This document shows positions 1 to 46,288 of a stretch of 46,288 bases of DNA, piece by piece. The translations under genes and the position numbers were made by a program. Numbering within the stretch: the first letter of the stretch is position 1; every line of letters begins with the position of its first letter. The notes under the pieces were generated by a model, which was not told the DNA's origin, made no database searches, and was given only the letters and a program-made list of their open reading frames with translations. This stretch comes from Peptococcaceae bacterium (GTDB taxonomy: Bacteria > Bacillota > Peptococcia > Peptococcales > Peptococcaceae): contig JAUNGU010000010.1 in NCBI GenBank assembly GCA_030524315.1, positions 1 through 46,288 of the forward strand, read 5' to 3'.

Positions 1-388
1 TTGGCAGCATGGTGCGGCCGTCTTTGATGTATGGGGCGACGCTGGCGGTTTTGGCTTGGCCATTGACGTAGTAGGTTTGCCAGCCGACGTAGAAATAGGC
101 TTCGGTGCCATTTTTGAAAACGCTGATCAGCTTCTTGCTGCCATCCCAGCTGACGCTGGCATCCATGGCCTCAGCCACAGCGCGCATCGGCAGGAAGGTA
201 CGACCGTTAACAATCTCCGGCTGTACATCCGTCGCCACATATGAACCGTCGACATGCACCGTCAATGGCGCGCCATGCTCGTAGGTCATCACATTGTCTG
301 CGTAAAACGGCCCATAAGCAAAGGCTGGCAGCGCCGTCAATCCCAACACTGCCACTGCAGCCAACAACAAATTGCGTAAACCTTTCAT
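1..388 (-). CDS. Secreted copper amine oxidase N-like (stalk) domain protein, partial at window edge
   Basis: The reading frame opens with an ATG at 388 and runs off the left edge, so only about the first 129 residues are present. The product begins with a signal peptide (MKGLRNLLL..., hydrophobic core, ALPAFA cleavage region). The copper amine oxidase N-terminal-like fold follows: the motifs GRTFLPMRAVAEAMD and VSWDGSKKLISV, then the start of a second copy (DGRTMLP). Such domains are small beta-rich stalks on extracellular proteins of Bacillota; despite the name they carry no oxidase activity. A GGGGAG ribosome site lies at about 398-405. The sequence is almost identical to the N-terminal part of the protein at 1991-2935, so the two are recent paralogues on either side of the ATPase gene. 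The C-terminal part, which would define the role, is outside the window. Confidence 0.85.
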   Translation of the reverse strand, partial: MKGLRNLLLAAVAVLGLTALPAFAYGPFYADNVMTYEHGAPLTVHVDGSYVATDVQPEIVNGRTFLPMRAVAEAMDASVSWDGSKKLISVFKNGTEAYFYVGWQTYYVNGQAKTASVAPYIKDGRTMLP

Positions 389-435
389 CGCTTGTCATCT
401 CCCCTGTTGTGATTAGCTTAGTGTAATTTAAGGAA

Positions 436-465
436 ATTATACCATAGCTGAATATCATATTTCAA
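436..465 (-). promoter_or_regulatory. Promoter of the partial stalk-domain gene
   Basis: On the minus strand a TTGAAA -35 box (460-465) is followed after 18 bases by TATAAT (436-441), which is preceded by TGG, so it is also an extended -10. It lies about 50 bases upstream of the ATG at 388. Seen directly; activity inferred. Confidence 0.7.
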
Positions 466-513
466 GAAAAGATGACAAAAAAGTCCATGCCGTCATGGCA
501 TGGATTGTCGCCG

Positions 514-1809
514 TCAAATACAGAACGCGGCATAGAGGGGCACGGTTTTTTTGCCGTCTTCGAGGCTGAAATTTTTGGTCGAGAGTTTGATGGCGTAGGC
601 TGGCGCGTAACGCTTGATGTAGGTGTTGAGGCTTTTGGCGCGGGTGTTGTCGGCAGCTTTGACCTCTATGGGGATGATCTCGCCGTCGCGCTGGATGATG
701 AAGTCGATCTCTGCCTCGCTCTTGGAATGCCAGTAGTAGGTGCGATGGCCATTGGCGATGAGCTGGGTCTGCACGTAGTTTTCGACCATGCCGCCCTTGA
801 ATTGGTTGAGATCGCCGCTGGCATAGAGAATGTCATCGGGATAGAGTTGGTCCTTGGCGGCCAAGAGACCCATGTCTGACATGTAGATTTTGAAATCGTC
901 GATGTCGATGACATTTTCCAGGGGCTTTGCAATCTGCTCGACGGCATAAACCCGCGAGACAATGCCCGAGAGCACGAGCCATTCGATAGCGTTCTCAAAC
1001 TCAGCGGCGCGGCCCCCTTGCTTGATGAGCTTGTAGCGAAAGCGAGTGTGCTTTTGCGAGAGCTGGGCGGTGATGCTGTTGTAGGTCAGGCAGGTTTTTT
1101 TGATTTCGTTTTCCTTGTTGTACTTGCTCATGTCGTTGAGATAGCTCTCGAGGATGCCGTTCTGGGTGTTGCGAATCAGGTTGTAGTCGCCCGTGGCTGC
1201 AAATTGCTGCACGCATTCCGGCATCCCGCCCACGAGGAGATACTGACGATAGCGGGCCAGCGCGTCCTCGTGCAGCGGCGCTGGCAGCGGCGCGTTGCTT
1301 TCAAAGCAAGCCTTGATTTGTGCGATGAGGAAGTCGTCGCCCATGGCGAGGAAGAATTCCTCCATGTCCATCGGCCCCATCGTCATAAAATCCACCTTGC
1401 CCACCGGAAAGGAGAAGGCGGTGCGATTGGTGGCTATGCCCAGGAGGCTCCCGGCGACGATGATGTGATAATCGGGCGCGAGCTCGCAAAAATATTTCAG
1501 CGACGTCAGCGCCCGCTCGCAAAGCTGCACCTCGTCAAAAAAGATCAGCGTCTTTTCAGCAATGATCGTCTGCCGCGACATTGCCGATAGCAGCGGCACG
1601 AGATAATCCGGCTCGATACGACCGGAAAACAGATCCCGAAGCGACGGATCGCTCTCAAAATTAAAATACGCCACGTTGTCATAGTGCGCACGGCCAAAGG
1701 CCAACACCGAATAGGTCTTGCCCACCTGCCGCGCGCCCTGAAGCACCAACGGCTTACGATAAGGACTGTCCTTCCACAGCGTCAACTTCTCTGCAATTTT
1801 TCTGTCCAT
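514..1809 (-). CDS. AAA-type ATPase with C-terminal DUF4143 / nuclease-like domain
   Basis: The protein has 431 residues when started at the ATG at 1809, which has an AAGGAGG site six bases upstream. A longer frame to 1848 has no such site. Near the N-terminus is a P-loop (GARQVGKT) and then a Walker B segment (LIFFDEVQ) and the sensor-like IIVAGSLLG. This is the layout of the DUF4143 family of predicted P-loop ATPases (AAA_14 plus DUF4143). Close to the C-terminus the pattern AEIDFIIQRDGEIIPIEVKA resembles the D...ExK core of PD-(D/E)XK nucleases. The family's cellular role is not established; members are abundant, often multicopy, and sometimes placed near toxin-antitoxin or surface genes. 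Here it sits between two copies of a surface-protein gene. Only the ATPase fold is confidently assigned. Confidence 0.85.
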   Translation of the reverse strand: MDRKIAEKLTLWKDSPYRKPLVLQGARQVGKTYSVLAFGRAHYDNVAYFNFESDPSLRDLFSGRIEPDYLVPLLSAMSRQTIIAEKTLIFFDEVQLCERALTSLKYFCELAPDYHIIVAGSLLGIATNRTAFSFPVGKVDFMTMGPMDMEEFFLAMGDDFLIAQIKACFESNAPLPAPLHEDALARYRQYLLVGGMPECVQQFAATGDYNLIRNTQNGILESYLNDMSKYNKENEIKKTCLTYNSITAQLSQKHTRFRYKLIKQGGRAAEFENAIEWLVLSGIVSRVYAVEQIAKPLENVIDIDDFKIYMSDMGLLAAKDQLYPDDILYASGDLNQFKGGMVENYVQTQLIANGHRTYYWHSKSEAEIDFIIQRDGEIIPIEVKAADNTRAKSLNTYIKRYAPAYAIKLSTKNFSLEDGKKTVPLYAAFCI

Positions 1810-1836
1810 CACACGCCTCCTTTCTAAGATGAGTTG

Positions 1837-1842
1837 ATTATA
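1837..1842 (-). promoter_or_regulatory. Extended -10 promoter of the DUF4143 ATPase
   Basis: TGC-TATAAT on the minus strand lies 27 bases upstream of the ATG at 1809. No good -35 is seen; the place where it should be (about 1860-1865) is occupied by the left arm of the inverted repeat 1850-1865, so that arm could act as an operator. Confidence 0.55.
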
Positions 1843-1849
1843 GCACAAG

Positions 1850-1935
1850 TTCGTCAGATTTAGTGTGATTTTTCATCTATAATCTACATGGTTCTATGTG
1901 AATTCTCCGGAATTTTTCGCACTAAATCTGACGAA
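1850..1935. repeat. 16-bp perfect inverted repeat with 54-bp spacer
   Basis: TTCGTCAGATTTAGTG at 1850-1865 is matched by its exact reverse complement at 1920-1935; two of the next three inward bases also match. The left arm overlaps the -35 zone of the ATPase gene. The spacer holds a smaller dyad (acat...atgt) and a TATAAT on the plus strand (1878-1883). It could be a paired operator, a folded leader or a remnant of a small mobile repeat. Confidence 0.6.
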
Positions 1936-1939
1936 TACA

Positions 1940-1988
1940 AAAAACCGACGACGAGCGGATCAAGAAGGTCCGCTCGCCGTCGGTTTTT
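1940..1988 (-). terminator. Rho-independent terminator of the stalk-domain gene
   Basis: An interrupted stem (ACCGACG-ACGAGCGGA paired with TCCGCTCG-CCGTCGGT) is followed by a T-rich tract on the minus strand, just past the stop codon at 1991. Confidence 0.85.
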
Positions 1989-1990
1989 GC

Positions 1991-2935
1991 TTAGCCGATG
2001 CGTTTGTAAAAGTCGTTATGTTCATAATACATCGGTGTTGGTGGGCCACCGTATCCATATGTAGTATAGCCTGTCAAAAGCAAATCCTTACCACTATTCT
2101 GCAAATGATATGCTCTAATCCCGGAATTATCCCAAATGCCCCCATAATAATATACAAACCCCCTCTCGTTTTCCGTTATCGTAAATCCATCGGAAGCGTC
2201 AGTTATATTTCCTGTACGAATCCAAACAGACCGTCCTGGATACTCTGCAGACACATCAATAATCACTGCATGTTTTTGGCCATTGGCCATTTTGGAGACG
2301 AAGAAATAGTTATAATATTTTGTTCCACTCTCAACCGGAAAATCCCAGATAAATTCTCCATACCATGTCCCTACGCCCTGCTCAGTCGGCGCCACATAGT
2401 ATTTCTCTACAAGCCAGCGCATATCACTAGGAATATCTGACGGAATGGTTGGAGGAGTCGCCAGAGGACCACCGGTGTAAATATCCACACTGGCATTGCG
2501 GCCATCCCAGTTGACTTGCGAGCCCAGGGCTTGGGCAAAGTCGCGGATTGGTAGCATGGTGCGGCCGTCTTTGATATACGGCGCGACGCTGGCGGTTTTG
2601 GCTTGGCCGTTGACGTAGTAGGTTTGCCAGCCAAGGTAGAAATAGGCCTCGGTGCCATTCTTGAACACGCTGATGAGTTTCTTGCTGCCATCCCAGCTGA
2701 CGCTGGCATCCATAGCCTCAGCCACAGCACGCATCGGCAGGAAGGTGCGACCGCTGACAATCTCCGGCTGTACATCCGTCGCCACATATGAACCGTCGAC
2801 ATGCACCGTGAGCGGTGCGCCGTTCTCGTAAGTCATCACATCATCCGCATAGAACGGTCCATAGGCAAAGGCTGGTAGCGCCGTCAATCCCACAGCCACC
2901 ACCGCGCCCAACAACAAATTGCGTAAACCTTTCAT
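1991..2935 (-). CDS. Secreted protein with two copper amine oxidase N-like domains
   Basis: The 314-residue product starts with a signal peptide (MKGLRNLLLGAVVAVGLTALPAFA). Two stalk-type half-repeats follow (GRTFLPMRAVAEAMDASVSWDG and DGRTMLPIRDFAQALGSQVNWDG, ending near residue 152), then a proline/serine linker (GGPLATPPTIPSDIPSD) and a C-terminal domain of about 140 residues rich in Tyr and Trp that I do not recognise. It is predicted to be exported and to act outside the cell. The start at 2935 has GGAGATGACAAG upstream, the same leader as in the partial paralogue at 1-388. No catalytic motif is visible in the C-terminal domain, so function is unknown beyond extracellular location. Confidence 0.85.
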   Translation of the reverse strand: MKGLRNLLLGAVVAVGLTALPAFAYGPFYADDVMTYENGAPLTVHVDGSYVATDVQPEIVSGRTFLPMRAVAEAMDASVSWDGSKKLISVFKNGTEAYFYLGWQTYYVNGQAKTASVAPYIKDGRTMLPIRDFAQALGSQVNWDGRNASVDIYTGGPLATPPTIPSDIPSDMRWLVEKYYVAPTEQGVGTWYGEFIWDFPVESGTKYYNYFFVSKMANGQKHAVIIDVSAEYPGRSVWIRTGNITDASDGFTITENERGFVYYYGGIWDNSGIRAYHLQNSGKDLLLTGYTTYGYGGPPTPMYYEHNDFYKRIG

Positions 2936-2986
2936 CGCTTGTCATCTCCTTTTTTCTTGCGAATTCCGATAATATTATTTACTGAT

Positions 2987-3016
2987 AGCATATCATGATT
3001 GCAGTATAAATTGCAA
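2987..3016 (-). promoter_or_regulatory. Probable promoter of the second stalk-domain gene
   Basis: TTGCAA (3011-3016) and TATGCT (2987-2992) are separated by 18 bases on the minus strand, the same spacing as in the paralogous gene at the left edge. Confidence 0.45.
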
Positions 3017-3040
3017 GAAAATTCACTATTATTACAGTAA

Positions 3041-3069
3041 AAAAACCGCCGTCGATTGCTCGACGGCGG
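3041..3069 (-). terminator. Terminator after the gamma-carbonic-anhydrase-like gene
   Basis: A ten-base-pair perfect stem (CCGCCGTCGA / TCGACGGCGG, loop of four) is followed by seven T on the minus strand. Confidence 0.9.
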
Positions 3070-3076
3070 CAGATTC

Positions 3077-3550
3077 TTATTCGACTTTGTCCAGCTCGCG
3101 CTGGGCGAGGGCGACGTAGCAGGTGGCGTTGTCGCGGGTGGCTTGGAGTTGGTCGTCTGTGACCTCGCCGCGGATTTTGGCGGGCAGGCCCATGACCATG
3201 GAGCGCGGCGGGATCTCGACACCGCCGGTGACGACGGCGCCTGCGGCGACGATGCTGCCTGCGCCGATGTGGGCGCCGTTGAGGACAATGGCGCCCATGC
3301 CGATGAGGACGTCGTCGTCGATGGTGCAGCTGTGGACGACGGCGCGGTGGCCGATGGTGACGCCTGCGCCAATGGTGAGGGGCAGATCCTCGTCAACGTG
3401 GAGGACGCAGCCGTCCTGGATGTTGCTTGCGCGGCCGACGCTGATTGGCGCCTCGTCGCCACGGATGACGGCGTAATGCCAGACGCTCACATCGTCGGCG
3501 AGGGTGACGTCGCCGGTGATGATGCTGTCCTTACTTTTGTAATATGCCAT
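3077..3550 (-). CDS. Gamma-carbonic anhydrase family (left-handed beta-helix hexapeptide) protein
   Basis: The protein has 157 residues and is built almost entirely of hexapeptide repeats ([LIV]-G-x-x-x-x), as in the trimeric left-handed beta-helix proteins of the gamma-carbonic anhydrase / PaaY / YrdA family. The likely zinc-binding histidines are visible in CVLHVDEDLPLTIG and in IGHRAVVHSCTI. Many members of this family bind zinc without proven anhydrase activity, so hydration of CO2 is plausible but not certain. It starts with ATG at 3550 (AAGGAAGATT upstream) and stands alone between its own terminator and the tRNA cluster. A true beta-class carbonic anhydrase is also encoded at 42836-43393. 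Confidence 0.88.
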   Translation of the reverse strand: MAYYKSKDSIITGDVTLADDVSVWHYAVIRGDEAPISVGRASNIQDGCVLHVDEDLPLTIGAGVTIGHRAVVHSCTIDDDVLIGMGAIVLNGAHIGAGSIVAAGAVVTGGVEIPPRSMVMGLPAKIRGEVTDDQLQATRDNATCYVALAQRELDKVE

Positions 3551-3582
3551 GGAAAATCTTCCTTTCTAAATGGACAATATAA

Positions 3583-3615
3583 GAAAAAAGACCGAAGGAC
3601 AATGTCCTTCGGTCT
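3583..3615 (-). terminator. Terminator of the tRNA cluster
   Basis: An 11-bp perfect stem (GACCGAAGGAC / GTCCTTCGGTC) with a three-base loop and a T-run on the minus strand, directly after tRNA-Arg. Confidence 0.9.
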
Positions 3616-3620
3616 GCTTC

Positions 3621-3694
3621 CGCGCTGTAAGGGATTCGAACCCCTGGCCTTTTGGTCCGTAGCCAAACGCTCTATCCAGCTGAGCTAACAGCGC
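3621..3694 (-). tRNA. tRNA-Arg (anticodon ACG)
   Basis: On the minus strand the cloverleaf is complete: acceptor GCGCTGT paired with ACAGCGC, D-arm with AGCTCAGCTGGAT, anticodon stem TTTGG/CCAAA with loop CTACGGA (anticodon ACG), and T-arm GGGTTCGAATCCC. The length is 74 bases. The 3' CCA is not encoded. Confidence 0.95.
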
Positions 3695-3697
3695 CTA

Positions 3698-3784
3698 CGG
3701 AGAGAGAGGGATTCGAACCCTCGATACGGTTTCCCGTATACTCCCTTAGCAGGGGAGCACCTTCGGCCTCTCGGTCATCTCTCC
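3698..3784 (-). tRNA. tRNA-Ser (anticodon GCU)
   Basis: Acceptor GGAGAGA/TCTCTCC, anticodon stem CTCCC/GGGAG with loop CTGCTAA (anticodon GCT in DNA), a long variable arm (TATACGGGAAACCGTA) typical of serine tRNAs, and a T-arm with GGTTCGAATCC. It lies three bases upstream of tRNA-Arg on the same strand. Confidence 0.95.
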
Positions 3785-3855
3785 TCGCCATAACAGAACC
3801 TATTATAGCGCGCGATGCGAATCGTGTCAACACTTTTTTGCGGAGACTTTTGTAA

Positions 3856-3942
3856 CGGAGGAGGTGGGATTCGAACCCACGGAACCCGTGAAGATTCAAC
3901 GGTTTTCAAGACCGCCTCCTTAAACCGCTCGGACACCCCTCC
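3856..3942 (-). tRNA. tRNA-Ser (anticodon UGA)
   Basis: Acceptor GGAGGGG paired with CTCCTCC (one G-T wobble), anticodon stem GCGGT/ACCGT with loop CTTGAAA (anticodon TGA), a long variable arm and a T-arm GTGGGTTCGAATCCCAC. It is first of three same-strand tRNA genes, probably one transcript. Confidence 0.95.
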
Positions 3943-4015
3943 AGAAAACAAGATTAATTATACAAGGTGTCCGCCCAAGCGTCAACAATAATTCACTGCT
4001 TCTATTCTCTTGATG

Positions 4016-4447
4016 TTACTTTTTTAAGTCGATGGGACCGTCCACACAGGCAAATTCCACAAAGGTTTCCAGCGTCCCGCTCATATTGTTGCTGATGTTT
4101 TCCAGCTGGGTGGTGATGGTCAGGATGTTGTCGTCCAAATTGACGGCATCCAGACGTTCACCGAGGATGGCAATGGAACGTTCGTAGAAGCTCGGATTGC
4201 TAAAGCATTCGTGCCACTCTTTGTCGTCCTCCAAGCCTTTTTGGAAGGTGTGAAAATCGGCCTTGGCCAGCTCGAGGAGCTCGCGGGTCTCGGCAGCTGT
4301 TTTTTTGTCCATTTCATTTTGGCTTGGCGAATAGGAAAAAATATTCAGGCAGCCGCTTTTTTTGATCTCACGAAGCTTGGTGATCAAATCATCGAGACGC
4401 ACGGAACAGCTTTTGGCGGGTTCTAATAATGATGCATGAATTGGCAT
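4016..4447 (-). CDS. Small hypothetical protein
   Basis: The frame encodes 143 residues from an ATG at 4447 with a strong AAAGGAGGG site eight or nine bases upstream, which supports it as a real gene. No signal peptide or membrane segment is visible. The sequence is acidic and mostly helical in character (for example TAAETRELLELAKADFHTFQKGLEDDKEW), with a few Cys and Trp but no motif I recognise. It is alone between the tRNA cluster and uvrA on the same strand. The 5' leader carries an 8-bp inverted repeat (4479-4513) that might be regulatory. Function unknown. Confidence 0.65.
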   Translation of the reverse strand: MPIHASLLEPAKSCSVRLDDLITKLREIKKSGCLNIFSYSPSQNEMDKKTAAETRELLELAKADFHTFQKGLEDDKEWHECFSNPSFYERSIAILGERLDAVNLDDNILTITTQLENISNNMSGTLETFVEFACVDGPIDLKK

Positions 4448-4478
4448 GGTAAAACCCTCCTTTCTAACAAGGTCTGCT

Positions 4479-4513
4479 GCTCATATACGAGTGATAACGA
4501 TTCTAATATGAGC
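4479..4513. promoter_or_regulatory. Inverted repeat in the leader of the small hypothetical gene
   Basis: GCTCATAT (4479-4486) and ATATGAGC (4506-4513) are perfect complements with a 19-base loop, 30 to 65 bases upstream of the ATG at 4447. It may be an operator or a hairpin in the leader RNA. Confidence 0.4.
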
Positions 4514-4603
4514 ATTTTTATTCTAACATATAAGGCTTTGCTATGCTGTCATTTTGCGACTGTTTTTCGTGATTTGTCACCAATTCCTACCAACTAACGG
4601 CAG

Positions 4604-7432
<2,829 letters not shown>

Positions 7433-7441
7433 AATACACCT

Positions 7442-9421
7442 CTATTTCTTATCCATGGCCTGGATGCGTCGGATTTCGTCACGCAGCTCGGCCGCAATTT
7501 CGAATTCGAGATTTTTTGCCGCATCCTTCATGGCCTTCTCCAAGAGCAGCAAATGCTGCTTGCGGCCCTTGGCATCGGCGGGCACCTCGCGGCTGAGATA
7601 TTGTGGCGATTCCTCTGCCACCGCCTTGAGAGGGCTGATGTCCTCGCGCACGTCCTTGCGCACGGTCTTTGGCACAATGCCATGGGCGGCGTTGTAGGCC
7701 ATCTGCAGCTCGCGGCGACGCGCCGTTTCGTCGATGGCGCGCTGCATCGAGCCGGTGATATGATCGGCATACATGACAACCTCGCCGCCGGCGTTACGCG
7801 CCGCGCGGCCAATGGTCTGGATCATCGAGCGCTCACTGCGCAAAAAGCCTTCCTTGTCGGCGTCGATGATGGCCACCAGCGACACCTCCGGCAGGTCAAG
7901 CCCTTCGCGCAGCAGGTTGATGCCCACGAGGACGTCAAATTCGCCCAGGCGCAAATCGCGCAGAATGTCCATGCGCTCCAGGGCCTTGATTTCTGAGTGG
8001 AGATAGCGCGCCGCCACCCCGGCGTTGACGAGATAATCGGTGAGGTCCTCGGCCATGCGCTTGGTCAGCGTCGTCACAAGGACGCGCTCATCGCGGTCGA
8101 TGCGCCCACGCACGCGATCCAGGAGATCGTCGATCTGCCCGGCAATCGGGCAGACCTCGATGGTTGGGTCGAGAAGCCCCGTTGGGCGAATGATCTGCTC
8201 GACGACCTGCTCGCTGTGGGAAAGCTCGTAGTCGCCGGGCGTCGCCGAGACGTAGATGGTCTGATGCACCTTCTCCTCGAATTCCTCAAAATGCAGCGGC
8301 CGGTTGTCCAGCGCCGAGGGCAGGCGAAAGCCGTGCTCGACGAGGTTTTCCTTGCGCGAGCGGTCACCTGCAAACATGCCGCCAATTTGCGGCACGGCGA
8401 CGTGGCTCTCGTCAATGAAGGTAATGAAGTCCGGCGGGAAAAAGTCCAAGAGCGTATCCGGCGTGCTCCCCGGCGCGCGGCCCGACAGAGGCTGGGCGTA
8501 GTTTTCGACGCCGGAGCAATAGCCCACCTCGCGCAGCATCTCAAGATCATAGCGGGTGCGCTGCTCGAGGCGCTGGGCTTCGAGGAGCTTGCCATTGTCC
8601 TTGAGCTCGGCGAGGCGCGATTCGAGCTCCGTCTCAATATTTTCGATGGCCGTGTCCATGTATTCGGGATCGGTCACATAGTGGGTGTTTGGATAAATGC
8701 TCACATGGCTGCGTTCGCCGAGGACCTTGCCTGTGAGGTTGTCAAATTCGCTGATGCGGTCGATTTCGTCGCCGAAAAATTCGATGCGAATCCCGCAATC
8801 GCTGCTCGACGACGGCATGACCTCCACCGAATCGCCACGCACGCGGAAGGCCCCGCGCTTGAAATCAATGTCGTTGCGCTCGTACTGAATCTCGATGAGC
8901 TTGCGCAGCACATCGTCGCGTTCGATTTCCTGACCCGGGCGCAGATTGAGCACCTCGTTGCGGTAAAATTCCGGCGAGCCCAAGCCGTAGATGCAGCTGA
9001 CCGAAGCGATGATGATGACGTCGCGCCGTTCGAGCAGCGACGCCGTCGCCGAATGGCGCAGCTTTTCGATGGTCTCGTTGATCTGGGCGTCCTTTTCGAT
9101 GTAGGTGTCGGTCTGGGCGACGTAGGCCTCTGGCTGATAATAGTCGTAGTAGCTGACAAAATATTCCACGGCATTGTTTGGAAAGAATGCCTTAAATTCG
9201 CTGTAGAGCTGGGCGGCGAGGGTTTTGTTCGGCTCAAAAATCAGCGCCGGACGGTTGGCCTTGGCAATGATGTTGGCCATGGTGAAGGTTTTGCCACTGC
9301 CCGTCACCCCCAAGAGGGTCTGTCGGTGATAGCCCAAATTGAGCCCTTCAAATAATGCGTCAATCGCTTCCGGCTGATCGCCTGTCGGCGCAAAAGGCGC
9401 CACCAATTCAAAATCTGCCAT
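7442..9421 (-). CDS. uvrB: Excinuclease ABC subunit B
   Basis: UvrB is the helicase-like subunit that verifies damage and recruits UvrC. The protein has 659 residues from the ATG at 9421; a GTG at 9430 is also in frame, but the GGAAGGGAG site is better spaced for the ATG. Visible landmarks are the P-loop GVTGSGKT near residue 40, the beta-hairpin region [11 protein letters not shown], the DEAD-like [11 protein letters not shown], helicase motifs GLDLPEV and QTIGRAARN, and the C-terminal UVR motif that binds UvrC ([14 protein letters not shown]). It is transcribed ahead of uvrA. Confidence 0.98.
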
Positions 9422-9454
9422 TGCGCACACTCCCTTCCATTATTCTGTCCCTCT

Positions 9455-9483
9455 AGTCTATCCCATTATCCCTGATCTGCAAA
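9455..9483 (-). promoter_or_regulatory. Probable uvrBA promoter
   Basis: TTTGCA (9478-9483) and TAGACT (9455-9460) with a 17-base spacer on the minus strand, about 35 bases upstream of the uvrB ATG. No clear LexA-type dyad was recognised next to it. Confidence 0.5.
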
Positions 9484-9536
9484 GTCCAATTATAAAAATC
9501 TCGCACGAAAATTCGCCGTCCAAAAATTTTGCGCAC

Positions 9537-9567
9537 AAAAAAGGAGGCTGCCCGCGGACAGTCTCCG
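9537..9567 (-). terminator. Terminator after the thioredoxin-reductase-like gene
   Basis: A GGAGGCTGCCC / GGACAGTCTCC stem with one mismatch and one wobble, followed by a six-T run on the minus strand. Confidence 0.8.
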
Positions 9568-9574
9568 GAAAATT

Positions 9575-10471
9575 TTACATGGCGGCGTTGATGGCGGCAA
9601 TGGCACCGTCGGCGACGGCCGTGGCCCCTTGGCGCACCTGCTTGACGCGAATGTCACCAGCGGCGTAGACGCCCGGCAGCACCGTTTGCATTTTTTCGTC
9701 GACAGGAATGAAGCCATTTTCCAGCGGAAGCTCTGTGAAAAGGCGCGTGTTTGGCACCGACCCGGCGTAGACAAAGACACCGCAGCCAGGGTCCATGATC
9801 GTTTCTGTCTGGCCCTCGCCGTCGATGAGCTCGAGGCCTTCGACGCGGTCGCTGCCATAGATGGCGTGGAGCTGCTGGCCCAGGGCGAGATGAATGTTGT
9901 CCTTGGCGGCCACCTTGTCCTGAAATTCGCGGACGCAGCCGAGCTTGTCTTCAAAATGGATGATGGTGACGCTTTTGGCAATGTCGGCCAGATAGAGGGC
10001 TTCCTTGACGGCGCCGTCGGCCCCGCCGATGACGTAGACATTTTTGCCGGCAAAGCGCGGACCGTCGGTGGCGGCGTTGAGGTTGATGCCGATGCCGTCG
10101 AGGGCCGCCTCGCCGTCGACGCCGAGACGACGCGGCGTGGTGCCGCAGGCGATGATGACCTTTGGCGCGACGTAGAGATTTTCAGCCGTCTGCACCGTCT
10201 TGGCCTCGCCCTTGAGCTCGACCTTGGTGACTTCTTCGTAGACAATGTCGACGCCCGCATCCAGGGCCTGCTTTTTGAGGCGCTCGGCAAAGCTCTTGCC
10301 GGTTTCGTTGTCGGTGATGGCCGCGTAATGGGTCACCGTCGAGACAGAGCCAATGAGGCCGCCGACGGCTGCCTTTTCGAGAATGACCGTCTTTTTGCCG
10401 CGGCTGGTGGCGTAAATCCCTGCGCTGATCCCTGCCGGGCCGCCACCGATGATGATAATATCGTAAACCAT
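9575..10471 (-). CDS. Thioredoxin-reductase-like FAD/NAD(P)H flavoprotein lacking the CxxC
   Basis: The 298-residue protein has the thioredoxin reductase fold: N-terminal FAD site IIIIGGGPAG (residues 5-14), central nucleotide-binding segment VYVIGGADGAV (145-155), and C-terminal FAD motif GVYAAGDIR with QGATAVADGAIAA. The expected redox-active CATC-DG stretch is replaced by NAATDG (132-137), so no disulfide couple is present there. It cannot reduce thioredoxin by the usual route; it may be a ferredoxin/NAD(P)H reductase or a diaphorase-like enzyme. The second Rossmann motif is also altered (GGADGA). The start at 10471 follows an AGGAGG site; the frame is open further upstream but without support. 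The gene is monocistronic. Confidence 0.85.
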   Translation of the reverse strand: MVYDIIIIGGGPAGISAGIYATSRGKKTVILEKAAVGGLIGSVSTVTHYAAITDNETGKSFAERLKKQALDAGVDIVYEEVTKVELKGEAKTVQTAENLYVAPKVIIACGTTPRRLGVDGEAALDGIGINLNAATDGPRFAGKNVYVIGGADGAVKEALYLADIAKSVTIIHFEDKLGCVREFQDKVAAKDNIHLALGQQLHAIYGSDRVEGLELIDGEGQTETIMDPGCGVFVYAGSVPNTRLFTELPLENGFIPVDEKMQTVLPGVYAAGDIRVKQVRQGATAVADGAIAAINAAM

Positions 10472-10573
10472 GTGATTCCTCCTAGATTCATAAATTCGCA
10501 GGTGTGCGGCAACAGCCGCCAGGCAATGCACCCACGCGTCGTGACAAGATGAATCCAGCTTGTTGACAGAGAT

Positions 10574-10579
10574 ATCATA
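10574..10579 (-). promoter_or_regulatory. Extended -10 of the thioredoxin-reductase-like gene
   Basis: TGC-TATGAT on the minus strand, leaving a leader of about 100 bases before the ATG at 10471. The leader contains a short GGCGGC/GCCGC(C) hairpin. No convincing -35 box. Confidence 0.4.
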
Positions 10580-10639
10580 GCACTTCACCAGGCTATTGAA
10601 TAGTAGCAAACAGTCGCCCAATCCCGACGATGGCGCAAA

Positions 10640-10663
10640 AAAACGACCGTCCGCAGACGGTCG
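10640..10663 (-). terminator. Terminator of the CGGC-domain gene
   Basis: Perfect 8-bp stem CGACCGTC/GACGGTCG with a CGCA loop, followed by a run of seven T on the minus strand. Confidence 0.9.
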
Positions 10664-10671
10664 CTCGTGAC

Positions 10672-11004
10672 TCAGTGGGTGTAATCCAAGAGGCGAATGC
10701 CATCACCAACTTCCCCGGCAACGAGGTCCTTCATTTTGCGGGCAAAGGGGCAGGGGTAGCCGATGGGGTTGCCCTTTTGGATGCAACTGGCAAAGGCGAT
10801 GGTGTCGGCGCCGCGCTTGACGAGCTCGCGGGCGCGGAGCACCGATTTTTTGGCGGGGCAGCCGCCGCAGTTGATGAAGCCGACGAGCTCGATGGGTTCA
10901 TCGATGTCGGCGTAGACACCGGATTTTTCGCGGATCGCCTTAAAATCCGAGGTGCCCGGGCAATAATCCTCTGTTTGCATGCAGCGAATGATTCCTAGCT
11001 TCAT
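10672..11004 (-). CDS. CGGC-domain (putative metal-binding) protein
   Basis: The 110-residue cytoplasmic protein contains the motif FINCGGCPAKK near its middle and several further cysteines (IIRCMQTEDYCPG at the N-terminus; FASCIQKGNPIGYPCPF near the C-terminus). This matches the small CGGC-domain family found in anaerobic bacteria and archaea, which is thought to bind metal through the conserved cysteines. The reaction is not known. It starts at an ATG with GAGGAGGG upstream, is preceded by the panE terminator and ends at its own terminator, so it is probably transcribed separately. Confidence 0.8.
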   Translation of the reverse strand: MKLGIIRCMQTEDYCPGTSDFKAIREKSGVYADIDEPIELVGFINCGGCPAKKSVLRARELVKRGADTIAFASCIQKGNPIGYPCPFARKMKDLVAGEVGDGIRLLDYTH

Positions 11005-11027
11005 AATAAATCCCTCCTCTATTGATG

Positions 11028-11062
11028 AAAACGCGACGCCCTTCTCCTTGGCGTCGCGTTTT
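11028..11062 (-). terminator. Terminator of the ketopantoate reductase gene
   Basis: A 13-bp stem (AAAACGCGACGCC / GGCGTCGCGTTTT) with a nine-base loop, just downstream of the stop at 11070; U-tracts are available on both strands. Confidence 0.85.
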
Positions 11063-11069
11063 TTGCAGC

Positions 11070-11987
11070 TTACAGGCCGCGGCGTTTCATTTCCTCGGCA
11101 ACTTTTTTATACAGGGGCACATCGACGTGGTACTGCTCGCCCAGGCGCACGACCTCGTAGATGAGGCCGTCGATTTCCGAGGCGTGGCCGTCGGCAATAT
11201 CGCGCTGCATGGAGGTCAGCGCCTGGGGCGTGATGCCGTCGAGAATTTTCAGATCGTCGGGCACGACGTCGTGGTCAAAGGCGCAATCCATCGCCACGGA
11301 AAGATCCGCGATTTCTCGGACCATACCCTTGAAAAATTCCCGCGCCTCGCCTTCCTTTTGCATGGCCTCGGCGCAGGCGTTGAAATAGAGCCCCGTGGCG
11401 CCGACCGGCGACACATAGGAGAATTTTTGCAGGGCGTCGCGCTGGATGTGGGCGGTGAGCTCGGGCTTGATGCCGCTGGCGGCAAATTCTGCGGCGATTT
11501 GCTCGTAGCATGGCTTGGCAATATCATGGTCGCGCGGGCCAAAGACGAGGCGACAATACGGGCCGCTCTGGAGGATTTTGCCCGGCGCAGAAATTTCCGC
11601 GTAGAGATAGACGCAGCCGTCGAGGACGTCGACGTCTGGGAGCTCGGCCTGGAGCTTGGCACCGGTGCCGTAAATATTGAGCACCGGAATGACCACCGTC
11701 TCCGGCCCGGCAACGCGAGCAATAAACGGCACCACCGACGGAATCGAGTAGCCCTTGACACAGACGAGGATCACGTCGGGCGTCTCGCTATAATCCTCCA
11801 TGGTGCAGGCTTTGACAGGCACCGTTTCCTCGGTGCCGTTCCAGACGCGGTCGATGTAGAGACCGTGCTCGGTCATCGCCGCCAGGTGGGCGCCGCGCGC
11901 AATCAGCGTCACGTCCTGGCCACCCTTGATGAGCTGCGCGCCCAGAATTGCGCCGGTGCCACCGGCACCAATCACCAGATATTTCAT
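11070..11987 (-). CDS. panE: 2-dehydropantoate 2-reductase (ketopantoate reductase) family protein
   Basis: The 305-residue protein begins with the dinucleotide-binding sequence YLVIGAGGTGAILGAQL, followed by VTLIARGAHLAAM. Both are typical of ketopantoate reductases, which use NADPH to reduce 2-dehydropantoate to pantoate in the pantothenate and coenzyme A pathway. Further matches are VKGYSIPSV and the C-terminal segment SMQRDIADGHASEIDGLIYEVVRLG, with the catalytic Lys and Glu regions. Family members exist that act on other 2-keto acids, so the substrate is probable rather than certain. The start at 11987 has an AGAAGGG site and a near-consensus promoter upstream. No other pantothenate gene is adjacent. 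Confidence 0.85.
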   Translation of the reverse strand: MKYLVIGAGGTGAILGAQLIKGGQDVTLIARGAHLAAMTEHGLYIDRVWNGTEETVPVKACTMEDYSETPDVILVCVKGYSIPSVVPFIARVAGPETVVIPVLNIYGTGAKLQAELPDVDVLDGCVYLYAEISAPGKILQSGPYCRLVFGPRDHDIAKPCYEQIAAEFAASGIKPELTAHIQRDALQKFSYVSPVGATGLYFNACAEAMQKEGEAREFFKGMVREIADLSVAMDCAFDHDVVPDDLKILDGITPQALTSMQRDIADGHASEIDGLIYEVVRLGEQYHVDVPLYKKVAEEMKRRGL

Positions 11988-12017
11988 AATGAACCCTTCT
12001 TTCGTCGTTTTTCTTCT

Positions 12018-12046
12018 ATTATAATGTGATTTTTGTGAATCTTCAA
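12018..12046 (-). promoter_or_regulatory. Promoter of panE
   Basis: TTGAAG (12041-12046), a 17-base spacer and TATAAT (12018-12023) on the minus strand; the transcript would start about 25-30 bases before the ATG. It fills the short gap after the upstream gene's stop codon at 12052. Confidence 0.75.
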
Positions 12047-12051
12047 CCGCA

Positions 12052-13650
12052 TCACAGGCTCGCCAAGAGCCCATCCAGTCCGTCGCGGCGCAAAATTTCC
12101 TTATAGTAGCCAATCTGCGCGCTGATCATACCGTCGATGGTGCGCATGCCGAGGAGCTCCACCGGCGCCTTGTCGTCGGTGAGAATGTGCTCGCCTGCCT
12201 GCCAGCGCGTCATGGCGCTGCGCACCTGGCGCATGCGGTTGGCCAGCTCGAAATCTGTGACGCTTGCGAGATTGTCCTGTAGGCGCTCGCGCGGCGCGCC
12301 GTGGACGGTGGCGAACACCTCGCGATTGTAGCTGCCGTCCACATCGGCGACGGCCACCTCGGGAAAGACGCTGGCGATGGTGTCGCAGAGCCAGGCGGCA
12401 ATGTCGTCCTCGCCCTGGCCGCGCATGTTGAGATTGCAAACCATGACGCCGTCGGCGGTGAGGTGGGATTTGACCAGGTCAAAAAATTCCACGCTGCTCA
12501 TCTGGAAGGGAATGGTGATGTCCTGGTAGGCGTCGACCATGATCACGTCGTATTTGCCGCTGTCGGCGGCGAGGTAGGCGCGGCCGTCGTAGGTGGCGAC
12601 GGGCACCGATTCGGGCAACGCAAAATACTCATGCGCAAGATCGGTGATGCGCGCGTCAATTTCCACGCCGCTGACCTCGGCGTTGGGAAAATACCGCGCC
12701 ACCTGGCTCGCAAAGGTCCCCGTGCCCATGCCCAGCACGAGCACGCGCGGATGGTCCTTCTCTGCCAGCGCCGCCATCACCGGCGCGGCGAGGGCCGTGT
12801 CGTAGTACATATGCGTCAGGCCGTCGTCCTTGACGCGCATCGACTGGACGCCAAAGAGCACATTCGTCGAGAGAATCGTCGCCTGGTCGGTGTCCTTGAC
12901 CTGCAAATAATTGTAGATCGACTCGCCCTCGTAGGTGAGTTCCCGCTCCCAAAAGGCAAAATGCACCGTGCCCGCGAGAATGCTGCACACGAGGAAGACC
13001 GCCGTGGCGATGGTGCAGCCTTTACGCCAGCCGCCGGTCGTGATGAAATACACCAGCGCCAGCACCAGCAGCACGCCGGAAAAAATCATGAAGGACACCG
13101 CCGTCCCCACGGCAGGAATCGTCACAAAGGTCGGCAAGAAGGTGCCGAGGATGCTGCCGATGGTGTTGCAGGCGCCGAGACGCCCGGCGATGCGCCCGCT
13201 CTCGTCAAGGCTCGAGACGGTGAATTTGATCAGCGACGGCGTCACCGTGCCCAAGAGGAACAGCGGGAACACGAAGACGATCATGCAGGTCACAAAGGCC
13301 GCCCAAATGAGCAGATTCGTCTCGACAGCGACGACGAGAATCCCCGTGATCGCCACAATCACGTAGCGCCCGAGAATCGGAATCGCCGCGATCCACACTG
13401 CCGCAAGCATGATGCGCCGGAAAAGTCGCCCCGGGTCGGGATTGGCGTCGGCCCAGCGCCCGCCAAAGACGTTGCCCAAGGCCAGGGCAATCATGATCGT
13501 GCCGATGATGATCGTCCAAACAATCTGCGACGAGCTAAAATACGGCGCCAAAAGCCGGCTCGCGCCAATTTCCACGGCCATCACTGACATCCCGGCGAAA
13601 AATTCCGTGAGATAGAGAAAGGTTTTGTTGCGCAAAATATCGTGTTTCAA
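12052..13650 (-). CDS. Membrane-fused spermidine synthase-like protein
   Basis: The protein has 532 residues. The first half (about 1-245) is hydrophobic with roughly seven or eight membrane segments. The second half is a soluble Rossmann methyltransferase-like domain of the spermine/spermidine synthase family: VLVLGMGTGTFASQVARYFP binds the nucleoside, then VSGVEIDARI and DVIMVDAYQD. The start is a TTG at 13650 preceded by GAAGGGATAT; no ATG is better placed. Fused proteins of this kind are widespread, but aminopropyl transfer has rarely been shown and the classical active-site residues are not all evident, so polyamine synthesis is uncertain. It is on the same strand as panE but panE has its own promoter. 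Confidence 0.82.
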   Translation of the reverse strand: MKHDILRNKTFLYLTEFFAGMSVMAVEIGASRLLAPYFSSSQIVWTIIIGTIMIALALGNVFGGRWADANPDPGRLFRRIMLAAVWIAAIPILGRYVIVAITGILVVAVETNLLIWAAFVTCMIVFVFPLFLLGTVTPSLIKFTVSSLDESGRIAGRLGACNTIGSILGTFLPTFVTIPAVGTAVSFMIFSGVLLVLALVYFITTGGWRKGCTIATAVFLVCSILAGTVHFAFWERELTYEGESIYNYLQVKDTDQATILSTNVLFGVQSMRVKDDGLTHMYYDTALAAPVMAALAEKDHPRVLVLGMGTGTFASQVARYFPNAEVSGVEIDARITDLAHEYFALPESVPVATYDGRAYLAADSGKYDVIMVDAYQDITIPFQMSSVEFFDLVKSHLTADGVMVCNLNMRGQGEDDIAAWLCDTIASVFPEVAVADVDGSYNREVFATVHGAPRERLQDNLASVTDFELANRMRQVRSAMTRWQAGEHILTDDKAPVELLGMRTIDGMISAQIGYYKEILRRDGLDGLLASL

Positions 13651-13704
13651 AATATCCCTTCTTTCGCAAAATCCTTGGCTTCAGTGTAGCATATCCCTGC
13701 CCAC

Positions 13705-13732
13705 AAAAAAATGGCTGTCAGCCGACAGCCAT
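13705..13732 (-). terminator. Terminator of the first degV-family gene
   Basis: Perfect 9-bp stem ATGGCTGTC/GACAGCCAT followed by seven T on the minus strand. Confidence 0.9.
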
Positions 13733-13736
13733 GGGA

Positions 13737-14591
13737 TTACGCGTGTTTGAAATAGCCGATGCAAAAGGTCCCCGGCCCGCAGTGGCTTGAGACGACGCCA
13801 CCGGTGCAGCCCACGAGAATGTGCTCGAAATGGCCGAGGGCGCGAATTTTGGCGACGGCGGCATCGATTTCCGCCTGGGTGCAGGTGGAATGAATGAGGA
13901 AGGCGCACATCGGATCCGCCTCTGCCAAGAGCGGCAGCATTTCCTCGAGGTAGACCTGGGTGACGTGGTCCATTTTGCCGCGGTATTTTTTGTCGGGCAC
14001 CAGCGCCCCCTCGTCGTTGACGAGGATGCGCGGATGGATGCGCAGCACATTGCCAAAGAGGGCTGCCACGCCGCTGCACCGCCCGCCGCGATAGAGATAA
14101 GTGAGGGTGTCGACGATGAAGGTCACCGTCAGCCGCGCGCTCAGATCCTCCATCGTGCGAATAATCTCCTGGACGTCCGCGCCGTCACGCGCCATTTGCG
14201 CGGCCTTCATGGCGAGGACGCCGAGGCCGGTAGAGACGTTTTTCGTGTCGATGATGTGGACCTGGTCGGTGGCGCCGAGCTTTTCGGCCGCGAGCCTGAG
14301 CACGTCGCCCGAGGCCGAGAGCTTGGCCGAAATCGGCAGACAGACGACCTCTGCCCCCGTCGCCACCAAGGGCTCGAGGAGGACGATCGCCTCCTGGAGA
14401 GACGGCGCCGAGGTTTTCGGCGTCGCCTGATGGGCGTCGGACCAGGCGAAGAGTTCCTCCAACGTCAGGTCGACACCATCGAGGTGGTCCTCCTCGCCCA
14501 AGAGAATATGCAAGGGCAAAACGTGGATGTTGTATTCTTCAATGAGATTTTTTGGCAAATCACAGGTGCTATCTGCGACAATTTCTATCAT
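13737..14591 (-). CDS. DegV family fatty-acid-binding protein (first copy)
   Basis: The 284-residue product shows the DegV hallmarks: N-terminal IEIVADSTCDLP, the segment TPKTSAPSL equivalent to the usual TSQPS, a central VHIIDTKNVSTGLGVL, and LTYLYRGGRCSGVAALFGN. DegV/FakB proteins bind a fatty acid and present it to the FakA kinase for phospholipid synthesis. I chose the ATG at 14591, which has an AAGGGGG site nine bases upstream, over a TTG two codons earlier. A second DegV protein is at 41789-42688. No fakA-type kinase is in the window. The neighbouring gene upstream is a lipid kinase, which fits a shared membrane-lipid role. Confidence 0.9.
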   Translation of the reverse strand: MIEIVADSTCDLPKNLIEEYNIHVLPLHILLGEEDHLDGVDLTLEELFAWSDAHQATPKTSAPSLQEAIVLLEPLVATGAEVVCLPISAKLSASGDVLRLAAEKLGATDQVHIIDTKNVSTGLGVLAMKAAQMARDGADVQEIIRTMEDLSARLTVTFIVDTLTYLYRGGRCSGVAALFGNVLRIHPRILVNDEGALVPDKKYRGKMDHVTQVYLEEMLPLLAEADPMCAFLIHSTCTQAEIDAAVAKIRALGHFEHILVGCTGGVVSSHCGPGTFCIGYFKHA

Positions 14592-14629
14592 ACGCAAAAT
14601 CCCCCTTTTCTTGTAGGATTGTTCCTTCT

Positions 14630-14658
14630 ATTATACGCCATCTCTGGCGCGATGGAAA
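14630..14658 (-). promoter_or_regulatory. Promoter of the first degV gene
   Basis: TTTCCA (14653-14658), 17-base spacer, TATAAT (14630-14635) on the minus strand, about 40 bases upstream of the ATG. Confidence 0.7.
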
Positions 14659-14670
14659 CGTTTTTCGTCC

Positions 14671-15600
14671 CTAGATGAGGACGCGCAGCTGTCGCGGCAG
14701 GGTGCGCATCGTGACGTGACGGCCGCGGCCGAGGACCTCGCCGTCGGCGTGGACGACCAGCGAGCGCGCAAGCGCGACGCTGACTTCCTCGGCACGCACC
14801 AGCGGCAGCTGCGCCGAATCGCCTGCGCAACCGGCGAGGAGCCCCGGCACCCGGCGCAAGATTTCTGCAAAGCGCAGATCCATCGCCCCGCGCACCGTCA
14901 GGAGCCCATCACGGGCGTTGGCCCCGGGCGCAAGCTTGACGCCGCCGCCTTCCCAGGGGAAGTTCATTGCCGCCAGAAAAATCAGCGAGTCCGCCGTCCG
15001 CGCCTCGACCTCGCTGCCACGCGAAAAACGCAGCGCAGCCGCCGACGTTTGCAAATTGCCGAGGGCAGGCAGCACCTTGGCGAGATAGGCCGATTGGCCG
15101 ATGCCCAGGCGATTGAGCCAGGCCTTTTGCGCGGTCTTGTCCACCTGCTCGCAGACCCAGGCGTCCATGCCCACGCCCGCGCTAATGCCAAAGCGCCGCG
15201 GCGCGTGGCCATCGAGGCGCACCTCGCCAAGGTCGATGCGGCGTCGGCCGTCAGAAGCGAGAATCTGTGCCAGCGCCGCAAAGGGCGAGCGCGCCATGCC
15301 CAGCCCCCGCGCAAAATCATTGCCCGAGCCCGCCGGCACAACGCCGAGCGCCACGCGCTCAAAATCATCAATGCCGTTAATCACCTCGTTGATGGTGCCG
15401 TCGCCGCCGACCACGACCAGGCGAATATTTTCATCGGGCAAGCGGCTTGCCGCCTGCGCCAGCGCCGTGGCGTCGCCCTTGCGGCGCGTGCGCCACTCGC
15501 GAAAAGGAACGCCTGCCGCGAGCATTCCCTGCTTCATTTTGTGCCAGCGCTTGGCGGCGCGGCCGCGCCCGCTGGTCTGATTGACAATAAAATAATACAT
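14671..15600 (-). CDS. Diacylglycerol kinase-like lipid kinase (DagK/YegS family)
   Basis: The 309-residue protein starts with YYFIVNQTSGRGRA, the phosphate-loop-like opening of this family, then has VVVGGDGTINEVINGI and GVVPAGSGNDFARGLGM, the nucleotide and catalytic motifs of the DAGK catalytic domain. Such enzymes phosphorylate diacylglycerol or related lipids at the membrane surface using ATP. An ATG at 15606 would sit directly against the AGGAGG site; the ATG at 15600 has a six-base gap and is therefore the start. The gene has its own promoter and is followed directly by the promoter of degV. Confidence 0.9.
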   Translation of the reverse strand: MYYFIVNQTSGRGRAAKRWHKMKQGMLAAGVPFREWRTRRKGDATALAQAASRLPDENIRLVVVGGDGTINEVINGIDDFERVALGVVPAGSGNDFARGLGMARSPFAALAQILASDGRRRIDLGEVRLDGHAPRRFGISAGVGMDAWVCEQVDKTAQKAWLNRLGIGQSAYLAKVLPALGNLQTSAAALRFSRGSEVEARTADSLIFLAAMNFPWEGGGVKLAPGANARDGLLTVRGAMDLRFAEILRRVPGLLAGCAGDSAQLPLVRAEEVSVALARSLVVHADGEVLGRGRHVTMRTLPRQLRVLI

Positions 15601-15620
15601 GACCATCCTCCTGTCCCTTC

Positions 15621-15649
15621 ATCATAGACAAAAGACCGCTGTTAATCAA
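15621..15649 (-). promoter_or_regulatory. Promoter of the lipid kinase gene
   Basis: TTGATT (15644-15649), 17-base spacer, TATGAT (15621-15626) on the minus strand. Confidence 0.7.
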
Positions 15650-15666
15650 GAAGCAATGCGACGCCC

Positions 15667-15695
15667 TTGCCCGCCTGGCGAAAAAGTTTTACAAT
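15667..15695 (+). promoter_or_regulatory. Promoter of 4-hydroxybutyrate dehydrogenase
   Basis: TTGCCC (15667-15672), 17-base spacer, TACAAT (15690-15695), 34 bases before the ATG at 15730. Confidence 0.65.
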
Positions 15696-15729
15696 GAAAC
15701 CATCTAAGAACCAAAAAGGAGGCGCTCTC

Positions 15730-16842
15730 ATGAGCCAATTTTTAATGAAGCCCACCCTGCACCGTCTCGATTCTGTGCAGGAATTTGTCGACAATTTCCA
15801 AATCACCGCTGACGACGTCCTCTTTATCAACCCCCATCTCTATAATGACTATTTCGCGCCGCTCGGTCTCCCTTGCGCCGTCGTTCATCCCAAGGATTAT
15901 GGCGCAGGCGAGCCAACTGATGAGATGATCGAAGCCATCGATCGCGATCTCACAGGTGACTACAAGCGTGTCATCGCCGTCGGCGGCGGCTCGGTGCTCG
16001 ACGTGGCAAAATTCTTCGTCCTCGACCAGACCACGCCCGTCCTCGATCTTTTTGACGGCAAGCGCACGCCGACCAAGGCGCGCCAGCTCGTCCTCATTCC
16101 AACCACCTGCGGCACCGGCAGCGAGGTCACCTCTGTGGCAGCGCTGGCGCTGGTCAGCCGCGGCACCAAGGCCGGTTACGGCACGCCCGCCATGTTTGCC
16201 GACGACGCCGTGCTCATCCCAGCGCTTCTGGAAGATCTGCCGATGGGGCCATTTTCCACCAGCGCCATCGACGCCCTCGTCCACGCCGTCGAATCTGCCC
16301 TCTCGCCAAAGGCCACGCCAATCTCCAAGCTCCTGAGCTATGAAGCCATTCGCCTCATTCTCCGCGGCTTCAAAAAAATCGCCGCCGACGGCCCCGACGC
16401 CCGCAAGCCGATTATCGAAGATTTTCTCTTCGCCTCCACCTACGCCGGTGTCGCCTTTAGCAACGCTGGCTGCGCCGCTGTCCACGCCCTGAGCTATCCC
16501 CTCGGCGGCACCTTCCACGTGCCCCACGGCGAATCCAACTACGCCATGTTCACCGGCGTCATGCGCAACTACATGGAAATCAAGCAGGACGGCGAAATCG
16601 CCACCCTCAACCACACCATGGCCGAGATTCTCGACTGCGACGTCAGTGACGTCTACGACCAGCTCGAAGCCCTCCTCAACCACCTCGTCCAGAAAAAGCC
16701 CCTCCACGCCTACGGCATGACCGAAGCCCAAATCGCCGAATTCGCCGACAGTGTCTACGAAAAACAACAACGCCTCCTCGTCAACAACTTCGTCCCCTTC
16801 GACCGCGACCGCATCTACAAAATCTACAAAGAGCTCTACTGA
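15730..16842 (+). CDS. 4hbD: 4-hydroxybutyrate dehydrogenase (iron-containing alcohol dehydrogenase)
   Basis: The 370-residue enzyme belongs to the iron-dependent alcohol dehydrogenases: RVIAVGGGSVLDVAKF binds NAD(P), IPTTCGTGSEVTSVA follows, and the metal ligands are in SAIDALVHAVESALS and AVHALSYPLGGTFHVPHGESN. The overall sequence, including the ending QQRLLVNNFVPF...IYKIYKELY, closely resembles the 4-hydroxybutyrate dehydrogenases of clostridia, which interconvert succinate semialdehyde and 4-hydroxybutyrate in succinate or aminobutyrate fermentation. The start at 15730 has an AAAGGAGG site; an in-frame ATG at 15667 has none. The last 26 codons (stop included) plus the terminator are repeated at 23264-23391. 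The usual pathway partners are not in the window. Confidence 0.9.
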   Translation: MSQFLMKPTLHRLDSVQEFVDNFQITADDVLFINPHLYNDYFAPLGLPCAVVHPKDYGAGEPTDEMIEAIDRDLTGDYKRVIAVGGGSVLDVAKFFVLDQTTPVLDLFDGKRTPTKARQLVLIPTTCGTGSEVTSVAALALVSRGTKAGYGTPAMFADDAVLIPALLEDLPMGPFSTSAIDALVHAVESALSPKATPISKLLSYEAIRLILRGFKKIAADGPDARKPIIEDFLFASTYAGVAFSNAGCAAVHALSYPLGGTFHVPHGESNYAMFTGVMRNYMEIKQDGEIATLNHTMAEILDCDVSDVYDQLEALLNHLVQKKPLHAYGMTEAQIAEFADSVYEKQQRLLVNNFVPFDRDRIYKIYKELY

Positions 16843-16892
16843 TAAACGCACAAGCGCCCCGCCGAAAACCACGGCGAGGCGCTTGTTGCGTT
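16765..16892. repeat. 128-bp direct repeat, copy A (3' end of 4hbD plus terminator)
   Basis: This stretch matches 23264-23391 in the same orientation with five mismatches in 128 positions and no gap (offset 6499). It covers the last 25 residues of 4hbD, its stop codon and its terminator. The match stops abruptly at both ends. Confidence 0.95.
16850..16890 (+). terminator. Terminator of 4hbD
   Basis: Stem CAAGCGCC-CGCCG / CGGCG-AGGCGCTTG with a seven-base loop, followed by a GTTGCGTTTT tail on the plus strand. Confidence 0.75.
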
Positions 16893-16917
16893 TTGTATTC
16901 TATAATTATTCCATCCT

Positions 16918-17865
16918 TTAAATTTTCTCGAAAGCCTTCAATATAAACTGAATAAATATTTCTACATAACAGGCACTTTCTGCAGGCACCAATAGCCCAA
17001 CTTCTAATGCTGTTTTTTCTCTTATCGACAAGGTCACTACTTTTTCAAACTTATCGCGAATCGCAGAGGCGTCAGATAATACAATATTGTTAATAATTCC
17101 TATCCCTACATTGTTCTCTATCGCAGATATCCAAGAGCCAATACTTGTTGTAGAAAAGCCTGTACGTGGTTCCCCATATGGTTTAAAAAAATGAGATTGT
17201 ACAGCACTCGTATCGCCAAAGCTATTAATAAACCGCACCAGTGGATATTGACTAACTGTTTTTAACGATATATTTCTTTTAGAAGCTAACTCTGAATTCT
17301 TGCTTACACAACAAATATATTCTCCTTGAGTTAATGGGAGGAAATGATACCCCTTCTGATTCTTATAGTATTTTTGCATGTCATCGTCGTTTTTTGGAAT
17401 TGTTAAGATGCCTAGATTAGCCATTTTTTCTACATCATTAACTATCAACTTATTTGTTATGCTGCTTGAGTCGCCATCGAGCAAAATCAAATCTATATAG
17501 GGATACTCCTTGCAAAAGGCGGATATCATCGACGGTAAAACAGACATTGTCAAGACAGAATGCGCATATACAAATAACTTCCCACTACATATTTCTTGAG
17601 CACGCTGTTGATATGCATCAATTTCTTCTATTGCCTGATAATAGCGTTTAGTGATGTCTTTTGCTGCTTCTAAAAATTTTTCACCTTCTCGAGTAAACCG
17701 CACACCACGTGAACTTCTTTCAAATATTTTAAAACCAAGTTCATCCTCCAGACCACTTATAGATCGGCTCAATGATTGAGGCGTAATATATAAATGCTCA
17801 CTTGCACTATTAAATGAATTTCGGCGAGAAATTTCCACTAAATATTCTAATTGCTTTATTTGCAC
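16918..17865 (-). CDS. LysR-family transcriptional regulator (module A)
   Basis: The 315-residue protein has an N-terminal winged helix-turn-helix of the LysR type (IKQLEYLVEISRRNSFNSASEHLYITPQSLSRSISGLEDELG..FERSSRGVRFTREG) and a C-terminal effector-binding domain. LysR regulators bind dyads with a T-N11-A core and respond to a small molecule of the pathway they control. The start is a GTG at 17865 with AGAGAGGG seven bases upstream. It lies downstream of the module A operon on the same strand but is separated from it by a terminator, so it is transcribed on its own. Its base composition is AT-rich like the rest of the module and unlike 4hbD. The inducer is unknown. Confidence 0.92.
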   Translation of the reverse strand: MQIKQLEYLVEISRRNSFNSASEHLYITPQSLSRSISGLEDELGFKIFERSSRGVRFTREGEKFLEAAKDITKRYYQAIEEIDAYQQRAQEICSGKLFVYAHSVLTMSVLPSMISAFCKEYPYIDLILLDGDSSSITNKLIVNDVEKMANLGILTIPKNDDDMQKYYKNQKGYHFLPLTQGEYICCVSKNSELASKRNISLKTVSQYPLVRFINSFGDTSAVQSHFFKPYGEPRTGFSTTSIGSWISAIENNVGIGIINNIVLSDASAIRDKFEKVVTLSIREKTALEVGLLVPAESACYVEIFIQFILKAFEKI

Positions 17866-17953
17866 GATTCAGCCCTCTCTCATCAAAAGTCTATAATAAA
17901 AGTATAGCATATGACATAATTTTATTATACAACTCTGATTCGAACAAACTTTA

Positions 17954-17988
17954 AAAGAGACGCCGCATTTTTCATGCTGCGTCTCTTT
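17954..17988 (-). terminator. Terminator of the module A operon
   Basis: AAAAGAGACGCCGCAT / ATGCTGCGTCTCTTT stem with one mismatch, followed by a short T-run on the minus strand, between the flavoenzyme stop (18003) and the LysR gene. Confidence 0.8.
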
Positions 17989-18002
17989 CACATAAGCGTC
18001 CT

Positions 18003-19928
18003 TTACAAGCTATAGGCTTTTTCAAGAGCATCCTGTAAGTTCAATAAACCATTTCCTACTTTACATGCATCTCCTACATACAACACTTTACCACTATATT
18101 CGTTAATCATTCCCCCATCAATCTCTGCTGGCCTGCTTCCCGTAGCAACAACCACTGTATCACATACTATCTCTTGCAAATTCCCTGCCTGATTTATGAT
18201 ATCTACTTGTGTAGGAGAAACTTTTACAACCTTGCTGTCAGTATAAGTAGACACATGATGATTCTCAAGATTCTTCAGTAAGAGTTTCCGTGGATTTTTC
18301 ATTGCTTCACTAGCTATATCAGATAACATTTCAACAATAGAAACACGTTTTCCTTGGAGAGCTAAAAATTCGGCCGTTTCAGCACCAACCAATCCTCCAC
18401 CAATAACAACTACACAATCTCCTGTATCACATTTCCCTAACAAGACATCTTGGGCCAAAAGGCCACAATCTTGTAGCCCATCAATTGGCGGAACAGAAGG
18501 GATACTGCCAATCGCTATAGCAAGAACATCTGGCAATTCCTTACTTAAAATATCTTTTCTCAATTCCGTATTCAGTTTAATCTCAACCTGATACTTATCC
18601 ATTTCATGCCTCTGCCAATTGATCAGATTGGCAAAATCCGCTTTTCCATAAGGCATACATGCTGCACACCATTGCCCACCTAAATGATCCTGTTTTTCTA
18701 TTAATGAAACCCTGTGTCCTTGGCGAGCAGCCATGATGGCAAATTCACAACCTGAAATTCCACCTCCAACGACCAAAATCTTTTTAGGCTGCCTAGCAGG
18801 AATCTTTGGAAATTCTTTTTCCCTCCCTGTTAAAGGATTTACCAAACATCTTATACCATTTTTTCTTGGACCTAAACAGCCTTGAACGCACCCAATACAT
18901 TGCAGGATATCTTCAATGTCTCCATTTTTCGCTTTCACAGGCAAAAATGGGTCAGCTAAAGAAGCACGAGCCATTGTCACCATATCCGCTTGATTTGAAA
19001 GTAATATGGTCTCAGCCATAGTCGGAGTATTGACATGACCACCGACCCCTATAACAGGGATATTCAGAATGCTTTTTATTGCAGCCGAATTAGAAATCAA
19101 ACTTCCTTTAGTCACAGCATATGGCGGTGTTGTATATTCATTTGTCACAAAAACACCTTGCGTGCAGTGCATCACATCTACACCGGCCTGCTCGAGCAAT
19201 TTTGCAACGACTTTTGCTTCTTCAATCCCCAATCCACCATCCAGATACTCATTAGTAGTCAATCGATAAAAAATCGGATAGTCTTCACCTACCAATTCAC
19301 GTACTCGTTTTACAACTTCAATTGAAAATCGCGTTCTATTTTCGGTAGAACCACCATACTTATCTGTACGTTTATTTGAATACGGAGAAGTAAATTGGCT
19401 GAGCAAATATCCCGATGCACCATGAATTTCCACTGCATCAAAGCCTGCTTTCTTTGCTCGCAAAGCTGCTTGAGCGAATTGTTCGGTAAGTTCATGGATT
19501 TCTTGAATTGTCAGCGCTCGAGGAATATCTTTTTTTGTGAAATCTCGAATCGGTGAAGGTGCAACCAACTGCTTATCTGCTGTTATTTCAACATTTCCCG
19601 CACGACCAGCATGATAAATTTGCGCCGCAATATGTCCCCCCGCTTTGTGAACTCGGTCGGTCAGATTTTTTAACGCATCAACTTGCTCATCATTATACAA
19701 TCCCGGCAGACATTTACTAACACCTGACTCTGGATTAATCAAGCAATTCTCTGTGATGACTAAACCCCATCCGCCTCTTGCTTTCTCTTCATGATAATAA
19801 ATGTACCGTTCATCAATAACGCCTTTATCATTGACCATATTTGTTCTCATTGCAGAAACGACAAGCCGGTTAGGTAATGTGAGATTTTTTATTGAAATGG
19901 GTTCAAAAATTTTGTTGAAGATTTGCAT
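18003..19928 (-). CDS. FMN/FAD/4Fe-4S enoate reductase-type oxidoreductase (old yellow enzyme family)
   Basis: The 641-residue protein has the full three-part layout of 2,4-dienoyl-CoA reductase and clostridial 2-enoate reductases: an FMN TIM barrel (1-335; AMRTNM, VEIHGASGYLLSQFTSPYSNKRTDKYGGS), a 4Fe-4S cluster site with Cys344, Cys347, Cys351 and Cys361, and a C-terminal FAD/NAD(P)H part (VVGGGISG near 386; VVVIGGGLVGAE near 505). Relatives reduce activated C=C bonds of enoates, bile-acid intermediates or cinnamates. The second residue of the usual HGAHGYL segment is Ser here, so active-site details differ. It is the last gene of a four-gene operon (20-24-base gaps) with two amidohydrolase-fold proteins and a permease. 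Physiological substrate unknown. Confidence 0.92.
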   Translation of the reverse strand: MQIFNKIFEPISIKNLTLPNRLVVSAMRTNMVNDKGVIDERYIYYHEEKARGGWGLVITENCLINPESGVSKCLPGLYNDEQVDALKNLTDRVHKAGGHIAAQIYHAGRAGNVEITADKQLVAPSPIRDFTKKDIPRALTIQEIHELTEQFAQAALRAKKAGFDAVEIHGASGYLLSQFTSPYSNKRTDKYGGSTENRTRFSIEVVKRVRELVGEDYPIFYRLTTNEYLDGGLGIEEAKVVAKLLEQAGVDVMHCTQGVFVTNEYTTPPYAVTKGSLISNSAAIKSILNIPVIGVGGHVNTPTMAETILLSNQADMVTMARASLADPFLPVKAKNGDIEDILQCIGCVQGCLGPRKNGIRCLVNPLTGREKEFPKIPARQPKKILVVGGGISGCEFAIMAARQGHRVSLIEKQDHLGGQWCAACMPYGKADFANLINWQRHEMDKYQVEIKLNTELRKDILSKELPDVLAIAIGSIPSVPPIDGLQDCGLLAQDVLLGKCDTGDCVVVIGGGLVGAETAEFLALQGKRVSIVEMLSDIASEAMKNPRKLLLKNLENHHVSTYTDSKVVKVSPTQVDIINQAGNLQEIVCDTVVVATGSRPAEIDGGMINEYSGKVLYVGDACKVGNGLLNLQDALEKAYSL

Positions 19929-19948
19929 TTTATTTCCCGCCTTATAAA

Positions 19949-20806
19949 TTACAACTCACTTTCGCTGAGTTTCAAGAAACGCAACGCATTTTTATATAAA
20001 ACATTATCTAGGAATTCTTCATAAATACCACTATTAAGGTATTTATTCAATGATTCTTTTTGAGAAACAATTGGGTATGCCGAACCCCAAATAATTTTTT
20101 CTTTTACAACAGTGTTTGCACCCATGGCGTAATCTACCATTCCAGGCGTTGAATACATATATAAATCAGGCATTAACCATACATTTTTTCGAACCAATGC
20201 GACCCACATCATTTCTTGAACATAAGGCCATCCGCCATGTGCCAATAGCAAGCGAAGATTTGGAAAATCTTCAGCCACAGTATCTATATCAACTGGCTGG
20301 AATAATTTTAGCGAAGGGTGTAACATCCCACCAAACCCAATCATCATTGGTATATCTTGTTTTTGACATAGGTCGTAAATAGGATACATCCTTTCATCAT
20401 TAACAGCCATCTTTTCATTTTTCGGACCATAACCAGGCTCAACTACAACACCTGTACATTTGCCTTCAATAACATATCGCTGAATCTCATCCAATGCTTT
20501 TTGACCATCTAGCGGAGATACCTGTGCAAAGGTAATAAATCTGCCTGGATAATCCTCCAGAAGTGATTCCATTTCCTTATTTGGAATATTAAACGCATTG
20601 CGTGCTGGCACCACAGCTTTCACAATATTTAATTCATCCATTTCCTGAATCAGCCTTTCCATAGAACCCTCAAAGACCGATTGTGGCAAATGCATATTGT
20701 ATTTGCCTGACGCTACGCTTGTCCGTTTTGGAATGTCACTATAAAACCCAGCCTTTAAAAATTCTCCATACGGAACACGAACTCGAAAATCAATAATCTT
20801 TCTCAT
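19949..20806 (-). CDS. Amidohydrolase-fold protein with altered metal site (module A, copy 1)
   Basis: The 285-residue protein has the order of landmarks of the amidohydrolase_2 (ACMSD-like decarboxylase/hydrolase) TIM barrels: IIDFRVRVP at strand 1, PGRFITFAQVSP, LRLLLAHGGWPYVQEMM, IIWGSAYPI, and a C-terminal YKNALRFLKL. The usual metal ligands differ: the strand-1 His-x-His is Arg-x-Arg, the strand-5 His position reads MIGFGG, and the Asp of GSDYP is Ala. Only the HGG histidine remains. It therefore probably does not bind metal in the usual way; it may be a non-metal lyase, isomerase or hydratase, or a binding protein. The start at 20806 has AAGGAGAG upstream; the longer frame overlaps the permease gene. 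It is paralogous to 22255-23070. Confidence 0.8.
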   Translation of the reverse strand: MRKIIDFRVRVPYGEFLKAGFYSDIPKRTSVASGKYNMHLPQSVFEGSMERLIQEMDELNIVKAVVPARNAFNIPNKEMESLLEDYPGRFITFAQVSPLDGQKALDEIQRYVIEGKCTGVVVEPGYGPKNEKMAVNDERMYPIYDLCQKQDIPMMIGFGGMLHPSLKLFQPVDIDTVAEDFPNLRLLLAHGGWPYVQEMMWVALVRKNVWLMPDLYMYSTPGMVDYAMGANTVVKEKIIWGSAYPIVSQKESLNKYLNSGIYEEFLDNVLYKNALRFLKLSESEL

Positions 20807-20826
20807 AATTTTTCTCTCCTTATTGT

Positions 20827-22230
20827 CTATAAAATGCCACAAATATGCCACCACGGTATCATTACTAATCCAAAAAATACTAAGAACAACAGATTCTTTA
20901 TACAATGAAGCTTAATAAAATCCTTCATCGACATGACTCCAAACGCAAATAGATATAAATACGCTGGAACCTCGTGAGGTAGAAATAGAAAATCGACAGT
21001 ATAATATAGCGATAGCAATACAGGCATAAACCCTAGTCCAAGCATATCCGCAATATATACAACTGGCGTGCAGAACGACGTTACCAATGTTAATGGTGTC
21101 AGTAACATATTAGCAGCACCGCCTACACCTAAAATACCGAATAAAAATTCTGAACTACTCAAGTTAGAAAAGATTGGAGTTAAAATATCTGTTAAAAGAT
21201 CTGTAACCCCGAGACTTGAGCCAACAATACCAATTGATAAACAACCTACAATAAAGAAAATAATATCCAATTTCGGCAATAAATTTTTGATTGTAGCTGA
21301 ATCTGCTAAATTTACTATAGGGAAAAACGCTAACCATGGAATGACCATAAAAGCGTAATCAGCACTAAATCCATGCAATGGCTGTGTAAAAAGATATACA
21401 ACTATTACAAAAGCATACACTAATGCCTTTTTCTCTTCTTTTTTCCATGGACCAAGCTTCTCATATTCAGTTTTAAAATAGTCAGCGCTTCCGCTAATAT
21501 CACTATCCTTGGTTTTATACATCTTTGTTAAGATCCATAAATATACAAGCATGAATGGAATGATCGGCCATCCATAAATCAGAGGATCCAGCATAGCTAT
21601 TGAAAAATCAGGATCAATTTGTTGAGCAGCAGCCACCATTGGTCCCATTTGAACCGGATAATATGCCAGTAATCGTGCAGTAATACTGCATACACCACTG
21701 ACCATCATCAAAATGATACCTTCTTTTTTCTTTTCAATTCCTAGCGCCAAGCAAAAACCAAATGCTATTGTTGGCATCAACTTCGAACAATTACCAAACG
21801 TAAAATAGCTTATGACACTTCCTAAAACCAGAAAAATATAGAGCATTCGGTTAAAAGAACCACCAGCTTTTTGCATGCACCAAAAAGTAATTCTATTGAT
21901 AACGCCTGTTTGTTGCAAAACCGTCGCAAACAACAAGGCCCCAATTACAATATACGCTACACTATTTTCCCAAGAACTCAGCGCAACATCTAACGTCGTA
22001 ACATGACAAATCGTATACAACACTGGTAATGCGATCCCTAAAAGCATTGTATTGAATTTGCCAAAAGCCATTAGCAGAATAATTAATATGGTGATTGCAC
22101 AATAAGACCGTATCTCCGATGTAAATGTATTTGTAATCGGAACAAACATTATTAATGCAGGTATTCCTAATGCAATAATCCAATACACTGTGGACTTTAT
22201 ATTAAACTTTTGTACGCTTTCAGCACTCAT
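20827..22230 (-). CDS. Multi-pass organic-anion permease (SLC13/ArsB-NhaD-like)
   Basis: The 467-residue protein is hydrophobic throughout with about 11-12 predicted membrane segments and a cytoplasmic loop of charged residues near the middle (YKTKDSD...EKLGPWKKEEKK). The two halves look related: a motif with ENSVAYIVIGALLFATVLQQTGV in the first and LDIIFFIVGCLSIGIVGSSLGVTDLL in the second, as in the divalent anion:sodium symporter (DASS/SLC13) group. It most likely imports the carboxylate substrate of the module. The ATG at 22230 is favoured over a GTG three codons earlier because the AGGAGGGG site overlaps the latter. It lies between the two amidohydrolase-fold genes in a tight operon. Confidence 0.82.
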   Translation of the reverse strand: MSAESVQKFNIKSTVYWIIALGIPALIMFVPITNTFTSEIRSYCAITILIILLMAFGKFNTMLLGIALPVLYTICHVTTLDVALSSWENSVAYIVIGALLFATVLQQTGVINRITFWCMQKAGGSFNRMLYIFLVLGSVISYFTFGNCSKLMPTIAFGFCLALGIEKKKEGIILMMVSGVCSITARLLAYYPVQMGPMVAAAQQIDPDFSIAMLDPLIYGWPIIPFMLVYLWILTKMYKTKDSDISGSADYFKTEYEKLGPWKKEEKKALVYAFVIVVYLFTQPLHGFSADYAFMVIPWLAFFPIVNLADSATIKNLLPKLDIIFFIVGCLSIGIVGSSLGVTDLLTDILTPIFSNLSSSEFLFGILGVGGAANMLLTPLTLVTSFCTPVVYIADMLGLGFMPVLLSLYYTVDFLFLPHEVPAYLYLFAFGVMSMKDFIKLHCIKNLLFLVFFGLVMIPWWHICGIL

Positions 22231-22254
22231 AAAAACCACCCCTCCTTCTCTTAC

Positions 22255-23070
22255 CTATTCTAGTCCTAGTAGCTTTGCCGAATTATGATACAAGACCTTA
22301 TCCAGCGTTTCATCGGTCAGACCAATATTTCTGATATTATTCATTGCGTAGTCCAGTGGCTTCGACGGAAAGCAGGAGCCAAATACAATCTGATTCTGCA
22401 AAATATTATTGGCCGCAATCACATATTGATCAAAGCCCGGATTCATCTTGAAGAAATAATAATCCGGAGAAATGTACACATTTTTGTGCGAATATGCCAC
22501 ATGGCAAATCTCTGTCACATATGGCCAGCCGCCATGTGAAATAACGATTTTCAAATCAGGGAAATCACTAGCTACGCGATCAATGAAAATCGGATTATAA
22601 TTTTCCAGACGATGGCAGAACAATCCGCCGAAGGTCAATGTCACAATAATGCCTTCGCGTTCGCATTTTTCATAAATCGGATAGCAGCGCGGATCATCTG
22701 CCGGCATTGGGTCCTGGATAAAATACTGTCCCGGCTCCATGATGATCGTATCGCCAGCGCCTTCAATCACATAACGATCGATATCGTCCAACGCCTTACT
22801 GCCTTCGCATGGATTAATATGCGCCATACCCAGAAAACGGCCTGGATATTCTTGCTTAATCAAGGCGAGATCATTATTATCGTTTCCCTCTCGCATAGAG
22901 ACCATCCCGATTCCGACACCATTGTCGTCCATCTCTTTGATCAATGCATCCATCGAGAATTTGGTGACAGATTCCGGCCAAGCAGGATTATCGCCATATT
23001 TTTCGTACAAAATGCTCCCTTTAAAAGATCTATACGGAGGTCTCATTCGCCAGTCAATTGCTTTAATCAT
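22255..23070 (-). CDS. Amidohydrolase-fold protein with altered metal site (module A, copy 2)
   Basis: The 271-residue protein is the first gene of the module A operon. It resembles the protein at 19949-20806 along its whole length (IDWRMRPPYRSF; EYPGRFLGMAHINP; KALDDIDRYVIEG; VISHGGWPYVTEI; IVFGSCFPSKP; YHNSAKLLGLE). As in that copy, His-x-His is Arg-x-Arg and the catalytic Asp of the GSDxP motif is replaced, here by Cys. The conservation of the same changes in two diverged copies argues for a distinct subfamily, not decay. Its codon use looks a little richer in GC than its neighbours. The start at 23070 has AGAAGGGAAG upstream. The two copies may form a heteromer or act on successive intermediates. 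Confidence 0.8.
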   Translation of the reverse strand: MIKAIDWRMRPPYRSFKGSILYEKYGDNPAWPESVTKFSMDALIKEMDDNGVGIGMVSMREGNDNNDLALIKQEYPGRFLGMAHINPCEGSKALDDIDRYVIEGAGDTIIMEPGQYFIQDPMPADDPRCYPIYEKCEREGIIVTLTFGGLFCHRLENYNPIFIDRVASDFPDLKIVISHGGWPYVTEICHVAYSHKNVYISPDYYFFKMNPGFDQYVIAANNILQNQIVFGSCFPSKPLDYAMNNIRNIGLTDETLDKVLYHNSAKLLGLE

Positions 23071-23133
23071 CAGAACGTCTTCCCTTCTATCAATATTTCT
23101 CCATCATCTTGAATCATCTTATCTTTTAAATAA

Positions 23134-23139
23134 ATTATA
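23134..23139 (-). promoter_or_regulatory. -10 box of the module A operon
   Basis: TATAAT on the minus strand 64 bases before the ATG at 23070. There is no good -35, which fits an activator-dependent promoter. Confidence 0.5.
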
Positions 23140-23166
23140 CTAATGCTTTGTATGATAGAGAATAAG

Positions 23167-23185
23167 AATAATTGTTATAATTATT
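23167..23185. promoter_or_regulatory. Candidate LysR-binding dyad of module A
   Basis: AATAATT and AATTATT are perfect 7-bp arms around a five-base centre, giving the T-N11-A pattern used by LysR proteins. The centre lies near -50 relative to the start expected from the -10 at 23134-23139. The match is seen directly; the regulator (LysR at 16918-17865) is inferred. Confidence 0.45.
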
Positions 23186-23263
23186 TAAAGCGTTTCACCA
23201 TTACTGTACAACCGACTATAATAGTCCTTCTACACACACACTATAAATATGTATCCGGTTTAC

Positions 23264-23341
23264 CAACAACGCCTCCTCGTCAACAACTTCGTCCCCTTCG
23301 ATCGTGACCGCATCTACAAAATCTACAAAGAGCTCTACTGA
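23264..23341 (+). pseudogene. 4hbD: Fragment of 4-hydroxybutyrate dehydrogenase (last 25 codons)
   Basis: Reads QQRLLVNNFVPFDRDRIYKIYKELY and a stop in the same frame as the intact gene's end, with no upstream coding part. Two of the five differences between copies fall inside it and both are silent. It is the right-hand footprint of the event that placed module A here. Confidence 0.9.
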
Positions 23342-23391
23342 TAAACCAACAAGCGCCCCGCCGAAAACCACGGCGAGACGCTTGTTGCGTT
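23264..23391. repeat. 128-bp direct repeat, copy B
   Basis: Second copy of the 4hbD 3' end and terminator (see 16765-16892), with five substitutions and no indel. Together the copies bracket the whole of module A. Confidence 0.95.
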
Positions 23392-23424
23392 ATTATCGGT
23401 TCTCTCTCCTCATCTCCTTTGTGC

Positions 23425-23430
23425 TACAAT
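23425..23430 (+). promoter_or_regulatory. Extended -10 of the C_GCAxxG_C_C gene
   Basis: TGC-TACAAT, 37 bases before the ATG at 23468. No clear -35. Confidence 0.45.
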
Positions 23431-23467
23431 GGAACCAACGACTTTTTCACTGAGGAGTGTGAGGAAA

Positions 23468-23860
23468 ATGACCATCGAAGAACAGGTCAAAGCCTTGAAA
23501 AAGGACAGGGATTATTGCTGCACCCAGATTACCTATCAGCTGGCGGGATTGGACCCGCTGGGATTGAGCGATGACGTCGGCCAAAAAGCGTTGCGCGCCC
23601 TTGGCTGGGGCGTGCGCACCCAGCGCACCTGTGGCGCCATCACCGGCGGCGCCATGGCGCTGGCCCTCTACATCGACGACAAGGACACAATGATCAAAGC
23701 CGTCCAGTCCTACACCAACTGGTTCAAGGACACCTTCCACCACACCGACTGCGGCGACCTCCTCGGCTGGGGCAAACAGCCCGACGGCCGCTGCCACAAC
23801 GACATCGTCGCCCCCTGCGTGCACAAGCTCTTGGAGATAACGGAGAGCTATCGCAGGTAG
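23468..23860 (+). CDS. C_GCAxxG_C_C family protein
   Basis: The 130-residue protein has the pattern of the small C_GCAxxG_C_C family: DRDYCCTQITYQLAG near the N-terminus, RTCGAITGGAMALALYI in the middle, and two further Cys near the C-terminus (HTDCGDLL; DGRCHNDIVAPCVHKLLEI). The conserved Cys and the glycine-rich helix suggest a redox or metal-binding role in anaerobes; some members are annotated near electron-transfer genes, but the reaction is unknown. The start at 23468 follows GTGAGGAA. Its GC-rich codon use is that of the core genome, so it appears to be the ancestral neighbour of 4hbD, now separated from it by module A. Confidence 0.82.
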   Translation: MTIEEQVKALKKDRDYCCTQITYQLAGLDPLGLSDDVGQKALRALGWGVRTQRTCGAITGGAMALALYIDDKDTMIKAVQSYTNWFKDTFHHTDCGDLLGWGKQPDGRCHNDIVAPCVHKLLEITESYRR

Positions 23861-23865
23861 CGCAG

Positions 23866-23917
23866 AAAATACGAGCATCCCTCCATGTTCTTGAACCTGA
23901 GAGATGCTCGTATTTTT
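23866..23917 (+). terminator. Terminator of the C_GCAxxG_C_C gene
   Basis: A 14-bp perfect stem AAAATACGAGCATC/GATGCTCGTATTTT with a 23-base loop and a short T-run on the plus strand. Confidence 0.8.
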
Positions 23918-23998
23918 CCATGGTTTCTTTACACTCGGATTAGAAACTTAGCACTTTGTTTTCACAGATGGCATGATGTTTTCTTTTAAAATATATGG

Positions 23999-24004
23999 TA
24001 TGCT
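23999..24004 (+). promoter_or_regulatory. Extended -10 of the module B LysR gene
   Basis: TGG-TATGCT on the plus strand, 44 bases before the ATG at 24049. Confidence 0.35.
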
Positions 24005-24048
24005 TTTCATGCAAACATCTGATGAATAACACAGGAGATGATTACTTT

Positions 24049-24963
24049 ATGCGATTATCACAGCTCAGGGGGCTCATCCTCATACATAAATACGGTTCCA
24101 TATCCAAAGCTGCCCAAGAATCTTTTCAATCTCAATCGGCACTTAGTGTCGCTATCAAGGAATTGGAAGAAGAGCTTGGTTATACTATACTGATTCGAAC
24201 AAAAAAGGGTGTCGAATTTACGCCATATGGCCTTCAAGTTCTTGAGCATGTGAATAATATTTTTTCAGAAATCGCGCTCATCCGTGAGCTTAATAGTAAT
24301 CTGGATGGTCTCAATGGCAATGTTTCTCTCGGTACTGGCTCGTTTATTTCTAATATCTTAGCTTCAGATCTTTGGCTGATTCTAAAGGAACAGTATCCCG
24401 GTATTCATCTAACAATTCACCAAGATAATAATATAAATATCATTTCATCTGTGCTGTTGGGTAAGCTTGATTTAGGCTTATTGCAAATAGGTGAAATGGA
24501 GGATACGCCGTTCTTTCCCGAAGCACTTATGAAAAGTAAGCTTGCATTTCATCCGCTTATCCATCTGCCAATGCGATTTGCTGTTGGATGCCAGTCACCA
24601 TTATTAACGAAATCGATTGTGCAAATTTCGGATCTTTTTCCGTATACCTATTTTACGAATAAGGATCTTGAGGAGGATGTTGCCTATCAATATCTAAAAA
24701 AGCATGGCTATAGAAATGAAGCTGTTCAGGTCAATTCTTCTGTTCAACGAGAGTTGGTCAATAAAGTAAACGGCTTTCAAGTCGGAGCAGATATTGGTTT
24801 AGATTTTGGCAATGCACGTTTTACAGATCAGCTATACCCGCTCGACGTTCAAGATTTTTCCGCCAGTTATATCATTGGTTGGATTCACAAAGGCTCGACG
24901 CTGAGTCAAGCAGAGCAAAAGGTTTTACAAATGCTCAAGGATCAAACCCTCAAGTATTTATGA
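24049..24963 (+). CDS. LysR-family transcriptional regulator (module B)
   Basis: The 304-residue protein opens with the LysR helix-turn-helix (MRLSQLRGLILIHKYGSISKAAQESFQSQSALSVAIKELEEELGYTILIRTKKGVEFTPYG) and continues with a periplasmic-binding-type effector domain. The start at 24049 is the usual family start, with AGGAG about 13 bases upstream; longer in-frame starts to 23995 exist. It is transcribed in the same direction as the ferredoxin-flavoprotein-permease genes behind it but ends at a terminator, so it has its own transcript. It is AT-rich like those genes. It most likely controls module B; the inducer is unknown. Confidence 0.9.
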   Translation: MRLSQLRGLILIHKYGSISKAAQESFQSQSALSVAIKELEEELGYTILIRTKKGVEFTPYGLQVLEHVNNIFSEIALIRELNSNLDGLNGNVSLGTGSFISNILASDLWLILKEQYPGIHLTIHQDNNINIISSVLLGKLDLGLLQIGEMEDTPFFPEALMKSKLAFHPLIHLPMRFAVGCQSPLLTKSIVQISDLFPYTYFTNKDLEEDVAYQYLKKHGYRNEAVQVNSSVQRELVNKVNGFQVGADIGLDFGNARFTDQLYPLDVQDFSASYIIGWIHKGSTLSQAEQKVLQMLKDQTLKYL

Positions 24964-24998
24964 TTATCGTTAAAAATTTCATACACTGTCTTATCACT

Positions 24999-25037
24999 GA
25001 GCAATTTCTGTTTACTGCAGAGATTGCTCTTTTTTTA
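24999..25037 (+). terminator. Terminator of the module B LysR gene
   Basis: GAGCAATTTCTG / CAGAGATTGCTC stem with one mismatch, loop of seven, then T-run of eight on the plus strand. Confidence 0.85.
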
Positions 25038-25112
25038 TTATCCAGAATAAGCTTATAGAATTTTTGCATGGAGACCATCATATTTCGGCATATGCTTTTA
25101 TGCGATGGCTTA

Positions 25113-25186
25113 TCCATAAATTAAATATTTTACTTCCATAAATTTAAATGATAAGTTTGATGTAGTGATAAGTGATGTGGCCACAT
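25113..25186. promoter_or_regulatory. Regulatory region of module B: direct repeats and a 12-bp palindrome
   Basis: TCCATAAATTAAAT (from 25113) recurs as TCCATAAATTTAAAT (from 25136), spaced 23 bases, about two helical turns. Further on, ATGTGGCCACAT (25175-25186) is a perfect 12-bp palindrome 40 bases before the ferredoxin ATG. These are candidate binding sites for the LysR protein or another regulator. No confident promoter boxes were found. Confidence 0.4.
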
Positions 25187-25226
25187 ACTTTTCAAAATCA
25201 AGAAAATAGTTAGGGGAGTGGAAGGA

Positions 25227-25460
25227 ATGCCTCCATTAATTAATCAAGAAAAATGTATTCAATGTGGAACCTGCGTAGAGATTTGCCCATTAGATGTCAT
25301 CAAAAAAGAAAACAATCTCATTGTGGTGAAATATCCCGATGAATGCTGGCACTGTCGTGCTTGTGTGATGGATTGCCCTAAAGAAGCCATCAGCATTCGT
25401 TATCCATTGTCACATATGATGCTGCATATGCCTGCGCCAAATGTAGCTGGGAGGGAATAA
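25227..25460 (+). CDS. Two-cluster ferredoxin-like electron-transfer subunit
   Basis: The 77-residue protein carries two 4Fe-4S motifs: CIQCGTCVEICPLDV and CWHCRACVMDCPKEA. The short size and the spacing resemble AprB-like and other ferredoxin subunits that hand electrons to a flavoprotein. The ATG at 25227 has GGGGAG eight bases upstream; a GTG at 25218 overlaps that site. It ends four bases before the flavoprotein start, so the two genes are coupled and the products are likely a complex in the cytoplasm. Confidence 0.9.
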   Translation: MPPLINQEKCIQCGTCVEICPLDVIKKENNLIVVKYPDECWHCRACVMDCPKEAISIRYPLSHMMLHMPAPNVAGRE

Positions 25461-25463
25461 ATT

Positions 25464-27152
25464 ATGTCACTGAAAAAACATCCAACGATTGTTAAAGCGG
25501 ACTTTTTAATCATTGGCGGAGGGATTGCTGGATTACAGGCAGGGATTTCTGCTGCTGAAAATGGTATGGATACATTGATCCTTGAAAAAGCAAATACGAA
25601 ACGTTCCGGTAATGGCTGTGGTGGTAACGACCATTTTATGTGCTACATTCCAGAATACCACGGTGAAGATTTTGAGCAAATTATGCCTGAGGTGATGGAT
25701 ACACTGGTTGGATCCAATCAGGATGCAAATCTGTTTCGCATTATGCTGGAGCGCTCCTTCCCAGTCATCGAAAAATGGGAATCCTATGGAATTAACATGC
25801 GACCAACTGGTCAGTGGAATTTTGAAGGGCATGCAATGCCAGGTCGACGTCTCTATCATTTGAAATATGATGGCAGTAATCAAAAAGCTTGCCTGACAAA
25901 GGCAGCGCTTGTTGCCGGCGCAAAAATCATGAACAAGGTGATTGTGAACGAAATACTCGTTAACGAAGACGGTCGGTTCGTTGGCGCGATCGGTATTAAT
26001 ATCCGCGAGAATGAGCCAGAGATGATTCTTTTCCAAGCAAAGGCAGGACTGATTGCAGTTGGCGAAGCCATGCGTATGTATCCAGGCAACAATCCGGCTT
26101 ACATTTTTAATACCTCTCATTGTCCAGCGAACACCGGGAGCGGTGCGGCAATGGCGCTAAGAGCCGGCGCGCGTTTGGTCAATCTTGATCTGCCATCGCG
26201 TCACGCTGGGCCAAAGTATTTCACCCGTTCCGGGAAGGGCACATGGATTGGTGCTCTGACAGATATTCATGGAGAATTGGTTGGGCCGTTCGTCAAAGAT
26301 ATTCATGTCAGCCGAAAGCTTCCAGATCCTACAGCAGATGTGTGGAAGGACTGCTTTATTAAAATGATGGAATCTGGTAAAGGGCCTGTCTACATGAATT
26401 GCACCGGCATCAGCGAGGAAGATCAAAAGCATATGCGCAAAGCCCTCGTTTCTGAAGGCTGCACATCAATCAACGAATACCTCGATCAATATCACATTGA
26501 TTTGCGCAAAGAAATGATCGAATTCGGCCAATATGAGCACATGTTTTATATGAACGGCATTGATGTCGATGAGTCATCCATGAGCACGATTCCTGGGTTG
26601 TATGCAGCAGGGATGTCCGTTGGTAATGTTCGCGGGGATATTACATCGGCGGCAGTTTTTGGTGATCTTTCTGCAGAGAACGCTGCGCAATATATTAAAG
26701 ACGTTGAAGATTATGACGTCAACGCTTTGCCTGTCATTCAAGAAAAAATGGATTTGTATACGCACCTCTTGCGTAACGAACCTGGCGCAAACTGGAAGGA
26801 ATCTAATACAACGTTGCAAAAAATTATGGATGAATATGTTGGCACAAAGGTGCGTTCAGAAACCTTGTTAACGGCTGGCCGAAAATATATTTGTGATCTC
26901 AGAGATTATTCTAAAGAAAAGCTCCAGGCAGAAAATTCCCATGAATTCATGCGTAGTCTGGAAGTATTGGATCTGTTGGATCTGGCAGAAGCGTGTGCTG
27001 TCTCAGCGGTGGAACGACGTGAATCTCGTGGTGCCTATCACAAACGTACAGATTACACCTTTACAAACCCTCTGCTGAACAATAAATTCCAAACCATTAC
27101 ATTGACGGAAGATGGATTAACGACCAAATTCCGCGACCGTATTCGCCGTTAG
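25464..27152 (+). CDS. FAD-dependent reductase, AprA/fumarate-reductase flavoprotein family
   Basis: The 562-residue protein starts with an FAD-binding site (ADFLIIGGGIAGLQAGISAAENG) and later has GSGAAMALRAGARLVNLD, TIPGLYAAGMSVGNVRGDITSAAVFGDLSAENAA and the C-terminal ERRESRGAYHKRTDYTFTNP, which are the marks of the succinate dehydrogenase / fumarate reductase / adenylylsulfate reductase alpha family. There is no signal peptide. Its partner is the ferredoxin encoded just upstream, as in AprBA-like pairs. True AprA would be expected with sulfate-activation genes; none are present, so it more likely reduces or oxidises a small carboxylate brought in by the permease downstream. Substrate unknown. 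Confidence 0.85.
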   Translation: MSLKKHPTIVKADFLIIGGGIAGLQAGISAAENGMDTLILEKANTKRSGNGCGGNDHFMCYIPEYHGEDFEQIMPEVMDTLVGSNQDANLFRIMLERSFPVIEKWESYGINMRPTGQWNFEGHAMPGRRLYHLKYDGSNQKACLTKAALVAGAKIMNKVIVNEILVNEDGRFVGAIGINIRENEPEMILFQAKAGLIAVGEAMRMYPGNNPAYIFNTSHCPANTGSGAAMALRAGARLVNLDLPSRHAGPKYFTRSGKGTWIGALTDIHGELVGPFVKDIHVSRKLPDPTADVWKDCFIKMMESGKGPVYMNCTGISEEDQKHMRKALVSEGCTSINEYLDQYHIDLRKEMIEFGQYEHMFYMNGIDVDESSMSTIPGLYAAGMSVGNVRGDITSAAVFGDLSAENAAQYIKDVEDYDVNALPVIQEKMDLYTHLLRNEPGANWKESNTTLQKIMDEYVGTKVRSETLLTAGRKYICDLRDYSKEKLQAENSHEFMRSLEVLDLLDLAEACAVSAVERRESRGAYHKRTDYTFTNPLLNNKFQTITLTEDGLTTKFRDRIRR

Positions 27153-27163
27153 GGGGGCTTGTT

Positions 27164-28459
27164 ATGAGTGCTGCTGCATTGTTTGTTATCTCTCTGGTTC
27201 TCTCGTTGGTACTTGGTTTTACGACCAAGGTCAATACTGGATGGTATGCTTTGGCGTTCGCCTTCATTAATGGCGTTTTTATTTACGGCTTCAGTGTCAA
27301 AGAGGTTGCTGCCATGTGGCCAATTTATCTCTTTCTGATGCTGTTTATCATTACTCTCTTTTACGGCTTTGCCATTTCCAATGGCACCCTGCTGAAGGTT
27401 TCTGAGCTATTGATTTACAAGAGCCGCAATCATCCGGCATTTTTACCAATCGTTCTTTTCCTCATCTGCATTTTCTTTGCAGGCACCGGTGCGGGCGCAC
27501 CGGCTGTATTCGCCTTTCTTTCACCAGTTATCATGGCAGTCTGCATTCGCTCGCAAATTTCTCGTGTGTTGGCGACCATTCTCATTTTGACGGGTGCAAC
27601 AATTGGTAGTCAATTGCCATTTAGTGTTGGCGGTATTGTTATCAAGCAAGTCTCAGAAAATATAGGATACGCAGATCAGGGTGGCGTCATTGCTATGAAT
27701 GTCTGGATCAACTGCTTGATTTCAATGAGCATCTTTTTCTTAGCTGCCTACATTATTCTGAAAGGGTACAAAACACCAAAGGTTGATATTGATGAGCCTG
27801 AACCATTTACGAATGTTCAAAAGAAAAACCTGTACATTATTGTTCTTGTGATGGCAGGGATTATTTTACCGGCGTTGCTCAAAACCATTTTGCCAAGTAG
27901 CGCCGCCATTGGTCTCATTGCAAAATTCTGCGATTCAACCGTTTGCTGCGCCATTGGGATTATCCTTTGTTGCTTGCTGAAAGTCGGCAACGAAAAAGAA
28001 GCGATTCACAAGGTGCCATTTAATATCATCATTATGATTTGCGCAATGGGGATGCTTATTCAAATTGCAATTACCGGCGGATTGGTCGATTTGCTATCTG
28101 AATGGGTTGCGGATAATGTAAATAGCACCTTTGCACCATACATGCTAACCCTTTCCGCATCCATTATGAGCTTTTTTGCCGCAACCTTGGGTGTTGTTAT
28201 TCCAACGCTATCTCTATTGGTGCCATCATTGGCTACTGCTACTGGATTGTCACCGATTCTGCTTTTCACGATGGTTGCTATCCCTGGTCTTTACACGGGA
28301 TGTTCACCATTTTCAACAGCTGGCGGGATGGCCTTGGCTGGCTTGGATGACGATAAAGAACGAGACAAGCTGTTCAAAAAACTTCTCATCCTTCCATTTA
28401 TATGCGCAATCTATATTTGGTTTTGTGTCGCTGTAGGTATTTTCCGAGTCTGGATTTAA
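27164..28459 (+). CDS. MatC/DASS-like carboxylate permease
   Basis: The 431-residue protein is hydrophobic with about 11-12 predicted membrane segments. Features include FAGTGAGAPAVFAFLSPVIMAVCIRSQISRVLATILILTGATIGSQLPFSVGG and near the C-terminus LFTMVAIPGLYTGCSPFSTAGGMALAGL, which recall MatC-type malonate/dicarboxylate carriers and the wider ion-transporter superfamily. It starts 11 bases after the flavoprotein stop with GGGGGG-CTTGTT upstream, so it is part of the same operon and probably imports the substrate of that enzyme. Confidence 0.82.
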   Translation: MSAAALFVISLVLSLVLGFTTKVNTGWYALAFAFINGVFIYGFSVKEVAAMWPIYLFLMLFIITLFYGFAISNGTLLKVSELLIYKSRNHPAFLPIVLFLICIFFAGTGAGAPAVFAFLSPVIMAVCIRSQISRVLATILILTGATIGSQLPFSVGGIVIKQVSENIGYADQGGVIAMNVWINCLISMSIFFLAAYIILKGYKTPKVDIDEPEPFTNVQKKNLYIIVLVMAGIILPALLKTILPSSAAIGLIAKFCDSTVCCAIGIILCCLLKVGNEKEAIHKVPFNIIIMICAMGMLIQIAITGGLVDLLSEWVADNVNSTFAPYMLTLSASIMSFFAATLGVVIPTLSLLVPSLATATGLSPILLFTMVAIPGLYTGCSPFSTAGGMALAGLDDDKERDKLFKKLLILPFICAIYIWFCVAVGIFRVWI

Positions 28460-28529
28460 TAATTCCACGAACGACCACTCAAAAAATCATCACCTCTAAT
28501 CCTTTAACCCCCACTCCAGGCAAACACGC

Positions 28530-28565
28530 GCCGGCGGACAGGAATTTCCCGTCCGTCGGCTTTTT
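28530..28565 (+). terminator. Terminator of the module B operon
   Basis: GCCGGCGGAC / GTCCGTCGGC stem with one mismatch, then five T on the plus strand. Confidence 0.85.
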
Positions 28566-28737
28566 AATGCTGCAACTCCACAATCTGCCCAACGCGTGCG
28601 ACGAAGCGTTGGACGTCTGCTGGTGGTGTTTTTGCGTAGAGCAGGCTGTAGGGGGAGGCGTAATCCCAGGCGATGGGGAGGGCGGTGTCTTCGATGTGGA
28701 TTTGTGGGTGGTGGCGCGTGAGGTCGTCGCGGCTGCG
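28564..28737 (-). pseudogene. C-terminal remnant of a LysR-like regulator
   Basis: A 57-codon open stretch on the minus strand reads ...DLTRHHPQIHIEDTALPIAWDY and ASPYSLLYAKTPPADVQRFVARV and ends in QIVELQH-stop; the frame is closed by a TAG immediately upstream, with no start codon or ribosome site. The SPYSLLY...P..VQRFV pattern looks like the end of a LysR effector domain. Codon use is GC-rich, like the core genome. It sits at the right border of the AT-rich module B, as if the rest of the gene was lost when that module arrived. The family call is tentative. Confidence 0.5.
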
Positions 28738-28763
28738 CTACCTCGTCAAAAAATAAGGCAACC

Positions 28764-28803
28764 AAAAAACGTGTACCGTCACGATGACGATACACGTTTT
28801 TTT
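28764..28803 (-). terminator. Terminator of the cation diffusion facilitator gene
   Basis: AAAAAACGTGTA-CGTCA / TGACG-TACACGTTTTTT stem; it overlaps the stop codon of the gene at 28802 and has T-runs on both strands. Confidence 0.85.
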
Positions 28804-29920
28804 AGTCGCTCAAATCCGGATCGATGTTGATTTTGATACGCCAGCCGGGGAAGAGGGTTTTGACCTTGCCGACGAGGCTGGCGTGAAGGGCGTCGAGATC
28901 CTTGACGGAGAAATCGACGACGGCGTCGAGGTGGACAAATTGGTTCTGGGTGTCCATGATAAAGCCGTGCATTTCCAGCACGCCGGGCTCGCTGAGGATG
29001 GCGTCCTTGACGCGGGCGGCGTCTGCGAGAATGCGCTGGTCGCCGACGTTGACGGCGTCAAAGCCGACGGAAACGAGGACGACGCCGTGCTCCTTGTAGA
29101 CGTTTTTTTGGATGTGGTGGGTGATGTGGTTGAGGGCGCTGCCGTTCAGGCTTTCTTCGACCTCGACGTTGAGGCAGCCGACGAAGGTGTTGGGGCCGTA
29201 GTCGTTGAGGTAGAGCTCGTTGACCTGGAGGACGCCGTCGACCTTGGCGGCGGTGGCCTTGACCTCGCGCGAGAGCTTGCTGCTGACGCGCTTGCCCATG
29301 ACGGAGTTGACGGCGCTGCCGAGCATGTCGATGCCGGATTTGGTGATCATCACGGCGATGCCAACGCCGACGAAGGCCTCAAGGCCCACACCCGTGGCCA
29401 TGTAGATGAGGGCCGAAAGCAAGACCGACGCCGAAATAATCGCGTCATAGAGGGCGTCGAGGCCCGAGGCTTCCAAGGCGCCGGAGCCGACGGCGCGGCC
29501 GCGGCTGCGCACGAAGGTCCCCAACGCAAGCTTGGCCGCCACTGCCACCGTCAAAATCACGAGCGTCACCAGCGAATAATGTACCTCTGCCGGATGGATG
29601 ATTTTCTTGGCCGATTCGACAAAGGCCGTCACCCCGGCATAGAGAATGATCAGCGCCACGACCATCGTCGTCAAATATTCGAGGCGGCCGTGGCCAATGG
29701 GATGGCCGCGGTCGGGCGCGCGCCCTGCCATCTTGGTGCCGACGATGGTGACGACGCTCGAGAGCACGTCGGTGAGATTGTTGACAGCGTCCATGAGAAT
29801 CGCAATCGATCCGGAGATCATGCCGACGGCGCCTTTGAAGGCGACGAGCAGGAGGTTGGTGAGGATGCCGAGAATGCTCGCGCGGATAATCGTTTGTTCA
29901 CGCTTGGCGGTTTGTTCCAT
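28802..29920 (-). CDS. Cation diffusion facilitator family transporter
   Basis: The 372-residue membrane protein has the CDF pattern: MISGSIAILMDAVNNLTDVLSS with the metal-site DAxxNxxD, RAPDRGHPIGHGRLEYL after the second and third membrane helices, DALYDAIISASVLLS as the second metal site, and a C-terminal cytoplasmic domain of the zinc-transporter-dimerisation type (VKATAAKVDGVLQVNELYLNDYG). It exports divalent metal ions such as Zn, Mn or Fe in exchange for protons. The start at 29920 has AAGGAAG upstream; the longer frame has no start signal. An extended -10 (TGG-TATAAT, 29955-29960) precedes it. The metal is not predictable here. Confidence 0.93.
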   Translation of the reverse strand: MEQTAKREQTIIRASILGILTNLLLVAFKGAVGMISGSIAILMDAVNNLTDVLSSVVTIVGTKMAGRAPDRGHPIGHGRLEYLTTMVVALIILYAGVTAFVESAKKIIHPAEVHYSLVTLVILTVAVAAKLALGTFVRSRGRAVGSGALEASGLDALYDAIISASVLLSALIYMATGVGLEAFVGVGIAVMITKSGIDMLGSAVNSVMGKRVSSKLSREVKATAAKVDGVLQVNELYLNDYGPNTFVGCLNVEVEESLNGSALNHITHHIQKNVYKEHGVVLVSVGFDAVNVGDQRILADAARVKDAILSEPGVLEMHGFIMDTQNQFVHLDAVVDFSVKDLDALHASLVGKVKTLFPGWRIKINIDPDLSD

Positions 29921-29954
29921 AGCGATCACTTCCTTTGTGAATGAATTATTGCCT

Positions 29955-29960
29955 ATTATA
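29955..29960 (-). promoter_or_regulatory. Extended -10 of the cation diffusion facilitator gene
   Basis: TGG-TATAAT on the minus strand 35 bases before the ATG at 29920. Confidence 0.55.
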
Positions 29961-30102
29961 CCATCATCCTTACGCGAACGTGCAGTTTTTCCGCGCGGGT
30001 GTAAGCATAAAATTATTTTCTCACTATTCTGATTTTCCAGCGCCGACAGTTGGCGCAAATATGCTATAGTATAGATAGATTTTGCGCGAGGAGGAGAGGA
30101 CG

Positions 30103-30993
30103 ATGTTTGAAAAAATTCGCCGGGTGGGCATGTCGGCCGAGGCGGCGACGGCGCTTTTGGTGCTGGACACAATGGCCTGGGGGCTGTCGTACGTGGTGAT
30201 CAAAATTGGCGCGCGGGACATTCCGCCCTTTGAGCTCATCGCGTTGCGCTTCACAATCGCCTCGCTGGTCTGTCTGGCCCTCTTTCGCCGCAGCTTTGCG
30301 GCAGGCGTCAGCAGGCGCGCGGTGGTTTACGGCACGGTGCTGGGGATCGCCATGTTTCTCGGCAGCACGACGATGGTCTACGGCGTGCAAACCACCGACG
30401 CCTCGACGGCGGGCTTTCTCGCCAGCGCCAAGATTCTCTTTGTGCCGATTTTGGTGGCAATCTGGCTCAGACAGTTGCCCGAGCGACGGATTTTTGTGGG
30501 GATTCTCAGCGCCACCGTGGGCATCGCCCTGCTCTCCCTCAAGGACGGCCTGCAGCTGTCGATGGGCGCGGTGCTCTGCATCGCCAGCGCCCTCTTTTAC
30601 GCCCTGCACATTGCCATGACCGGCGGCATGGCCAAAAAGGAGAGCGCCATCCTCATCGGCGTCATTCAGCAAATCGCCATGGCGGTGCTGGGCTGGATCT
30701 GCCTGGCGCTGTTCAACACGCCGATGCTGCCGACGACGGGCGTGCAGTGGACGGTGATTCTCGTCCTGGCACTGGTCAACGGCGTCTTCGTCTTTGTCAG
30801 CCAGCCGATTGCCCAGCAATTTGCCAGCGCCGAGCGCACAGCGCTGATTTTTGCCATGGAGCCGGTCTTTAGCGCGATTTTTTCCTTCCTGCTCATGGGC
30901 GACCGCTTCACGCTGCGCGACATTTGCGGCGCGGCGCTGATTTTGGCGAGCGTCCTTCTGGCGTCAAACGCCCGCAAGGGCCCCCTCTCCTAG
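30103..30993 (+). CDS. EamA/DMT-family exporter
   Basis: The 296-residue protein has ten predicted membrane segments in two homologous halves, each an EamA domain (TMAWGLSYVVIKIGARDIPPFELIALRFTIASL in the first; AILIGVIQQIAMAVLGWICLALF...LALVNGVFVFVSQPIAQQFASAERTALIFAMEPVFSAIFSFLLMGDRFTLRDICGAALILASVLL in the second). Members of the drug/metabolite transporter superfamily usually export amino acids or other metabolites. The ATG at 30103 follows GAGGAGGAGAGG. It is divergent from the cation diffusion facilitator gene. Substrate unknown. Confidence 0.92.
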   Translation: MFEKIRRVGMSAEAATALLVLDTMAWGLSYVVIKIGARDIPPFELIALRFTIASLVCLALFRRSFAAGVSRRAVVYGTVLGIAMFLGSTTMVYGVQTTDASTAGFLASAKILFVPILVAIWLRQLPERRIFVGILSATVGIALLSLKDGLQLSMGAVLCIASALFYALHIAMTGGMAKKESAILIGVIQQIAMAVLGWICLALFNTPMLPTTGVQWTVILVLALVNGVFVFVSQPIAQQFASAERTALIFAMEPVFSAIFSFLLMGDRFTLRDICGAALILASVLLASNARKGPLS

Positions 30994-31108
30994 ACACTGC
31001 TCTGTAAATTTTTGCGGCAGGACCTTTTTCCTGTCGTTTTCTTTTTGCCATTTTTGCCCTGTCAGGCTCGCCTAATTCTTAGGATGTTATGAAGAATTGC
31101 CCAGAGCC

Positions 31109-31137
31109 TTGAATTGTCCGCAAAAAATCATTAAGAT
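31109..31137 (+). promoter_or_regulatory. Promoter of the first SLH protein gene
   Basis: TTGAAT (31109-31114), 17-base spacer, TAAGAT (31132-31137), 61 bases before the ATG at 31199. Confidence 0.6.
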
Positions 31138-31198
31138 GGTCTGTACATGGCAAGAAATTTGGCCATATGCTTTGACACTTCATAAGGAGAGATGACAG

Positions 31199-32767
31199 AT
31201 GCATCACAAAAAACTCATCGCCGCGCTTCTCGTCGCCGCGCTCTCTGCCACCACCGTGCCCGCTGCCGCCGAGGCGGCCCAACTGCGCAGTGGCAACACC
31301 GAGCTCATGGGCGTCAGCGTGGATAGCAATAACTTCCCGGATGCCGCTTTCCGCAGCATCGTTTCTGATACCATTGACACCAACGGCGACGGCCAGCTGT
31401 CCCAGACCGAGCGCGACGCCGTCACGCGCCTCGACGTCTCCGCCAAGGACATTGCAAGCCTCGACGGCATCGACTATTTCACAGCCCTGACCTCCCTCGA
31501 TTGCAGCGACAACAATCTGACCGCGCTGGATCTGTCCGCCAACACGGCGCTGACGACCCTTGACGTGAGCGGCAACAAACTGCGCAGTCTGGATCTGGCA
31601 AACCTCGCCAACCTCATCGATTTGCGCTGCGCGAACAACCGCCTGACGACCCTCGATACGAGCGCTGCAACCCAGCTTGAGACGCTGGATGCGGCAGGTA
31701 ACCAGCTGACGAGCCTCAATATCACTGGCAATACCTATCTCCACGCCGACGGCTTGGGTCTCGCAAACAATCGCTACACCGTCGCCCTGGATAGCAACCA
31801 CAGCCTCGACCTGTCGCACCTTCCCGGTGATTTTGACGCCAGCCGCGCCTTTGAATGGCAGGGTGCCACCGTCACCGATGGCATTCTCACCGCGAATGAC
31901 GGCACCGACACCATCACCTACAGCTACGACTGCGGCCGCGGCCTCGTCAGCACCTTCACCCTGGCCGTTAGCGATGCCGACAATCCGCCAACGGGCGTCT
32001 ACACCATTTCCTTTGACGCAGGCAGCGGCTCGGTCAATCCGGCAAGCCTCTCGACGACTGACGGCAAGCTTGGCACACTGCCGACCGTCAGCCGCGACGG
32101 CTACACCTTTGACGGCTGGTACACCGCTGCCAACGGCGGCGAGCGCGTCACCACCGACACCGTCTTTGACGCCGACACCACCCTCTACGCCCACTGGACC
32201 CACAACGGCGACGAGCATCCGGCCATGGGCTTTGTCGATGTCATCGCGGGCAGCTGGTATTATGACGACGTCCGCTACGTCTATGAGGAAGGCCTTATGC
32301 GCGGCACCAGCGACAATCTCTTTTCACCCCAGGGCCAGACGACCCGCGGCCAGATTGTCACCATCCTCTACCGCCTCGCTGGTGAGCCAGCCGTGAGCAC
32401 GAGCAATCCTTTCTATGACGTCGCCCCCGGCGCCTACTACACCAAGGCCGTCATCTGGGCAGAAAGCACCGGCGTCGCCTCGGGCTACGGCGGCGGCCTC
32501 TTTGGGCCAAACGACACCATCACCCGCGAGCAGCTGGCGGCCCTCTTCTACAACTACAGCAACCACCAAGGCGCCGACACGACCACCCGCGGCGATCTCT
32601 CGGTCTTTGCCGATAACGCCAGCATCTCCGGCTGGGCCAATTCGGCCATGAGCTGGGCCGTTGGCGACGGCATCATTGGCGGTAAATCCGGCAGCATCCT
32701 CGATCCAAAAGGCACCGCCACCCGCGCCGAAGTCGCCGCCATCCTCCACCGCTACACCAGCCGCTGA
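31199..32767 (+). CDS. Surface protein: leucine-rich repeats, InlB-type repeat and three SLH domains
   Basis: The 522-residue product has a signal peptide (KLIAALLVAALSATTVPAAAEA), then short leucine-rich repeats with the pattern LTSLDCSDNNLTALDLS (about residues 80-190), a Listeria-Bacteroides (InlB B-type) repeat ending DGYTFDGWYTAANGG (about 265-335), and three SLH domains to the C-terminus (GFVDVIAGSWYYDDVRYVYEEGLMRG; NPFYDVAPGAYYTKAVIWAESTGVASG; LSVFADNASISGWANSAMSWAVGDGIIGG). SLH domains tether proteins to the secondary cell-wall polymer, and the repeats suggest adhesion. AAGGAGAG precedes the ATG. It converges with the larger SLH protein gene at 32898-35768 and shares a terminator with it. 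Confidence 0.92.
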   Translation: MHHKKLIAALLVAALSATTVPAAAEAAQLRSGNTELMGVSVDSNNFPDAAFRSIVSDTIDTNGDGQLSQTERDAVTRLDVSAKDIASLDGIDYFTALTSLDCSDNNLTALDLSANTALTTLDVSGNKLRSLDLANLANLIDLRCANNRLTTLDTSAATQLETLDAAGNQLTSLNITGNTYLHADGLGLANNRYTVALDSNHSLDLSHLPGDFDASRAFEWQGATVTDGILTANDGTDTITYSYDCGRGLVSTFTLAVSDADNPPTGVYTISFDAGSGSVNPASLSTTDGKLGTLPTVSRDGYTFDGWYTAANGGERVTTDTVFDADTTLYAHWTHNGDEHPAMGFVDVIAGSWYYDDVRYVYEEGLMRGTSDNLFSPQGQTTRGQIVTILYRLAGEPAVSTSNPFYDVAPGAYYTKAVIWAESTGVASGYGGGLFGPNDTITREQLAALFYNYSNHQGADTTTRGDLSVFADNASISGWANSAMSWAVGDGIIGGKSGSILDPKGTATRAEVAAILHRYTSR

Positions 32768-32803
32768 GGCAGCCTGCCCCGAGAAATTATTTACACACAC
32801 GAC

Positions 32804-32840
32804 AAAACCCCGATTTGGTCACAAGCCAAATCGGGGTTTT
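32804..32840. terminator. Bidirectional terminator between the two SLH genes
   Basis: AAAACCCCGATTTGG / CCAAATCGGGGTTTT stem with T-runs on both strands serves both convergent genes. Confidence 0.92.
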
Positions 32841-32897
32841 CTATGCTCTGCGGCAGAGACGTATTGTCCCAGCCTTCGGATTTTTAGATGGTTGCTG

Positions 32898-35768
32898 TTA
32901 TTTTGCAGCGCGCCAGAGGAAGGTCACAATCTGGCCGCGGGTGCAATCGGCATCCGGGCTGAAGGTGTTCGTTGCAGTGCCATTGGTGACGCCGTTTTCG
33001 ACAGCCCATGCGACGGCATCGGCGTAGTAGGCGCTATCTGCGACGTCGGTGAAGCTATTGTCAGCGTTCACGGCTGGCTCGCCAGCAGCGCGCCAGAGGA
33101 AGGTGACGGTCTGCCCACGGGTCAGCGTCGCATTTGGCGAGAAGGTCGTGCTGGAGGTGCCAGCAGCGAGGCCTTCTTCTACCGCCCACTGTACCGCGTC
33201 GTGGTAATACGTCCCTTCGGCAACATCCGTGAATGGCATTTCTTCGCCCTTTGGCGCTGGCTGACCGGCCTGGTTCCAGAGGAAGCAGATCATCTGCGCA
33301 CGGGTGCAGGCGAGATTAGGGCTGAAGGTCGTGGCGCTGGTGCCGTTGGTGATTTTGTTATCGACGGCCCAGAGCACGGCGTCGTGATAGAAGGCATCGT
33401 CAGCCACGTCGGTGAATGGATTTTCCGGCGTTGGCTGTGGCTGAGGATCGACGCTCACTGCCTTGAAGGAGACGCTGACGTCCACCTTCGATGCAGGCAT
33501 CGTGAAGCTGTAGGTGCCGTCGCTGTTTGCAGTGACCTTCACAGCTTTGCCGTTGCGGTTGGTGACTTTGACAGCGTCAACCTCGTAGCCAGCATCGGCC
33601 TTGGCAGTGATGGTGACGGTTTTGCCACGAACAGCCTTGGTAGGGTTGACGGCCACCGTGCCGTGGTCGGCATCAGCCACGCCGATGGCGTAGGTGGCTG
33701 GGCCAGTGGATGGTGCCACTTCGATGGTCAAGGTACCAGGAACGTATTCAAAGTCGTAGTTCGTCGCTTCGCCACCAACTGGCGTCAGCTCGTAGCTGCC
33801 GACGGCCGTTTTGTCCGTGCTTACCGTTGGAGCGGTGTAGCCTGTTGCTGTATCTGCGGTCTCGCCATTGACAAAACCTTTCACTTCAACGGTCAGCGCC
33901 GGCGTTTCGCCCACACGAATAGTCTCCCCTTGATAGGTAGCGTTCAACATTGCCTTTTTCACTGTCAAAGAAACATCAATCCGATGGCTTGCGCCGTCAC
34001 CGGTGTAGACATAGACAGTGCCGGTGTAGGTGCCTGCGTTCAGACCATCTGCTGCAGTGATGGTGACGGTCATACCATCACGACTGACTTCAAATGCTTT
34101 CGAACTGCTTGTAGCATCTTTAATGCTGGCATCATTTTCCGGACCAGTCACACTCACTGTTTTACTAATGGCATCATCACCGTAGGTCATTTCCAGAGCA
34201 ACGCTCTTATCATTAATGCTGTAATCGTTGCTTGGTGTCCACTTAGCATAGTAATGTCCGTCTGCTTCTATTTTACTTACAGGGTTTCCCCAATCATTAT
34301 TTTCTACACCATTTTTTGTGTACCAGCCATCAAAAATATAACCATCCTTAATTGGCGTAGCAAGGGCATCGCTGGCAAAATTGGTATCCTCGGCAAAAGT
34401 GCCACCGTTTGTGATGGCGTAAACTGGACGCTCATCTATACGGCCATACACATTATCACTACTGAAATAAAAATATCTAGGAATATCAGAATTTGGTTTG
34501 TTATTTTTGAAAGCATTCGCCCAATTTGTAACTTGAATACTATCACTCATTCTTGTCGCATCAATTGCATAGGACTTCTCTGGAGAATTAGAAAAAGCAA
34601 ATTCATCGACAGAGGATATCCCCGAGCCTAAAACAATGACATCTGCACTGTGGTTTGCAAAAGCATATTGCCCAATTGTTGTGACAGTATCCGGAAATTC
34701 GATCTTTTTCAGAGCGGTATTCTGAAATGCTCTCTCACCAATGGTCGTTGCGCTCCCATAGTCAACATCTGCCAGACTCGTGCAACCATTGAAGCAGTTC
34801 GCAGGAACTTCGGTAATATTCTCACCTAGTTTAACGGATGCAAGAACCTTGCAATCACGAAATGCCGATTCTTCCACCGTGCTTACCAAGGAATTGCTAA
34901 AGTCCACCGAGGTCAGTCTGCTATTTGTAATATCACTCTCGCCAACTTTTCCTTCTTTGACATAAAACGCTTCCACACCAATTGTCGTCACATCATTCCA
35001 GTCTGTGATCTGCTGCAAATTTGCATTACCTGAAAAAGCGCGATATCCAATTTCTGTCACACCATCTGGTATAGCATATGTTTCTCCTGCCTTAGCGATT
35101 GGATATTGTGCCAGAGATAATGCACCATCTTTTTCTGCAAACAAGACACCATCGATAGAGGAAAATGTAGGATTATCCAATGACACCTCGAATTTTTCTA
35201 ACTTTGGGCAAAGATAGAACGGTGTATTACCCATTTCCTGAACACCGCTACCAATAGTCACATTTGTTAAATGAGGGCATCTCTGAAAGGCACCTTGGTC
35301 AATTTTTGTCACACTGTCAGGAATCGTAATAGAGGCTAAACCACTTCTCGTAAAAGCATATTGCCCAATCGTTTCTAGTTTCGGACTCAATGTCATAGAT
35401 TGCAGATGAGATGTGTCTGCAAATCCACCTAAACCTATGCTCACCACAGAATCCGCCATCTCTACCTTTTCAAGGGATGACGCACCATTAAAGGCATGAT
35501 TTCCTATGTTTGTCACGCCATCTTCAATGATGATGGTTTTAATATCTGCCATTGAATTCGTCCAAGGCTGTTGACCCTTAGTGTAATCTGGCATTTTCCC
35601 TGCTTCTGTTGTTTCTGCTGGTGAAATGGTCAAGGTGCCGTCAGCAGCAATCGACCAAGCGATACCGCCACTGGTGCCTTGCGCCTCATCTGCTGCCATG
35701 GCCATGGTCGGAATCAATCCCACCAGGAGACACAACGACAGTAAAAGCATCCATACTTTTTTGTACAT
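32898..35768 (-). CDS. Large BspA-like leucine-rich-repeat surface protein with three SLH domains
   Basis: The 956-residue product has a signal peptide (WMLLLSLCLLVGLIPTMAMAA) and then BspA-type leucine-rich repeats (about 60-420; for example LASITIPDSVTKIDQGAFQRC, IEFPDTVTTIGQYAFANH). An InlB-type repeat follows (DGYIFDGWYTKNG), then Ig-like/MBG-type segments (LNATYQGETIRVGETPALTVEVKG; YAIGVADADHGTVAVNPTKA) and three SLH domains (NPFTDVADDAFYHDAVLWAV; MPFTDVAEGTYYHDAVQWAV; NSFTDVADSAYYADAVAWAV). BspA-type proteins bind host matrix or other cells; SLH anchors it to the wall. The ATG at 35768 has AAAGGAAGC upstream. Its only strong promoter candidate lies in a segment bounded by inverted repeats and faces the wrong way (see 35822-36079), so the gene is likely phase-variable and silent as read here. 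Confidence 0.92.
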   Translation of the reverse strand: MYKKVWMLLLSLCLLVGLIPTMAMAADEAQGTSGGIAWSIAADGTLTISPAETTEAGKMPDYTKGQQPWTNSMADIKTIIIEDGVTNIGNHAFNGASSLEKVEMADSVVSIGLGGFADTSHLQSMTLSPKLETIGQYAFTRSGLASITIPDSVTKIDQGAFQRCPHLTNVTIGSGVQEMGNTPFYLCPKLEKFEVSLDNPTFSSIDGVLFAEKDGALSLAQYPIAKAGETYAIPDGVTEIGYRAFSGNANLQQITDWNDVTTIGVEAFYVKEGKVGESDITNSRLTSVDFSNSLVSTVEESAFRDCKVLASVKLGENITEVPANCFNGCTSLADVDYGSATTIGERAFQNTALKKIEFPDTVTTIGQYAFANHSADVIVLGSGISSVDEFAFSNSPEKSYAIDATRMSDSIQVTNWANAFKNNKPNSDIPRYFYFSSDNVYGRIDERPVYAITNGGTFAEDTNFASDALATPIKDGYIFDGWYTKNGVENNDWGNPVSKIEADGHYYAKWTPSNDYSINDKSVALEMTYGDDAISKTVSVTGPENDASIKDATSSSKAFEVSRDGMTVTITAADGLNAGTYTGTVYVYTGDGASHRIDVSLTVKKAMLNATYQGETIRVGETPALTVEVKGFVNGETADTATGYTAPTVSTDKTAVGSYELTPVGGEATNYDFEYVPGTLTIEVAPSTGPATYAIGVADADHGTVAVNPTKAVRGKTVTITAKADAGYEVDAVKVTNRNGKAVKVTANSDGTYSFTMPASKVDVSVSFKAVSVDPQPQPTPENPFTDVADDAFYHDAVLWAVDNKITNGTSATTFSPNLACTRAQMICFLWNQAGQPAPKGEEMPFTDVAEGTYYHDAVQWAVEEGLAAGTSSTTFSPNATLTRGQTVTFLWRAAGEPAVNADNSFTDVADSAYYADAVAWAVENGVTNGTATNTFSPDADCTRGQIVTFLWRAAK

Positions 35769-35821
35769 GTTGCTCGCTTCCTTTCTATAAAGGTCCTGCG
35801 CTGCTTGCGAAGGATGGCAGC

Positions 35822-35842
35822 GACAAAATGAACATTTTGTCC
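35822..35842 (+). repeat. Left 21-bp inverted repeat of the putative invertible segment
   Basis: The arms GACAAAATG and CATTTTGTC flank a central AA, with one further C on the inner side. The whole 21-base unit is the exact reverse complement of 36059-36079. Each unit is itself a palindrome except for the central two bases, as expected for a crossover site bound by two recombinase protomers. Confidence 0.9.
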
Positions 35843-35871
35843 TAGTGGATGGCACAAAAAATCTCATCCTG

Positions 35872-35913
35872 CCAAAAATAATCGGCGCTGGGCGTTCAGC
35901 CGATTATTTTTGG
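35872..35913. terminator. Bidirectional hairpin inside the invertible segment
   Basis: A 15-bp perfect stem (CCAAAAATAATCGGC / GCCGATTATTTTTGG) with a 12-base loop; T-rich on both strands. Confidence 0.8.
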
Positions 35914-35985
35914 GCGCACGAAGGTTGCCGCAAAATATTTTTTAACTGCGGCTGAATTTTCCATGTCCAAAAGTTGATGCAATCA

Positions 35986-36014
35986 TTGCTTTCAGAAACA
36001 AATGATGATATATT
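35986..36014 (+). promoter_or_regulatory. Promoter inside the invertible segment
   Basis: TTGCTT (35986-35991), 17-base spacer, TATATT (36009-36014) on the plus strand; in the present orientation it would give antisense RNA into the 3' end of the recombinase gene. Confidence 0.6.
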
Positions 36015-36058
36015 AATATTGTTAACTATATTATCGCTGACTAACGAGGGCTGGCTGG

Positions 36059-36079
36059 GGACAAAATGTTCATTTTGTC
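36059..36079 (-). repeat. Right 21-bp inverted repeat of the putative invertible segment
   Basis: Exact reverse complement of 35822-35842, with TT in the centre of the plus strand. It ends 16 bases from the stop codon of the recombinase gene. Confidence 0.9.
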
Positions 36080-36095
36080 CTGGGCTGGTCTTTTT

Positions 36096-36938
36096 TCATA
36101 GGACGAATCCTAGCCGCTCGAGGTCGCGTGCGTGCTCCTGGCCGCTGGTGACGAGGTAGAGGCGGGTGGTTTCGATGGACGAGTGACCGAGGAGGTCGGC
36201 GAGGTGGGCGATGTTGTTGCTGACCTTGTAGTAAGTGACGGCAAAGAGATGGCGTAGGTTGTGGGGAAAGACCTTGCGCGGGTCGACACCGGCAGCCGTG
36301 CAGAGGCGCTTCATTTCTGCCCAGATTTGTTTGCGCGACAGACTATGACCACCTTTAGTGAGAAAAATCTCGCCGAAGGTGATTTTTTTGTGCTTGGCGT
36401 AGGTGCGCAATTTTTTGCAGAGCTTGGCGGGAATGAGGATGGTGCGGATCTTGCCCTTGAGGGCGATGTCGGCGCGTCCGGCGCGCGCCGCCTCGACGGT
36501 GATGTAGCGCAGCTCACTGACGCGGATGCCGGTGGCGGCGATGGTTTCGATGACGAGCGCCAATCGCCGCTGGCCGCGTGCGCAGGCGGTGCCGACGAGG
36601 CGCTCGTAGTCGGCGCGGGTGAGCTCGCGGGTCGTGTCGCGAAAGAGGCGGCGCTGGATGCGCAGGTATTTGACGCGATAGTCGCCCCAGCCTGCGAAGG
36701 CGAAAAAGCTGTGGACGCTGGCGAGCATGGCGTTGATGGTCGTGGGCGCGTAGCCCGCCTCCTGCAGGCTCGCCTTCCAAGCGCTGACGCCCTCCTTGGT
36801 GACGGCGCGCCCAGCGAGCCAGCGGGCGAAGGCACGCAGGTCGCGGCCGTATTTGTCGATGGTGCCGGGGCTGCGTTCTTCCTCCCGGAGGTGGGTGCGG
36901 AAGGCAGCGAGATTTGCGGCGGTCAAGTAGTGGTTCAT
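36096..36938 (-). CDS. Tyrosine recombinase (putative invertase of the adjacent switch)
   Basis: The 280-residue protein has an N-terminal SAM-like core-binding domain (about 1-105) and a C-terminal catalytic domain with the full set of active residues: Arg139 (ATGIRVSEL), Lys in ALKGK (161/163), His226 and Arg229 (HNLRHLF), His252 (LLGHSS) and Tyr261 (TTRLYL). It resembles XerC/D-type and phase-variation recombinases in size and lacks the arm-binding domain of many phage integrases. There is no phage or plasmid gene nearby. The start at 36938 follows GAGGAG; a TACAAT -10 lies at 36971-36976. Its position 16 bases from the right inverted repeat suggests it acts on that site pair. Confidence 0.92.
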   Translation of the reverse strand: MNHYLTAANLAAFRTHLREEERSPGTIDKYGRDLRAFARWLAGRAVTKEGVSAWKASLQEAGYAPTTINAMLASVHSFFAFAGWGDYRVKYLRIQRRLFRDTTRELTRADYERLVGTACARGQRRLALVIETIAATGIRVSELRYITVEAARAGRADIALKGKIRTILIPAKLCKKLRTYAKHKKITFGEIFLTKGGHSLSRKQIWAEMKRLCTAAGVDPRKVFPHNLRHLFAVTYYKVSNNIAHLADLLGHSSIETTRLYLVTSGQEHARDLERLGFVL

Positions 36939-37010
36939 GGTAGGTCTCCTCTCATCAATTCAATACCACCATTGTACCTGCAATGTCCGCCTCTATCGCG
37001 CGCAGCGCAC

Positions 37011-37040
37011 AAAAAAAGCAATGGCCCGAAAGCCATTGCT
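37011..37040 (-). terminator. Terminator at the end of the 40489-37065 operon
   Basis: Perfect 9-bp stem AGCAATGGC/GCCATTGCT followed by seven or more T on the minus strand. Confidence 0.9.
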
Positions 37041-37064
37041 GTGTCGCTACTCATTTCTTGACGG

Positions 37065-37220
37065 CTACCATTCCACGTCGTTTTCCTCCAAGCAGTCATC
37101 CAGCGGCGTCTGTAATCCCTTGATAATTTTTTCTCTCTGCGCTGGAATAGACGATAGGTACACCGTCTCCCTTTCTTCACTTGAAACAGCTGCCGTTTCT
37201 GATTTTATATTGGTATCCAC
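37065..37220 (-). CDS. Short ORF resembling an antitoxin C-terminal tail
   Basis: A 51-codon stretch starting at GTG (37220) ends in ETVYLSSIPAQREKIIKGLQ followed by TPLDDCLEENDVEW. This looks like the C-terminal toxin-binding tail of Phd/YefM or related type II antitoxins, which often reads YL.SIPGM.E.I.EG...TPL.EC....VEW. The N-terminal DNA-binding part of a normal 80-90-residue antitoxin is missing and the ribosome site is weak. It may be a remnant or a tiny protein translated as the last member of the upstream operon (20 bases after the stop at 37241). No toxin gene is adjacent. The call rests on a remembered motif. Confidence 0.4.
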   Translation of the reverse strand: MDTNIKSETAAVSSEERETVYLSSIPAQREKIIKGLQTPLDDCLEENDVEW

Positions 37221-37240
37221 TTTCTCATTCGTCTCGCTTT

Positions 37241-37834
37241 CTATAAATCCACGATCACCAGGCCGCCTTTGCGGTCTTTGCCGGTTTCCCAGAGGTTCTG
37301 GAAGTCCAACCAGTGCTCGGCGCCGTAGGTGATAGCGCGGACTTGGAGGCGGCCTGTGGCGGTGTCATAGCCAGCGAGGTTGAACCAGTGCCACTGCCAG
37401 TCGTCCAGGGCCTTGTCCTGATGGTGCAGGAGCAAAAATGGCACGACGAGGTCGGTGTCGATTTGCCGGCGCAGGAGGCGCGCCGCTTCTTGCCAGGGCG
37501 CGTCGCCCTCCAGGGCCACCAGCGGCAGCTTCACGCCACGGTCGGCGGCGTAGCGGCCGAGGCCCTCGGTGTAAATCGAGAGCTTGTCGATGCCCGAAAA
37601 GCGCGGCTTGAGATAGGGCTTCATGATTTTTGCAAAGGCGAGGTAATCGGCGCGAGAAATCTCGCCCGCATCAAAGGGATAGAGGGCGCGCAAGCCGTGG
37701 TCCCGCGCCAGGAGGATGCTGAGGTCGCAGGCGGTCACTGCCGCGCAGCCGCCGACGTGCATCCACCAATCGCGAAACCAATCCTGGCTCCAGCCCAGGG
37801 CGCCATCCACTGTGTAGTAGTTGAGTGTTTTCAT
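37241..37834 (-). CDS. Hypothetical protein, possibly C39-like cysteine peptidase fold
   Basis: The 197-residue protein starts at the ATG at 37834 with GGAGGGAGAAC upstream, 13 bases after the acetyltransferase stop, so it is in the same operon. There is no signal peptide. It has VGGCAAVTACDLSILLARDHG near the N-terminus and DWQWHWFNLAGYDTATGRLQV near the C-terminus. A GGCAAV-type cysteine early and an H-x5-GYD late is the spacing seen in papain-like C39 and related folds, so a peptidase-like or transferase-like activity is possible. I do not recognise the family with confidence. Confidence 0.75.
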   Translation of the reverse strand: MKTLNYYTVDGALGWSQDWFRDWWMHVGGCAAVTACDLSILLARDHGLRALYPFDAGEISRADYLAFAKIMKPYLKPRFSGIDKLSIYTEGLGRYAADRGVKLPLVALEGDAPWQEAARLLRRQIDTDLVVPFLLLHHQDKALDDWQWHWFNLAGYDTATGRLQVRAITYGAEHWLDFQNLWETGKDRKGGLVIVDL

Positions 37835-37847
37835 GTTCTCCCTCCTC

Positions 37848-38477
37848 TCAATCCGACCAGTCGGCACCGTCGAGGACGATGATCTCCCCCGGGTCAATTT
37901 TGTCGGCCTCGGTCAGCGGCCGCAGCACGCGGCAAGGCACGCCGCAGGCGACGACGCCCGCCGGAATGTCGCGGTTGACGACGCTGCCTGCGCCGATGAC
38001 GCTGCCCTTGCCAATGGTCACGCCGCCGCAGACGGTGACGCCTGTGCCGATCCAGACCTCGTCCTCGATGGTGATGGCCGCCGACGGGCTCACGCCGTCG
38101 AGGCGCTGAGCGGCATCCAGGGCGTGGCTCGCGCAAGCCAGGCAGACATTCGGCGCAATGAGCACGCCGCCCCCGATGTGCACCGGCGCCGTGTCGAGGA
38201 TGACGGCGTTGTAATTGATGAAGGCAAAGCCGTGAAAATGAATGTTGAAGCCGTAGTCACAGTGAAAGCTCGGCTGGATGAACACCGGCCCCTCGGCGCT
38301 GCCAAAGAGGTCTCCGATGATCTCGCGGCGGCGCGCCTCGTCGTCGGGATGAAGGCGATTGTACTCCCAGCAGAGGACCTTGGCCGTGTGCTGGCGCTCG
38401 CTCAGGGCGCGATTTTCCCGAGCGACGAAGGATTTTTCCTTGGTCATCACTGTATTTATAAAGGTATCAATGTCCAT
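37848..38477 (-). CDS. LacA/Maa-type sugar O-acetyltransferase
   Basis: The 209-residue protein has the maltose/galactoside acetyltransferase layout: an N-terminal helical cap (KVLCWEYNRLHPDDEARRREII), then hexapeptide repeats of a left-handed beta-helix (FIQPSFHCDYGFNIHFHGFAFINYNAVILD; IGGGVLIAPNVCLACASHALD; IEDEVWIGTGVTVCGGVTIGKGSVIGAGSVV) and the ending PAGVVACGVPCRVLRPLTE. It would move acetyl from acetyl-CoA to a sugar hydroxyl; the His of ACASH is the likely base. The ATG at 38477 follows AAGGAGG and overlaps the yaaA gene end by 11 bases, indicating translational coupling. A longer frame from a TTG is not supported. Confidence 0.9.
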   Translation of the reverse strand: MDIDTFINTVMTKEKSFVARENRALSERQHTAKVLCWEYNRLHPDDEARRREIIGDLFGSAEGPVFIQPSFHCDYGFNIHFHGFAFINYNAVILDTAPVHIGGGVLIAPNVCLACASHALDAAQRLDGVSPSAAITIEDEVWIGTGVTVCGGVTIGKGSVIGAGSVVNRDIPAGVVACGVPCRVLRPLTEADKIDPGEIIVLDGADWSD

Positions 38478-39225
38478 CTGTATCCTCCTTGACAAAGGTC
38501 ATCGTTGCCGCATCGCTGAGGTCTGGTGCAAAGCGGAATCCCAGGGCGTCAAAATCTGCAAGCGCCGCCAAATCGTCCACGCCATTTTCTGCCATATAGC
38601 GCACCATCTCGCCGCGCGCCATCTTGGCCAGGGTGGCCTTCTGCTTGAAGCGGCCATCAATCACCTCGCCAAAGCGCAGCGTGACGAAGCGATCGCCTGC
38701 TGCCAAATGCGGCGTGATTGCGCGCGCGTATTCGTTACTGGCGAGGTTGACGATGGTGCCGTCCGCCTCGTCCAGCGCCTCGTAGAGCCGCGCGCCCCAG
38801 TAGTCGTAGAGGTTCTGCGCACCATCCACAGCCAGCCGCGCCTGCATCTCGAGGCGATACGGCATCACCGCATCAAAGGGCCGCAGCACGCCGTAGAGCC
38901 CCGAGAGAATGCGCAGATGCGCCCGCAAATAATCCAGCGCATCTGCCGAAAGCACCGTCGGCGCAATGTGCTGGTATTGCAGCCCCTCGTAGGCAAAGAG
39001 GGCCGGTGTCTGGGCGCGCTCCACGTCCAGCGCTGCCAGGCGCGCGATGTTTTCTGCGGCGAGCTTGTCGCTGCATTGCCAGAGGGCCTTGAGGGCGGCC
39101 GCGTCCATTTCCCGCAGCTGGGCCACGAGGCGCGCCGCATCGCCTGCAAAGACGGGGCGCGATTCGGCGGCAAAAAGGTCGCTGTCGCTGTTCATTTTCT
39201 TGGCTGGAGAAATAATAATTTTCAT
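38467..39225 (-). CDS. yaaA: Peroxide stress protein YaaA
   Basis: The 252-residue protein opens with MKIIISPAKKM and contains ALFAYEGLQYQHI, LRILSGLYGVLRPFDAVMPYRLEM and NLYDYW, which are diagnostic of the YaaA (DUF328) family. In Escherichia coli YaaA lowers free intracellular iron during hydrogen-peroxide stress and thereby limits Fenton damage; the fold includes a DNA-binding-like helix-hairpin-helix. Its start codon overlaps the stop codon of the upstream metalloprotease gene (ATGA), so it is translated in a coupled operon. A flavodoxin lipoprotein heads the same operon, which fits an oxidative-stress theme. Confidence 0.95.
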   Translation of the reverse strand: MKIIISPAKKMNSDSDLFAAESRPVFAGDAARLVAQLREMDAAALKALWQCSDKLAAENIARLAALDVERAQTPALFAYEGLQYQHIAPTVLSADALDYLRAHLRILSGLYGVLRPFDAVMPYRLEMQARLAVDGAQNLYDYWGARLYEALDEADGTIVNLASNEYARAITPHLAAGDRFVTLRFGEVIDGRFKQKATLAKMARGEMVRYMAENGVDDLAALADFDALGFRFAPDLSDAATMTFVKEDTDGH

Positions 39226-39773
39226 GATCCTATCCTCATCATCAGCGCGCTGCCGTTGGCCTTGAGCCAGGCGCGCGCTTTTTTGTAATCGGGGAGCACC
39301 CGCGCCACCTCTGCCCAGAAGGCAGGCGAATGGTTCATCTGGCGCAGGTGGCAGAGCTCGTGGACCACCACATAATCGCGCACCTCCTCGGGCGCGAGCA
39401 TGAGCAGGCCGTTTAAGCTGATGCGGCCCTTGCTCGAGCAGCTGCCCCAGCGCGTGCGCTGAAAGCGGATGCCCACGCCTGCCACCTCGACGCCCACAAG
39501 CGGTGCAAACTGCGCCACCCGCGCGCCCAGGTCCGCCTCGGCGGAGTGTCGCAGCTCGGCGCGCTCGCCCTCAGAAAGGGGCGTCGTCTCCTGGCGCGAC
39601 GCAGCCTCGGCGAGAATCGCGCGCTTGGCGCTGATCCAGGCAGATTTGCTCGCGACAAAGGCGTCGATCTCACGCCGTGCCATAGCCCGCGGTGCCCGCA
39701 CGACGAGAGCGCCATCGCCCCGAAGCTCAATGGCGACGCTCCGGCGGCTGCTGCGAATCAGCGTGTAGTCCAT
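39222..39773 (-). CDS. YgjP-like (DUF45) zinc metallopeptidase-domain protein
   Basis: The 183-residue protein has RWGSCSSKGRISLNGLLML and then VVHELCHLRQMNHSPAFWAEV, the HExxH-type zinc site (HELCH) and the downstream His of the YgjP/DUF45 family. The N-terminus (YTLIRSSRRSVAIELRGDGALVVRAP) is typical too. The enzyme is predicted to be a cytoplasmic metalloprotease; substrates are unknown, though some relatives stand next to restriction-modification genes. Its ATG shares one base with the upstream stop (TGATG) and its stop overlaps the yaaA start, so it is tightly coupled on both sides. Confidence 0.92.
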   Translation of the reverse strand: MDYTLIRSSRRSVAIELRGDGALVVRAPRAMARREIDAFVASKSAWISAKRAILAEAASRQETTPLSEGERAELRHSAEADLGARVAQFAPLVGVEVAGVGIRFQRTRWGSCSSKGRISLNGLLMLAPEEVRDYVVVHELCHLRQMNHSPAFWAEVARVLPDYKKARAWLKANGSALMMRIGS

Positions 39774-40489
39774 CAGTAGTTCACCGGCATTTTTTGTAGC
39801 CAGCTCGTGAAATCGGTGCGCGTGCCCGAGGTGGCGCCGCCGCTGCCGCGCACGCTGTAGGCGTTGGTCACATAGCCCTTGACGAGCGCCTGAATGTCGG
39901 CGCGGCTGTTGCCAGCGCCATCGTCCTCGGCGTCATAGCAGCAGACAGGCAGAATCGTTTTCTTGGAGAGGTCGTATTCTTCCAAAAACGTCGCCACCGG
40001 CATCGGAATCGAGCCCCACCAGTTTGGATAAATGAGGACAATCGTCGAATACTTGTCCATGTTCTCGACCTTTGTTTTGAGGGCTGGTCGCGCCTGATCG
40101 AGCTGCTCCTGCTTGGCCTGGTCGTAGACCTTTTCTTCGTCAGCAGAATAAGGCTTGTCGACGACGATTTCAAAGAGATCGCCGCCGGTGGCATCCACCG
40201 CCACCTGGGCCATCATCTCCGTGTCGCCCTTGATGCCCGCATCGGTTTTGTTGAGGCTCGCGCCGGAGGTCACGTCCACGTCGTCATCAATGTCCGAATT
40301 TGGCACTCGCGAGAACACCGCCACCAGCGTCTTGCCGTCGGCTGCCGTCTTGATCTCCTCTGGTTCCTCGCTCGTCGATGATTGTGGCGCGCTCACATTA
40401 TCCACCGTCTGCGCCTCGTTGTCGCCGCAGGCCGCAAGCCCCACTGCAAGCAGTGCCGCCAAAAGCACCGACCCAAAAATTTTCTTCAT
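39773..40489 (-). CDS. Flavodoxin-domain lipoprotein
   Basis: The 238-residue protein has a lipoprotein signal (SVLLAALLAVGLAACGDN; lipobox LAAC) and a Ser/Glu-rich linker, so it is membrane-anchored on the outer face. The rest is a flavodoxin-like domain (KTLVAVFSRVPNS...; ...GGDLFEIVVDKPYS; TIVLIYPNWWGSIPMPVATFLEEYDLSKKTILPVCCYDA). The loop after the first strand (FSRVPNSD) replaces the usual T/S-x-T-G phosphate loop, so FMN binding is modified but the later YPNWWG segment is typical. It may move electrons at the cell surface. It heads an operon with ygjP-like, yaaA and lacA-like genes. Confidence 0.88.
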   Translation of the reverse strand: MKKIFGSVLLAALLAVGLAACGDNEAQTVDNVSAPQSSTSEEPEEIKTAADGKTLVAVFSRVPNSDIDDDVDVTSGASLNKTDAGIKGDTEMMAQVAVDATGGDLFEIVVDKPYSADEEKVYDQAKQEQLDQARPALKTKVENMDKYSTIVLIYPNWWGSIPMPVATFLEEYDLSKKTILPVCCYDAEDDGAGNSRADIQALVKGYVTNAYSVRGSGGATSGTRTDFTSWLQKMPVNY

Positions 40490-40520
40490 TCGCTGCCCAT
40501 CCTTTCGTTTAACTAGCCAA

Positions 40521-40550
40521 ATTATACCCCATTGGCAGCAAATTTTTCAA
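40521..40550 (-). promoter_or_regulatory. Promoter of the flavodoxin-ygjP-yaaA operon
   Basis: TTGAAA (40545-40550), 18-base spacer, TATAAT (40521-40526) on the minus strand, 31 bases before the ATG at 40489. Confidence 0.75.
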
Positions 40551-40587
40551 ACCCTTCGCCGCCGCCAGCGAAAAATATCCGCCCATC

Positions 40588-40616
40588 AAAAAAGAGCTGC
40601 GTCCAAAGACACAGCC
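40588..40616 (-). terminator. Terminator of ilvE
   Basis: GGCTGTGTC / GACGCAGCTC-type stem with one wobble and a TTTG loop, then a T-run on the minus strand. Confidence 0.75.
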
Positions 40617-40630
40617 CTGAAAAATTTGGC

Positions 40631-41653
40631 TTATTTGATTTCGTGAATCCAGCCTTCCGGTGCTTCCAAATGGCCCATCTGAATCCCGGTGAGGGTGTCG
40701 TAGAGCTTTTTGATGACCGGACCCATTTCGTCCATGCCGCTGGCAAAGCAAATTTCCTTGCCGTGGTCGTTGATCTTGCCAACTGGGGAGATGACGGCAG
40801 CGGTGCCGCAGAGGCCGCATTCGACAAAGTCTGGCACTTCCGAGAAGAGGACCTCGCGATGTTCCACTTCCATGCCGAGAATGTGTTCAGCCACATACAT
40901 CAGCGAGCGACGGGTGACCGATGGCAGAATCGAATCGGATTTTGGCGTGACGAGCTTGCCATCCTTGGTGACGAAAATAAAGTTGGCGCCGCCGGTTTCT
41001 TCAACCTTGGTGCGGGTGCCTGGATCGAGGTACATGTTTTCTGCAAAGCCTTCAGCGTGGGCCTGCTGGCCAGCGTAGAGGCTCATGGCATAGTTCAGAC
41101 CAGCCTTGATGTTGCCGGTGCCATGTGGGGCCGCACGGTCAAAGTCAGACACCTTGATGGCGATTGGCTTGGCGCCACCCTTGAAATATGGGCCGACAGG
41201 CATGCAAATCATGCGGAACTGGAATTCTGGTGCCGGTGCCACGCCGATGACAGGGCCACTGCCGAAAATATATGGACGGACGTACAGGGTTGCGCCGGAG
41301 CCATATGGTGGCACGAGGTCGCTGTTGGCCTTGACGAGCTGATCGAGGGCGTCCATGAATTTTTCCTGGCTGATTTCTGGGATGACCAGACGCTTGCAGG
41401 AGTCGATCAGACGCTGAGCGTTCAGGTCCGGACGGAAGGTCACGATGCGCCCGTCCTCAGTGCGATACGCCTTCAAGCCTTCAAAGGCGGACTGAGAATA
41501 TTGCAGCACCCCTGCACATTCAGAAATGTGCACCGTTGGGTCTGTAATCAGTTCACCCTTGTCCCACGCGCCATCCTTCCAGGTGGACACATAACGATAA
41601 TCTGCAACGGAATATTCAAATCCGAGATTGCCCCAATCAATATTTTTTGCCAT
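40631..41653 (-). CDS. ilvE: Branched-chain amino acid aminotransferase
   Basis: The 340-residue enzyme is a fold-type IV aminotransferase of the long eukaryote/Bacillus-like branch: LQYSQSAFEGLKAYRTEDGRIVTFRPDLNAQRL, LYVRPYIFGSGPVIGVAPAPEF, GTGNIKAGLNYAMSLYAGQQAHAEGF (the PLP lysine is in NIKAGLNYA) and VEETGGANFIFV. It transfers the amino group between glutamate and the 2-keto acids of Leu, Ile and Val. The ATG at 41653 follows AAAGGAG; an in-frame GTG at 41662 is less likely. A TATAAT -10 is at 41693-41698. I saw no T-box leader. The gene is monocistronic. Confidence 0.95.
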   Translation of the reverse strand: MAKNIDWGNLGFEYSVADYRYVSTWKDGAWDKGELITDPTVHISECAGVLQYSQSAFEGLKAYRTEDGRIVTFRPDLNAQRLIDSCKRLVIPEISQEKFMDALDQLVKANSDLVPPYGSGATLYVRPYIFGSGPVIGVAPAPEFQFRMICMPVGPYFKGGAKPIAIKVSDFDRAAPHGTGNIKAGLNYAMSLYAGQQAHAEGFAENMYLDPGTRTKVEETGGANFIFVTKDGKLVTPKSDSILPSVTRRSLMYVAEHILGMEVEHREVLFSEVPDFVECGLCGTAAVISPVGKINDHGKEICFASGMDEMGPVIKKLYDTLTGIQMGHLEAPEGWIHEIK

Positions 41654-41692
41654 TTGAAGCACTCCTTTCGTGTTCTATAACAGTCTTTTTAT

Positions 41693-41698
41693 ATTATA
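41693..41698 (-). promoter_or_regulatory. -10 box of ilvE
   Basis: TATAAT on the minus strand 40 bases before the ATG at 41653, preceded by TTG; the -35 is weak. Confidence 0.5.
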
Positions 41699-41788
41699 CA
41701 ACATTACGCCGCTGATGCACCAAAAACTTACGCCAAAAATGATATTCAGAAAAATTTTGCGATAAATCTATGTCGCGAGATAATTTTC

Positions 41789-42688
41789 TCACGCCCAGTA
41801 GCCAAAATCGTCCTTGCCCGTGTCGCGATTGTGGCCGCTGATGAAAAACAGCGCCAGCGACCCCGGCCCAATGTGCGCCCCCGTCACCGGCTCGTGCATG
41901 ATGATGCGCACCTCGCGTGGCGCCTTGGCCTCGCGCAGCTGCGCCGCCAGCGCCTCGGCATCGTCTGGACAGTTGGCGTGGCTGATGTAGATGGTCTGGT
42001 TCTCGGGGTGGTCGACGGCCTCGGCATAGTGCTCGACAATCATCTTGATCGCCTTTTTGCGGCCGCGCGCTTTTTCAAAGGTGACAATGACGCCGTCATC
42101 CGAGCCCTTGAGCAGAGGCTTGATGTTCAAGGCGCTGCCAAAAAACGCCGTGAAATTCGAGCAGCGGCCTGTGCGCCCGAGATAATTGAGATCGTCCACC
42201 GTGAAAATCTGGTAGATATAGCGCACGCAGCGTTCCACCTGCGCCACCGTCTGGGCAAAATCCATGCCCGCATCGCGGCAACGCGCCGCCTCCAGCGTCG
42301 GAATCCCCTCGCCGAGGCCCGCGCCCTTGGTATTGATGACGGCAATCTGGCGCTCGGGATATTTTTCCGCCAGCATCTCTGCCGCATTCATGGCGCTGTC
42401 GTAGGAGCCGCTGATGCGCTGGGCCATCGCCACATAGAGAATATCCTCGCCCGCCGCCAAATGGGGCTCGAAGGCCTCGACGAAATGCCCCGGCGTGATC
42501 TGCGACGTCGTCACCTGCTTGCCACCGGCGATTGCCGCGTAGTAGCTCGCGCCGTCAAAGGCGTCCGTGTCCAAGCAGGTGTGCTCCTCCTCGTCAATGT
42601 AATAATACAGGGGAATCACCTGGATATTCTGCGCTCTGCAATCAGCGGTCGGAATATTCGCCGACGTGTCTGTGAAAATCTGAAACAT
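41789..42688 (-). CDS. DegV family fatty-acid-binding protein (second copy)
   Basis: The 299-residue protein starts with FQIFTDTSANIPTAD, then has KQVTTSQITPGHFVEAFEP (the TSQ fatty-acid-binding loop), AMAQRISGSYDSAMNAAEML, AVINTKGAGLGEG and LNYLGRTGRCSNFTAFFGSALNIKP. These are all DegV motifs. It is clearly diverged from the copy at 13737-14591, so the two probably carry different acyl chains to a FakA-type kinase. The ATG has ACGGAGAGT upstream. Confidence 0.92.
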   Translation of the reverse strand: MFQIFTDTSANIPTADCRAQNIQVIPLYYYIDEEEHTCLDTDAFDGASYYAAIAGGKQVTTSQITPGHFVEAFEPHLAAGEDILYVAMAQRISGSYDSAMNAAEMLAEKYPERQIAVINTKGAGLGEGIPTLEAARCRDAGMDFAQTVAQVERCVRYIYQIFTVDDLNYLGRTGRCSNFTAFFGSALNIKPLLKGSDDGVIVTFEKARGRKKAIKMIVEHYAEAVDHPENQTIYISHANCPDDAEALAAQLREAKAPREVRIIMHEPVTGAHIGPGSLALFFISGHNRDTGKDDFGYWA

Positions 42689-42803
42689 ACTCTCCGTCCT
42701 TTCTGCATCTATGATTCAACAGCCGCAAGCGACTGACCATATTTTATCAAAGGATAGTGTAGCACATTTTTGCCGCCGCCTGTAGCCAAAAATCGCCCCA
42801 CGC

Positions 42804-42828
42804 AAAAAGGCCGAGGCATTGCCTCGAC
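42804..42828 (-). terminator. Terminator of the beta-carbonic anhydrase gene
   Basis: CGAGGCA/TGCCTCG stem on the minus strand followed by GCCTTTTTGCG. Confidence 0.75.
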
Positions 42829-42835
42829 CCAAGCT

Positions 42836-43393
42836 TTACACACAGATGCGGTCGCAGACCGTCACCAGCTCGCCCGTCACGCTATTGATCACATAGCCGC
42901 TGACGCGCACGTTCTTTGGCACCAGCGGATGCTCGACAATCGTCGCCACCGATTCCTCGACGGATTTTTCCACCGTGTCAAAGCCCGCCAGCCATTTTTC
43001 AAAATCCACGCCGCAATATTTCATCAGCTCAATCGTGTGCGCGCTGATGCCGCGGTCGTGCATGAGGGTCACCATCACATCGCTGTCCACATGGCTCACG
43101 CCACAGTCCGTGTGGCCGATGACCATAATCTCCTCGACGCCCAGCTCATAAATCGCAATCAAGAGACTGCGCATCGCACTGCCAAAGGGCGACGAAATCA
43201 CGCCACCGGCGTTCTTGATGATCTTCGCATCGCCGTTTTTGATACCCAGCGCCGCCGGCAAAAGCTCAATGAGCCGCGTGTCCATGCAGGTCACAATCGC
43301 CAGCTTCTTGTTGGGATATTTGTCCGTGGCAAACTGCTCATAGCCCTTGTCCGCCACAAATTGCTTATTATAGGAAAGAATCTCTTCGATCAT
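42836..43393 (-). CDS. Beta-class carbonic anhydrase
   Basis: The 185-residue protein has the zinc ligands of beta-carbonic anhydrases: Cys and the Asp-Arg dyad in IVTCMDTRL, and His and Cys in VIGHTDCGVSHV, with NAGGVISSPFGSAMRSLLIAIYELG between them. It interconverts CO2 and bicarbonate, supplying carboxylations in an anaerobe. The ATG at 43393 with GAGGG upstream is preferred over a start ten codons earlier. It is a different fold from the gamma-type protein at 3077-3550. Confidence 0.93.
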   Translation of the reverse strand: MIEEILSYNKQFVADKGYEQFATDKYPNKKLAIVTCMDTRLIELLPAALGIKNGDAKIIKNAGGVISSPFGSAMRSLLIAIYELGVEEIMVIGHTDCGVSHVDSDVMVTLMHDRGISAHTIELMKYCGVDFEKWLAGFDTVEKSVEESVATIVEHPLVPKNVRVSGYVINSVTGELVTVCDRICV

Positions 43394-43608
43394 ACCGATC
43401 CCTCTTTCAAAAATATTAACCATCCCCAGACGGTCACGTTTTCACGAGATAGTGTAATCCTTTCCCCCCGCCCTGTCAATAAGCACACCCTTACTTTTCG
43501 CGCGATCAGTTTTTCGTGCGATTCCCAAGAGCTATTTTTATTACTGTTCGGATTCTTTTCCGACGATTAGCAGAAATTGCTTATTTCGTTATATTCGCAC
43601 GGAAAGAT

Positions 43609-43867
43609 TTTTCTTGGCGTCGATCCAGCGAGCAACCAATTTTTATGCAAAAAAGTTGCTATTTTTTGTAGACGGCTGCTTTTGGCATGGACATGACTGT
43701 CGGAATACTCGTCCCTCTGATCATCAAGAATACTGGCAGCAGAAACGAGATCGAAACATCAAACACGATCAATAACTGCAATGTTTGAAGCTAGAGGATG
43801 GAAAGTATTGCGCATTTGGGAGTGTGCACTAAAAAGAAGAATATCGCATCACTTAATAAAAAATTAG
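43609..43867 (+). pseudogene. Frameshifted very-short-patch-repair (Vsr) endonuclease
   Basis: Three overlapping frames together give a Vsr-like protein: KKVAIF in one frame; after a run of six T (43662-43667), VDGCFWHGHDCRNTRPSDHQ and EYWQQKRDRNIKHD in the next; and after a stop at 43773-43775, MFEARGWKVLRIWECALKRR to a stop at 43865. The DGCFWHG-x-C and IWECAL motifs are characteristic. Removing one T and restoring one base near 43768 would rejoin the frames. Vsr nicks at T:G mismatches left by cytosine-5 methylation; no methylase gene is in the window. The N-terminal part is poorly recognisable, so the left limit is uncertain. Confidence 0.75.
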
Positions 43868-44025
43868 AAGACATACTGAAATCTAAATAGCATAAAACGT
43901 TACCGCACGCTGGGAGTGCGTTGATGGGAAATATCCAACGACGAGGTTCCTGTTTATTGGATTTTGGACATAAATCCTCCTCTTTTTCTCAAATATTGTA
44001 TTTTAGTGTTCTCATAAAAATATTG

Positions 44026-44054
44026 TTGAAAGAGCACGATGCATGTCATATAAT
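44026..44054 (+). promoter_or_regulatory. Promoter of the GHKL-TIR gene
   Basis: TTGAAA (44026-44031), exact 17-base spacer, TATAAT (44049-44054); the strongest promoter match in the window, 39 bases before the ATG at 44093. Confidence 0.8.
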
Positions 44055-44092
44055 TAAAAATAAATATAGGCGCTTTGCCGGGAGGTGGAGAC

Positions 44093-46126
44093 ATGCATTC
44101 TTATAAAATCAATATTGATAAAAAAGTCTTACGATTACTTGGAGCCCAACTATATGGAGATACTCCAAGTATTATTTCAGAACTTGTTCAAAATGCATAC
44201 GATGCAGATGCTAGTGCCGTATGGATTACAATAAATACCACTTCCCCGAACACAATAATAGTCCAAGATGATGGCATTGGAATGACACCAGAAGAAATCA
44301 ATACACGCTTCCTTAATATTGGGCAAGATCGGCGCACAGCTTTTCCGACCTCTCCTAGTGGAAGAAAAGTACTAGGAAGAAAGGGCATTGGAAAATTAGC
44401 TGTTTTTTCCCTTGCTAAAATAATCGATATTTACTCTGTAAAAGAAAATCAAGTAGTAGCCTGTAGGCTTGATTTCGATGATATAACTTTAAACAATGGC
44501 GATCCTGAAACTTTAGATGAATCTAGTGTGCCGATCGAAGCTGAATATCTATCACCAACTAGCTCTGGAACCAAAATAATTCTTCAAGAAATTCAAAAGG
44601 ATATTTCCCATAGCCTTAATTATATAATTAATCGACTAATGAGAACTTTTGATGTTAACTCAGAAGAGTTTAAAATCTATGTGCGCAAAAACAAAGATGT
44701 CTTCAAAGAATTGTCACGCAAAGATTTAGATTTCTTTGATAGCATGGATACAATAATTACATTTGGAGAGAATTACGCATCTTGTATCAATCAGGTGTTG
44801 CAAAATAATATTCCATCTAAATATAAGTATACGAAAAAATATGAGGATTTGTGCGCGGAGAAAAAATTCCAAATAATGCCATATCAGATAACCGTCCTTG
44901 ACAAGGCCGGGCGCCCAGTAGAAAGAAATTTTTCATTTTCTGGTTGGATTGGCACGATGCACGAACGGCCCTCCTTTAAAAAGTTTATTGTTAAAAGTTA
45001 TGAAGTTGAAGGGCAAACAAAATTCGAAGTTTCCTTAACCGATAATCGAATTACCGTATTTTCAAGAGGCAAGATTGGTGAATTTGATATTCTTCCCAAA
45101 ACACAAACAAATCGTATTGCGGACGCTTACGTTATTGATGAAATATACGCAGAGATATTTGAAGATGATGATCTTGCGGATATGGCAATTAGTAATCGCC
45201 GTGGATATGATGAAACGGATCAGCGGTATGTACAACTTATCCGAATAGTTACTGATGTTGTCACTTTTATCACCAGAAGAAAAGAACAGATAAATAAGCA
45301 AAAGAAAAAAGACGGTGAAATAAAGGGCGCAGATAATATTAAAGCTCGTTTTACAAGGCAGTCGCCAAAAACGCAGAAAGCGGTTAAAGAAAAGTTTACG
45401 CCAGAAGAGCAGGAAGATTTTCAAGAAGAGCTCTTTCAGTTCGGTAGAGCACTTAATCTGTCAAATGATACAAAGAAAATCTTTATTAGCCATAAGACCG
45501 AATGCGCCATATTTGGGAAATTTTTAGTTCGGTGTTTTGAATTAATTGGAATGGATGCCGCTAGCAGTATTATATTTACATCTATGCCAGAGCTTGGCGT
45601 TCCATATGATCAAGATATATATGACTACCTGAAGAATTGCTTTAGAGATGATCTTTATGTTATTTTCTTGTTTAGCCGGTCGTTTTACAACTCAAATGTT
45701 TGTATTGCCGAAACCGGAGCTGCATGGGCCACAAACAAGAAGTATAGCAACGTTGTAATCGACATGGGATTTGAAGGTATTGATAAACCTATCAATAATT
45801 GTCAAATTGGCGTATCATTAGCGGATTTAACTGCTGAGGACCTCCAATATAAATTAAAAAGTCTAATCAAAAATGCTCTGGAAGCTACTGGATATGATCC
45901 TTTACCCAATGACAGCATAATAGAAAGTACAATACAAAGATCGTTTACGGAATTTAAAGACCATTTAGTCGCCCCCGTATATTATCCTAAACGTCGTTTT
46001 TTAGCAACTCCAGTTTGCCCCCAATGCGGTAGTCAGATGGAATTGCGAACAGAGGGTACTGAACTTTTCTACGTTTGTATTGCACGCAACTGTCAGCACA
46101 GGCTTTCCGCAGAAATTACTATATAA
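44093..46126 (+). CDS. GHKL ATPase - TIR - zinc ribbon fusion, candidate anti-phage defence protein
   Basis: The 677-residue protein starts at 44093 (GGGAGGTGG upstream). Residues 1-190 form a GHKL (Hsp90/MORC-like) ATPase: SELVQNAYDADA (29-40), VQDDGIGMTPEEI (57-69) and VLGRKGIGKLAVFSLA (93-108). A helical middle part has a charged region near 395-445. Residues 461-595 are a TIR domain (KKIFISHKTE; VIFLFSRSFYNSNVCIAETGAAWA) with Glu540 in the place of the catalytic NADase glutamate. The C-terminus has a zinc ribbon (Cys642, 645, 662, 667). Bacterial TIR proteins often deplete NAD on infection, so the ATPase may be the sensor or clamp. AT-rich composition and a neighbouring vsr remnant suggest a transferred defence locus. 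Function is inferred. Confidence 0.85.
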   Translation: MHSYKINIDKKVLRLLGAQLYGDTPSIISELVQNAYDADASAVWITINTTSPNTIIVQDDGIGMTPEEINTRFLNIGQDRRTAFPTSPSGRKVLGRKGIGKLAVFSLAKIIDIYSVKENQVVACRLDFDDITLNNGDPETLDESSVPIEAEYLSPTSSGTKIILQEIQKDISHSLNYIINRLMRTFDVNSEEFKIYVRKNKDVFKELSRKDLDFFDSMDTIITFGENYASCINQVLQNNIPSKYKYTKKYEDLCAEKKFQIMPYQITVLDKAGRPVERNFSFSGWIGTMHERPSFKKFIVKSYEVEGQTKFEVSLTDNRITVFSRGKIGEFDILPKTQTNRIADAYVIDEIYAEIFEDDDLADMAISNRRGYDETDQRYVQLIRIVTDVVTFITRRKEQINKQKKKDGEIKGADNIKARFTRQSPKTQKAVKEKFTPEEQEDFQEELFQFGRALNLSNDTKKIFISHKTECAIFGKFLVRCFELIGMDAASSIIFTSMPELGVPYDQDIYDYLKNCFRDDLYVIFLFSRSFYNSNVCIAETGAAWATNKKYSNVVIDMGFEGIDKPINNCQIGVSLADLTAEDLQYKLKSLIKNALEATGYDPLPNDSIIESTIQRSFTEFKDHLVAPVYYPKRRFLATPVCPQCGSQMELRTEGTELFYVCIARNCQHRLSAEITI

Positions 46127-46127
46127 C

Positions 46128-46158
46128 AAAAGGCCTCGCCTTTATTGGCGAGGCCTTC
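46128..46158 (+). terminator. Terminator of the GHKL-TIR gene
   Basis: Perfect 11-bp stem AAGGCCTCGCC/GGCGAGGCCTT with a six-base loop; the downstream T content is low, so efficiency is uncertain. Confidence 0.7.
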
Positions 46159-46169
46159 AGACTGTAGAA

Positions 46170-46206
46170 AAACCCAGATTTGGCTTGCAAGCCAAATCTG
46201 GGTTTC
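46170..46206. terminator. Second hairpin, terminator-like
   Basis: AACCCAGATTTGGCTTGC / GCCAAATCTGGGTT stem; similar in sequence to the SLH-gene terminator at 32804-32840 (CCCCGATTTGG). T-rich on both sides. Confidence 0.7.
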
Positions 46207-46245
46207 GTCTTTTCTGGAAGCATATAGCAACCATCTCAAAAAGAA

Positions 46246-46275
46246 AAGCAGCTATTCCATCTCAAATAGCTGCTT
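46246..46275 (-). terminator. Third hairpin, probably terminator of a minus-strand gene beyond the right edge
   Basis: Perfect 11-bp stem AAGCAGCTATT/AATAGCTGCTT, followed on the minus strand by TTCTTTTTG. Confidence 0.6.
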
Positions 46276-46288
46276 CAAGTGTTCTAAA

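Follow-up and report, generated by a model that had tools for sequence, protein, structure and literature searches.

A 216-bp segment located between a tyrosine recombinase gene and the gene for a large surface protein is very probably a phase-variable invertible promoter switch, caught in the OFF orientation. The segment lies in a Peptococcaceae genome, on a stretch of 46,288 nucleotides that was analyzed as a whole and is referred to here as the window. This reading is based on the layout of the locus and on comparison with a family of similar cassettes in other Firmicutes. The features of the locus, with the basis for each, are as follows.

32898..35768, minus strand: predicted controlled gene, encoding a 956-aa secreted surface protein (domain matches)
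35769..35821, minus strand: leader between switch and surface gene, with ribosome-binding site AGAAAGGAAG (sequence)
35822..35842, plus strand: putative gene-proximal recombination site, left inverted repeat, GACAAAATGAACATTTTGTCC (repeat search and 50-locus site model)
35843..36058, no strand: putative invertible 216-bp segment, OFF in the assembly (repeats and family promoter and segment comparison)
35872..35913, no strand: 15-bp hairpin, A/T-rich at the foot of its stem and resembling a terminator on both strands (on the surface-gene side of the promoter)
35986..36014, plus strand: predicted promoter inside the segment, TTGCTT (35986-35991), 17 nt, TATATT (36009-36014) (sequence and family promoter pattern)
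36059..36079, plus strand: putative recombinase-proximal recombination site, right inverted repeat, GGACAAAATGTTCATTTTGTC (core inverted relative to the left site)
36096..36938, minus strand: Xer-like tyrosine recombinase of 280 aa (16 bases separate its stop codon from the site)

Read along the minus strand, the order is recombinase gene (36938 to 36096), 16 bases, right site, segment, left site, 53 bases, and the surface-gene start codon (35768). The two arms are 21 nt each, 100% complementary, and separated by a gap of 216 nt, matching the coordinates of the exact 21-bp inverted repeats in the original prediction. Intergenic inverted repeats that enclose a segment upstream of the controlled gene are what a fimS-like phase switch would have. 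Within the window, the 20-mer GACAAAATGNNCATTTTGTC occurs only twice when up to 3 mismatches are allowed, and shuffled sequences give a mean of 0.01.

The recombinase reading frame is open and contains all of the catalytic residues (R139, K163, H226, R229, H252, and Y261) in a protein with an N-terminal SAM-like domain and the catalytic domain of tyrosine recombinases. A linked recombinase with a complete catalytic set is likewise a feature of a fimS-like switch, and the open reading frame agrees with the complete recombinase predicted to stop 16 bases from the repeat. Its best PDB match is XerD (1a0p), and the nearest structures are XerD and XerA. The NCBIfam XerA and XerD models also match the protein, although all Xer models score far below their cut-offs (118 bits versus 329.6 for XerD and 108 versus 335 for XerC), which places it outside XerC/XerD. 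The surface protein has a signal peptide, LRR_5 BspA-type repeats, MBG_2, Flg_new_2, and three SLH domains. We assign its start to ATG 35768, which has the ribosome-binding site and lies 53 bp beyond the repeat; ATG 35867, taken from a mechanical list of open reading frames, merely marks the open frame and was rejected as the gene start.

The promoter is on the plus strand and currently points at the 3′ end of the recombinase gene, with the surface gene behind it, in the direction originally predicted. Its −35 hexamer, TTGCTT, is weak (3/6), the −10 is of the extended type with TG one base ahead of it (TGA), and the end of the −10 is 45 bp from the site that it faces. The TTGCTT/TATATT pair was absent from the output of a generic promoter scan, and no promoter was seen by promoter scan in the leader. 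The predicted 15-bp bidirectional hairpin was found between promoter and gene, with arms at 35872-35886 and 35899-35913 and a 12-nt loop. Because this hairpin reads nearly alike on both strands, the promoter is the part whose meaning would change upon flipping.

The genome that contains the window copy (C82) has three further copies of the cassette, on contigs C106, C10, and C78, with their parts in the same order. On C106, an 80%-identical segment is bounded by identical 20-mers and lies between the gene for a 67%-identical recombinase and that for a further LRR_5/SLH protein. The recombinases of C10 and C78 are 70% and 87% identical, respectively, and in these two copies the cargo is secreted and the site cores are different, with degenerate sites in C78. 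In all four copies, C78 included, a promoter of this kind is directed at the recombinase, corresponding to OFF. Between C82 and C106, TTGCNN and TATATT are kept at the same 17-nt spacing while the spacer sequence has diverged. The 20-mers had been predicted to be switch sites as opposed to scattered operators, and scattered they are not, although they are not unique either: the identical pair on C106 is an inverted pair beside its own recombinase and appears to bound a paralogous switch.

The recombinase gene of the window looks like a mosaic of its paralogs when judged by sites common to one paralog only. The first ~450 nt side with C78 (81/99) and the stretch at ~450-630 with C10, whereas C106 is favored nearer the 3′ end and on into the switch. 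This pattern suggests gene conversion among the four cassettes of this genome.

A scan of one genome per species retained 80 family loci, with recombinases of 54-66% identity; these loci are related by descent, and counts among them are not fully independent. Most are in Oscillospiraceae and related gut Firmicutes. The layout is recombinase, site, promoter segment, site, and cargo, and most loci have an inverted site-like pair downstream of the recombinase; the first site usually lies at the stop codon or directly beside it, and ~250 bp is a common distance from there to the second. In the GTDB class of the source genome, 4 of the 46 genomes examined carry the recombinase family at the cut-off used, and its distribution across Firmicutes is patchy. 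The small number of carriers in this class, with most relatives in Oscillospiraceae, suggests that the family has spread horizontally.

When the sites were re-chosen from the eight outermost bases of each side alone, both were found in 50 loci. The 4-nt cores were exactly inverted in every one of these (200/200 positions), with 29 distinct left cores represented. Re-pairing arms between loci gave 2.4 exact pairs on average and 9 at most, and read as direct repeats the cores match in only 2 of the 50 loci. Additional loci in which both arms were recognizable also had inverted cores (5/5; L017, L127, L129, L133, and L134). On this comparative evidence, the repeats appear to behave as inverted recombination sites with homologous cores.

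Site-to-site spacing is periodic at ~10.75 bp (R 0.56; 46 loci, close relatives removed), and none of 4000 jittered sets reached as high a value. The distances cluster one helical turn apart, at 230-232, 238-242, 250-254, 261-266, 271-274, and 280-286 bp, and the window spacing of 238 bp falls within one of these clusters. Such helical spacing is a signature of DNA looping, expected where two sites have to come face to face within a short loop. Six loci (L047, L052, L083, L085, L098, and L116) have three site copies instead of two, and the third copy could provide alternative segment ends.

To assign states, we used the promoter pattern TTGNNN-17-TANNNT ending 20-65 bp from the facing site. 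A promoter inside the segment pointed toward the recombinase in 40 loci and toward the cargo in 14, with ~1.5 expected for each, a pattern in which promoter direction follows segment orientation. One locus has promoters both ways and seven have neither, giving a promoter in 55/62 loci; OFF, with the promoter at the recombinase, is the commoner state in the family. The −10 is extended in 49/54 of these promoters. The distance from promoter to site is usually 43-48 bp in either direction, with a minor mode at 34-38 bp, and because one mode dominates, the periodicity statistic for this distance was excluded from the evidence. Long hairpins are enriched in family segments (stems of at least 9 bp in 39% versus 1% of shuffles). 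A motif resembling AATATGTA recurs in many segments (L049, L056, L059, L125, and others), in the stretch from promoter to facing site, and might be a binding site for a regulator or an accessory protein.

The remainder of the segment follows the promoter. With promoters removed, same-state pairs align natively and opposite-state pairs align flipped in 211/229 pairs at a stricter threshold, and the same agreement is seen in 300/338 informative pairs at a looser one. For the window segment, 11/11 informative pairs agree at the lower threshold, comprising five ON relatives that align flipped and six OFF relatives that align natively. State does not cluster on the recombinase tree, where it changes 12 times compared to 12.7 for shuffled labels.

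One orthologous case is a pair of other family members, L113 from a named Peptococcaceae metagenome-assembled genome (MAG) and L118 from a named Lachnospiraceae MAG, whose recombinases are 86% identical and whose downstream gene is the same. Their intervals align at background natively (z 1.3) and strongly when one copy is inverted (z 21.6), with the flanks in register and a shared TTGTAA-17-TATACT promoter. The orthologous interval thus reads plainly as inverted between unchanged flanks, and both orientations are found in related genomes. Class-level and phylum-level genome searches found no same-genus copy of the window locus, and scans of viral contigs with the recombinase and with the 21-mer found no close copies in the opposite orientation. 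The original prediction of promoter inversion is borne out at the family level by the inverted cores, the two promoter orientations, the reversal of the segment, and the L113/L118 pair.

Each window site is an almost perfect palindrome whose orientation is visible only in its central AA/TT, as had been noted before and as is true for this one site pair; the two 20-mers might for that reason be a pair of operators, with no flipping, or direct repeats. We consider the operator reading extremely unlikely. Cores of 29 kinds in 50 loci are always exact inverted partners within a locus, the sites abut the recombinase gene, and the segment is reversed in other members. Exactly inverted yet varied cores are a demand of strand exchange and not of operators, so the alternatives raised by the earlier caveat fail; core covariation and segment reversal rule out both operators and direct repeats for the family. 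The same two lines of evidence lead us to reject, as vanishingly improbable, the reading in which the recombinase is the integrase of an integrative element and the sites are its attachment sites. Many tyrosine recombinases are integrases and this family is patchy across Firmicutes, but the sites are inverted, 238 bp apart, and have a promoter between them without element cargo, the stereotyped cassette occurs at unrelated places, and the recombinase query found no relative in the viral collection.

Transcription might instead enter from outside, on the recombinase side, with orientation deciding only whether an RNA terminator forms; the 15-bp hairpin lies within the segment, and the geometry is like that of cwpV (PMC2784873). 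This is highly improbable: 55/62 loci have a conserved promoter within the segment, set at a fixed distance from the site, and flipping a hairpin that is nearly the same on both strands changes little, which leaves promoter direction as the orientation-dependent feature. It is also very unlikely that the window copy is a relic that once flipped and is now locked OFF, with a recombinase that is silent or acts elsewhere. C82, C106, and C10 are all OFF, C78 also faces its recombinase and has degenerate sites, and the recombinase gene is a mosaic of paralogs. On the other hand, this gene is open with all catalytic residues, the sites are perfect over 21 bp, the promoter hexamers of C82 and C106 were kept while the spacer diverged, and OFF is in any case the commoner state in the family.

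An invertible promoter switch at the window locus would operate as follows. The Xer-like recombinase would bind the two 20-bp sites (arms GACAAAAT and ATTTTGTC, with a 4-nt core) and flip the segment by strand exchange within this core. In the OFF state, the promoter would read into the recombinase 3′ end, with the terminator-like hairpin standing between the recombinase and the surface gene. After flipping to ON, the hairpin would be behind the promoter, which would face the surface gene across a ~110-nt leader. Expression of the BspA-like surface protein, anchored by its SLH domains, would thereby be turned on or off in a subpopulation, reversibly and heritably. Adjacency and co-occurrence point to the window recombinase as the enzyme that acts on the window sites, and we infer that the window copy still flips. 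The transcription proposed for each state is deduced from promoter direction, and the hairpin may serve as an insulator. The OFF-state promoter would be antisense to the recombinase gene and could conceivably have antisense effects there or bias the switch toward OFF.

Surface proteins are not the only cargo. In 13 related loci (L050, L052, L054, L060, L061, L065, L070, L078, L083, L086, L094, L100, and L120), the cargo protein instead contains recurring zinc-ribbon-like motifs and has an N-terminus of the MxESLYEYC... type. In 17 others of the related loci (L046, L047, L053, L056, L067, L068, L079, L087, L091, L093, L096, L097, L099, L102, L103, L113, and L118), the switch is followed by the gene of a second tyrosine recombinase, a distant one with about 33-43% identity; a gene for a secreted protein or exopolysaccharide often comes next. 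This second recombinase would be made only in the ON state. The idea of a chain of switches was dropped after a search for a further switch past the second recombinase gave one weak candidate (L091) in 16 loci.

We offer, as a tentative view that may well prove wrong, that the family consists of horizontally shared, self-contained one-bit memory cassettes, in which site arms are constant and locus-specific cores let the switches of one genome be addressed separately. In a subset, an ON-only second recombinase would be placed to bias or reverse the switch, and C82 and C106, which have identical sites, could cross-react. The anatomy of the family follows a clear rule (recombinase stop, site, segment, site, cargo), and the ON/OFF state can therefore be read from a single assembly. 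With its natural set of different cores and helically spaced sites, the family also opens site choice and synapsis to direct tests.

In gut Firmicutes other than C. difficile, phase variation by promoter inversion is poorly described, whereas Bacteroides and E. coli offer well-studied cases. The window recombinase is Xer-like, as in XerC/XerD-dif, whereas its sites and genomic role differ and its model scores are far below the cut-offs. In fimE-fimS-fimA, a recombinase gene, an invertible promoter segment, and a surface gene follow one another on one strand. The window recombinase, promoter-bearing segment, and surface gene share this order and strand, but the cargo is an LRR/SLH protein, the sites are different, and there is one recombinase gene compared to FimB plus FimE, the enzymes that invert the promoter of the E. 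coli fim switch (PMC2784873).

The original prediction had likened the locus to C. difficile cwpV/RecV, and both do have 21-bp inverted repeats ~200 bp apart upstream of a large surface-protein gene, together with a site-specific recombinase. The cwpV repeats are 195 bp apart and 57 bp before the start codon, the cwpV promoter is upstream of and outside the inverted segment, and control was proposed to occur through an RNA terminator (PMC2784873). Since the window promoter is inside the segment, the analogy fails on mechanism, and the window recombinase is, in addition, adjacent to its sites. The better parallel for the proposed window switch is fimE-fimS-fimA.

A probable published relative is inverton group 139/invertase group 35 of gut Clostridia, which lies beside a tyrosine-type recombinase family and flips at the level of sequencing reads (PMC11892184). 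Published group 139 examples, from Clostridium sp. D5 (arms 26, gap 205) and Intestinimonas butyriciproducens DSM 26588 (arms 14, gap 227) (PMC11892184), have spacings within the range of the window cassette family. I. butyriciproducens An565 carries two family cassettes, whose spacings differ from those published for group 139 (PMC11892184). From the compatible spacing and the shared species, group 139 is likely the same family as the window cassette. Flipping of a Clostridia inverton group that is probably identical has thus already been published (PMC11892184), and the window switch would be a further member.
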